Made by a program: the position numbers and the translations under genes
NCBI GenBank assembly: GCA_025435555.1
Contig: JAIWWG010000148.1
Coordinates: 1 to 54,715, forward strand
DNA from: Chytriomyces cf. hyalinus JEL632
Taxonomy: Eukaryota > Chytridiomycota > Chytridiomycetes > Chytridiales > Chytriomycetaceae
Length of the DNA stretch: 54,715 nt
Direction: 5' to 3'
Notes under the pieces: model-generated
What the model saw: the letters and a program-made list of their open reading frames with translations, nothing else
Database searches by the model: none
Told to the model about the DNA's origin: nothing
Part shown: positions 1 to 54,715 of the stretch, piece after piece
Layout: every line of letters begins with the position of its first letter
Numbering within the stretch: position 1 is the first letter of the stretch

Positions 1-115
1 CAAGCCATCGATTTTTTAATTGTTTTGTTGTGATCATCGATCCAAGCACAATTGAGAAACTCATTTATTAGCATCGTTTGCAAAACAGCGACTTTTGATG
101 ATAGCCACAGGAATA

Positions 116-1475
116 CTAGTTGAACGAAGAATCCAGCCATTGATCGACACGTTCTCCTGTTCTCCTCACCAACTCGTTTGTATCAATCGAACTGTCCATC
201 CCACCCACCAACCCCAATGACGATGCTCCAATCTTTAGCACAGAGGCCTCATGCGAGGCGCAAGCTTTTTGAACTGCCAGTTGCGTGGCCATGAGTTCTG
301 ATCGAACAGTTTCCGATGAAATCGGATGCACTGTCTCGTAGCATGCGGTGGCGTGTGGTCCTAAAATCAACTCTCTTAACAGCTTTGTTTGTTCAAACAC
401 CTTTTGCGACAGTGGACTGCGTATGATCGTGAGTCTTCTTCTCATAGGCAAGACAACAACAAAAATCCTCACCCAAACTCCAAGTCACCCAAACACTCGA
501 CAGAAACGACTCGTACATTACTTTGAAACTCTGAAAATAGAGACTCCAGGTATACAGAATGCTCGTGGCCTTCGAGAACAATGTATTCGGGATCTTGCCG
601 CTGCGGGTGTTGCTTCTTGTACAGAAAGAGTTGGACTTGCAGGATCCGTTTCAGGAGTTGAATGTCGCTTTTTTGGGATCGGCCTTGAAGAGCTGTAGTC
701 AAACTTGGAACTGGGGGTTTGTGAGTATGGCTCAGTGGTTTGCACAAGTTGACCAAGTTGACCAAGGGTAAAAAGAAAGAAAGAATACAAACGGGGAAAG
801 CGGGCCAGCGCACGCAACGCAGTCAAAGTGCAATTCAAATAAATGCTGCAAGCATATCGAAACGAGTCATTTGCGAGATGCGTTTCGCGTTCTTTTTTCG
901 TTGCGAACCATTTCAAAAGTGTTGCGAACTGCGTTTCTTGAAACGACGCGTTTTTTGCAACTTTTGATCTAGGTTCGAGGGATTCAATGGATTCGATTGA
1001 TTCGAGAGATGGAACAAAGTAGTTGTGTTTGTTTTCGAAATCTAAAATACGGTTTGTTGTAGGATATGCTTGAGTTTTCGTGAATATTGTGTAAACTCAC
1101 ACTTGCGGAGAACATGGGTTCCTGAGTACGGCACCCCTGTAATCACGACCAGCTTCGGAATCCGGATCGACGCAATCGATGGATTGGATGTGAGCACGTC
1201 CATCAAAACGAGCCTGAGAGTGACAGGTTGACTTTTGGCCCACAAATCACAACCCAAGAAGCACAAACAAACCTTCTTCCCAAATCCCGCGTCACGCAAT
1301 CAAGAAGAAACGCACGAAACACACCAAGACAAAGCGCACCCGTTGAATCATCTCTCCGCCAAGCATCTTGCAACGCTGCGTAGAGTGGATCAATGAAATC
1401 GGATCGGGACTTTTCGCCAGATGCGCCGTCTTCGTTGAGATTGTCGAGTTGCGTGAGGGCCATAGCGCGTGACAT
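116..1475 (-). CDS. Unrecognised spliced protein-coding gene
   Basis: I do not recognise this protein. The first exon starts at ATG 1475 (MSRAMALTQLDNL) and runs to a donor near 1275. A clear join follows to an exon with a hydrophobic strand pattern (IRIPKLVVITGVPYSGTH), giving one continuous frame through about 1113. Further downstream, about 500-660 encodes a plausible stretch including DPEYIVLEGHEHSVYLESL. The last exon, about 420-116, reads LLRELILGPHATACYETV and ends RVDQWLDSSFN before the stop. The exon joins between about 1100 and 420 are not resolved, because two frames stay open there. A single gene is inferred from colinear strand and spacing; it could be two. No catalytic motif was identified. 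Confidence 0.45.
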
Positions 1476-1601
1476 TACGAGTTCCTATTTTTGTGGGTGT
1501 TGGTTGAATGTACGTTCGAGACAAGCATGCTGTGGGTGGATACCGGCGCTGGAACAGAAGTCCACGAGAGCTGCAAGAGTTCTGTTTGTGTTGAGCATTG
1601 G

Positions 1602-2449
1602 TTAAGACTCAGAGTGAGTCAGACTGTGAGAGTACCGCTTGTGATCTGCCACGCGTATACGCGATGGTACAGCGGCAGAAGCAGCGTCTTGCGCAGAGAA
1701 GCGACCGCCAGCACGGACACCAGAAGCAGCAGCAGCGACACCAGAGCGAGAGGGACCAGCAGCATGAAAGCAAATAAAATAAAATAAAATAAATAAGTTA
1801 ACCCATAAAGTAAATAAATCCTCAAAAAAGGGGTGTTGTCGAGATGAAACCCCCCCCCCCCACCCCCCCACAGCAGCGAACCAACAAGCGCAAGGCCCTG
1901 TTGCTCATTTCGAACGCGCAAACATCCTACATGTTTTCCGCAGAGAACAACCCTTTCGACGGCTTTTTGCGAGATCGGAAGCGTGGATTCACGACTCATG
2001 AGCAAACTTTCGAAAAGTTGCCAACATCGAAATCGGGGAACACCCGTAAAGATAGTTTAAACGGAATATGTTTAATAACTTCTGAAAGCGAGATAATTGC
2101 TGACACCAAAAACCGCGTTGGCTGCGAGCTTAATCCTTGTCAGTGTCAACAAATCGAAACGAGACACTGCACAAACGCAGTCCCCCAAAACAGGAATTAT
2201 CAAAAAGCCCCCAAGGTTTCTTGAACAGCCCAAATCGTGCCTTCTTTTGGAAAACACCCAGATGAAGAGCGGAATGTCGACCCAGGATGACCATAGAACG
2301 AGGATAGAAGCCACAGGTGGAACACCCATTGCTGCAGCAGTCAGCAGCATGAGCATCAAAAGGTGTTCGCAGCTGTTGCGCCTGAAATAAATCGGTTGGA
2401 ATTTGTTTCCAAAAACTGTTTCAAAAGAAAAAGTCTCCAACAAAAGCAT
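1602..2449 (-). CDS. Possible exons of a multi-pass membrane protein
   Basis: Two minus-strand blocks have strong membrane character. One, about 2380-2240, reads LLMLMLLTAAAMGVPPVAS followed by a second hydrophobic stretch. The other, about 1800-1619, reads MLLVPLALVSLLLLLVSVL, ends LLPLYHRVYAWQITSGTLTV and then stops. An acceptor-like tttatttcag precedes the first block. Between them lie a poly-C tract (about 1848-1869) and an AAAAT microsatellite (about 1766-1796), which fit intronic sequence. The arrangement resembles the C-terminal membrane region of fungal GPI inositol-deacylases, but no catalytic region is present and I would not name it. The start is unknown. This may be a truncated gene. 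Confidence 0.3.
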
Positions 2450-2990
2450 GGAAGGAGTTCAGACCAAACTAGCGGAGATGGCTGTCATTATCAGAGAAAT
2501 TCGAAAGGAAATCGCTGAGGGAATCATCAACCTCGACAAGGCGGCAGAGGAGAGGCAGGCAGACCTCATCAAGTACTACCGCAACCAGATACAATGCAAT
2601 CTTCAAAGGAAGAGGGACATGCAAAAGCACCTCGAAATGGCTCTCGATACGGAGCGGGAGAAGGCGCGCAAAGAGTTGAGGGAGCGCAAAGAGTTGGAGC
2701 GGGAGAAGGTGCGCAAAGAGTCGGAGGAGGCGTGGGAGCGCAAAGAGTTGGAGCGGGAGAGAGCCCGCGCCTCAGATAGTGAGGGTTCTACTTGTTTAAC
2801 CTGCATGAAACATTGTTGCTTATTCTCTCTTCCAGATTTCTCGCTGCTGCAGTACTTCTTCCTTCAGCCGTCACCTGCATCATCCATGAAGAAGGATTCT
2901 GCCAAAGCATCTTCTCGGTACGGGAAGGTGTCCCTCACAACCAGATGCAGATGGGCAGCAGCAGCAGCTGGGCTTGTCCCTCCCTGCTGA
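2448..2990 (+). CDS. Small charged coiled-coil protein, copy A
   Basis: This is a two-exon gene of about 161 residues. The first ATG in frame (2448) starts MEGVQTKLAEMAVIIREI. Exon 1 ends at 2778 (donor GTGAGG) and exon 2 runs from 2836 to the stop at 2990, with phases agreeing. Residues 1-100 are almost entirely helical and charged. They contain imperfect ERKELEREK-type repeats, probably a long single coiled coil. Exon 2 adds FSLLQYFFLQPSP and an alanine run. The same two-exon layout, with the intron at the same place, recurs in decayed form at about 3385-4040. No known family was recognised, and the nearby mitochondrial carrier copies suggest the two were duplicated together. Confidence 0.5.
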   Translation: MEGVQTKLAEMAVIIREIRKEIAEGIINLDKAAEERQADLIKYYRNQIQCNLQRKRDMQKHLEMALDTEREKARKELRERKELEREKVRKESEEAWERKELERERARASDSEGSTCLTCMKHCCLFSLPDFSLLQYFFLQPSPASSMKKDSAKASSRYGKVSLTTRCRWAAAAAGLVPPC

Positions 2991-3384
2991 AACCGGCCTC
3001 CGGAAGCGTCTCTCGAAGTCAGCCGAAGTTCCAGAGTAGATGGCGGATTTGAAGATAGAGCAGTTGAAAAATAGATGCATTCGACTTATTCGCGACATCT
3101 TTGCACCAACAAACAACGAACTTTGCGCGCACCTTTTCGAGACTGGATACGTTTTATTTTCGAGTGTTTTTGAATCGCATAATGGATTTCAGAGCCATCC
3201 ACACAACGTGTGGAAATGGCGGCAAGATGTCGGTGGATACCTAATTCACATGACATGTGCGGTCTTTGGCACAAGATCTATAATTCGGTTGAGGTCAAAG
3301 CAACTTGATGCCGTATTTTGTTTGAAAACGCTGCTCGCACTCCTCCGAACAGGCAGTGCTGGGCGATGAGGCAAAGCGTTTGAG

Positions 3385-4041
3385 AATTGGAATTTGTTTC
3401 CAAAATTGTTTCAAAGAATGTCGCTGAGATCAGACCGAATTTTCAAAGATTGTCACCACCATCGAAGAAGCACAGAAGCAAGTCAGTGAGATTATCAGCG
3501 TGTTTAATACGGCGGCAGGCGAGGGGCAGGTGGAACCTCGCCCAGCTCGGCACCAACCTGATGGCGAAGCATTCTTCAAAGGGAGAGAGACCTCTGGAAT
3601 AGGCGGGAATACCTCGAAAAGGTGTGTGATGCGGAGCAGGAGAGGATGCGGAAAAAGTTGGAGCTTGAGAGGCTCCGCAAAGAGTTGGAGGAAGAGAGGG
3701 CACGCAAAGAGTAGGAGCAAGAGAGGTTGCGCAAAGAGTCGGAGCCGCCAACTCCAAATGGTGAGCATTCTCTCAGTTGGACATGATGGTGTTGATTAAC
3801 ACAAGCTGTGTCTATTCCAGTCTTCTCGCTGCTGCAGTACTTCTTTCCTCAGTCGGCACCCACGTCATCCAGGAAGAAGGGTCCTGTCACAGTAACTTCA
3901 CAAAGTGCTGGTACGGAAGGATGTCGCGCTGAATCAGATGCAGATGGGCAGCAGGAGCAGGACTTATCACTCCCCGCTGGAAGCGGCCTCCGGAAGCGTT
4001 TCTTGAATTCAGCCGAAGTACGGAGTACATTCTGGCTTTGA
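3385..4041 (+). pseudogene. Decayed coiled-coil gene, copy B
   Basis: This is the second copy of the coiled-coil gene. The region around 3600-3750 keeps GAG/CGC-rich coiled-coil codons, but in-frame stops (for example TAG near 3713) break the frame. Exon 2 (from about 3821) still reads FSLLQYFFPQSAPTSS, matching copy A. The frame then continues into a different tail ending SAEVRSTFWL. A functional version using other exons cannot be excluded. The carrier pseudogene converges on it immediately downstream. Confidence 0.5.
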
Positions 4042-4128
4042 AGGTATTGCCATGGAACCGGTGCTTGCAGATGAAGGGAAGTTGAAAATAAAAGCATTCT
4101 ATTTTATTCGGATCATGATCTGGAGACC

Positions 4129-4975
4129 CTAAAACAGCTTCTTCAGTATTTCGTACGTCAAGAAAATGACAGCGCTCGAGACACCCGAACGAGCAATCGT
4201 GATGGCTGATCCCGTGTAGAAGCCCATCATTCCCTACTTCTTCCAAATACCCTCAGCCGCAGACAAAGATCCAAGCTTCGATGAGCACACCATTGTCAGC
4301 AGTTTGCATCCTTGTTTTGACAACATCCGCCGGGAAAACACACTCAACCAGCCTTTCCTGAAATCGCACCAGTTCCAACGAGTTCGAGCTTAATTCGTCG
4401 TTCAATGCCCGCGTGCTCGTCTACGCCAAATCAATCTCCAGTCCCAATTCTTTCGCGCTAAAAAGGTTGCTGAGTGACCGCGGAACAGGCCTCGGATTCC
4501 CTCTGTTTTTATTGTGTGGCGGATAACGTCCAACGAGCCCGAGAGCCCGCGAGGTTTGTTGGAAATTGGTACAGTGCGATTGTCGAGAATGCGTTACTTG
4601 GAATTTGCGGTGCTGGTAATGAGGATGATGCTGGTGATGACGCTGTTGCTGCCAAATGAAGCTTGATGGCGGATATGGAAATGGCAGGTGATCGGAAACC
4701 AAATTGGCAGATGAAACACTGCTGGCTACAGAGATTCGCTTTGAGACAACTGGAACAGCCAGGACCCTCCTGGCGAATAATCGTCTTGCAGTATTCGATT
4801 TTGCCGATGGACTGAGGAGACGAGCGTGGGTTCGTGATAGCCTGCGTTTGCATGACTGTCTTGGCAGAGTCGGCAGGATGTTTGATCCACTTGGAGGCCA
4901 CACTCGCAATCTGCCGTGCATGTCAGAAGTGCGTGCAAACCAGCAAGGAAGGATGTAAAGCGTGAGTCCATTTTC
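4129..4975 (-). pseudogene. Mitochondrial carrier pseudogene (Ort1-like paralogue)
   Basis: The minus strand retains fragments of all three carrier repeats in different frames. The first is a degraded Px[DE]xx[KR] region, HPADSAKTVMQTQ, followed by GKIEYCKTIIRQEG. The middle repeat keeps TIKTEGIRGLFRGHSATF. The last repeat keeps ADVVKTRMQT, then, after a frame change, GFYTGSAITIARS and FLTYEILKKLF before the stop. An in-frame TAG sits just before the GMMGFYTG block, where carriers normally have an acidic residue. Signature 1 has a serine after the aspartate. The intact relative is at 8033-9256. The gene is therefore dead, though its layout is still recognisable. Confidence 0.75.
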
Positions 4976-4995
4976 TCTTTTGCTCAGAAACAGAA

Positions 4996-6300
4996 ATGTC
5001 CATGTTTATTCGGTCCTTCCACAGCAGCTCTCGGCTTCAGACGCGGCAACCGACTCTGTACGTGCGAGTCACGAACCGTCAGACAGTGCGAGTGGAGAGC
5101 AAGGCAAAGAAGCTTCTTGCGAAGGGCGCCACAAACAACGCTCCAAACAAGTCGAATACCCTCGCCTCACATGTCCGCCGCATCCAGCACAAGGCCCACC
5201 GGGACCGTGTGTCTGCCCTAGTTTCATCATGTGCAATCTCGGTGCCGTCTCTGGATCCATCTTCTGATCGTGCCGCTGATTTCTCGAAACCTCTCGTTTC
5301 TCCGTTTCTTGCTTCCCACTCCACACGCTCTCCTCGTGCGATTCCAGATAGTGCCAGGCACAATGTGGTGAATGCGGTGGCTGCTGCTCGTGCGTTTGCA
5401 AAGGACAGCTCTGACGCGACAACAGCCTCAGTCGCGGACACGGACAACAGTCCTTCTTCGAAAACTTCCACTAGCATTCGATCATTCAGGCGCACAACCA
5501 TTGCAGGTGCTGCCCCAGTTACACTAGCCCTTGCGCCAACTGCGGTGGGTATTGCCCCGGAGACTGTCGACGCGATCACAGCAGCTGCGTCGAAACTATC
5601 ACTCAATGAATCAGAGACTTCAGTTCCAGGGTATGTACGTGACTTATATGGTTAAAATACACCAGTTCTAACAGCACACGCGATTCGAAACCAGATTCGC
5701 TTACGGTATCACTGCAGCAGAAGCTAAAATCGTTCTCCTGGACGCACCCATTCACCTGTCTGCCCTTGCTGCAAAATCCGGCAAAAACGACGCCTACGAC
5801 GCATCAGCATCCGCGCTTCCATCTTCAATGAAACCGCTCGCACCCACTGCAGCCACATCGACTGCATCCACCGCCGCCACAAAAAACCTGGAACCCGCCG
5901 AAATGGCCGAACTCGTGCGCCGACAAATCACACTCGAAAATGCTTCGCGCAAAGAAATTACGAAATTCAACGTTGCGCGAATGCTGCAATTGTTTGGACG
6001 CTCGCAGTTTGATACAGGCAGTTCTGAGGCTCAAGCGGCAGTGTTGACTGTGAAAGTGAATGCCATGCGTGAGCATTTGGAGGTTTTCAGGAAGGATATG
6101 AGTACAAAGAGGAGGTTGCAAGCTGTTTTGGCAAAGCGGGCAACAGTTTTGAAGTATTTGAGGAGAAAGGTGTGCACATCTTTTGTTTTTATTACACGAT
6201 GCGCGTTTGGCTTACATGGCTTTTTGTATTGCAGAACCTTGCAAAGTTTGTTGTTACTTGTCGTGCTCTGGGGATTGAACCTGAAACAATCACCGCATAA
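4996..6300 (+). CDS. Mitochondrial small-subunit ribosomal protein uS15m
   Basis: This is a nuclear gene for the mitochondrial ribosome's S15 protein, which binds small-subunit rRNA. It has three exons, 4996-5630, 5695-6169 and 6235-6300, with agreeing phases, giving about 391 residues. The N-terminus (MSMFIRSFHSSSRLQTR) is basic, serine-rich and lacks acids, as expected for a matrix-targeting peptide. The S15 core lies in exons 2 and 3: FGRSQFDTGSSEAQAAVLT, then HLEVFRKDMSTKRRL and a KRATVLKYLRRK-type stretch, ending LGIEPETITA. The protein is much longer than bacterial S15 (about 89 residues) because of a long alanine/serine-rich N-terminal extension, as in other fungal homologues such as yeast Mrps28. 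The intron 1 acceptor is inferred. Confidence 0.92.
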
Positions 6301-8032
6301 TGTGGAATGTGGGATTGTGAAGGGGGAGATGAATGAGATGAGTCGAATGAAATGGTTGGGATGAGCTCAAGGATATGAGTGGATAATAACTAAATCAAGA
6401 GTGGTGCTGTCTGCCACAGTTGCTGAGATGCTTGTTGATGGTGCTGATTTCAGATGTTCATTCAAGTCAAATCTAACTCTAATCTGACAAACACTCATCC
6501 CTGCGTAACATTGTGATTAGATTAGGCTAAACTCAATGAACTATACTAACTGCTCTGAAAAGAGGACCACTAGGGCTGTCCCACACCTTGGAAAAAAATC
6601 TGTTCCCACAACGGGTGTGGGAAGATGCAAATTTGGTGGTGAAACTCACTACAAAGTTGGCTTTCCCTTCGTTTGTTAAGGCAAGCAGCAAAGGTTTGAA
6701 AAGGGTGTATTGAAAGAGAAAGTGAATGAGCTAGTAACACACTTACTTGTTAGCTGATGGTAAGTTTGTTTTTGGTTCTGTCCAGCTCTGCTGGCCTTTG
6801 TTTTATAGGCGCACAGGTCCAAAATATAATGCATGAGACCACTCAGCTTGTTGTGCTCCACGTTAAACTTACAAAGGGGGAGAATACTCCTAAACAGCCT
6901 GATGTTGGAGGCTGGGGAAACCGCTGACCAAAGCAAGTGGGACACTCTGATGTGCATGTATAATTCAATGGATAGCTCAAGTCTGGCCAAGTCTCATGCA
7001 GTAAGATTTACACTACTTGCGACAATCTTTAGCTCTGAGCTGATCTTAAAGTCTTTAGGATGCTGGCATGGACATATAGCCAAGAGTTAGAGCTGGAGAG
7101 GATTGCCAAAATAGGAAGACAGAGCTTGAGAAGTCGCGACAGGCTAGAGGAGGTTGTACCTCAAGAGCTGGAGCCACCCGGCTTCAGCAGTGAGCATCCC
7201 CTTTGTGTAGATATGTATGAACCTGTCATTAAATTTTTCACAGTTCTTTTTTACCTGAGCGTTGTTATTATTTAGCTCCACCATCGTTCAGTTTTACTAC
7301 ATGGTAAAAAGTTGCCCAGATGGACTTCTTTCCATGTGCGCATACGCAAAGGTCTCCCTGACTTTCGGATGTGGAACCACAATATCGCTGGTGGCACCAT
7401 TCTGGAAGTCAATTATTGATTTCTTTATTAAGCACGGGCACAAGAGTGGAGTTGTGGTGGATGCAGGGATGGAGATGATGTAACAGCGCCGGTTGAAAGT
7501 GAAATAAAAGGAAACGAATTCGGGTATTGGTTTTCATTACCATGAAAAAAAATTGCAATAGGCAACCACCTATCAAGTGGGACTATCTGATACAGCTACA
7601 TACCAACACTACATCACATCTTTCAAACCCTCAAATAAAGGGGTTCACCCGTATCAAGTTTCAGATTGTAGTTAACAAATCCCACCAAGGTCTCACGCAG
7701 TAAGACTTCAACTGCATGCAACACTTTATGTCTCTGAGTTGATCTCCAGCAACAGCAGCCATGAGGTTGAACAAAACCTCCAGCGCAATTCCCCGGGCTG
7801 CTCAAACGTGTCTCTGCCTTCCAAAGGACAGACTTGCCAGTCGGCTCCATGACATCTGTTGGCAGCCTTATCCCAGAATAAAAGCAAGTTTGAAAAAAGG
7901 TTACAGTGATATTGGCTGATGTATTAACCAGCTGTGGAAGAAAAATAAGATATAGCACCCAGTTGATATGCTGAAGACTGAGAAAAAGAACAAAGGAGGA
8001 CCACAATAGAAAAAAGAAAAAGGGAAAAGGTT
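6301..8032. repeat. Relic-rich intergenic region with diverged direct repeats
   Basis: No convincing gene was found. Two diverged direct copies are visible: about 6930-7060 and about 7573-7755. Both contain an aagtgggac..tctgat block and a later tctca.gcagtaaga..t block followed by ctctgag.tgatct. A charged open stretch at 7060-7190 (QELELERIAKIGRQSL), ending at a gtgagcatcc donor-like site, resembles the end of exon 1 of the coiled-coil genes at 2.4 and 3.4 kb. The following 7290-7480 may be its exon 2 in decayed form. The last 300 bases before the carrier gene look like its 3' flank. Confidence 0.4.
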
Positions 8033-9256
8033 TTACAATGGCAGATTTCGCTTCAACAGCTCATACGTCATGAAAATGACTCCACTTGTGGGCGCACTTC
8101 TGGCCACAGTGATTCCACATCCCCGATAAAATCCCTTGATTCCTTGGTTCACATAGATTTCTTTTGCAATGTCTGTAAAGCCAGCTTTCGATTTTGATCC
8201 AGCTTCCATAGTTTGCTGCCGCGATTTGATGACATCAGCCGGAAATAACGAAAAATTGAACATCTGCAATACGAATCTGTTAGCTTGCACAGATAACGAG
8301 CAGTGAATGTACAACAAGATACACACCATGCCTGCCAAAGCACCCGCACCCATCAAATGCCACGGAGTCAAATCGTCTTTGGAAGTCACCCCATTCCGCT
8401 CCATCATTCCTTTACATACCCATTCGTACGTTCCGAACCAAGCCGCACCACCTCCAGATTCTAATCGAGTTGCAGAGATTCAAGTTTCAGTGGACCCTCA
8501 TTCGTTAAACAAGGTGCCGGCGAAATTCCTCACCTCTCAAAAACGTTCCCAAGTGCCCTCGATAGAACCCAGCAACGCCTTCCTTCCGCAAAATATCTTT
8601 CAAGACATGCACAGGACCGTTATACGTCGGTCGAACCAGATCCGATCCTCCAGGAACATGCTTGTTCAACCCCTGCACCTGCAGTTTGCACTTCACCAGC
8701 TCGACGGGAGTCAAAACCATCGAAACAATTGCGCCAGAAAAAAATCCGCAAGTTGAGAGTTCGACAAGGCCGAGCGGCTGCGATGATGGAATTTGCCAAG
8801 TGTATCGGACAAAGGATTGGATTTGGTTGTAACAGAGAAAGAGTCCACTGTTTTCAATCATTGCTCCGACAAGCGGTGCACTGATTCCCTTCAGGAAAGT
8901 GGTTGTTTATGGTTTAGACGAGCGGAATGTTCGATGACGATTGAAATGCAAGCGTTATCTTTACCTTGTAAAGCCCCAGAAACCCTTCCGCCCGAATCGT
9001 CTTTATCAACACATCGACGGGCCCCGAGAAGGACGGCGCAAGCGAGGAGTTTGCAACGAGAGGCTGCGTCTGAAGACGGACTTTGATTGTGTCGAAAGGA
9101 AACTCGACAAACTGTCAAACGAGAGGGGAGTCAGTTGAACGCCAGTTGCCCCCAGGGTGTAAGCATCACCTTTCCCACGACTCCAGCAATGGATCCGTAG
9201 ATGAGGTCGGATGCGTAGCTGGTGGCGCTGGCCTGTCCGCTCTCGTCGCTTTTCAT
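8033..9256 (-). CDS. Mitochondrial ornithine/amino-acid carrier (Ort1/ARG13-like)
   Basis: This inner-membrane SLC25 carrier is probably the ornithine exporter of the arginine pathway. It has five exons on the minus strand (9256-9170, 9111-8965, 8888-8534, 8460-8327, 8263-8033) with consistent phases, giving 317 residues, the usual family length. All three signatures are present: [26 protein letters not shown] and [12 protein letters not shown]. Repeat ends read [33 protein letters not shown] and [13 protein letters not shown]. The ELVKCKLQV and FPADVIKS motifs and the [11 protein letters not shown] stretch closely match Ort1-type carriers. Substrate is inferred by family; related basic amino-acid carriers are possible. 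I chose the ATG at 9256 because the upstream frame lacks another ATG. A dead paralogue lies at 4129-4975. Confidence 0.92.
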
Positions 9257-9565
9257 GCAATGTTTGCGTGTGTTGGGGCGTGATTCGAATTCGGCCCAGG
9301 AAGAAAAAGACAAATTCGGTTTACTTAATGTATTTATTAAACAGAGGATATTAAGCTGTTTATTCCTGCAACTGCTTCTTCAGCGATTCGTGAAAAGGAG
9401 GCAAACTGTAAATACGCGTTACGAGAATGTAAATCAGCGTTCGAACGCACATCCATCCATACAAGCAACAAGAGGTTCTAATCCACACCAACCACAATGC
9501 GCCCGTCAACAATATGCAACTTGTTACAGCATACCCTCTCCATCAACAAATCTCGACACACTGTT

Positions 9566-11062
9566 TCATTCAAGAACATTTTCTCCCTTCATTTCCTGCG
9601 TGTGATCAAAAATGGTCTCCCACTCGGCGTCTCCTTTGTCAGAAGAAGCAAATTCAGAGGCAGACGGTGCGTGCTCCACCTCAGCTGACGCGCCATGCAA
9701 ACTCACAGAATCTTCACTCAATGAAGAATTCTCCAACTTCAACACTGATGTCACAATCTGCACACCCTCATCCTCTCGCAAGCTTCTCCCCCCCCTTGAA
9801 ACACTGCCACGTACAGAAGACGAGGACACCCACGACCCGCTTCTTGATAACCGCTCTGCCGCATGCTTCGCCTCACCAACAGCCATACTCCCAAACAAGC
9901 CGCGCAGCTCTTCTAAATGACCCTCCAAACTCTCGATCCGCATACGCTGCTCCTCTTTTTCGGCGTTTAAATTGCGGACTTCGTGTTCAAGCAGTATCAC
10001 GGTGGATGTTTCGTGTTGAGCACGTGCGAGGAGTGATTCGAGGTGTGTAGTGAGCGCAGATTCGTTGCGGGAGCGGCGGTCAATCTCTTTTGTCATTGCT
10101 GCGACGGAATCGCGGAGGAGGGCGTTGCTGTGTTCGAGGGAACGGATATGGGATTCCGAGAGCTCGGCATACGAGGCATGCGTGGGATTTTGCGTGGGCG
10201 CGGGGGCAACAAGCGCTTTTCCAGCGTTCATGGATGCCGGTGGTGGTATGGCATGGTATCTTTGAACTTCGGCTCTGTTTAAATCGGGTGGGTGAAGGAG
10301 TTTTATCATGCATCAAAACGCTTCACCTCAAAGCCACAACTTCGCTGGCAAGTTCATCCACACCCACACTCCCAGACTGTTGCGGCTTGCTGGCTGAAGA
10401 GGAGGAAGCCGGTCTCTTCGCGCCTTGCTTTTCAAGATAGTTTCGCAAATCAGGAAGCCTCACAGTCGCCACATGGAGCGCAATGGCAGCGGCGGCTGCG
10501 ATCAGTGCGACGTTAGCAGCGGCTGGAAGTGCTTTGCCAGCATTCGAAACGGCAGCTTTCAACGTCGCAATCAATGTTTTCCAACTGGTTATGATGAAGA
10601 AAAGGTGTCATGATCGGCATCAGCGTATCTTAAAATAGATCAACATACGCGTCAAGAGCAAGAGACGGTGAGTTGTACAGAGGAAGCTGTAGCTGCTGGT
10701 TGGAAGCACGCGTAAACACCGACTGTGCCAGCCACCCAACCGACACAGAGGCTGGGGCCAGGACAATGACCTCTGTTTGTGCCATATCGGCAGCCAAGGA
10801 GGCTGCTGCTCTGACAGACTGTCAGAGCAGCAGCAACGAGTGGTGTTGGCTGGGTGATCAGAAACATACAATCCGGACAACAAGAAGAGTGTACCTCGGC
10901 CACCGCAGCGGATTCACGAGAGCCCATGGCAAGGACCGATGCAATTGCGTCGAGGGCAGCAGCCTGTGCTGCAATGAATCGATGTGGGGCGTCAGCCATG
11001 AGCATCTGGGGTGGAGCTGACACGCGCTGGATGGCGGAGAGAAGGGAGCCTGTGAATGCCAT
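9566..11062 (-). CDS. Membrane-anchored coiled-coil protein, unrecognised
   Basis: Four minus-strand exons (11062-10895, 10818-10649, 10584-10327, 10274-9566) join in frame to give about 434 residues. The N-terminal third is alanine-rich. One hydrophobic segment (NVALIAAAAAIALHVA, about residue 130) could span a membrane. It is followed by a serine-rich linker and a heptad-like region with HIRSLEHSNALLRDSVAAM, later VILLEHEVRNLNAEKEEQR and LEGHLEELRGL, which predict coiled coil. The tail is acidic and serine-rich (ending EMKGENVLE). One transmembrane span followed by a coiled coil recalls Pex14 or MICOS-type organisation, but no diagnostic N-terminal domain is visible, so I leave it unnamed. 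The splice sites use GTACAC, GTATGT and GTGAAG donors. Confidence 0.6.
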
Positions 11063-11498
11063 TTGTGATGGATGCGTTTCTTCAGTGTTTAGAGATTCTT
11101 ATATCTTGGAAGGTGGGTGTGGTTGTTGGGTGTCTTGTTTGGAATTTGCTGCCAACGTGGTTCGAAAAAAGAAGCGAACAAAAATCGCGTTTTACAGCGT
11201 CAGAGATTGCAGAGCGTCTTCCTGGCAAAGGAGCCTGAGATCTACTCCCAGTTATGATAAACAGCATCACTCCCATTTACGATATATAACATTGCTTTGC
11301 TTGGCGTGCAGTCCGTGGGATGTGTCTGATAAGCTCACTGACTTGATCTCAAATCCACATGTCCGATATCTCAAATCTACGTGTCCGATCAGGGCAATAT
11401 GGGTAGCAGAGCAGTTAGTGGACAAGAATGAGAGAGAGACGGAAGATGACACGCTCTGGCGGAGCATTCCCCAGCAAAAAAAAGTGACAAATCCAAAA

Positions 11499-13218
11499 AT
11501 GAACAAACCGTCGTTTGGCAGGTTCGGGGGAGAGCTGTACCGCGCAAGCAGTGACGCTGACGACGCAATGGCACGCACACTGCGATTTCTCATGTACAAC
11601 TCGGACTCACGTGAGGGCGCTGATGAGGGTGGGTATCCCATTCTGTTTCATTCTGTCTCTTCTCTCGCTTACCAACTCTTTCTCTCAGAGGGTGACTTTT
11701 ACGCACGGGTGTGCCTGCTGGTCGGGAGAGGCACCGTGCCCACACAGAACCTGCAAGACAGCGAGCATCAGGATGTCATCTGGATCCCAGTCGACAGATT
11801 CGGGGGCGCATTCCCAGCTCCGGCCAGTCCGGATTCTTTGCAGTACCATCTGGTGACTTATCCTTGACTCTCTTCATCAACAAACTCACATTACTTTTAT
11901 TCGCAATCAGTGGATCGACTTTAACGATCCAACCGCCTTGGCAAAGATCCCCGACGCTTGCATCCATCGCATCATTGTCGACTGGTCCACCTGGCGCTAC
12001 ATGACCCCTCTCAAACCCATCCATGAGACACCCGCCAAACCGCATGCACATACAGAATCCCGCTCCTCAACACCACCCAATAGCAAAGAGAGTATCCCAC
12101 AAGCTCCAAAAAGCCCGCGCTCAATTCCACGAACACTAACCCCTCTGTCTGCATCCGCTGCAATGACAATCGACCGAACTCGGGCGCCAACTCTGATTGG
12201 ATCTTTGGCGGATCCAGCTGAATTTGCAAAACGCGTTGGAACCATGGACATTCTCAAACAACAACAACCACATCACAGCAGTGTAAATGTAGCGTCACCG
12301 CTTCAACCGCATCTTTCACCTAAACTGCAAAAACGCGGCTCCATCAATGACCAGCAACAACAGCCCACAAACTCGAGCGCACACAGCGTGCTTATAATGG
12401 ACGAATGGCGAAGGATTCTGAAACCAAACGGCGATCTTTTCTTTGAAGCGACTGTATCCAGTATTCAGTACCGGCTGGATGAATCTTCACGATTCAAAAG
12501 CGGTCTCGATGATTCAAAGCAATATAACTCTGAGGATGCGTGTGATTTCGAATGGGAATTTGACAACCCATCACACGTGATTGTTTCAAAGAGATGGGCT
12601 TTGGAAGTCCTGGATGAGAAGGAAGACAATTCAAATTCAAGAGATTCAAGCTCAATCGGAATGCTTCCACCGATTCATTCAAATCGACCCAAAACTGCTA
12701 CTGAAGAGTTTTCAAAGCTTTCAATGCGAGCATATGAAGCTGGAAAGGAAAGAAGGAGGAATCCTTTGATAGAAGAAAGTTGGTTGAAGGGTGAAGGGCA
12801 TGGAAGTGTTCCAGAAATGTTTGGATCTAGTGACGTTGTCGCTAGAAACCGGAAATCAAATGGAGTGAATCGTATTGCTTCATTGCGGGGAGATGTATCG
12901 GAAAAGTCATCCTCACAGCCCGATTTGGGGAACACAACAACAGCTCTGACAAAGCGAAACATTTTAAGTGCTCCGAATACTTTCGACGCGTTCCGTGAAG
13001 GTTTGCGAAGAGATGCGGACAGACGCGTTGCAAAAGAATTGAACTCTGCTTTGGACCGCGTTTGGAAGCGCGTTTTTGTAAAAGATGGAAAGTGGAAGGG
13101 TGAGTTTCGAGTAGTGAAAGGGAGGGAAGATGGTTCCAAGAGTGATAATTTGGACGATGAGTCGTATCCAGTGCCAACAAAAGGGTGGATTGAGCGATGG
13201 GTTCGAGTTGTAAAATAG
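11499..13218 (+). CDS. Methyltransferase-like (class I SAM fold) protein
   Basis: Three exons (11499-11628, 11689-11852, 11911-13218) join in frame to give about 533 residues. Residues about 45-130 have the layout of a class I SAM methyltransferase: a strand and glycine loop (VCLLVGRGTVP), then VIWIPVDR, and after the intron WIDFNDPTALAKIPDACIH followed by IIVDW. Further on, IMDEWRRILKPNGDLFFEA matches the conserved post-motif strand (EW-R-LKP-G). The glycine loop is not canonical, since the usual acidic residue and second glycine are altered, so catalysis is uncertain. A proline/glutamine-rich insert separates the halves and a long serine-rich C-terminal extension ends KGWIERWVRVVK. Substrate is unknown. 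The ATG at 11499 is the first in the frame after an upstream non-coding stretch. Confidence 0.55.
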
Positions 13219-13238
13219 TTTCAAAGTAAATATATAAC

Positions 13239-15788
13239 ATGAAAATAAACGTAGAGACAATGGAAGGTGAATATATATGCGTGCAAAGAAAGGTATTCGT
13301 CGCGTTGCTTGGCTTTGGCCCAGCCCAAAAAGCAAAGCAAAAACAAAAAAACAAGCGGACAACAGAAAACAGCTCCAAAATATTCCAAGCAATGATGGAC
13401 AGCATTGCGGATGACAGCAACAAAGAGGGTCCCATGACAGAGAAAGAGGGAGTCCAAACTGGCATGGGAGGAATGGACCCAGCAGTGTTTGCTCAACTAG
13501 TCTCGGCTCTACGCATGGCCACTCAACCGCATGCCACTCAACCGGCTGTCCATCTGGCGCCTGCCGCTGAGGCTGATGCTGGAGAGGCAAGCGCAAAATC
13601 AAACCCCGACTCCACTAGTGTCCCCGTATCAACGAGTGCACCGGGAAGCACGCTCACATCCGACCCGACCATGCTTACCGCTATTGCTTCCATGCTGGCT
13701 GCCAAAGGACCTATAGGAGCAATGCAAAATACCGATTTTACAGCACTGTCAGCCTTCATGCACGCTTTGTCTGCCGTAATGCCACCTCCTCAGACAAACA
13801 CACTGCTTGCACTGCCACCTGCACCCGTCTCAGCGCCACCACTAACTACTTTTCCAACTCCATCCATTTCACTCTCTGTCCCTCAACATGATGCAACAAA
13901 GATGCTCCTGCGCTCGCTCTCGGTCAAAGCTGCGTTGCTTGCCGCCCGTGCTCAAGAACTGGCGGTTGAGGAAAAACACGTGGCGGCATTAAAAGTGAAG
14001 ACGCGTTCGACCGAGACGGACCTGACACGCATCAGAACTTCATTGAATGAACTGGAAGCGCGTCTCAAGGATGAAAAGATTCGGTTCGATCAAGCCGAAG
14101 CGAGATGGATTCAAAAAGATGCAGTGTGGAGAGAAGCAGTGCGTTTTTGTTGCTTTGACGTATCTTGTGTGAAAGCTCCTCTAATTTTTGTTTTCCAATT
14201 GTGGTTCCAACAGGTGGAACAACTGGACGCAAAAAAGGAGGAAGTCCGCGAACTCGAACGCGCTGTGTCTGATCTAAAGAACGATGTTCGCCGCGAAACG
14301 GGCTTCGACCCTGAAAATATCGCTGCGCTTCCAAGCCCGATGGATTCCAACATGTCAAAATCAGACAATGAAGTGGATTCCTTCTTGCGCGGCGTCATAC
14401 CAGATCGGAGCTCGGATATTTATTGCGACTCTGTTGGAAAGTCGAGTCAGCTAAGTTTGGCCAATCCTCGCATCAAAATCGTTGAACGCACCAGCGCTCT
14501 GTCTCCGCCATTAGAATCTCCAGTGCGGAGCCACTCGAGCTCAACTGCTGCGCAATTTGGATCGCGTAGCGCGGATTTGCGCAATGTTTTGGAAAATGAC
14601 CGGAAACGATCGATTCATAGCTTGGCTGGTGATGGGGACGCATCCACGCATTCTTTAGTGCGCAATAGCAGTTTATCAAGTGCCAACAATTCCACTTCTT
14701 CCAACAGCGTTGCAATCACAATTGTGGAGCGCCGTCCAAGGGGAAGTACGACCTCGGCAGAGCGTGCTCATTCCCCGTCATTCTCTTGTTCGACCACGGC
14801 AACTTTATCCCAGGCATCAGCGACCCCGCACACACTTTATTGCCTCGCATTCAATCAAAACAAGTGCATTCATTCCAGTTCTAGTTGCCAAAACGTTCAT
14901 GGATGTCTCTACTGCCACAGCACTCAACATTCCATTGTGAGTTGCCCTTCTCAGCGTAACATTTGCGTGACTTGGAACATGAGCAGTCCTAGTGCTTCAT
15001 GCCCAAGCTCTTGTCGACGCGAACACCGATGCCTCCGATGCGCATCCACATCCCACAAGCTCATCAACTGCCCACATCCAGCAGACCAAGGCCTAGAGTA
15101 CTGTTTTGCGTTTAATGCGTGGGGGATTTGTCGGTTTCATGGAAACGGGGAGTGCGGTCGGGCACACTTTTGCATGCGCTGCATGAGTGAAGAACATGCT
15201 GGATTCAAGTGTCCGCAAAATGTTGGCGAGTATCCTCGAAGTGTTAAAGCGGCTGCTGGCGATGGCTCGAATCCAAGCAATTCAACGTCTGTATCTTCCA
15301 GAGAGAGGGAGAGAGATTCTAGAGAAGTGAGTAGAGAAGGTGGTGGCGGAAGAAGCAACAGCAATGCCGTCACGTTATCGCTTTCAAGCTCGGAGAAACG
15401 CCAGAGTGACAATTTGCACGAGCGTGGCGATGACAAGCGGGCTCGAAACTCGTATCGTTCACGAAGCAGGAGCCCAATCAAGCGCAACGGAAGCATAAGT
15501 GGCAGCAGTACGAGCCGTGCGATTGTTGTTGAAGACAAGCGAAGTACTTCCACTCGTCCAACAGAAACCAACGGAAGTACCAGCAGCGGTGCCGCACGTC
15601 GAGACAGTACCAGCAGCGGGGGCAGTGGGTTCTCCATGTTGACGCATAGTGAACGCGGATCCGTGTGCCGTGACTTTAACAACAACAAGTGTGCTCTAGT
15701 GGATACCAAGTGCCGTTTCCGACACGTTTGTTTGCGATGCGGTGATTCTAGCCATCAAGAAAAGAGGTGTCCGCATACATCTGTTTAG
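13239..15788 (+). CDS. Protein with four composite CCCH+CCHC zinc modules
   Basis: This is a large, probably RNA-binding protein. One intron, 14139-14213, is predicted (GTGCGT...CAACAG). It is 75 nt long and has no stop, so retention would keep the frame. Translation may begin at 13239 or, more likely given the leader, at the ATG pair 13392/13395. The order is: low-complexity P/S/A region; coiled coil (ALKVKTRSTETDLTRIRTSL onward, and QLDAKKEEVRELERAVSDL); serine-rich linker; then zinc modules at about 14839-14950, 14962-15078, 15097-15222 and 15661-15780. Each module is C-x7/8-C-x6/7-C-x3-H (C-x11-C-x3-C-x3-H in module 2), one residue, then C-x2-C-x4-H-x4-C. Between modules 3 and 4 is an RS-like stretch (YRSRSRSP). 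No family name was recognised. Confidence 0.85.
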   Translation: MKINVETMEGEYICVQRKVFVALLGFGPAQKAKQKQKNKRTTENSSKIFQAMMDSIADDSNKEGPMTEKEGVQTGMGGMDPAVFAQLVSALRMATQPHATQPAVHLAPAAEADAGEASAKSNPDSTSVPVSTSAPGSTLTSDPTMLTAIASMLAAKGPIGAMQNTDFTALSAFMHALSAVMPPPQTNTLLALPPAPVSAPPLTTFPTPSISLSVPQHDATKMLLRSLSVKAALLAARAQELAVEEKHVAALKVKTRSTETDLTRIRTSLNELEARLKDEKIRFDQAEARWIQKDAVWREAVRFCCFDVSCVKAPLIFVFQLWFQQVEQLDAKKEEVRELERAVSDLKNDVRRETGFDPENIAALPSPMDSNMSKSDNEVDSFLRGVIPDRSSDIYCDSVGKSSQLSLANPRIKIVERTSALSPPLESPVRSHSSSTAAQFGSRSADLRNVLENDRKRSIHSLAGDGDASTHSLVRNSSLSSANNSTSSNSVAITIVERRPRGSTTSAERAHSPSFSCSTTATLSQASATPHTLYCLAFNQNKCIHSSSSCQNVHGCLYCHSTQHSIVSCPSQRNICVTWNMSSPSASCPSSCRREHRCLRCASTSHKLINCPHPADQGLEYCFAFNAWGICRFHGNGECGRAHFCMRCMSEEHAGFKCPQNVGEYPRSVKAAAGDGSNPSNSTSVSSRERERDSREVSREGGGGRSNSNAVTLSLSSSEKRQSDNLHERGDDKRARNSYRSRSRSPIKRNGSISGSSTSRAIVVEDKRSTSTRPTETNGSTSSGAARRDSTSSGGSGFSMLTHSERGSVCRDFNNNKCALVDTKCRFRHVCLRCGDSSHQEKRCPHTSV

Positions 15789-16251
15789 AGATTTGGAGTC
15801 CTTTTTTTGGGAGTGGCTTTCGTTCAGTTTAATCTTAATATTTTTGGAGGGTGTTGAGATACAAATTGAGGTTGCGAAGGAAGGCAAGTTTGTTGTCTGT
15901 TTTCTGGGGAAGTTGTTATATATTTTTTGTTATTATTTTTTTTATTCACCTTTCTCTTTCTCTCCTATTTTATTGTCCTGGCGACTCTGTTCAGAGTGGG
16001 GGGGTGTAATATACTACATTTGATTGGTCTGAAGGTGGATGGCCAAGAAGCCTGGAGACTGTGGATGCGATGGAGCATGTTGGATGGAATGTTCCAGAAT
16101 GTTCCAAGTGGCCGAGTCTGCTGTGCATGAACTCGGTTCATGCATCACATCTCTTGTATCACGCTCGCCTTGGCGGGCATTTAAAAAAAATTAAACCCAT
16201 TAAAAACAATCAAACTTATTCGGCGTGAACTAAATCGAGCGACTCAGAAAA
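15789..16251. other. Intergenic, no feature seen
   Basis: This is AT-rich sequence with T-tracts (15920-15960). It contains no credible exon and separates two same-strand genes. It must contain the terminator of the zinc-module gene and the promoter of the TIR-LRR gene, but no clear TATA box was found. Confidence 0.5.
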
Positions 16252-19200
16252 ATGACTGGTGGAACATCTGACGCTCCAGCAGGTCTGCCCCCTTGGATAC
16301 CGTCTGCCCCACACACACTCACTCCCTTATACAGGCTCTGACACAGACCATCCCATCATCTGGGTCGCAACAAACCCACCGAAGCCGGCGGCAGTCTGGA
16401 GCCCAGCCCGCTTACTCGACCAGAACAAGGTCGACGATACCTTGGCCGACAATGCTGACGAAGACTCCGAGCCTGAAGGTGAAATCGTGGAGGAGGATGA
16501 GATGGACTTGTCACCGGCATCCTTGGCAAACTTTGTGGTGAGAACAAGAAGGACAAAAGGACACATTTTAAAATGTCACCCACCCACTTACTTGTATCTC
16601 TCTTTATTTTAACAGGAAGAACTGCGAAAGGACTTGAAAGTGTTTGCGTTCGAGATGGCCAAAGACCGAAATCTGCGAAAAGCCGAAACCAAAAAGAGCG
16701 TCAACCGTTTCTTTTCAACTTTGGACAACAAACAACTTTCGGACACCAAGTCCCAACCGATTCAAAACAAGGCCATTGCAAAGTCGCTCGAAGCGTTTAC
16801 AGACTTGTACAAGGCACAGAAGGGTCTCCCCGTCAAGATGGCTGCGCTTCGTCATATTGAAACGATTCTGCGATACATGGCCGAATCACCGAACGATGCC
16901 AGCAAACATCATGAGGAATATTCTTCGCTGCTGGACGCGCAAATCGAAATTCGGGAATTAAAAGCGACTCTAGCCATGAAAGAGAAGGAGTTGTCGGACC
17001 TGCATGAACGGTTGAACAATTTGAAAGAGCAAAGGCATTCGATTCAAAGCCTGCTGCCAAAACCAAGCATTGAAAAGCTGGCTCCAGTTGCCGCATCCGC
17101 GTTGAATGTTTCTGGAATCTTTAACAAGATTCGACGCGGTTCTGGTTTCTTTTCAACTGCTGCATCTGCACCCACTCCCACCGTCATCACCGAAACAAAA
17201 AACGTTACAGCCTTAACGGTCATCGATCCGCATTCCCCACCAAAGTCGATCGAGACGGATCTTCAAGCATCTCTTGGCGCTTGCGGCGGTTGGTTTCAAG
17301 AGAAGGAAACATACGACTTTTTCATTTCATACCGCGTGTCATCTGAGGCACGCGTGGCAATGGAATTGTACTTTCGATTGAAGGATCAAAGAATCATGGA
17401 TGAAAGGGGAAATTCCAGACAAGTGACCGTGTTCTGGGACAAGGAGTGCCTCAAAAAGGGACAGGTGACCAGTTGGTCGATCATATCGATGGATTCTTCA
17501 TTCACTGAAACGACAAAATAGGACTGGCGCGATGGGTTCGTGCAAGGGTTGAAAAACTCGAGATGTGTTCTGATGCTTGTGTCTGGTGGCGCAACCGAGC
17601 CAATGGTTTGGTCGAATGAAAATCCCGACAATGTTTTGTTGGAATGGGAAACCGCTGTCATGGCTGGCCAAAAAAATATTTGTGTGCCTCAACCAGGTAA
17701 ACACAAATCCATTCAACTTCTGTCCTGTTGTTTTTCTAACGGCAAGTTCCAATCCAAAAAAAAGTCTTCATCAATGACAACCTGAAAGGCATCAAAGGCT
17801 TGGACGACGCCAGCAAATTCCTCAAGTCCGACAAATGTCCGACACTACGTCCAAACAAAGCAGATGCGCACAAATGGGCCGCATCCAAAACCCTGTACGA
17901 AGTCAAACAAATCCAAGGAGTCCAATTGGACGTGAATGAAGTGTCATGGTCAATTCCCGACTTGATCAAAGCATTGCAAACGTACGCCCCGTTGCAGATG
18001 AAGGCCGCAGCGAATCAGTGCGCGACAGAAGCGTCCTTCTTTCAACAGTTTCCGGACACTTCTTTTGATAGCACCGAGTTTAATATCAAGTTCTTGTCCA
18101 GTTTTGATCTGATGGAGCTGTTTGGGTCTGAAAAGGATAAGAAGATTGGGATTCTTGAATATCGCAAATCGTTGAAGCATTTATCCGTGTCTTTCAGGAG
18201 TAAGTGTCTCTCACTGATCAGCAGGCATCTCACTAACCAACACGCACTTCAGCTAATCCGAGAATGTCTAGGAATTCGATGGAAATTCTCACACACGGTC
18301 TGAAACAAAATTACTCATTCTTGAGAACCATCAACCTCAGTGGTAATGCCTTTTTCTTTCCATAATTTGGTTTTTTTCTCTGTCTCACAATCCTTCACGG
18401 TCGTTGTGCTGGCCAACCTCAGGAGCCAATCTTGCCGACAAGCAGATATGGAACCTTCTGACGGAAGCCTTAAAAGTGAATAACCAGTTGGAGTCCATGG
18501 ACCTGACCGACAATGACCTGACAGGACTTCCAGACCCATACAAGGTCATTGAAAACCACAACAGCATCTATTCATGCACAATGGGCTCCAATGCCGGTTT
18601 TGAAGCGACAAGTTTACTCAGAGACGGAATCGAGCCAAACACCTACTACACAGACATGGACGCATACTCACTCCTCCTCTTGACAGAGTTATGGGAATAC
18701 GGCAAACCGCGAATGGAAATGATTGTGTTTGCTTACAATAACACAAACGTGAAGGAGGAAGACGTGCCAGAGAGTCTTGGACTGTTGCTGGGAAAATTGC
18801 CGGGATTGAAGTCGATTGAGATTCAGTCTGAGGCGCTTATTGGGGCATTGACGACGTGTATTGTGAACAGTGACACGATTACGGATATTTCTATTGGGTT
18901 GGCGGAGAGTGCGAAACCGGCAAAAAAAAAGAGTGGCAGTGCTGGAGCGAATGTAAAGGACTCGGGAAGTAACAAGATTGGTAGGATTGGAATTTAGTTG
19001 TTTTTTGTGATATTGCGAAAGGCCGTTCTTATCCAAACTTTTTTTATCCCTGCAGAGAAAAAGCAATCGCAACCATGGATGAAGCCTCTCTGTGACGCTT
19101 TAGTTCGTCGAGGAAAGGAACTTGCGAAACAGGCTGCGCTGAAAGCAGCCACGGAGGAGGAGGAGGCACGAAACGCGGAGACACTTGAACATGAGCGTAA

Positions 19201-21556
19201 CCCGGCATCTGAACACGAACGATCCCCTGCTGGAAGCGCGGACCAAGTAAATGAAGAGGGGGCTGAGGAGGATGACGAAGAAGAGGAGGAAGATGATGAT
19301 GATGAGAGCGGCAGTGACAGCGATGATATTATCGAAGACCACAAGTTGTCGCTCTCATTGAACAGTATGTGTCCTTCAATTTTTTCTGCCGTTAAGTAAT
19401 CAGTGCTCCGCCTATTGTTGCAGACCTTGGACTCACTGATCAGGATGTTACTCTCCTTGCCAACGCGTTCCGCAAGATGAAAAACGGCCTTGCTTATTTG
19501 ATCATGGATGGTAAGTGGAAGTTCACTCGCAATAGTTGAAAAAATCTCAAACACTTTCGTCTTTTCCAGAAAATGAAATCAGTGCTGTTGGATTCTCGTC
19601 ACTTCTCAAAGTATTCACAAACGCTTGCACGGTGGACACTTTGAGTCTGGATGGAAACAATATTGGCCCTGGATGCGCAAAGGACCTGCACAAGTTTGCC
19701 CGTGAAGCAACTGGATTGTCGGGCCTGTATCTTGCAAGTGAGGGTCCAACTGTAACTCATGACTCTATCAAAGAATGCTCACAAGCTATTGATGACCAGG
19801 AAATCCCCTTGGCGAATCGGCTGTGAAAATGCTGTTTGAGGGTCTTGCGATGAATGAGAACCCTACAATTGAGAGATTGAGTTTGCGGCGTAATTGTGAT
19901 TTTGTTCACCTGACACAAGTATTTCTGTCGCTCATGGTATTTTTTTTGATAGAAACAAACATTGCTGATAACGCCGCAAGGGCTATTTCAACTGCAATTG
20001 AAGGTCTCTCTGCATTGGATTTGCTTGACTTGTCCAGTAAGTCGCTGTAATTCTCAGGTGCTTTCAATTTATTCACTTTCCCCTTTCCTCTTTTCCCAGA
20101 AAACGATTTCACGAGCAGTGGATTTATTGCATTGGCGTCTGGCCTCCACAGCAATAAAAGTCTCACGAACCTTACGATATGTGGTGAGTTCCTTCAATCA
20201 GAGTTTGTAATGCTCCTGGTATTAATACTTTGACTTGACCTTGATCAGACATTCCGATGAACGAAGAGTCGGTGGATGCATTCGTCAACGCGTTGAAAGC
20301 AGAAGACCGCACTTTGGAACACCTGGACGTTTCCCAATGCCAACTTGGGGACGCGTTGGCCGCCAAGATTTTGAATTTGTCCACAAAGGAATTTTCGGTT
20401 GACATTTCATGTGAGTGTAGTCGTTCTTCGGAAATTGTCCAAAAGTCTCACCCTTGCTTTTTATTTCCCCAAGCCAATGGCATTACGGGAGACACACAGT
20501 TTACAGAGGTGTTTTGCAGCAAAATTCTGGCGGGTGATATTTTCCGATGGCAATTTGAAGGTAACTTACTCCTCAACTCTTGGCCATGGAAAACTAACCA
20601 ACCATGCTATCTCACGCTGAAGATGACAAACTGTCGCTCGAGTTTTTCAAAAAGACTGCAGAGGCGCTTGCAACAATGGGACGTCAGAAATACGACGAGT
20701 GGACAAAACTTGTTGACGAAGCGTGGGACAACCACTGCAAAGAACAATTGGCTCAAAAACTTGCCACAGAAGAAGAAGAATCAGAGGAAAGTGCTGAAGA
20801 GGTTCCTCAAGTTGCTGAGGGTGAAGAAGAAGGGGTTGCGGCTCCACTGACCAAGAAAGACATGCATGCCGAAACTGCTGTTGAGCCATTTTCGGAATTG
20901 GCATTTGAAGGTGAAGCTTGCTGCATTGCATTTTGAGGAAAGATGGGATGGTTTTTAACTTCTCTGATTAGATTGCTTGCTGGATAATGAACGAGTAGCC
21001 GCTCTATTTTCGTGCATCCCTGACTGGACATACCCGGTCATTAAACTAACGAGTGAGTAGGAGTTGCGTTTGAAGTGTCCATCGGCAGGCTAAATTTTTT
21101 AACTGCACGATCAGATTGTGGTTTGGACGATACAGTCATTGACCTTCTCCTTGAACGCCTCACCATCAGTCCTTTGACACTCGCAGGAGAAATTACCTTG
21201 AACGGTAACTTTAGACATGTGTTGGCAGTCGAGGTTTCTAAACAACAAAACGTGCAGCAAACGATCTGACTGAAAGGGGTCTCGAGAAACTGCTCCTGGC
21301 TTTGAAGAACTTGGACCAAATCCGGCTGGAAGGATCGTACGAGTACCCGCGTGACCCGTTTTCCATCTACTGCAAAGGTAACGAAGAGTGCCACCAGTGG
21401 TTATGAAAATGGGGTTTACTGACATTTTTAACGCGTCTCTTTTCAGAAATCCCGGTTTCAGCCGACTTTTACAGAAAATGGGAGTTTTTTACCTCAGAAC
21501 TCCAAACTGTTCAGTTTTACATTAACGCTGTGGAAGAGATTATCATCGACGTGTGA
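16252..21556 (+). CDS. TIR-LRR protein with SARM1-like TIR domain
   Basis: Twenty exons join with consistent phase to about 1,366 residues. Starts: 16252, 16335, 16616, 17522, 17765, 18253, 18423, 19056, 19424, 19570, 19800, 19953, 20100, 20249, 20474, 20623, 20972, 21115, 21258, 21447. Residues 1-80 are acidic. About 80-300 are helical, with a coiled coil (IEIRELKATLAMKEKELSDL). The TIR domain, about 310-490, starts YDFFISYR. It continues with VTVFWDKECLKKGQ, then a strand CVLMLVSGGA, then EWETAVMAGQKNIC, and a late GVQLDVNEVSW block. E404 in EWETA aligns with the catalytic glutamate of SARM1-class NAD+ hydrolases. From about 565 on, ribonuclease-inhibitor-type LRRs (LSLDGNNIGPGCA, LEHLDVSQCQLGD) alternate with an acidic exon at about 781-884. 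No NB-ARC or NACHT motif was seen. An NADase or immune/self-recognition role is inferred. Confidence 0.88.
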
Positions 21557-21613
21557 GGCCCGATAGATAGATACAACGCATTTCCAAAATAAACGCTTCG
21601 TTTACATTTATTC

Positions 21614-21745
21614 ATGAATCTTGTGTCAAGATCAAAACAAGCTCCCAACAAGAGTCAGCACGTGTCTCTTCTGGCGCTGGGATTCTGGCGGCACTCTCAG
21701 CCGCACACTCTCCTGGTCGCTTCAAGTATGCACGGATATCCAGAG
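21614..21745 (+). pseudogene. Truncated 5' end of a GT32 glycosyltransferase gene
   Basis: This fragment matches the start of the intact glycosyltransferase at 25302: the ATG context, a KQ/KH-rich leader, then LLALG.W where the intact gene has LLALVILAALS. The frame is lost after about 40 codons. The preceding 3' flank (cgatagatagat and the aataaac signal) also matches that of the intact gene. The copy ends abruptly at about 21745, where a TIR-LRR exon-5 fragment begins. Confidence 0.75.
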
Positions 21746-22152
21746 AACACCATACTGATTGGGCAGCGAATCAGTGCGCGACGGAAGCGTCCTTCTTTCA
21801 ACAGTTTCCGGACACTTCTTTTGATAGCACTGATTTTAATATCAAGTTCTTGTCCAGTTTTGACCTGAAGGAGCTGTTTGGGTCTGAAAAGGATGAGAAG
21901 ATCGGGATTCTTGAATACCGCAAGTCTTTGCGGAATTTGTCCATTAGATTGTGGTTTAGACGACACAGTCATTGACGTTCTCCTTGAACGCGACAATTTG
22001 TGATCTTCGATAATACCATCACCACTTTCCTCTTCCTCCTCCTTAGCCCCTTCATCATTTACTTGGTCCGCGCTTTCACTGGGGGAACGTTCGTGCTCAG
22101 AGGTCACGTTATGTTCATGTTCAAGAGTCTCTGCGTTTCGCGCCTCCGTCTG

Positions 22153-22183
<31 letters not shown>

Positions 22184-25100
22184 GTTTTCAGTGCAGCCTG
22201 TTTTGCAAGTTCTTTTCCTCGGCGAACTAACGCGTCACAAAGTGGTTTCATCCATGGCTGCGATTGCTTTTTCTCTGTCGGATAAATTATTGAGAAGACG
22301 GCTTCCAAAAACTGAAATATCAAACAAATCAACGTTATTTACCAATCTTGTTACTTCCCGAATCCTTTGCATTCGCTCCAGCACCGCCACTCTTCTTCTT
22401 TGCTGGCTTCGTACTCTCGGACAACGCAATAGCAATATCCGTGATCGTGTCACTATTCACAATGCATGTCGTCAGTGCTCCGATAAGCGCGTCAGACTGG
22501 ATTTCGATTGTCTTTAATCCCGGCAATTTTCCCAACAGCCGTCCAAGTCTATCTGGCACGTCTTCTTCCTTAACGTTGATATTATTGTAAGCGAATGCGA
22601 TCGTTTCCATTTGCGGTTTGCCGTACTCCCATAACTCTGTCAAGAGTAAAAGCGAGTGGGCGTCCATATCCGTGTAGTAGGTGTTTGGCTGGCTTCCGTC
22701 CCTGAGTAAACTTGTCGCTTCAAACCCATAATCGGAGCCCACTCTGCACGAATAGATGCTGATGTGGCCTTTGATGGCTTCGTACAGGTCAGGAAGTCCC
22801 GTCAAGTGTCTGCTTATCGGCGAGGTTGGCTCCTGAGTCGGCAGAAAAGACGACCAGAGTGTGAGATGTGACATAAAAATTAAAAGCAAAAGTGTTACCG
22901 CTGAGGTTGATGCGTCTCAAGAACGGGGAATTTTGTTTCAGCCCGTGTGTGAGAATTTCCATCGAATTTCTTGACATTCTCGGATTAGCTGAAGTGTGCG
23001 TTGGTTATGAGTGAGGTGGTTGATGAATGAGATAACTTGTGAGTGGGGTCAAATGAGTGTCGCTTCCAACTTACTTCTAAAAGACATGGTGCAATTTTTG
23101 TAAGATGCAGACTGGCGAATGGTCTACTCTCAGAGAAACTCCCGCACTCACTTGTAAGTCCAATAAATGGGCATGACCAGTCAGGGATACACGCAAACAG
23201 AGCCGCTGCTTGTTCAATATTCACTTGGCAATCTGATCTGAGACGTTAAGACTGCAAACCATCTTTCATTCGCAAGCAAGCTTACCGTTAAAGTCCAATT
23301 CCGAAAAGGGTTCCACAGCAATTTCGGCATGCATCTCTTTCTTGGTCAATGGAACTTCAATCGCAACGTCACCCTCAGCCACCTCAGTAACCACAGAAGC
23401 ATCTACAACATTTTCCCCAGATACTTCTGTCGCTGCTTTCTGAATCGATTGTTCTTTACCGTGCTTGTCCCACGCTTGATCAATGGCTTTCGTCCTCTCC
23501 TCGTATTTCTGACGTCCCATTGTTGCAAGCGCTTCAGCAGTTTTCTTGAAAAACTCGAGCGACATTTTATCATCTGGAGTGGAAGAGCGGGTGTTGGTTG
23601 GGTGGGTTTACAGTTGGGGGGTGGAGAAGGAATACCTTCAATTCGCCACAGCGAAATCTCACATGCGAGAATTTTGTTGCAAAACACTTCTGTATTCTGT
23701 GGCTCCCCTGTAACGCCATTGGCTAAATTAAGCACTCGTGTGTAAGTGTGTGATTGGAGGCAAATGAAGCGAAGGTTATACACTCACATATCATGTTAAC
23801 TGTAAACTCTTTTGTAAACAAGCTCAAAAACTTGGCAGCAGATGTGTCCCCAAGCTGGCATCGCGATAAGTCCAAGTGTTCCAAGGTGCTGTCTTCCGCT
23901 TTCAAAGCCTTGACAAGTGCATCGACTGATTCTTCGTCCATCGGTATATCTTGTTTCAAAGTCAAAAGAGTGAATACCCAAGCGTCATGTTTGTCGAAAA
24001 ACTCACCAGAGAGCGTCAAAGTCTTGAGACTTTTGTTGCTGTTGAGGCCAGACGCCAACGCAGCAAATCCGCTGCTCGTAAAATCGTTTTCTGCAAAAGA
24101 GGAAGGAGAAAGATTGAATATTCACAGCAATGAGCATTACTGCGACTTACTGGACAAGTCAAGCATATCCTAAGCAGTGAGCGCTTCAATTGAAGTTGAA
24201 ATTGCCCTTGCCGCGTTATCAGCAATGTTCGTTTCTGCCAAAAAAAACAGTATGAGCGACGCTAAGGCTGGTATCTGACAATGGCACTTACGCCGCAAAC
24301 TCAATCTCGCAATTGTGGGTTTCTCATTCATCGCAAGACCCTCAAACAATGACTTCACAGCAGCGTCACCAAGGGGATTTCCTGTTCAACAGCATTTACT
24401 GAGCGTTCTGTTGAGCAGTGACGAGTCGTCATGAAAACTCACTCGGCAAGGTACAGGCCTGACAATCCTGTTACTTCACGAGCAAACTTGTGCAGGTCCT
24501 TTGCACAGCCAGGACCGATATTGTTTCCATCCAGACTCAAACCGTCCACGGTGCAAGCGTTTGTGAAGACTTTAAGGAGTGACGAGAATCCAATCGCACT
24601 GATTTCGTTTTCTGAAAAATAATAACGAGCAGACGTGAGATTTCAAGTATTGACTGGCGGTTCCATCCATATTTACCGTCAAGAATCAAGTAACCAACGC
24701 CGTTTTTCATTTGGAACGCGTTGGCAAGGAGGTTCACATCCTGATCAGTAAGTCCAAGATCTGGTAAATATAGAAGGGCACATATTACGAAAACAGGGAC
24801 GAAAAGTCAAAGCGGAAAAATTGGGGGGTTTGCGAACTGTTCAGTGTCAGCCTCGCCATCAGTCCTTTGAAACTGGCAGGATTCATTATCTTGAATGGTG
24901 ACTTTTACATATTTGTTCGCAACTCGGGGGTTTTTGAACACCAAAGCTGTGCAGGAAACAATCTGACGGAAAGTGGTCTTGAGAAACTGCTTCTTGCATT
25001 GAAGAGCCTGGACCAAATCCGTGTTGAAGGATCGTACGAGTACCCACGCGACCAGCTTTGCATCTACTGTCAAGGTAAAGAAGAGCGCGCCAGTGTTTCC

Positions 25101-25256
25101 GAACATGGGTTACTGACATTTTTACGCGCTCTTTAGACCTTCCCGTTTCAGCTGAATGGTACAAAAAGTGGGAGTTCTTAGTGTCAGAACTCCAAACTGT
25201 TCAATTCTCTTTGAATTCTGTGGGAGAGACTGTCGATGACGTGTGAGCCCCGATAG
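21745..25256. pseudogene. Scrambled partial copy of the TIR-LRR gene
   Basis: This is a rearranged paralogue lacking the TIR domain. On the plus strand, 21760-21950 copies the end of exon 5, fused to the first half of exon 18 (about 21950-21996). From 21996 to about 24760 the copy is inverted. Read 5'-3' on the minus strand it gives exons 9 (24760), 10 (24611), 11, 12, 13, 14, 15, 16 and 17 (about 23238-23158). It then restarts with the last bases of exon 5, followed by exons 6 (about 22993), 7 (about 22845-22345) and 8 (about 22280-22000). The plus strand resumes at about 24845 with the second half of exon 18, then 19 and 20 to the stop at 25245. Exon 7 has a deletion with frame loss, and exon 12 carries an in-frame TAG near 24170. 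Most other exons stay open, so decay is fairly recent. Confidence 0.85.
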
Positions 25257-25301
25257 ATAGATTTTACACGTTTCCAAAAATAAACTGCTATTTTTACATT
25301 T

Positions 25302-26372
25302 ATGAACCTTCTGTCGAAATCAAAACACGCGACTCCCAACAAGGCTCGCCGCGCAACTCTTCTGGCGCTGGTGATTCTGGCGGCACTGTCAGCCGCATTC
25401 TCGCGGTCGCTTCAAGTGCGCACGGACACTGAGAAAACACTGCTGCAACCGAACTCAAACCAAGTCCCATTAGAGCACATCGGATTGACAGAATCAACGG
25501 CATTCCAGCCAACCTCATCTTCCTATATTCCACAGCGCATCTTCCAAATCTTCAAATCGTCGCGTAAGGAAGACTGGAACAGCCGGAGACCATTTATCGA
25601 AAGCTGGACACGCTTAAACCCCGAATTTGGGCACACGGTCGTGGATGATGACGCAGCATTGGAGTTTGTTGAAAAGCACTTTGATTCAGACGTGTTGGAC
25701 GCGTACCGCAGCTTTCCACTGATAGTCTCACGGACGGACTTGTTGCGGTATCTTTTGATATGGGAGCATGGCGGGCTGTACACTGACGCTGACACGGTCT
25801 GTGAGAAGAGTGTCGGAGAAGGTTTTGAGACGTGGACGGAGGGACGTGAAGACGTGTTGTTTATAAGCAGTATTGAGGTGCGTTGACAGCAGAGAAAATG
25901 GTTATTTGAGAACTGACTCTTGCTGCAGTGGTTTAAGGATGAGTCACAACCCGACTCACGTCCAAGCACGAGCATTACGCAGTGGTCATTTGCTGCCGCG
26001 AGGCGTCATCCAATCTTGGGCAACCTCATCCGCGAAATCACAAATGCGACTTTAACAGCAACTCCGCAGTTTCTTAGTGACCGCAACAATGTAATTTCGT
26101 TCACAGGGCCGAGTATTTATTCCCGACATATTCGAGAGTTTATGCTTGAGTTTGGTGAGGATTTAGAGGCGGCGGTTGTTGCATCCAAAACAGGGCCATG
26201 GTGGTTTCCCAAGAGCAAAGTGCTGATCCTGCCTCGCAATGCATTCATGGCAGACGCAACGTGGAACCACGGGATTGAATTAGGAGACGCATACGGGTTC
26301 GTGAGCCACAAGTTTGCTGGCAACTGGGAAGACGGATGGAAGATGAAGGATAACAACGCTGTTAATAAATAA
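25302..26372 (+). CDS. GT32-family glycosyltransferase (Och1-like)
   Basis: This is a type II Golgi membrane glycosyltransferase, likely alpha-mannosyltransferase class. Two exons, 25302-25877 and 25929-26372, give 339 residues. The N-terminus is short and basic, then a single membrane anchor follows (TLLALVILAALSAAFS). The catalytic region starts IPQRIFQIF and contains SRTDLLRYLLIWEHGGLYTD. The DAD triplet just after that is the DxD metal/nucleotide-sugar motif. The C-terminal half has VISFTGPSIYSRHI and an H/G-rich end (WNHGIELGDAYGFVSH, then a W-rich tail), as in Och1/GT32 proteins. The donor sugar is inferred from the family. It lies directly downstream of the TIR-LRR copy, and its 5' end was duplicated with that copy at 21614. 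Confidence 0.88.
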
Positions 26373-26400
26373 AATTCCAGAAGGCCAACCGAAGAATTGG

Positions 26401-29400
26401 ATGAAGAAGCCAGCAGCCAAACCAGGCGTTCCTCCAACGCTGACAACGCTCCCGCCGGATGTCGTGACTCTGATCGTGTCGTTCCTGCCTGTCGCGGATC
26501 TGGGCCGAGTGGCCTTGGCGTCCAGACGCATCAAGATCCTTTCGTATGCTGACGGCGTCTTCCTCCCAAAGTTGCTTAATCTCGGGGTGTCGCTGGCTCC
26601 ATCGTCACTTCCAATCGAGAGTCAGACAGATGATATGACACGGCTTGCTCTCAGACTGAAACAACTCCCTGGCGCGAACCTCATGTCAAACAATATCCGA
26701 TACCTCGAAACGGGGTCCCTGTTTGCGAATACGGATGTTGTTGATGTTGTTGATGTGTTGGAGACGACTGAAGCGGCTGTCTCCCCGCACGACTCTGCCA
26801 AAGACACTTCAGACAAAACAGGGCCAGACTCTTCCACAGATCCTCTTCCTCCTTCATCAAATACGTCTCCTATTCAGTCCTCTGCGGGCGGATCTGCTCC
26901 CGACGTTTCTGGAGATTCCACAGTGACTCCGTCCCCCAAAAAAATATCAGCAGCGTTGCCATCAATGAAGAAAAGCGCTTTAGTCGTTGGTGCGGGTGGC
27001 TTGAAGGCAGCTGGAAAGACGAGCTCTGCTATATCGATCGGAGGAGCGCGATCCAAATCACCATCCGTGTCGAACCAACTCACATCGACAAGCGCATCTG
27101 GCACGAAACCGATTCGAACGCCAGACGGGCTCATGTACTATCCCCAACTCAAGGGTCTGAAACCTCGAGATGCGTTCAAGATATTGTTCATTGAACTGTG
27201 CCCGTATTATCTCGATTTTGGCGAACACGCCAAGGACAGCAAAGTGTTTCGGGACCACAAGGATATGGTTGCAGTGTCACAGCTGCTGCATCGCGTGTTT
27301 CTGTTTAGTCGCGCGAAATTGATTCTGGACTGTGATGACATCAACTTGGCGCTTGACACGACGATCGAGTGGTACGAGAGCATGCTGCTGGCGCAGTTTG
27401 AGCGCGCCTATGACGCAAAAACGATTCTGGAAATGAAAAGAAACGCGCTCGCTTGTTGGGAACTCAACGGCGGCATGACTTGCGTCAACTTGTTTTGTTC
27501 AAAGAATCCAATCTTTTTCGATGCCACCTTCAATCCAAGTCTGGTTGCTTCAAAGCTTCCAAGCGCAGCGACTTCTACGGCTGAGGTTGGGCCCTTTTTT
27601 TTTCGCAGCCTTTTTGCTGTGACACTTCTGCAAGCAATTCTCACACTCTCAACTCACACAGGCCCGTGGATACGCGTTAGCTGACGATTTCGCCCACTTT
27701 ATTGACCATACCCTATCCTCATGTACGACGCAAGCAACAATTGTCGGTCAAGTGTTTATCCCCGAGATGGACGCCATGACCACGTTCGTGTCCCGCGTGT
27801 TTGAAGACTCCATTGCCGAATACCTGGTTGCAGTCTTGGCAGCAGCAAGGGATGGAGAAGGCGTGGCGATATACCTGCACACGCTTGCAACGAGTGTGCA
27901 CTGCTGCAGTCAGTTTTTGGAGTATGTTGCCGTTGCAGATGCCAGGGTTAAAGTTCAGACGGATTTGATTCGTGGGGCCATGAAACGGATTTTTGCGCGA
28001 GACTGGGACAAGTACATGCAAGCGGAGATGGAGCATTTGGGGAAACGGATGGAGACTGAATTGAGAAAGTGGAAGAATAGGGTAAACACTACTTGCGAAC
28101 TGTTTTTTTTATTTTTTCCATATTCCCAACCCCACCCATGCTGAACACTCACGTTATTTTCTGGGGTAATTTAGAAAGAAAGAACCGGCTGTGGTCCAAA
28201 ACGGCCAGCAGCCTACCTTGCTGACGCGGAAAAAGCAATGGCTCACAAACGCGAAGTCATGTCCACCTTTAAAAAAGTATTATTTGCCCCAGTGGCCCTC
28301 GGGAAAGCAGTCGGCAATACTCTCGGGAACGCCGTCATGGGATCCAGATACAAGAACCAAACCGAGTCATTACTGGACGAACCGGATTCGGGCTGGGTTG
28401 AAAGCGATCCATCGACTCCGACGAGCGCGCTCGGCCCGGCCATGAATGAGACTGTTACATATCATTTGGATGACGGATCCATTGGTTCGCTCGTGTCGCT
28501 GGAATTGTGTTTGACTCTCATGCACATGAGTAAAGAGAGTTTGGGCCGTGTTCTTGTAATCACATCAAACATGGACTATGCTCTTCTGAAAGTGAATGCT
28601 GGAAAAGTGTTTGTTCGGTTGTTGCAGGCTGTTGGTGATGGGCACATGAACCCTGCGTTCCGAACGTCTGTTGTTATTTTTATCTTTGGTCATCTTTCCA
28701 TGCTCAACGCTGGTTCTCTCACACAAACAATAGCGCGATATCAAGACTGGAAAACTCTCAACCTGTCGATAACTGGTCTGAGAAGGCCGTCAATGTCGAC
28801 TCTCTCCAGTTTTTCGAACTTGTTCATATTGCCGATCTCGTGCATCAGATGCTTGATGTTTACTTTACAGAGGATGTGGTAATTCCATCGTCGGAGTTTA
28901 AAACGCGCCTGACTTTCTTCTTACTTTTTTTATTGTAATGTTCCACAGCGGCCCTGGATCGATGAAAACGATTTCCTCTCTGACGTAATGATTGAAAAGA
29001 AATCGTACGACCGCAACTCAGACGACAACGTGGCGCACGGAATGGACAAGGCCATCCAAGTGCTTGTGAACCAAGTGGACCACATTCTCGACACGCAGCA
29101 GAAACCCGCCGATTACAACCCACCAAACGAAAACGTGGTGTATGACTTTAGACCGACTGCGGCTTGTTCCGACGTGATTGCGTGTTTGAATGCACACACG
29201 CGTTTGTTGAATGGAGTGACAAATAAGGATACGCTGGAAGTGTTCTTTGGTGAGGTTGGAATTCGGTTGTTCAAGTAAGATGTCTTTTATGCCGTGTCTC
29301 GACTCTGCATCTGATCATCTTTTATTTTGTTTCGTCGCAGTGTCATTTGCAAAAACCTGAAAAAGCAGCAAGTGAGTCAAGCAGGAGCACTGCAACTGAT

Positions 29401-29722
29401 TTGGTAATTCTGACTGCTATTATTCCGCTGTTTCTAAATACTCAAACTGACTTGACGCTGCTTACGCAGTGACATGAACAAGTACCATGAATGGGCCACA
29501 ACTCTGCGAGTGGCTTCAGTGAGTCGATTGTTTTTAGTCCTCAAGGAGCTGGGATCACTGTACATGGCAGATGGTGGCGAAGAGCTCCGAAATCTCGTTC
29601 ACGATGCGGAACGATATCAAGGAGCATTACGGCCTGAGGAAATCTATGAGTTGCTGGCATCGCGGACAGACTATAAAAAGATTCAAAAGTACGTTGAGGC
29701 AAAAGAATGCATCATCATGTGA
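26401..29722 (+). CDS. F-box protein of the Rcy1/Pof6 family (Sec10-like)
   Basis: This is a membrane-recycling F-box protein acting in endosome-to-Golgi or exocytic traffic through Skp1. Seven exons (26401-27585, 27662-28081, 28175-28665, 28734-28878, 28949-29274, 29341-29403, 29470-29722) join in frame to about 960 residues. The F-box lies near residues 12-55 (LPPDVVTLIVSFLPVADLGR). A serine-rich linker follows, then a long helical Sec10-like region (LLHRVFLFSRAKLILDCDDI, FVSRVFEDSIAEYLVAVL, VAHGMDKAIQVLVNQVDHIL). The protein ends CIIM, a CaaX prenylation box, as yeast Rcy1 also ends in a CaaX motif; this strongly supports the assignment. It starts only 28 bp after the GT32 stop, in the same direction. 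Confidence 0.9.
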
Positions 29723-30132
29723 ATGAGCATAAGGTGAAAGCTTGCTGTGTGCAAGTTTTTTTCAAGGACTTGTTTGTTCTGTTGTACTATTTTTTCTTTT
29801 TTTTCTTTCTTTTTTTCATTGTTTTTAACGTTTTGTCAGTCATTGTTTTTACGGCAATTTGCCAGCTTCTTGTGAGGTTATACAAAGGTCAGTTGACAAT
29901 ATGGACACTTGTTTATGTGACTTCGCGTCTAAACGAAACTTAACCCGTGTGGATGAGTGCCGAACTCGTGTGGATGAATATAGGCTTTCAACCACAAACG
30001 CGTCGTATTTGCTTTCATCCACACGAGTTTTTCAGATGCGCGTGCTTGAGATTTTAGTTGCGTTTTTCATCCAAATGAAAATTTTGAAACTCATCCAAGT
30101 ATTTGTTACCCCGAGTGCATCGTTTCAACAAA
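29723..30132. other. Intergenic with T-tract and perfect 16-bp inverted repeat
   Basis: This stretch holds a long T-rich run (about 29785-29835) and a perfect inverted repeat. The left arm aactcgtgtggatgaa (29963-29978) pairs with 30014-30029 across a 35-bp loop. A partial third copy of the arm (cgtgtggatgag) lies at 29946. It precedes the broken Fic gene. It may be a regulatory hairpin or the remnant of a small inverted-repeat element. Confidence 0.5.
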
Positions 30133-31246
30133 AAATGAATCGAAAAGTCCGACAGCTGTTTGCCGACCAAGACACTGGGCCACACACATATCTGCTGCAG
30201 CAAGTGCGCAACGCTGCTTCTCCAACCGGCGTCATATCAGGAGACTTCAACGAGCGGGTCGTTGCATCCCGAAGGGATTTTCGTGCCAAGGCAGTGGAAC
30301 TCGAAAGGCTTGTCAGGGCTGTTCAAACGAGAGCAAGTGAGGACCGCGATTTCAAAAGACGGACAACTGCCAAGTCTGTGGCTGCATGGGTACATGCGAC
30401 GAACAAAATCGAGTTTGCCGGAATGCCAATCCTGAGTGATACAGAGGCTGTTATTCGGGCTGGAACTTCAGGACTCGCAAAGGTCTCTCGTTCAGAGAGA
30501 GAAGTGCTGCAGACACTGGACCTTATTCAGCGTTGTTACGAGCCGGAAATCCTCAACCATCCCAAACCAGCCACCTTGCTGTCAGTCGATCTGGAGACGT
30601 TCAAGCTGTTCCATCAAATCTTGATGACAAAGATCTTATCAGCATCGGGGCAATTCCGAACGTTTGGTGTGGAGACCAACAATGGCGACAGTGTTCACAA
30701 CTACCTTCACCATTCGTGCATCAAAATGGTTTTGACCAACTTGGGCTATATTCTGCATCGTTTGATGAGGGGTGCTGAAGATATTTTGTCGGATCCTGCA
30801 GATGTGATGCTCTTTGGCAGACATTCATCCATTCGAAGAGGCGAATTTGCCGCTAATTATCAAAGCGAATTCTGGACTGGGTTTTACCGTTTCCATTCCC
30901 AATGTTCAATGACCGTGATCGTTATCTCAGTACATTGATTCATGGACGCAACCTGCCAGCACTTGATTCGCCAAACTTGTTGTTGGAACTTCTTTTGGAC
31001 GAAGCCATCGAATATTACAAGGGTCAGTTGCCGCAAGAGTCTGTGCATTTTCTTTGCGCTGAAACTGAGCATGAGTTCAAGGCAGTTGTGCAAACACTTT
31101 GGGATTCGGGTGTCACAGTTGGACAAGCAGAGATGACTGAAATTATCAGAGGATTGGGAGAAGGCGAGGAGACTGAAGTTATGGTTGGCCCTGTTCGTTT
31201 CATCATCAAAAAGTTTGAGGGCATAACTTATATTGATGATATTTGA
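30133..31246 (+). pseudogene. Fic-domain protein gene, broken at the catalytic loop
   Basis: Fic proteins usually transfer AMP from ATP to a target hydroxyl through a conserved HxFx[DE]GNGRxxR loop. Here an ATG at 30133 opens a frame with the family's N-terminal features. These include WVHATNKIEFAGMPILSDTE, TFKLFHQILMTKILSASG and QFRTFGVETNN, then a long helix to about 30810. At about 30805-30880 the loop sequence exists only in pieces. The start of the HPFE part is in a different frame from the upstream helices, and the middle glycine/asparagine portion is missing. The downstream PFPFPMFNDRDRYLSTLI region is in yet another frame, which is then open to 31246. No intron of usable size explains this. 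Sequencing error is the main alternative. Confidence 0.75.
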
Positions 31247-31430
31247 TTGTGAGGAAGTTCGCCAGTGGTGACCTCAAAATATATAGTTTTATGAGCCTTG
31301 TTTCATTGAAATTTACTTGCCTATTCTCCACCAACTCACCACCAACGATGGCATGCAGGCATGTGAAACTGATGGTCTGGTTGGATGAAATAGAGGTTGC
31401 TGGTGCTGCAGAGCTATACTTTATGCTGGG
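31240..31430 (-). pseudogene. Decayed 5' end and promoter of a NmrA-like gene
   Basis: Reading the minus strand, atgcctgc followed by gccatcgttggtggt corresponds to the start and Rossmann loop of the NmrA-like gene at 44045, with a short deletion. The upstream sequence ggtgctgcagagc..tata..tttatgctgggtttctacg matches that gene's promoter in diverged form. It abuts the near-identical inverted repeat arm and extends the palindrome outwards at lower identity. Confidence 0.55.
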
Positions 31431-33697
31431 TTTCTACGAGTGAGTTATTCGAAATGCTGGTTCATGAGAATCATGGATTCGTTTGCGGCGCCAGCCACAT
31501 TCTGTTTTGAGTGAATTTTATTTTGCCGGCCACAGCTTGTGTAACACTCAAAGTAGCAGGGGTCCTCAGCGGCAGTGGCGGCAATCTGAAGACGCAAACA
31601 TGACGGAACGGGGATCTTGTCGCTGTCTCTCTGGGTTCGACGTGTCGCTTTACTGTCGCGATGTTTCAACATGAATAAAGGACGTGTTTGCAGGCATTGC
31701 AGCATTGTCAAGTTTTGTTGGAGTTGGATTCGCTTTAATTCAACAGCGAAAACGCAACGGAGTGATGTTTTCCATTCAGTATTGACTACACACAGATTTC
31801 AATTTGCTTTATTATCAACAACGCCTTCAACCAATTAAACCACAAGACCGGCGACAAATTCTTTTGCACCAGTTGGTTTCACGTTCGGAAAAAGTTTGTT
31901 GTGGTTGTGCGACAGCAGTCCCTGCCCCCTCGCCGTTGCCAGCAGCAGTTGCACCTGCACCCACTCATGTCCCTGCGCTGTTTCCAGTCGCTTCTCGAGC
32001 TTCTCAACGGATGTATAAGTCGTTGAGAAGGACGACTTGACTCCCGGCACATGGATCACGGCGTTGGACACGAGTTCGCGCGCCTGGTTCCATGTGAACC
32101 GATCTCCTTCAAACTTGAGCGTCTTGTTGCGAGAAATGGCTGGATCGGAGCGAAGAATTTCGGCAAGGTACCGTGCCACATCCGCTTGAAGAGTCACAGT
32201 CACCGGCACATCTCCCGTTCCAGCAATATCCACTGCCACAGATGTCCCAGAAATCTGCCAGTTGAAGAACGGTGAAAAGAAGCCTTCAAGAAAGTATCCG
32301 TTTTCAACAAAAGTGTGTTCGAGTTTGGATGCAATTTCTTGGCTTCGCAGGAGTTGCCGGATGGGAACCTTGGCACCGACAAATGGGATGCTTGGCGCGT
32401 GCAGGTCCAAGTCAACGCCAAACTCGGAGGGAAAGAATCGCTTGACTCCGGCTTGTACTGATGCATGGATCAAGTGGACTTGTTCGGAAAGACCAGCGGC
32501 GCCAATCACGGAGACGAGAGCATCCACACCTTTCAAAGATTCGGCGAGAGCAGGAATGGCGGCAGCAGAGAGTTCGGATGGAATTTTACGCGTCTCAGCA
32601 CCAAGAGCAGCGAGATCTTTAGAAGTCTTGGATTCTGGATCACGAGTGAGGAGAATGACAGCATCAAATTCTCCCTTCGTTGTCAGGAGGTTCTTGATGA
32701 GTGCTTGTCCAATGGTGGAGGTACCGCCGACGACGGCAATGTTCTTGAAGGCAGGCATTGTTGTTGTTTTGGTGGTGGAAGTGGTTGAGTTGGGTTTGGA
32801 GATTTTACAGGCGACCGAGACGTGTTATTTATGGACGTGTTTCGGGCATTTGAAATATGCGAAATATTTTGAAAATGAGGCAATGTTTCCGCCTTTGAAA
32901 TTGATATTGCGCCATACAGGCACAACTCCCGAGTAATTGGCAGTCAGTTCTGGATGCTGCTCTTTTTCGTCCATTCTCTCATCCCTGATATCTTCCTCGT
33001 GTTCTCCAATTCTGATTGGCACATGGCTGGCCCTTCCCTCAGACCCACATCGCTTCTAAGCAACAGGAGTTTACAGTCTGCGCTTGGAGTCAGCACTTGA
33101 GAAATGGTTCTGTGGTGGGCACCGTTGTTCAATTTGTAAAATTTTGAGGAAATGGAAATCTGAGGCATCTAAACTTTTTCGGGAAAGCATCGGCACACGG
33201 GACCCAGTTCTGAACATATCCTTGCGTTTATCTGGCGTCTCCATGCACGGAAATATATTGCAAACAAGGAGCCGAATGTTGACTTTTCTTTCCAAATGCT
33301 TCTATTTCTTGCAGCTGAACAAATTATCAAGCAGGGTCTAAAACTATGCAAAAAGACTGGCGATGTATTCCTTTGCGCTGATCGGTTTCACCTTGGCAAA
33401 GTAGCTATTGTCATTGCGCGACAACCCCTCGCAGCCACCAAGATCAGTTGCAGCGAAACAGACTCGAATCCTTGCGCCGTTTCAAGCCTCTTCTCAAGCT
33501 CCCCCACGGATGTTAAAGTAGTTGCAAACGTGCTTGACACGCCTGGCTTGGCAGTAACCGCATTTTGAACGAGCTCACGTGCCTGGTTCCAAGTGAGCTG
33601 GTCTCCTTCAAACTTGAGGGTCTTGTTTCGGGAAAGAGTAGGGTCCGCACGAAGCACTTCTGCAACGTAACTGCCAATGTCCGACTGATGGGTCACT
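31431..33697. repeat. Left arm of a 2,267-bp near-perfect inverted repeat
   Basis: This stretch is the reverse complement of 41721-43987. Both arms are the same length with no gap seen, and all translated frames agree except one residue (from a single a/g change near 31600). It contains one complete NmrA-like gene and the 3' part of a NmrA pseudogene. Identity starts abruptly at 33697 on the inner side. On the outer side it fades into diverged homology. Confidence 0.92.
31835..32758 (-). CDS. NmrA-like / isoflavone-reductase-like protein, left-arm copy
   Basis: This is an intronless gene of 307 residues. It encodes an atypical short-chain dehydrogenase that probably binds NADP(H). The N-terminal Rossmann loop is NIAVVGGTSTIGQALIKNLL. 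The mid-region has FFPSEFGVDLD, the signature of isoflavone-reductase/PCBER-type enzymes, followed by GAKVPIRQLL, where these enzymes carry the conserved K-x-x-x-R helix. The protein ends AKEFVAGLVV. It could be a true reductase or a redox-sensing regulator like NmrA; the sequence does not decide. The copy at 42660-43583 encodes an identical protein. Confidence 0.9.
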   Translation of the reverse strand: MPAFKNIAVVGGTSTIGQALIKNLLTTKGEFDAVILLTRDPESKTSKDLAALGAETRKIPSELSAAAIPALAESLKGVDALVSVIGAAGLSEQVHLIHASVQAGVKRFFPSEFGVDLDLHAPSIPFVGAKVPIRQLLRSQEIASKLEHTFVENGYFLEGFFSPFFNWQISGTSVAVDIAGTGDVPVTVTLQADVARYLAEILRSDPAISRNKTLKFEGDRFTWNQARELVSNAVIHVPGVKSSFSTTYTSVEKLEKRLETAQGHEWVQVQLLLATARGQGLLSHNHNKLFPNVKPTGAKEFVAGLVV

Positions 33698-34275
33698 GTG
33701 ACGGGTACATCACCGGTTCCCGGAATGTTTGCCGAGACGGATGGTTTGGACATCTCCCAGCCCAGGAATGGGGTAAAGAAGCCTTCAATAAAGTAGCCCG
33801 TCTCAATGAAATTGTGCTCGAGCTTTGAAACGACTTCCTCGCTGCGCAGGAGCTGTCGGATGGTGACTTTTTCCCACGTAAACGTCATGGTGGACGGGTG
33901 CAAGTCAACATCGTTTCCAAACTCGGAGGAAAAGAAGCGCTTGACGCCGGCTTGAATACAGGTGTGAGCCAAGTTTGCTTGGTTGGCGATACCTGTGATT
34001 CCAACAACGGAAACCAGGGCATCAACGCCCTTCAGTGATTCCACAAGGGGATGGCAGCGGCAGATAGCTCGGATGGAATTTTGCGGGTTTCAGCGATGGA
34101 ATTTTGCGGGTTTCAACACCGAGAGCAGCAAGGTCTTGAGAAGCCTTAGACTCGGGTCACGGGTAAGAAGAATGACGGAGTCAAATTCTCCCTTCGTTGT
34201 CAGGAGGTTCTTGATGAGGGCCTTGCCAATGGCAGATGTGCCACCGACGACGGCAATGTTCTTGAAGGCAGGAAT
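33344..34275 (-). pseudogene. NmrA-like pseudogene (second paralogue)
   Basis: The reading runs from 34275 to the ancestral stop at 33344. The initiator is ATT instead of ATG, directly before CCTGCCTTCAAGAAC. A single-base loss after the LLTRDP block shifts the frame. A short stretch (gaaacccgcaaaattccat) is tandemly duplicated near 34090, and a deletion follows. The centre is then open for 218 codons (SLKGVDALVSVVGITGIANQ, FFSSEFGNDVDL). A one-base change near 33410 shifts the frame again before the C-terminus. A TATAAATA box (34338-34345) survives upstream. The 3' part is duplicated in the right arm. Confidence 0.88.
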
Positions 34276-34337
34276 GGTGATTGTTGTTGCTTTTTGTTGT
34301 TACTGTTGTGGTTCTGAAGGCGGGAGACAGTTGAGGG

Positions 34338-34345
34338 TATTTATA
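34338..34345 (-). promoter_or_regulatory. TATA box of the NmrA-like pseudogene
   Basis: TATAAATA lies about 63 bp upstream of the mutated start codon. It matches the box in front of the intact NmrA-like gene at 44045, which shows the pseudogene once had a working promoter. Confidence 0.5.
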
Positions 34346-34699
34346 GGCGTCTGATTTTGGTGGATTTGCAATGAAAATGTTTGAAATGCCGAATGAGGCG
34401 GTTGGAGCTTAGGCTCACGACCATGTGACTTGGATCGGAAGAATGAGACGGAGTTGTAGGTGTTGTCGTTGTGTTGTCGGCGGCATTGCTGGTCAGACGC
34501 ATGTCTGTGCTGTTGGCGTCTCTTGTTGGCGTTCATCGGGTTGGCGAACATGTTGTGGATGTGCCTGGTTTTTGCTGTCTATTCTGTCGAGTTCTGCGGT
34601 GTTATCCGTGGGACCAACGCGGCAATTGCTGTCACAGAAGCATTTGACGGAGTTGTTTTTTCGGACATGCGGAAAAAAAAAATTAACCTGTAAAATAAA

Positions 34700-37600
34700 A
34701 TGGAGGACACACAACCGAAAGAGAAAGAGCGACTGAAGGCCAAGCTGTCAAAGTGGGAAAAGCGATTTAGCGACAAGCACGGGCGCAGACCGACACGCAG
34801 CGACGTTGAACGAGTCGCAGAGGGTTTGTTTCGGCCGAGACTGATGTGAAGCAAGTGTTGACTAATCACTCTCCTTCCAGTCGCACACACATACCGTCAG
34901 TACGCTGACCTCAAAGCGAAACTTGCCACTGCAAAGACTGCCAAAGTCACAACAGAGCAGCCTCTGACCCCTTCGAAACGACTCGCAATGGCGCGCGCCG
35001 CTGAGAATGCGTTCAAATCGGCATGCTCCTCATCTGCAAAGAAGCGGAAAAAGAACGTGACTCCGATTCACCAAAGTTCCACTTGTTCTCCTTTGAAACC
35101 GACAAATTCGCCTTCTCGTTCGAATCAGCGAAACCCACCAAACATCCTTCCGACGCTTGGTTGTTTGGATGATGACTCGGACAAGGATGATGGCATGAAT
35201 CACAATCTCAAGCCTGTGCGTTTATTTTCCGCCGCGTCGACTCCAAAAGCGTTCGGGTCTCATCTGAACAAAGGACGCGAGCCTGAGCATGTCGAACGCC
35301 CTTTCAAAGAGACCGGCATTTCCATGGACTCGGATCCAGATGATGAGAACATTACTTCAACAAACGCTTTGAAAAAGCTCTTGGCGCCTGTTGAGTGCTC
35401 TCCTTTGAAGCGAAGCAATATTGGCATTCATTGACATGCCCATCTCATAGATTGCGAAAAAGAAGTCCTTCAAAGATTCAATGATATCCGCCACGTCATT
35501 TTCCTCCGCTGGAATGGATCCATCTCGAATGAAAGCGGCTGAAGCTGCGGTACAGAAGTATCTCGAATCAAAAGTTATCGTCGAACCAGCAGAACCAACG
35601 TAATGTGGTCCATGAAAAGCTGTCGTGTGTTTGATTCTTAAGCGTTTGCTTAAATACAGAAGAAACGCGAAGAGCTTTAAACTCGAAATACCCTCGAAGT
35701 TTAATTCGTTTGATTCTGGCCGCCTTGGCAGGTTTGCACGACTCCAAACTTCGAACGAAACGCAATGTAACAACCCTTCCAACACAGCGTTCTACCTGCA
35801 TCCCAAATACCCACTCCTTCCGCAACTGAATCAAATCCTGCCCCCGATGCCCTCAAAATCATTGCTCCCGGCGCATGCTCCCTTCGTTCGCGGCAAACGA
35901 CCCTGAATCGCACAGGATCGAAAACGGTGTTCAACCTATCGTCCAGTTTCCTCCAAAGCCCCATCAAATGTGCCGAAAATATGTTTGTCGAACCAGAAGT
36001 GCAGGAGTTAAGCCAAGGCCCCGCCGATGCGACGCCGGAAGTAGGCTCCCAATTTGAAAGTGGATGGGCGAACAACACGGATGAGCCCATGAGGTCTGAT
36101 GCACTTCATCGAAAGAAACCGCGCGCGAAAAAAATGGCGAATGGCATGAAAATGACGAAAGCTCTTCAAGTCGCAGACAGAGAGGCAAAAAAGGCAGCCG
36201 CGTTGTCTCGAGAAAAGAGCACCGTCAATTCTGAAAATGCTCTGCAGGCGAAGGCGGACACTAACGTCAAATCAAAGGTTTTGATCGAGAGGAAACGAAA
36301 GCGAGTTGAAATTGTGGACGAAAGCGATGTGGATGCCTTGAAGCTATCAAATGCAGTAGACGTCCCAGAGGTTTCTTCGACGCGACGTGTCACGCGTCAA
36401 AAGCCACTGGAAAGGACACCATTGAACGTTGCCGAGCCAATAATTTCTGTAAAACCCGCCAATACCCGGAGAGTCATTCTTGAGAGCGAAGGTGATGAAT
36501 CTGAGGATGGCGATTTTAAAAATGAGGTATGAACCGTTCCTTTTGCGCCCTCTCTTCTCAATCTCATATCCGGCCTTTTTCGCAGCAGGAATTTGATGAG
36601 AGCGATTTTGACACGGACGAGAATTCTGAGGAAGAAATTCATCAACACATGGACTCTGCAGAACCAACCAGTCCGCAACTGCAGCGGGCCTCGCGCGGGA
36701 AACTGACGGCATCCAAAACGAGTGTCTCAAAAAGCGATGGTTGGGGTAAAGCCGAAGATCGTTCAGTCCGTGACCATACTGGAGGTATGCCAACACAAAA
36801 TGATGAAAATAATTCCATCCATTGTTGCAGCAATCGGAAGTTCCAATTTTAGGAGTCTCAATTTGCAGAAATCCAAGTTTGGAAAAGGAGGTGCACGAAA
36901 TGGCGGCTTCAAAGGAAAAAGCAGATTTGGTGGAATTTCGTATGGGACGTGAGTATCTTTTTCTGAACAGTCACTTCAGCCGCGATTAACATGGAGTTTT
37001 AGAAAACTCAAATCGTACTCTTTCAAATCATCTGGCGGCTTCAGCAACGAGAATCCTTGGACCGCGTGTATAGATGACGCTGTAGAGGCAATACACAATG
37101 ACGTCGAACGGAAGAGACTGCTAGCCCTACCAGACTTTGACTTTAAAAGATTTGGCGATGTGGATGAGATTGACGACCAGTAAGCCTTCCATTACATGCA
37201 ATATTCTTTGCTTCATTAAAACGAAAGCGGCATTCTTAGAGTCGCCGCTGTCTGCCCAAGTTACTTCGATGAAGATGCGTTGTCTGAATTTCCCACTGAG
37301 CGCTTTGTCGATTTGAACTCTGCTCTCAAGTCTTTGACAGGTTTGGAGTCGTTCAGAGAAGGTAAAGTTCCTCACACACTTTAAGTCAAGGCTAGGATAT
37401 CGATTGTGATTTCCAAACAGGCCAAGTGAAAACCATCAAGCGCATTTTGAAGGGCGAATCAACCATTTTAGTGTTGCCAACCGGTGGTGGAAAATCTCTC
37501 TGTTACCAACTTCCTGCGTATATTTTGAGGGTCCTGTCAAAAAATAAGCAATCTTGCTTATGTTTGGTCATTTCTCCCATGGTTTCACTCATGCAAGATC

Positions 37601-40161
37601 AAATGCGGTGTTTACCCCCGAAATTAAAAGGAGCGTGCCTTTCCAGCAATCAATCCGTGAGTACAATACCCGATGTGGCTCACAATTGACGGATACTGAT
37701 ACAGTCATTAGGCGAGCGAATATAAAGCCACAATGGACGCATTGAACTCCGACGAAATCGACATTCTCTACGTGACACCCGAAAAATTACAAACCGAGTC
37801 TTTCCAAACCTTTGTACATCAACAACGCCTGAGCAAAATCAGATTCGTGTGTATCGATGAGGCTCACTGCCTGACGGAATGGTCACACAATTTCCGAACC
37901 TCATACCTGAGTTTGAATACCGTCGTTGAAGAGGTGTTGGGGCGGCCTTGTGTGCTTGGGTTGACGGCAACAGCGACATTGCAGGCGAGGAAAGCGTGTG
38001 TTGATATGCTAGGACTGGAGGCTGGAATGGGAGCCGTGGTTGCCGAGAGCCGCATGCGTGAAAACTTGAAGCTGAGCGTTTCTAAAGTGAATCAAACAGA
38101 TAACAGGTTCGGCGATAACATAACTATGAGTTGTTACTCAATAAGTTTTTTCCCTCAGAGATATGCTTCTTGAGAATTTGCTCAAGAGTGATGCATTCGC
38201 CGGTTTGAACTCTATTATCGTTTATACCATGTTTCAAGTATGTGCATTATCACAATTATCACACGTATGTCTGTCTCTAATATTTACGCATTTAACCAGA
38301 ATCAAGCGGACAACGTTGCAAAATACCTGCGCACCCGCAACTTTGACGCCGACAGCTACCACGCCGGCAAACCTCATCTCGAGCGCGCACTCCTCCAGCA
38401 AAAGTTCATGAGCAACCGACTGCGTATCCTTGTGGCAACAGTTGCCTTTGGCCTTGGAATCAACAAACCCGATGTGCGAAGCGTGATTCACTACAATTTA
38501 CCCAAAAGCCTCGAAAACTATATGCAGGAGTGTGGACGAAGTGGGCGTGACGGGTTGCCTGCGCTTTGCCACGTGTTTTTGAGCACCGAGGATTACGTCC
38601 GGCATCGCAGTTTCGCGTACAGTGAAGGAGTGGATGAGGCGTCTGTTTGGAAGTTTGTGCTGCGCGTGTTTGGGGAAAAGAAGAAGGTGGCGGCATATTC
38701 AAAAGGTGCGAATGAGGGATCTCATGTAGGAAGTATTCAGGGCCGCAGGACAATGGTTATCCCTATCGAAGAAACTGAAAGCGAGCTGGATATGAAAGAG
38801 AGCGTTCTTGCAACCTTGCTGACGTATATGGAAGGGTTTGAAGACAAGCCGATTCGAGTGTTTCCAGGTGAGCATTTGCGGTCAAGGTCCTGATTGTCGC
38901 ACTTATCCAGTTGTTTTTTTTCATGCAGCAATCTACGGATCGTTTTCTGTGCACTTTAACAAGCAATCGGCCTTTGACTTGGCCGATACGAACCCAGTTC
39001 TCGCAGCGATTCTGAAAAATAGTCAAAAGACGAAAGGAAAATTGGTTGTCGACACACTTTCAGTGGAGTATATTTTCACGATTGTCCATTTGACGTGTTA
39101 ATCCCTCTCTTAACGAAATATCTTTTTCACGCAGGTGTGTACTGATGCTGACATTACGCCACGGGTGTTGAACATGACGCTGATGGATTTAAAAGTAAGG
39201 CTTCCATGCTTTCTACAATCATCATGAAAAACTAATGGAACGAGGTTATAAAAGAGAAAGAAACAAATCCATTACGAAGGACTGGAACGCGCCTTTCATA
39301 TTGAACTTGTGAACGCTGACATGACTCAAAAAGATGACGGATATTTGGACAGAATGCGGTTACTTCTTACGTCGAAAATGCGAAATCTTGAAACTTCACG
39401 TGTTGCAAAACTGGATGTGCTGTACGAGGCGCTGCTGAACGCGTCGCTAGACTCGATAGATGATATCATTTGGGATGCAGATGTTCCAATGGACCAAGCA
39501 GATTTGTCTCCTGGTGTGATCGAACTGCTTGCAGATGCGCAAAGAAGAATGTCTGCTTTAAAAAATACTGTACATGAATACTTTGAGACGGAGACGGGGG
39601 CTCTCGAGAACTTTGAAAGCCAGTCGTTAGAAAATGTAGTTGAGGATGCGTGTCTTTTAGGGGTGAAGGAAGGATTCAGGGACCCGAGTTTGGCAGAACG
39701 ATCAAACAAATGGTTCGTTGGATTTTCTTGGTTGCATTCTTTTGCTAACAGCGCGCTAAGATGTTTCTTTTTCACAGCAAAAAAATTCTGCGCATCGACC
39801 TGACGGACTTTATTATCCAAAATTCTGCCATTTTCACATCAGGTAGTTTGCTCTCCTAATATCTTCATTGATTTCGTTGCTGACCATGTAACCATCAAAT
39901 CAGGCCGCGCAATCGCACGAATTTTCCACGGCATCTCGAGTCCCAAATTTCCAGCATACGATTGGTACACCATTGATCATCTTGCTTAAATGCGGTTCAC
40001 TCCTGCTTACATTTTATTCCATCTTTTGGAAAAGGTACAAAAACAAGGCGTGGAATTCGTATTCGCATTTCAACTTTGGCGAGCTGGTCAAGATGGCAAG
40101 CAAGGCGCTGATGGAATTTCGGATGAGATCTTCCGAATCAGTGGAAAATGTGGTTGAATGA
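34700..40161 (+). CDS. RecQ4-type DNA helicase with Sld2-like N-terminus
   Basis: This is a nuclear helicase for replication initiation and repair. Eighteen exons join in frame to about 1,439 residues. Starts: 34700, 34881, 35451, 35788, 36586, 36831, 37003, 37240, 37421, 37712, 38159, 38300, 38929, 39135, 39255, 39778, 39904, 40035. The first exons encode a Sld2/Drc1-like motif (KAKLSKWEKRFSDKHGRRPT, then VAHTYRQYADL), which in RECQL4 and Sld2 recruits replication factors. A basic, acidic-patched linker follows. The RecQ core has SFREGQVKTIKRIL, Walker A LPTGGGKSLCYQLPA, CIDEAHCLTEWSHNFR, LGLTATAT and motif VI ECGRSGRDGLPALC. WSHNFR after the DEAH box is typical of RecQ4/Hrq1. Intron 2 (35390-35450) is the least certain. 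The gene lies between the arms of the inverted repeat. Confidence 0.92.
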
Positions 40162-40388
40162 GCATGAACGTGCGCCGTTCGGTACATGAAAACAATTTGA
40201 GCAGGGAAAATAAATACCGAACAAAATTTTCTTCATTTAAATGCTTGTATATAAATATGTGGATTGGTTCTCAAGGAATCTTCACTTTCCGTTGACTGGT
40301 TCGGTAAGAAATACCAGCATGGCTGGTCAGTCGGCGCGTCAAATGCTTAAATCAGTTAGTGCGTGCAGATGCGGTGCATTTCGACGAG

Positions 40389-41414
40389 TCACTCCGCAGC
40401 TGTCTCCAAGCCCTTGTTCTTCTCTTTCACAGCCTCCACAATTCCGATAATTGGCTGAATAATTCGAGCAATCCCGCCAAGAATAGCGGCAGCCCCTCCG
40501 ACCGTGCAGAGAACTGCAGCATGCGACGAAACAAAACCAGGAACCCAACTCAAGCCGTGGCTGGCCAGAAACTGCGACATTGTTTGAGACATGGCGACGC
40601 CATACGTTCCCGCCCACGCCATTCCAGCGCTTGCAATTCCAAACATGGACACAAGCGAGTGTTCGAGCAGCCGTGGGTAGACAGGTACGATCTGTCCGAG
40701 CTCTTGACCTTGCGCTATAGCATGGACGGTGTCGCACAGCTGCTGCAGCGTGCCGTCTCTGAATCCGGCGACTATTCCGTCGATCATGTCTTGGGAAACG
40801 TCGTTGAAGTGCAGTTGTTAAGTGCAGTTGTTTAAAGTCGAGGTCGGAAAAGGGGGTGAAGAAGGAGCAGATGATGTCGACCCATTTGAGTCTGTCACAT
40901 GCATTGGACGCGTCACCGTCGCTTCCAAACCGAATGCAACTCAGCAAGTGGATAACTTGCAACAGGTCATTGTCTGTGGACTCTGCTGTGATTGCACGCC
41001 AAGCCTTGCGCAGATCTCTTTCCCTTTTAGGATGACCCGCCACCACGCCAAGCGTGCCTACCACTCCAACAACTGTACCCGCACCAAGCATGCTTGCTCC
41101 AACAAAAGTGAGCGGCGTCACTAGCAAGATTCCACCAATTACGGACGTGAGACCGCCATCCAGTGCTGTTGAGTTTGCAGCGATGATGCTCTTGAACCCA
41201 TTCTTGAATTACTTTTCAACGCCTTTTAAGCGGAATTTCATCGTGTCCTTTGCCTGAATGAGAGCTTTTGTGCTTCCGAACCGCCGATGTTTGGCGAGAA
41301 GGAAGCCGGTCTCCGCGGCCATCTTACCGGCCGAGTTCAATCCCACTTATCACCTTTCTTCTCGGCAACTGCGCGCAACAACTCATGCACAATGACGGTT
41401 GGGGTGGTTCCCAT
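40389..41414 (-). pseudogene. Dead gene for a protein with glycine-rich hydrophobic hairpins
   Basis: This is an unrecognised protein of about 340 residues. It begins at ATG 41414 (MGTTPTVIVHELLRAV) and ends KEKNKGLETAAE at 40389. Two long glycine/alanine-rich hydrophobic segments are visible: LTFVGASMLGAGTVVGVVG near the middle and AVLCTVGGAAAILGGIARII near the end. Such segments suit membrane insertion or lipid binding. Three lesions are seen: a frame change near 41341, an in-frame TAA at 41209-41211, and an exact 13-bp tandem duplication (40807-40819 / 40820-40832) that shifts the frame. None is explained by an intron of usable size. The open frames between lesions are long, so inactivation is recent. 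No family match can be claimed. Confidence 0.7.
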
Positions 41415-41720
41415 CGTGTTTTGTGGAGAGTGATTCGAATTCAAGAAACGGAGATTTTTAAACCATTAGCGGCTGAACATTGAAAAGAAAGGTTCAAGCA
41501 CACTGTTCAACGTCACATGGCAACAGCACTTAAACAGGCTAAATGTACGTGTATTTATGCGTGCCTACAGGGCCAGAATTCAGATGGTAATCGCGGCGGG
41601 CGAGTGCATTGCCTCCAAGACCCCCTCCATTTCCCTTTTTCCTTTCTTGTCAGTCTCCAGGTACCTATCCCTGCTCTCCCTGGCGTACACTATGGCAACA
41701 AATGACACGATAATGCGAAG
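41415..41720. other. Short spacer, no gene seen
   Basis: This is the upstream flank of the dead hydrophobic-protein gene and the approach to the right repeat arm. Open frames here (for example one fused to the arm by an ATG at 41693) join unrelated sequence across the repeat boundary and are not genes. Confidence 0.5.
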
Positions 41721-42074
41721 AGTGACCCATCAGTCGGACATTGGCAGTTACGTTGCAGAAGTGCTTCGTGCGGACCCTACTCTTTCCCGAAACAAGACCC
41801 TCAAGTTTGAAGGAGACCAGCTCACTTGGAACCAGGCACGTGAGCTCGTTCAAAATGCGGTTACTGCCAAGCCAGGCGTGTCAAGCACGTTTGCAACTAC
41901 TTTAACATCCGTGGGGGAGCTTGAGAAGAGGCTTGAAACGGCGCAAGGATTCGAGTCTGTTTCGCTGCAACTGATCTTGGTGGCTGCGAGGGGTTGTCGC
42001 GCAATGACAATAGCTACTTTGCCAAGGTGAAACCGATCAGCGCAAAGGAATACATCGCCAGTCTTTTTGCATAG
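41721..42074 (+). pseudogene. 3' fragment of the NmrA-like pseudogene in the right arm
   Basis: Only the C-terminal third of the second NmrA-like paralogue is present here (THQSDIGSYVAEVLRADPTL onward). It carries the same one-base frame change near the end as the copy at 33344-34275. The lesion therefore predates, or was copied by, the event that made the arms identical. It ends at the ancestral stop, 42072-42074. Confidence 0.85.
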
Positions 42075-42659
42075 TTTTAGACCCTGCTTGATAATTTGTT
42101 CAGCTGCAAGAAATAGAAGCATTTGGAAAGAAAAGTCAACATTCGGCTCCTTGTTTGCAATATATTTCCGTGCATGGAGACGCCAGATAAACGCAAGGAT
42201 ATGTTCAGAACTGGGTCCCGTGTGCCGATGCTTTCCCGAAAAAGTTTAGATGCCTCAGATTTCCATTTCCTCAAAATTTTACAAATTGAACAACGGTGCC
42301 CACCACAGAACCATTTCTCAAGTGCTGACTCCAAGCGCAGACTGTAAACTCCTGTTGCTTAGAAGCGATGTGGGTCTGAGGGAAGGGCCAGCCATGTGCC
42401 AATCAGAATTGGAGAACACGAGGAAGATATCAGGGATGAGAGAATGGACGAAAAAGAGCAGCATCCAGAACTGACTGCCAATTACTCGGGAGTTGTGCCT
42501 GTATGGCGCAATATCAATTTCAAAGGCGGAAACATTGCCTCATTTTCAAAATATTTCGCATATTTCAAATGCCCGAAACACGTCCATAAATAACACGTCT
42601 CGGTCGCCTGTAAAATCTCCAAACCCAACTCAACCACTTCCACCACCAAAACAACAACA

Positions 42660-43583
42660 ATGCCTGCCTTCAAGAACATTGCCGTCGTCGGCGGTACCTC
42701 CACCATTGGACAAGCACTCATCAAGAACCTCCTGACAACGAAGGGAGAATTTGATGCTGTCATTCTCCTCACTCGTGATCCAGAATCCAAGACTTCTAAA
42801 GATCTCGCTGCTCTTGGTGCTGAGACGCGTAAAATTCCATCCGAACTCTCTGCTGCCGCCATTCCTGCTCTCGCCGAATCTTTGAAAGGTGTGGATGCTC
42901 TCGTCTCCGTGATTGGCGCCGCTGGTCTTTCCGAACAAGTCCACTTGATCCATGCATCAGTACAAGCCGGAGTCAAGCGATTCTTTCCCTCCGAGTTTGG
43001 CGTTGACTTGGACCTGCACGCGCCAAGCATCCCATTTGTCGGTGCCAAGGTTCCCATCCGGCAACTCCTGCGAAGCCAAGAAATTGCATCCAAACTCGAA
43101 CACACTTTTGTTGAAAACGGATACTTTCTTGAAGGCTTCTTTTCACCGTTCTTCAACTGGCAGATTTCTGGGACATCTGTGGCAGTGGATATTGCTGGAA
43201 CGGGAGATGTGCCGGTGACTGTGACTCTTCAAGCGGATGTGGCACGGTACCTTGCCGAAATTCTTCGCTCCGATCCAGCCATTTCTCGCAACAAGACGCT
43301 CAAGTTTGAAGGAGATCGGTTCACATGGAACCAGGCGCGCGAACTCGTGTCCAACGCCGTGATCCATGTGCCGGGAGTCAAGTCGTCCTTCTCAACGACT
43401 TATACATCCGTTGAGAAGCTCGAGAAGCGACTGGAAACAGCGCAGGGACATGAGTGGGTGCAGGTGCAACTGCTGCTGGCAACGGCGAGGGGGCAGGGAC
43501 TGCTGTCGCACAACCACAACAAACTTTTTCCGAACGTGAAACCAACTGGTGCAAAAGAATTTGTCGCCGGTCTTGTGGTTTAA
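42660..43583 (+). CDS. NmrA-like / isoflavone-reductase-like protein, right-arm copy
   Basis: This gene is the mirror of 31835-32758 and encodes the same 307 residues. It keeps the GGTSTIG Rossmann loop, FFPSEFGVDLD and GAKVPIRQLL. A CATAAATA element about 75 bp upstream may act as TATA. Both copies have the full arm sequence on either side, including about 700 bp upstream, so both should have the same promoter. The third paralogue starts 460 bp downstream in the same direction, making a small NmrA cluster. Confidence 0.9.
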   Translation: MPAFKNIAVVGGTSTIGQALIKNLLTTKGEFDAVILLTRDPESKTSKDLAALGAETRKIPSELSAAAIPALAESLKGVDALVSVIGAAGLSEQVHLIHASVQAGVKRFFPSEFGVDLDLHAPSIPFVGAKVPIRQLLRSQEIASKLEHTFVENGYFLEGFFSPFFNWQISGTSVAVDIAGTGDVPVTVTLQADVARYLAEILRSDPAISRNKTLKFEGDRFTWNQARELVSNAVIHVPGVKSSFSTTYTSVEKLEKRLETAQGHEWVQVQLLLATARGQGLLSHNHNKLFPNVKPTGAKEFVAGLVV

Positions 43584-43992
43584 TTGGTTGAAGGCGTTGT
43601 TGATAATAAAGCAAATTGAAATCTGTGTGTAGTCAATACTGAATGGAAAACATCACTCCGTTGCGTTTTCGCTGTTGAATTAAAGCGAATCCAACTCCAA
43701 CAAAACTTGACAATGCTGCAATGCCTGCAAACACGTCCTTTATTCATGTTGAAACATCGCGACAGTAAAGCGACACGTCGAACCCAGAGAGACAGCGACA
43801 AGATCCCCGTTCCGTCATGCTTGCGTCTTCAGATTGCCGCCACTGCCGCTGAGGACCCCTGCTACTTTGAGTGTTACACAAGCTGTGGCCGGCAAAATAA
43901 AATTCACTCAAAACAGAATGTGGCTGGCGCCGCAAACGAATCCATGATTCTCATGAACCAGCATTTCGAATAACTCACTCGTAGAAACCTGG

Positions 43993-44000
43993 TATAAATA
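43993..44000 (+). promoter_or_regulatory. TATA box of the third NmrA-like gene
   Basis: TATAAATA lies 45-52 bp upstream of the ATG at 44045, directly outside the right arm of the inverted repeat. An identical box precedes the NmrA pseudogene. The short distance implies a very short 5' leader containing a repeated catat tract. Confidence 0.6.
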
Positions 44001-44044
44001 CGGCTCTACAACACCAGTGCACTTCATATCATATCATATTCCAC

Positions 44045-44965
44045 ATGCCTGCCTTCAAGAACATTGCCGTCGTCGGCGGTACATCCGAGATTGGACAAGG
44101 CCTCATCAAGAACCTGCTTGCCACCAAGGGAGAGTTCGTTGCCGTGATTCTTCTTACCCGAGACCCTGAGTCTGAGGCTTCCAAGGCGCTTGCTGCCGTC
44201 GGCGCCGAAACCCGCAAAATCCCGTCACAGCTATCTGCCGCTGCCATCCCGGCCCTTGTGCAAGCACTCAAAGGAACAGATGTTCTAGTTTCCATTGTTG
44301 GGGCCCAAGCCTTGGCAGACCAAGTCCACTTGATCCATGCATCAGTGGAAGCAGGCGTGAAGCGATTCTTTCCATCCGAATTCGGTGTTGATTTAGACCT
44401 GCAAGGAACTACCATCCCATTCCTCGGTGTCAAGGTCCCCATCCGCCAACTCCTTCGCAGCGAGGAAATCTCATCCAGACTAGAGCACACGTTTGTTGAG
44501 AATGGATACTTTATGGACGGCTTCTTTTCATCCTTCTTTGGATGGGAGATTTCTGGAACATCCGTGGCGGTCAATGTTCCTGGAACGGGAGATGTGCCAG
44601 TGACTGTGACGCTTCAGTCCGATGTGGCACGGTTTCTTGCCGAGATTTTGCGCGCTGATCCAGCCATTTCTCGCAACAAGACGCTCAAGTTTGAGGGAGA
44701 CCGGTTCACGTTTAACCAGGCCCGTGAAATCGTGTCGAAAGCAGTCATCCATGTCCCAGGAGTCAAAAGCACCTTTTCGACTGCTTACACAGCTGTGGAC
44801 ACGTTGGAAAAGCGGTTTGAAACAGCGCAAGGGTATGAGCGGGCCCAGTTGCAAATGCTGCTTGCAACTGTGCGAGGCCAGGGACTCCTGTCTCATAACC
44901 ACAACAAACTGTTTCCCAATGTCAAACCAACCAGTGCCAAAGAGTACATCGCAACTCTTTTTTAG
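44045..44965 (+). CDS. NmrA-like / isoflavone-reductase-like protein, third paralogue
   Basis: This is an intronless gene of 306 residues, closely related to the arm copies but clearly diverged. It keeps NIAVVGGTSEIGQGLIKNLL, FFPSEFGVDLDLQG and GVKVPIRQLLRSEEISS. The C-terminus ends AKEYIATLF. The enzymatic role is inferred from the NmrA-like/PCBER family as for its neighbours: NADP(H) binding is likely and the substrate is unknown. Its 5' end and promoter have a decayed counterpart outside the left arm (31240-31430), so it once belonged to a longer palindrome. Confidence 0.9.
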   Translation: MPAFKNIAVVGGTSEIGQGLIKNLLATKGEFVAVILLTRDPESEASKALAAVGAETRKIPSQLSAAAIPALVQALKGTDVLVSIVGAQALADQVHLIHASVEAGVKRFFPSEFGVDLDLQGTTIPFLGVKVPIRQLLRSEEISSRLEHTFVENGYFMDGFFSSFFGWEISGTSVAVNVPGTGDVPVTVTLQSDVARFLAEILRADPAISRNKTLKFEGDRFTFNQAREIVSKAVIHVPGVKSTFSTAYTAVDTLEKRFETAQGYERAQLQMLLATVRGQGLLSHNHNKLFPNVKPTSAKEYIATLF

Positions 44966-45171
44966 CGCAATTCAAGACGCGCAGTTGCAAATAAATAAAC
45001 GAGTCTCCATACTGTCAACTGACCTTCTCAAAAGAAGAAAGAAAGTGCCGTAAAAACTCCAGTTCCAGTCAAGGACAATAAACCGCGATCAACATGTTGC
45101 CTGACGCAGTTGCAAACTTCACTCTTTGATACATATCAAGCTGTGGAGATTGGACTCGGAGTAAAAAATAA

Positions 45172-48100
45172 ATGCCTGAACACGATTTGCCACACTCGGC
45201 TGAGGACGATGATGAGGAGCAGTTGGAGTATGGCGACGACAATGATGATGACGAGAACGAGGGCGAGGACGAAGAAGCGAGGCCCTTGATAGCCTCAGTC
45301 CAAGCACCGGCGATGAACGGGGCCCATGCGTCAGCAACGGCATTCTCTCCGCACGCGCAAGCACTCTCTCCGTACCTATCCCTGCCTCTCCTAGTCGCTG
45401 TCCTCGCACCGCTGATTCTCGCTGCTTTGCATGCGCTCGTGCTTCAAAATGCGAGCTTGCCGTCAAAAGTGATTTCTGGCGAGTTGGATCCCAGCCTTTT
45501 CTCAGGCATGGATGCGTGGGCACACACAACAGCCATGACCGAGAACGCACATCCACACAACTCGCGAGACAATGACCGGGTGCGCGCATACATCCACTCG
45601 CACGCCGTGCGTCTCCAGTCCATCGGTCGAGAACGAGGCGTGTTTGTCGAGTTGGCCGACGACACCGTGAACATGGTCACGCAGGACGCCCGTGTGTATT
45701 ACCAGTCCAACAATGTTCTGCTGCGCGTGAAACCCTTTGACCATCGCGAGCATTCTGTTCCGTCCAACTCTTCCAAAAAGGCGCTTCTTGTTTCCAGTCA
45801 CTTTGACTCACAAGTCGTGGCAAATGGAGTTGTCGATAACGCCATCTCTGTCGCTGTTGCAATCGAACTTGTCCACTCGGTCCTCCACGCCTCACATCTC
45901 GATCATCCGCTCATCATCAACTTCAACAACGGCGAAGAACTGTTTCTTCTCGGCGCCGGAGCATTCACCCTTCACCCGTGGTTCTCGCAAATATCCGCCT
46001 TCATCAACTTGGACGGCACAGGAAGTGCTCCAGGTACCCGCAGTATGCTATTTCGCACAAACTCGATCGCGCTGACGAAAGAAATGAAGCGACATGCGCC
46101 AAAGCCACATGCCTCTGTCTTGTTCAACAACTTGGTCTCGAAAGTGCCAAGTGAGACGGATTATCGCGTTTATGTTGGATATGGTCACTTGCAGGGACTC
46201 GATCTTGCCTTCTACTCCTACAGGTTAAGTTTTACTTCCCTGCGCGCACGCGCCGAGCGACATTTAAACCTTCCCTCTCAACAGATATCAGTACCACACT
46301 CCAGATGATAGTGTTGAATTTTCATGGCCGATATCAGCCCAACATCTTGGCGACAATGTCCTCGCAACTGTCCTCGGAATCTGCAACAACCCAACGCTCC
46401 TTGAATCATTGGATCTAGTTGCACCAAATCTCACGCAGCCCATTCTGGATCCTTTGCCAGTGCCGGACTTTGTATATTTCGACATGTTTGGCGCATTCAT
46501 GACTGTCACATCTGGTCGCAATTTTCGTTTTACAATTATTTGGATCTTAATTGGCTGTCTTGTTTGGGCGATTGGAAAAAGTGTGACAGTGAGCGCTAAA
46601 ATGGGTGGCAGGAAATTCCTTGTACGTTACGTGCGGCCAACTGCGGAAGCATTTGTTTGCGTCTTGGGAGGAAGCATTGTTGTGTTGGGGTCAGTCGCGA
46701 TTTTGAGTGCATGTAAGAGTTATTTCAATCAAGGATCAAGTTACGGCATGCCTATCATTAATTTGATCTGGCTTTGTGCGGTTGTTTTTGGAGGATTGGC
46801 GAGATGGGTCAAAGTGTGGCCAACTGTTGCCGAAGCTCTTCGACTGCGAAAGAAAACAAATGCGAGTAGTACCACTGGACGTGGAAGGGCTGCCGTTCTT
46901 GGACAAGTGCCTGTTGGCAGACGGGCAGGTGGACGAAGGGGAAGAAGGCTTTTGAATCAAAGTTCTTCAACTTCGCCATTGCTTCCTTCGGCGTACCAAG
47001 TTTCCATGGGTCCTCCTTTGGAAAAATGGCTGCCGTATGGATTGGTTGCGTTTTGGGGAACTCTCTTGATTCCCACCATGATTCTGTCCAGCTATGGGTA
47101 CAATGGGCTTTTCTTTTTGGCGCACTGGGGATTTTACAGTCTCTTGGCGGTTGGATTCACGCAACTAATTTCACCACTTGCACTGAAATGGTGGCGGCAA
47201 GGGGCCGCTGATTCTCTTGACTTGACTCACAGTCCACAGTCAGGTCAAAGTGCATCATCAGTTGCTTGGCATAATCGAGTGATTCGATTTTATGAGAAGC
47301 AGATTTGGGGAGTTCAATTGGCGCTCGCGTCGGTGATGCCTGGGTTTTTGACGTTAGATATTTTGGGACAGCTGTTGATCAGTTTACCAGCTTGTGCGTT
47401 TGTTGTTTACTTTTTTAAAATGTCTTGTTTGTTGACGTGTTTTTCTAGGTATTCCTGGAACGCCTGAAATTGTTAACGATCTCTTTTTTGCGGCGCTGTT
47501 TGTGCTCTTGTTTGCCAACTTGCTTCCGGCGTTTCAAATGTCGCGTAAATCATACCTGGCTGAGGCTGTTTTGTGCGGCATTGCTGTGCCTTTTCTCACA
47601 AGCAGCGTGTTCATGTTCCCTCTTTCAAGGATCCATCCTCAACAGGTGAGCAGCAATGGTTTCTTGTTCACAGTTGCCAAAAACTATCCAAAAAAACTTA
47701 TAAAAAACAACAACCAACCAGTACTCGTTTGAGCAACTCTGGAACATTACAACAACATCGTCCGCGCAATTTTCGTCAGTTGACATCTCATTTCGTTACG
47801 GCCTGGTGACAAGCCAGGCAAGAGTGCACAAAGAGTTTGAACAAATCGACACCAACCTTCTCTGCCGGTCAACCATCTCCAGCCCCAAAAATCTAACGGA
47901 ATTCAAATGCACGTACCCAGCCATAGAACCGCCATCCGTCAACAATAGCTCACGCGATCCAACCGCGCTTTTGAAACTGTCGGGTGACTTGACACCCGTT
48001 TTGGTCGATGCTGCCAAGAATGTGTGGGACCTGCGCGGCGAGTTTGAAGGTGTTTTGGGGTCGCGGACTTGTACACTGACTGTCGGACATGTGAATCCTC

Positions 48101-48486
48101 GAGGAGACGATTATTTTGTGACTTACATTGACCCACCTGCTCATGGCGAAGAGAGCGAATGGCAGGTGGAAGGTGGCGGTGGTCGACATGCAAATCCCAT
48201 GCGAGTTGAACGGGATGCAACTGCGTTGGGAGTTCCCGAGACTGTCATTCTTCGTCGCGAGTTTGGGAAAAAGCATGGGATGCGGGTTCCGTTTTGGGTG
48301 AGATACAGTGGTGGAGATGTTCATACTGGGCATGGAATTGTATCGAATTTGACTGTTGCTTGTTATTTATTGGAGGCGGAGGTGAGCGAGTTTTGGGGGC
48401 GGGTGAGGTCGGAGGTTCCTGAGTGGCTTGTGCCAGGACCTGGGAGGTATGGCGGCGTGAAAGTGTTCAAAACGGTGCAGTTGTAA
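45172..48486 (+). CDS. Vacuolar membrane M28 metalloprotease (Pff1-like)
   Basis: This is a multi-pass membrane aminopeptidase-type protease of the vacuole. Four exons (45172-46223, 46285-47393, 47449-47645, 47722-48486) join in frame to about 1,040 residues, near the family length. The N-terminus is cytosolic and very acidic; a first membrane span follows (LPLLVAVLAPLILAALHAL). The lumenal M28 domain shows the expected zinc ligands in order: H in LLVSSHFDS, D in NGVVDNAISV, the catalytic EE in NFNNGEELFLLGAGAF, D in FINLDGTGS, and H in YQYHTPDDS, across intron 1. Eight or so further hydrophobic spans follow, then a soluble lumenal C-terminal domain. The arrangement matches yeast Pff1 (YBR074W). 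Confidence 0.92.
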
Positions 48487-48575
48487 GGGTACGGAAACTG
48501 ACGTGTTGATTGGCGATAAATTGGTGCAGTGGCTTGTGAGAGAGCAAATATAGAACTCATCACCAATTTCTCCCA

Positions 48576-50071
48576 ATGGCCGAAACACTGACGATTCGCA
48601 TCGGAGCAACGCCGCAGCGGATGCTCGTCTGCAACCCCAACGATGAGGAGAACCCGATCCATGTCAAGAACGCCAACTTTGAGGTGGACTCCTGCTCCGG
48701 ATCTCTCCCCATGTCATTCATTGCTCATTCCGAAACACATACACGCACGTAGGGAGATGTCCTCATCCGTGTCGCAAACTTCCGCGGCGTTGTCCCCGAA
48801 GACGCACCAGGCCCCATCGCTTCGATCCCGTACTTTAACGGACGGTCTCGGAAAATGAGCTTTCAGTTTCAAGGACGATTCGCACAGGAATGGTCTGCCG
48901 ATAACTTGGGTAAACACAATATCTCCTGATATATGAATGAAATCAGCGGTCGTCTCTTAACTTAGTCGTCTTTGTTTCTCTCTGCATCGCTGCCAATTTA
49001 AGTGTGGTCGCAAGATTGGGACCAGCCCCTCAATGTCCCAACCATGATGAACCTCTTCACAAAGGTAAAGCCAACATCAGTTCAAGATGCATTCAATGAT
49101 CTCAAACTCGAAATCCCAAATTGCCGCCAGTTCTGGAAAATGACGGACCCAGGCTCCTTCTCCGAACTCAACAGCCCAACCCCATACATGCGCTCATACG
49201 TCGCAACAGCAATGTGCACCATCACATCCTGGCCGTGCGTCGTTCCTGCATCTGAAGTGGGCGAGGAACCGTTCCGCCCAATCCTTGTGGAAAACATTAA
49301 CGGACTCTTGAGTGCCGAAACAATTGCAAAGGCGCAGAGTGGAGTTGGAGTGTTGACGGCGCAGGCTTCTGGGTTGAGTTCGGGGGATGCGGAGGATGGT
49401 GCTGTGGTTGCGTCGGTTGAGGATGATGTCGGGGAAGGTGTCGCGGATGCGGAAGCGCCTGTGGTTGGTGGGGAAGTGGAAGTTATTGGAGATGCAAATG
49501 GAAAACAGCCGCAGCAGCAGCAAACGCTTGTTTCAAAGTTTGGATTCCCACGGCGGCTGACGAACGAACAGAAGCAGCAGCAACAGGCGGAGAAGGAGTC
49601 GAAACTGATTGAGCGCATCATGAAGGGCGGGGACGAGTCGGTGAAAGATCGACGAAGATTTTTTGCGGTTGAGGAGAATCGGAAAGAGACGGTTTTTAAA
49701 CCGGATCTTGTTTATGGTTTGTTGTTCAGTTTATGTTACGCGTTATCCTTCATGGGAGTATCTGACTTTGATGCAACGCAGGATTCGAGGTGTTCAACCC
49801 GTACTTTGATCCAAACGAATTCAAGGTAATTAATACCAGACATCTGTTATAATGCGTCACTGACAAATCGAACCAGATTAAAATCCCCGGCGTGTCCATC
49901 GACTTGCACAAAGTAACAAACGGGCAGCCCATGCGATTACGGCTCATGTCCAAGGACGGGGAAACTGTGTTCTTCACTGTCGAAGTGTCGGCACAGCCGG
50001 CTGAGGCACCCGCAGATGGAGACAAGCCGCAAGGCAGATTCGGAGGACTTTTCAATAGGTTTTCAAAATGA
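48576..50071 (+). CDS. DUF1769 (UPF0590) family protein
   Basis: Five exons (48576-48683, 48753-48909, 49003-49716, 49782-49825, 49877-50071) join in frame to about 405 residues. The N-terminal half carries the family core, PYFNGRSRKMSFQFQGRF, then VWSQDWDQPLNVP. A middle block includes PTPYMRSYVATAMC. A low-complexity D/E/V/Q insert (49380-49600) precedes a conserved C-terminal part (VFNPYFDPNEF, PGVSIDLHKVTNGQPMRLR). The function of this fungal family is unknown. The gene follows Pff1 by 90 bp in the same direction; co-regulation is possible but not shown. Confidence 0.85.
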
Positions 50072-50661
50072 GTATGTTGCAGTGTGCGTGGGTGACTTTC
50101 TTTTTGGGCGTTTAGTTTTATTCTGTTTTCTTTTTTTGTCGTGATTTGGGACCTTGACTTTTGTTTGCCAAGTTCCGTGCATAAAACATGACAAAAACGA
50201 ATTGAAGCTTCATATGTTCCAAGAACCCAGGGTTGCGCGGATCATAACAACAACAATGACGCGGTTATGCATCGATGCAAGGCACCTCATCATTCATCTT
50301 ACCTGAGAGTGAATTAAACCGTAAAATCAAACTTACTTGGGCAACGACGACCGTGTCAAGAGCACGTTGAAACCTACAGGGTCCCTTTTGGCTTCCCTCA
50401 CAAGCCTGGATTCATCAGTTGTACTGCATATTTGATATGAATTATCCACTAACTCGAGCAGCTGATGTGTTAACATTTTTATAAAACCAGGAACGTGGTG
50501 TTGGGTAAGTACGCTCTGTCATGATTCATGGATCAAGTTCGTCGAAGATACACCTTCGGTGACTCCACTAAGCAAATAGCCTATGAATGCTCAGGGAAGC
50601 GGGCGTGGCACAATCGTTGTTTCAAACTGAAAAATGTGCGACATTAATCGACCAAGAATAA
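50072..50661. other. Intergenic, no gene seen
   Basis: This is the 3' flank of the DUF1769 gene up to the transposon boundary. It is AT-rich with short T-tracts. No credible exon, RNA gene or repeat family was found. Confidence 0.5.
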
Positions 50662-53499
50662 GGAATAAACAAAATGACATCCATGGACGTCAACGTTATT
50701 CGACATCCAGGACGTCATTTAGCGCCAACACCCATGGATGTCATTTAGTGCCACGCGTTAAATGACATCCACGTCTGAAAACATCACCAAACAATGGTGC
50801 CAGCTGTAGAATTGCTTGGATGGAACGGCAAGAGTGGTGCAATTCAAATAAACGTTTGCAGTAATGCTCGGCCTGGTGACTGCCTGGTGAAATGATACAG
50901 TTTCTCACCGACTTACCATATGCCGCAAGTGTGGAATGGTTGGTGAAGGGTTTTGGCACGTTAACAATGAATTGACCCGGTCCTTTTTTTGCGAATGGAC
51001 CAGACCAATCAAAAATTCAGGAAGAGAAGCACGTTTATTCAACAACTTTTGAAGAAGCTCCTGAAGATGTCAAAGGTGAAGAAAAAGCAGCGCTATCAGA
51101 TGATGGTGGATTGGTGGATTTTTTTGTGGATTTCTTTCCGGCGGGTGTTTTTTTTGGTTCAGTTGATGATTGTTTGCATTTTGTTGAAGGCCGACCTTTT
51201 CCAACCGTCGATGGAGGTTCTTGAATATCGCGAATTCCAATAAACTGATTCAAGAGGTTGTTCAGTGTTGAATTCATGTCTTTCTTGGATGCGTCTCCTT
51301 TTTTGCTGGCTAGTTCATAAATCTTGTTGAATTTTGCCAATGCATTTGCATGATGGGCCCTGGAATCCTTTTCAGCTTTGGATAGTGTTGAAGGAGGGGC
51401 AGGTGTACAATAATTTTCTTCTGCAATTGTGTTTGTTTCTTCTTGCTTCATGGATATAGATGTTTGTCAACTGGTAGCATTGTTGCAGTCATTTTGAAGG
51501 AGAACTTGCAGTAACGCAATCCAAACAGCCTCTGAGTCCTCAGCTGTATGCTTCACACAACCAAACAAAGCCATTTCTTCAAGCGCAATGACAACACATG
51601 GTCCACAGTTAAAGGAATCTGTCTGCTGTGGGAAATTGTGGAAACAGAATATCCTGTGGCAGTAAAAGTTCAGAGACAACAGCAAGGAACAAGCAAAATC
51701 AAGGCAACTCACTGAAATGCAGCAATACTAAATGGGCATCCCATTCATTGCGCACTTTTGTCCACAGCTTGTATCCATTTTTCAGGCAACTTGACTGAAC
51801 TGCTTCTCTTCAATGGGTCACCAAACAGAATCCGTTTGCATTTTAGATCCACAAAACCAGCAGTCCAATGGCTTCCATTTGTTGGAACCAACAGTTTTCC
51901 TTCATCCCAATTAAACTGCTTCCCTGCATTGATGATATCAGGATGCAATTGACAGATGCCTTGTTTTGAATGGCACATGTCATTACAGCAACATCAGGCC
52001 CCCTTAACAAGTTCATATAGAGTATTAAATGTCAGGCAACTCTGATTTAACTCCTTCAACCCACTCACTTGATCTCTGCTACATTAGTCAAGTTCCAAGT
52101 CATGATAAAATGCTGAAATCCTGCACTGATTGCTGTGTCATTCAACTATGAATGCCCAACAACACTCATTATATCGTCGAAGATTTGCGCGTCATGTTTC
52201 AACAGCATTAATTGTTGCTTCACACCACCAGTCCCTTATTTTTTGATCCAAGATTCAGATGTGGAGATTTACTGCACTTTGATGTGAACTTGTCCAACCA
52301 TTTCAGTGCATTGATTGCCTTGTTTTGCTTTTTGCTCAGGCTGTGGTATTCAAGTTGTCTGCTCAGCTCAGCATCACTGAAAAAAAAAGCAGGCATTCTT
52401 GTTTCCCCTGCTTTGGATACAAAAGTGCCCCTGCACTTGTTGGAATCTCCAGCTCTTTGGTTCCCTCCGCAAGCTTCTGTCTTGCTGCTAGAATCCATGA
52501 TTCAGGAAGTAGCCACATATGCTCCAGACCATCTGACAGAAAACTGCAGCTTTTAACTGGAATGCAGTTGGTAGAAGCCAGAGTAAATGGTAGCTGAACA
52601 ACTTGTGTCATGTCCCATCTTGATTGATCTGGTGGCGCTCCAACGGTGGGAATATCTGCACGTAAAAGCTGCTCTAGGCTAGAATTTCTGCTGAGTGCAA
52701 CGGCTGCATGCTGAGAAAACTCGGTGTCACTTTGATTGCAAAGGCTATTCAGTTCCTCATCAAAAGAAATCAAGGACACAATTTGACAGCTCCCTTTTTT
52801 CGCGTTTTCCTTGTCATTGTCCAAATTGCGCGTGAGATTCGACTGTTTTGTGTTCTCATTGCCATTGTCCTTGTTCGTGCCAAAGTTTGCCTGCGCCAAA
52901 GGCAGACATGCTGGTGAAAAAGAAACACGTTTGAATGCATATAAATCAAATGAAAGTTCAGTGAGTATGGGTAGGCACTTACAAGTGACAGTGGCATTCG
53001 CCATCCTTGGCATAAGTGACGTATCAGATCCATTGCCAAACAGCGACCTTCAAATCAGTTGCCATCAGTGTGTTGTTGGTAGGAGTATAAATGCAATGAA
53101 TAAGCTGTGGACTGACTGACCTGACGGTTTGATGCATGCGAAAGAACACCCCTTTGCGAAATTTTTGATTCAATAACCAAGCAAAGAGAAACCTTTGACG
53201 CGGTTTGCGCCTTCTGCCCAGCATGTGTAATAAAGAGCGATTAGAATGAAGGCGCAAACTGGGACAGGGCAAGAGTCAGTTTTTGAGTTCTGAGCATTAC
53301 CGCAAACATATATTTGAATTGCACCACTCTTGCCGGTCCATCCAAGCAATTCTACAGCTGGCACCATTGTTTGGTGATGTTTTCAGATGAGGATGTCATT
53401 CAACGCGTGGCACTAAATGACATCCATGGGTGTTGGCGCTAAATGACGTCCTGGATGTCGAATAACATTGACGTCCATGGATATCATTTAGTTTATTCC
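50662..53499. mobile_element. DNA transposon with 208-bp terminal inverted repeats
   Basis: The left terminus 50662-50869 and right terminus 53292-53499 are ungapped inverted repeats with about 10 mismatches in 208 positions (about 95% identity). Both start ggaataaac and contain nested atgacatcc/ggatgtcat motifs. The flanking 9-mers caagaataa (50653-50661) and caagagtta (53500-53508) agree at 7 of 9 positions, a plausible old target-site duplication. The interior carries, on the minus strand, a Ulp1-like cysteine protease region. No transposase was recognised, so this is probably non-autonomous. Long repeats, a 9-bp duplication and an Ulp1 domain recall MULE (Kaonashi-type) or KDZ elements; the superfamily is not decided. 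Confidence 0.88.
51035..53013 (-). CDS. Transposon-borne Ulp1/C48-like protease, probably damaged
   Basis: On the minus strand, a first long frame runs from about 53013 (MPRMANATVTCKCLPIL), continuing through a possible short intron near 52400 into DAELSRQLEYHSLSKKQN. The protease part follows. NGSHWTAGFVDLK supplies the histidine, and the aspartate would lie in VDLK or in ILFGDPL. An intron with a GTGAGT donor near 51713 leads to FPQQTDSFNCGPCVV, which supplies the oxyanion glutamine and nucleophile cysteine of C48 peptidases. A lysine/serine-rich tail ends SSGASSKVVE. Between the histidine and cysteine exons the frame appears to change by one base near 51760, so the gene is probably inactive. 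Such proteases are cargo or accessory genes of several DNA transposon groups. Confidence 0.5.
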
Positions 53500-53708
53500 C
53501 AAGAGTTAAGTCTCTTCTAAACACCTGACTTTATACTTCCTTTATTGAACTTAAACATTAGAGATCATGCCATGTTCTGACACGCTCTTCCTCCACGAAA
53601 AAAAGCCGCCCTTCAAGTTCGTCCCATCCTTTCATAACTATCGGTTCAGGTCATTGAAGCATAAATGACTTAAAGTTCAATATGTATTAATTTTTGATGA
53701 GGTATCAT

Positions 53709-53781
53709 GGGGATCTAGCTCAAATGGTAGAGCGCTCGCTTAGCATGCGAGAGGCACTGGGATCAATGCCCAGGTTCTCCA
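53709..53781 (+). tRNA. tRNA-Ala (anticodon AGC)
   Basis: This is a 73-base cloverleaf. The D region is GCTC AAATGGTA GAGC. The anticodon stem CTCGC/GCGAG has loop TTAGCAT with anticodon AGC, and the T stem is CTGGG/CCCAG. No intron is present and the discriminator is A. The acceptor stem has one T-T mismatch and one G-T pair. The T loop reads ATCAATG, so the usual invariant TTC is not kept. It may therefore be a decayed copy. It lies 209 bp beyond the transposon end. Confidence 0.8.
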
Positions 53782-54295
53782 ATTCCTTTTTGCTTCTATC
53801 ATTGCTGTGCTCAGCTGCACGCGTTGAATATAAGCCACAAAGAATGCGTTGTGTTCATTGTGGATTATTTCACATGTGGTTGTGAAATAGGGAAAGATTA
53901 CGAATCCGCCTGTTGCCCAGCATTGCAAACCTCAGCCATCAAGTCTGACTGAGAAAGGCATTAAGTGCTAATGACAAAAGACGGGGATCTAACAGAACGC
54001 GCTTTTTTTTTTTTTATTTTTTTTTATTTATTATTTATTATGTATTGTGCGCGCAACACAAAACTGGAATTTTGTCGATATTCGATCCGCGCAAAACTTA
54101 TTTCCGCACACCACCAAACTGTACGCGCAAACACAGACCCAGCACCATCCCACCCCCCAAAAAATCCGAAAAAATAGGCATTCGACTCGAAATGCTAATG
54201 GCAACACCTCAGAGCCAAAGAACGCTCAATTCGGGTGAGATTGAGTCAACTGAACGTTCAAGTAATTCTGTTAATAATCATTCTGGCCCCAAGGC
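53782..54295. other. Intergenic, no gene seen
   Basis: This stretch contains a long T/A run (54002-54042) and otherwise unremarkable sequence. A short frame from an ATG near 54198 (MATPQSQRTLNSGEI) could be an upstream exon of the following ORF but has no independent support. Confidence 0.4.
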
Positions 54296-54658
54296 ATGCC
54301 AACACCTTCACAGGACACCAATGAGCGCATTGCTGAAGAGCAGGATGAAAACAAGCTGCCGGATTTGCCTGCCCAAATTGGACTTTACCAAAATGCTGTC
54401 TGCCTCTGTCCCCGCGAGTTTATTGGACAGCAAATCCCACTGCAAGCAGCTATAGCTATCGAATCCCACTCAATGGACGAATTTCGAACCAAACTCTATG
54501 ACGTTGTTCATCCATTCATGTTTCGAGAAATTCTGATGCAAGCAAATGGAGAACCAGCATGGGCTTCGGATTCAATTGGCCACCTTTCGATTGATACCAT
54601 GGATACGTGTTTGGATTTGGTTTCTTGGGCTTTTATGATATTTATTATCTTAAGGTGA
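54296..54658 (+). CDS. Unrecognised ORF near the window edge
   Basis: This is an open frame of 120 codons from an ATG at 54296. The translation is of ordinary composition (MPTPSQDTNERIAEEQDENK, FRTKLYDVVHPFMFREILMQ) and ends in a hydrophobic stretch. A donor-like ttg|gtttct near 54620 could continue it beyond the window as a multi-exon gene. I do not recognise the family. It could also be a chance frame or the first exon of a transposon-derived gene. Confidence 0.35.
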   Translation: MPTPSQDTNERIAEEQDENKLPDLPAQIGLYQNAVCLCPREFIGQQIPLQAAIAIESHSMDEFRTKLYDVVHPFMFREILMQANGEPAWASDSIGHLSIDTMDTCLDLVSWAFMIFIILR

Positions 54659-54715
54659 ATCACAACACATCAAAACAGCTCTCCTTATATACATTTTTGG
54701 CTCCCATAAAATCTC

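Follow-up and report, generated by a model that had tools for sequence, protein, structure and literature searches.

Gene model and domain organization

Listed below are the features observed in the window, namely the entire 54,715-nucleotide stretch of Chytriomyces cf. hyalinus JEL632 DNA that was analyzed. A single 20-exon gene model, located on the forward strand at positions 16252-21556, is predicted to encode a protein of 1366 amino acids with one stop codon at its terminus, the count of 20 exons being also that of the earlier note on this DNA. That note referred to a "fungus-like" genome, an understatement in that the host is a true fungus.

16252-16282, 16335-16537, 16616-17464, 17522-17696, 17765-18199, 18253-18342, 18423-18980 (+): exons 1-7 of the gene model
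19056-19364, 19424-19510, 19570-19737, 19800-19889, 19953-20036, 20100-20183, 20249-20410 (+): exons 8-14
20474-20560, 20623-20910, 20972-21052, 21115-21204, 21258-21377, 21447-21556 (+): exons 15-20, including the stop codon
16616-17161 (+): charged region, residues 79-260, putatively helical or coiled as judged by eye
17294-17991 (+): TIR domain, residues 305-495, from Pfam TIR_2 and a profile search against the PDB
17642-17644 (+): codon for Glu 402, from alignment to the catalytic Glu 642 of SARM1
17648-17650 (+): codon for Glu 404, two residues beyond the position aligned with Glu 642
17992-18195 (+): conserved connector, residues 496-563, 44-56% identical to five relatives
18196-18979 (+): LRR block 1, residues 564-780, limits set by eye, RI-type motif at 617
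18980-19354 (+): acidic insert 1, residues 781-880, from sequence
19355-20630 (+): LRR block 2, residues 881-1140, RI-type motifs at 882, 906, 934, 962, 992, 1020 and 1077
20631-20909 (+): acidic insert 2, residues 1141-1233, from sequence
20910-21553 (+): LRR block 3, residues 1234-1366, from sequence and exon plan, RI-type motifs at 1227 and 1349
21763-25243 (no strand assigned): rearranged partial copy, from tblastn pieces and repeats

The polypeptide is thus arranged as an N-terminal region, a TIR domain, a conserved connector, and RNI-type leucine-rich repeats interrupted by two acidic inserts. The TIR domain lies in the middle of the chain, as had been noted, and its coding region is split by the introns at 17465-17521 and 17697-17764. 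Residues 79-230 are 28-39% identical to those of five relatives. The sequence motifs quoted earlier are all in frame, with YDFFISYR beginning at residue 311, WDKECLKKG at 352, and EWETAV at 402, and with GVQLDVNEVSW encoded by exon 5. All 19 introns display GT-AG ends, in part by construction because the scripts employed for the gene model demanded GT(GC)-AG, and 17 of the 19 are in phase 1. Within the second LRR block, the phase-1 exons mostly carry one repeat each.

Several other domains were looked for in the 1366-residue protein. In agreement with the earlier note, there was no Pfam match up to an E-value of 1 for NB-ARC or NACHT; no P-loop pattern was found. Likewise, neither ARM nor SAM, nor HET (PF06985), gave a match up to the same E-value. 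No membrane helix was found, the highest 19-residue hydropathy value being 1.31 within the LRR region.

The partial copy at 21763-25243 contains only pieces of residues 501-1366, two blocks of which are inverted, and no TIR pieces were found in it by tblastn. In the collinear stretch of another copy, C194, the end of the gene is directly followed by sequence matching positions 24850-26466 of the window.

The TIR domain and its candidate catalytic glutamate

When searched as an isolated piece, the TIR region matches Pfam TIR_2 with an E-value of 4.2e-7 and a score of 30.9 bits, which is above the cut-off of 28, whereas the whole protein scores 26.6 bits and falls below it. All 15 members of a TIR alignment referred to as A5 match TIR_2 at E <= 0.01. 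A profile built from these 15 domains and searched against the PDB ranks SARM1 first, with a best E-value of 3.7e-10, and SARM1 accounts for the top 17 among the 29 matches listed. The values for the plant protein AT1G72930 and for TcpB are 2.2e-4 and 7.4e-4, respectively. As a lone sequence, the TIR domain reaches an E-value of only 0.067 with SARM1. The profile alignment spans positions 5-107 of 189, and the C-terminal part of the domain is therefore without a SARM1 match. A similar search with another TIR domain of the JEL632 genome places the bacterial structure 3h16, rather than SARM1, at the top.

The catalytic glutamate had been assigned to Glu 404. A conserved glutamate of the catalytic type is indeed present, but that particular assignment was dropped in favor of Glu 402, two residues earlier, because both the single-sequence and the profile alignments, gapless around the site, place Glu 642 of SARM1 on Glu 402. 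Note that Glu 402 and Glu 404 are both invariant in the 15 rows of the A5 alignment. In the single-sequence alignment, Asp 353, Glu 355, Leu 357, and Gly 360 correspond to Asp 594, Glu 596, Leu 598, and Gly 601 of SARM1, a numbering that was verified by counting. The motif DNV[LF]LE[WY]E occurs in 33 of the 33 TIR domains in the tree described below, a count favored by the manner in which the proteins were retrieved. A PADLOC search matched members of A5 to general TIR models of several defense systems, PDC-S66 being the commonest (11 of 15); such models are too general to point to an origin. From its sequence the chytrid domain is a candidate NADase of the SARM1 type, although a conserved glutamate by itself does not prove activity.

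The leucine-rich repeats

Between residues 561 and 1366 there are 10 RI-type LRR motifs versus 1.6 ± 1.2 expected from 2000 shuffles, none of which reached 10. The LxxLxLxxNxL motifs, spaced mostly 28-30 residues apart, are those of RNI-type repeats. Pfam LRR_6 scores 20.5 bits on the window protein, which is below the cut-off of 23.4, and rises above the cut-off in the relatives P0001, P0003, P0006, P0014, P0015, and P0022. The earlier observation of a SARM1-like TIR domain and RNI-type repeats encoded by a single gene is upheld.

Copies, relatives, and selection

The gene is present in few copies. Two further copies contain no stops or frameshifts and retain the join between the TIR domain and the repeats. 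In the collinear C194 copy, introns occur at all 19 sites with phases identical to those of the window gene, an agreement that is partly by construction in that the exon boundaries were set by alignment to the window protein. The two genes are 92.7% identical in exons versus 79.0% in introns.

TIR and LRR regions also occur together in single protein models from Obelidium, Siphonaria, Rhizoclosmatium, and Entophlyctis. The number of relatives is a lower bound because only the 7998 and 8000 candidates with the most shared words were scored in the two full-length protein searches. A total of 37 distinct proteins were retrieved, five of which (P0021, P0024, P0029, P0030, and P0031) had no TIR motif or listed TIR domain and were excluded from the motif count; P0019 and P0028 have the motif and were left out of the 33-row tree. 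In this midpoint-rooted tree of chytrid TIR domains and one from another eukaryote, constructed without SARM1 or bacterial sequences, the TIR-(LRR)-ankyrin proteins form the sister group of the TIR-LRR family with a joint support of 0.97. Multiple TIR-ankyrin proteins are found in Phlyctochytrium planicorne, with six among those retrieved. The Siphonaria protein P0037 combines the TIR motif with NPHP3_N and WD40, and all 60 of its PDB matches listed are to WD40 structures, which are uninformative as to its TIR region. A single scan of genome contigs with A5 for close prokaryotic relatives yielded 19 pattern matches, none of which was confirmed, an outcome still compatible with a bacterial origin.

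Judging from the coding sequences, the strongest constraint falls on the TIR domain, for which the dN/dS values in three comparisons, 0.007, 0.034, and 0.033, are the lowest of the protein. The corresponding values for the repeats, 0.020-0.293, likewise signify purifying selection. Positive selection in the repeats was looked for and not seen: between the window gene and the C233 copy, the highest pN/pS among 67 windows of 40 codons is 0.66, and thus none exceeds 1. These are crude pairwise counts, the averages of which may overlook a few selected sites. Between genera, the identity of the repeats is 20-36% versus 61-73% for the TIR domain.

Proposed function

The best reading of the protein is that of an LRR-gated TIR NADase or signaling enzyme. 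By analogy with known systems, the repeats would hold the TIR domain inactive, and a ligand acting on them would release it. TIR NADases act as assemblies, as is established for SARM1 and plant TIR domains, and for this reason it is proposed that the freed domains may self-associate, perhaps via the N-terminal region. Glu 402 would then participate in the cleavage of NAD+, and the outcome might be either NAD+ depletion that halts or kills the cell or the production of an ADP-ribose-type signal. There is, in our judgment, about an even chance that the gene, present in few copies, specifies a chytrid TIR enzyme that is apparently soluble and under the control of its LRRs. It is plausible, if somewhat short of that, that it represents a conserved chytrid family of TIR NADases that are gated by LRRs and have no NOD. 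In this fungal counterpart of SARM1 and the plant TNLs, a SARM1-type TIR domain would be linked directly to RNI-type LRRs, and the protein would kill or arrest the cell by using up NAD+ in response to an internal ligand.

Several other explanations merit attention. The TIR domain could be a non-enzymatic scaffold that assembles with TIR proteins and recruits partners, with the repeats serving as a Toll-like platform for partners or ligands. Possible partners exist in the genome, where PF13676 has 15 matches outside of the family, and the C-terminal part of the domain has diverged from SARM1; its closest solved relatives, however, are NAD+ hydrolases, and the glutamate aligned with Glu 642 is kept in every row of A5, which a pure scaffold need not do. 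Such a role is considered unlikely. Slightly less likely still is a TIR enzyme devoted to an internal metabolic or developmental signal, such as the change from zoospore to thallus, with no part in defense. The few copies retained across genera and the purifying selection throughout are in accord with it, but the low identity of the repeats between genera, the rearranged partial copy adjoining the gene, and the multicopy TIR-ankyrin proteins of P. planicorne, which are more reminiscent of a defense repertoire, are not.

The earlier note raised self/non-self or antiviral recognition as a possibility. A receptor engaged in an arms race with parasites, viruses, or other strains would be built from just these components of plant and animal immune receptors, and the repeats do diverge faster than the TIR domain. 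Given the few copies, the distribution over several genera, and the purifying selection that extends to the repeats, a conserved sensor fits better, and an arms-race receptor appears improbable. Finally, the TIR and LRR portions might be two genes joined by a modeling error. In support of this, P0019, as the C233 copy is modeled in its database entry, starts within the TIR domain and departs from the present model after 729 residues. The same model nevertheless runs from the helix bearing Glu 402 and Glu 404 into the repeats, the two further copies are unbroken, and four other chytrid models (P0001, P0003, P0004, and P0006) contain both TIR_2 and LRR_6. On the basis of three copies and models from other genera, separate genes were rejected, and an artifact is regarded as highly improbable. 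Overall, the earlier observation is confirmed, and the interpretation attached to it is partly supported.

Relation to previous reports

One survey of fungal genomes reports neither a TIR (PF01582) protein nor LRRs joined to NB-ARC or NACHT (PMC2939053), and a second paper reports no LRRs in fungal NLRs and no NLRs in chytrids (PMC4986451). According to a 2026 TIR atlas, a single fungal species, the chytrid Rhizoclosmatium globosum, has TIR domains, and InterPro contains no fungal ones (PMC13142454). Another study states that TIR domains have been reported for NLRs from Chytridiomycota (PMC9815663). No report of a NOD-less TIR-LRR protein in fungi was found in our literature searches. If the proposal is correct, an LRR-based TIR receptor exists in a kingdom reported to lack one. 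The data suggest that the gap in fungal TIR and LRR proteins is due in part to sampling and annotation, the latter because the deposited model of one copy starts inside the TIR domain. Should the enzyme be active, it would be a TIR NADase that is gated by LRRs and needs no NOD ATPase. Such a protein would be simple enough to serve for studying how repeats restrain TIR domains, and TIR-based cell death or signaling would extend to the zoosporic fungi.

Comparison with known systems

Toll-like receptors likewise combine TIR domains and LRRs, but the chytrid protein has no membrane helix, and its repeats are C-terminal to the TIR domain. Plant TNLs are intracellular chains with both modules; unlike them, the chytrid protein is without NB-ARC, its TIR domain is not N-terminal, and the match to AT1G72930 is far weaker than that to SARM1. 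Chytrid and other fungal NLRs with TIR domains, among them the TIR-motif protein P0037, carry a NOD and no LRRs. The TIR-(LRR)-ankyrin proteins of Blyttiomyces, Phlyctochytrium, and Dinochytrium share the TIR subtype and motif, and some contain LRRs (P0015 and P0022), but they are 1798-2632 residues long, and on the basis of listed Pfam domains 10 of the 11 sister-group proteins end in ankyrin repeats. SARM1 is an NAD+ hydrolase with the architecture ARM-SAM-SAM-TIR. It provides the nearest solved TIR domain by profile, with the glutamate aligned, and its TIR domain is also positioned behind other domains in a single soluble chain. The chytrid protein differs in having no ARM or SAM match and in that its repeats are LRRs that follow the TIR domain. 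These LRRs would take the place of the ARM sensor of SARM1, and an ATP-driven NOD step would be unnecessary.

Gene model and domain architecture

The predicted gene at 16252-21556 (+) of the window contains 20 exons and encodes a protein of 1366 residues. Its introns are 52-80 bases in length, with GT-AG boundaries imposed by the script, and 17 of the 19 lie in phase 1, a pattern expected if LRR repeats had been added exon by exon. The 20 exons match the count made in the earlier note, provided that exon 18 is read through; an automatic model with 21 exons was rejected, as it placed a weak intron within that exon, and reading through it recovers an LRR repeat. An alternative acceptor for intron 4, at 17746, gives a few extra residues in frame. 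The polypeptide chain is organized as follows.

Residues 79-260: charged region, helical-looking by eye
Residues 305-495: TIR domain
Residues 496-563: connector, 44-56% identical to those of five relatives
Residues 564-1366: LRR region, its block boundaries set by eye
Residues 781-880 and 1141-1233: acidic inserts inside the LRR region

The Pfam TIR_2 model matches the TIR piece with an E-value of 4.2e-7 and 30.9 bits (cut-off 28); on the whole protein the score is 26.6 bits and thus below the cut-off, and LRR_6 likewise falls below its own. Residues 561-1366 contain 10 instances of the RI-type LRR motif, versus a mean of 1.6 in shuffled sequences, and none of 2000 shuffles reached 10. NB-ARC, NACHT, ARM, SAM, and HET domains were all absent from a Pfam scan of the protein up to an E-value of 1, and neither a P-loop pattern nor a membrane helix was found in it. 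The anatomy first read from the sequence in the earlier note was largely right.

Directly upstream, at 13230-15788 (+), is an 852-residue open frame with many Cys/His clusters, the end of which is also matched by the gene copy on contig C194. Elsewhere in the window, at 31838-34089 (-) and 41853-43580 (+), open frames of 329 and 131 residues begin with identical residues at both sites. The arrangement looks like an inverted duplication that includes a frame beginning MPAFKNIAVVGGTSTIGQ.

Copies in the genome and selection

Two other copies of the gene, on contigs C194 (20 exons, 1378 residues) and C233 (19 exons, 1366 residues), are free of stops and frameshifts. The deposited model of the C233 copy, P0019 of Chytriomyces cf. 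hyalinus JEL632, starts within the TIR domain, and the first 729 of its 748 residues are identical to our model of that copy from residue 387 onward. The stretches compared between contig C194, from about position 199756, and the window contig are collinear, with a DNA identity of 82-89%; the C194 copy may sit on a diverged haplotype, or else represent a homeologue or segmental duplicate. Its exons are 92.7% and its introns 79.0% identical to those of the window gene, from which the C233 copy is more diverged. Adjoining the window gene at 21763-25243 is a rearranged partial copy composed of pieces of residues 501-1366, with two blocks inverted. No TIR piece was found in it, and it is absent from the collinear C194 stretch.

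Values of dN/dS were obtained from Nei-Gojobori counts for ten blocks of the three copies compared pairwise. In every pair the TIR domain has the smallest value of any block: 0.007 (window-C194), 0.034 (window-C233), and 0.033 (C194-C233). Those for the three LRR blocks are 0.020-0.247, 0.163-0.293, and 0.120-0.225. Between the window and C233 copies, pN/pS exceeds 1 in 0 of 67 sliding windows of 40 codons, the highest value being 0.66 in the linker preceding the TIR domain. Purifying selection thus acts on the gene, and most strongly on its TIR domain, with the proviso that a small number of sites under positive selection could escape such averages.

Similarity to SARM1

In a PDB search with the TIR domain as a single sequence, SARM1 ranked first with an E-value of just 0.067. 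A profile built from 15 TIR domains of the family gave 3.7e-10 for SARM1, which occupied rows 1-17 of 29, along with 1.2e-5 for tir-1, 2.2e-4 for AT1G72930, and 7.4e-4 for TcpB. The SARM1 alignment spans profile positions 5-107 of 189. Another TIR domain from the same genome, used as a single-sequence control, gave bacterial 3h16 first (E-value 0.0087) and tir-1 third; there, SARM1 was represented only by an entry whose name cites it together with tir-1. In the single-sequence and profile alignments, D594, E596, L598, G601, and E642 of SARM1 (residue numbers confirmed by a count along the chain) correspond to D353, E355, L357, G360, and E402. The catalytic glutamate had previously been placed at E404; E642 aligns two residues earlier.

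Relatives and other TIR domains

The host is a fungus of the order Chytridiales, to which Obelidium and Entophlyctis also belong. Similarity searches yielded 18, 22, and 14 proteins (37 distinct). Full-length TIR-LRR relatives are found in Obelidium, Podochytrium, Siphonaria, Rhizoclosmatium, and Entophlyctis, and Physocladia proteins match in part. Identity to five of the full-length relatives is 61-73% in the TIR domain and 20-36% in the LRR blocks. The TIR-LRR gene is real and conserved. In the TIR tree, the 13 sequences of the TIR-LRR group, including the three copies described here, form a clade with a support of 1.0. Its sister group (joint support 0.97) is made up of 11 proteins from Blyttiomyces, Zopfochytrium, Phlyctochytrium, and Dinochytrium. 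The same TIR subtype occurs in other chytrid proteins together with LRRs and ankyrin repeats, or with ankyrin repeats and no LRR match in the scan. The motif DNV[LF]LE[WY]E is present in all 33 TIR domains of the tree set, a count favored by shared-word retrieval; P0016, a kinase-TIR protein from EukProt, carries the variant DNVLLEYE. A looser form of the motif was not seen in open frames with other TIR domains on contigs C123, C184, and C90.

A genome scan with PF13676, which reads exons singly and missed the TIR-LRR family itself, gave 15 matches outside that family, 11 of them above the cut-off. Three, at C37:67998-68213, C46:6235-6450, and C204:209549-209764, have equal scores and equal 189-residue frames; this TIR contains FFISYR and is 34% identical to that of the window gene. 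In neighborhoods partly scanned, and as adjacency only, one TIR lies beside WD40 repeats on C187 and one beside ankyrin repeats on C211. At C187:80000-99000, three TIR matches lie amid open frames that recur in sets, with lengths of 494-518, 247-248, and up to 549 residues; the one 549-residue frame that was scanned consists of WD40 repeats. These are possibly tandem TIR-NLR-like genes. On C90, a SPRY match occurs in a 636-residue open frame located ~2 kb from a TIR frame on the same strand. Among the retrieved proteins, P0037 from Siphonaria sp. JEL0065 combines an N-terminal TIR motif, an NPHP3_N (NACHT-like) domain, and WD40 repeats in a single protein, and the N-termini of the TIR proteins P0011 (Entophlyctis) and P0012 (Physocladia) appear methyltransferase-like by eye.

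Possible mechanism and comparison with known systems

TIR NADases are active when clustered, and the TIR domain of SARM1 is kept inactive by a sensor array. In the protein described here, a single chain holds a catalytic-type TIR domain and an LRR array, no nucleotide-binding oligomerization ATPase was found, and constraint is highest on the TIR domain. By analogy, the LRR region would restrain the TIR domain until a ligand acts on the LRRs, whereupon the released TIR domains would self-associate and cleave NAD+, their predicted activity. On the basis of these features and the behavior of SARM1 and other TIR NADases, such a scheme is the best supported. The antiviral or self/non-self role suggested in the earlier note goes beyond the evidence; because the copies are few and their sequences constrained, a conserved signal is favored over a diversified recognition repertoire.

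In the fungal genomes of PMC2939053, neither a TIR protein of PF01582 nor an LRR joined to NB-ARC or NACHT is reported; fungal NLRs are described as lacking LRRs, and chytrids as lacking NLRs (PMC4986451). Chytridiomycota NLRs with TIR domains are reported in PMC9815663, the TIR-like domain of fungi is given as HET in PMC12881547, and fungi are stated to have TIR domains in PMC7075850. According to the pertinent text of PMC13142454, Rhizoclosmatium globosum is the only source of fungal TIR domains, with none in InterPro and very few reported earlier. Among the matches listed in the open-licence literature, in the text available from them, there is no report of a fungal TIR-LRR protein without a nucleotide-binding oligomerization ATPase. 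Whereas positive selection on the repeats of fungal NLRs is reported in the relevant part of PMC4986451, the counts for the LRRs described here do not show this.
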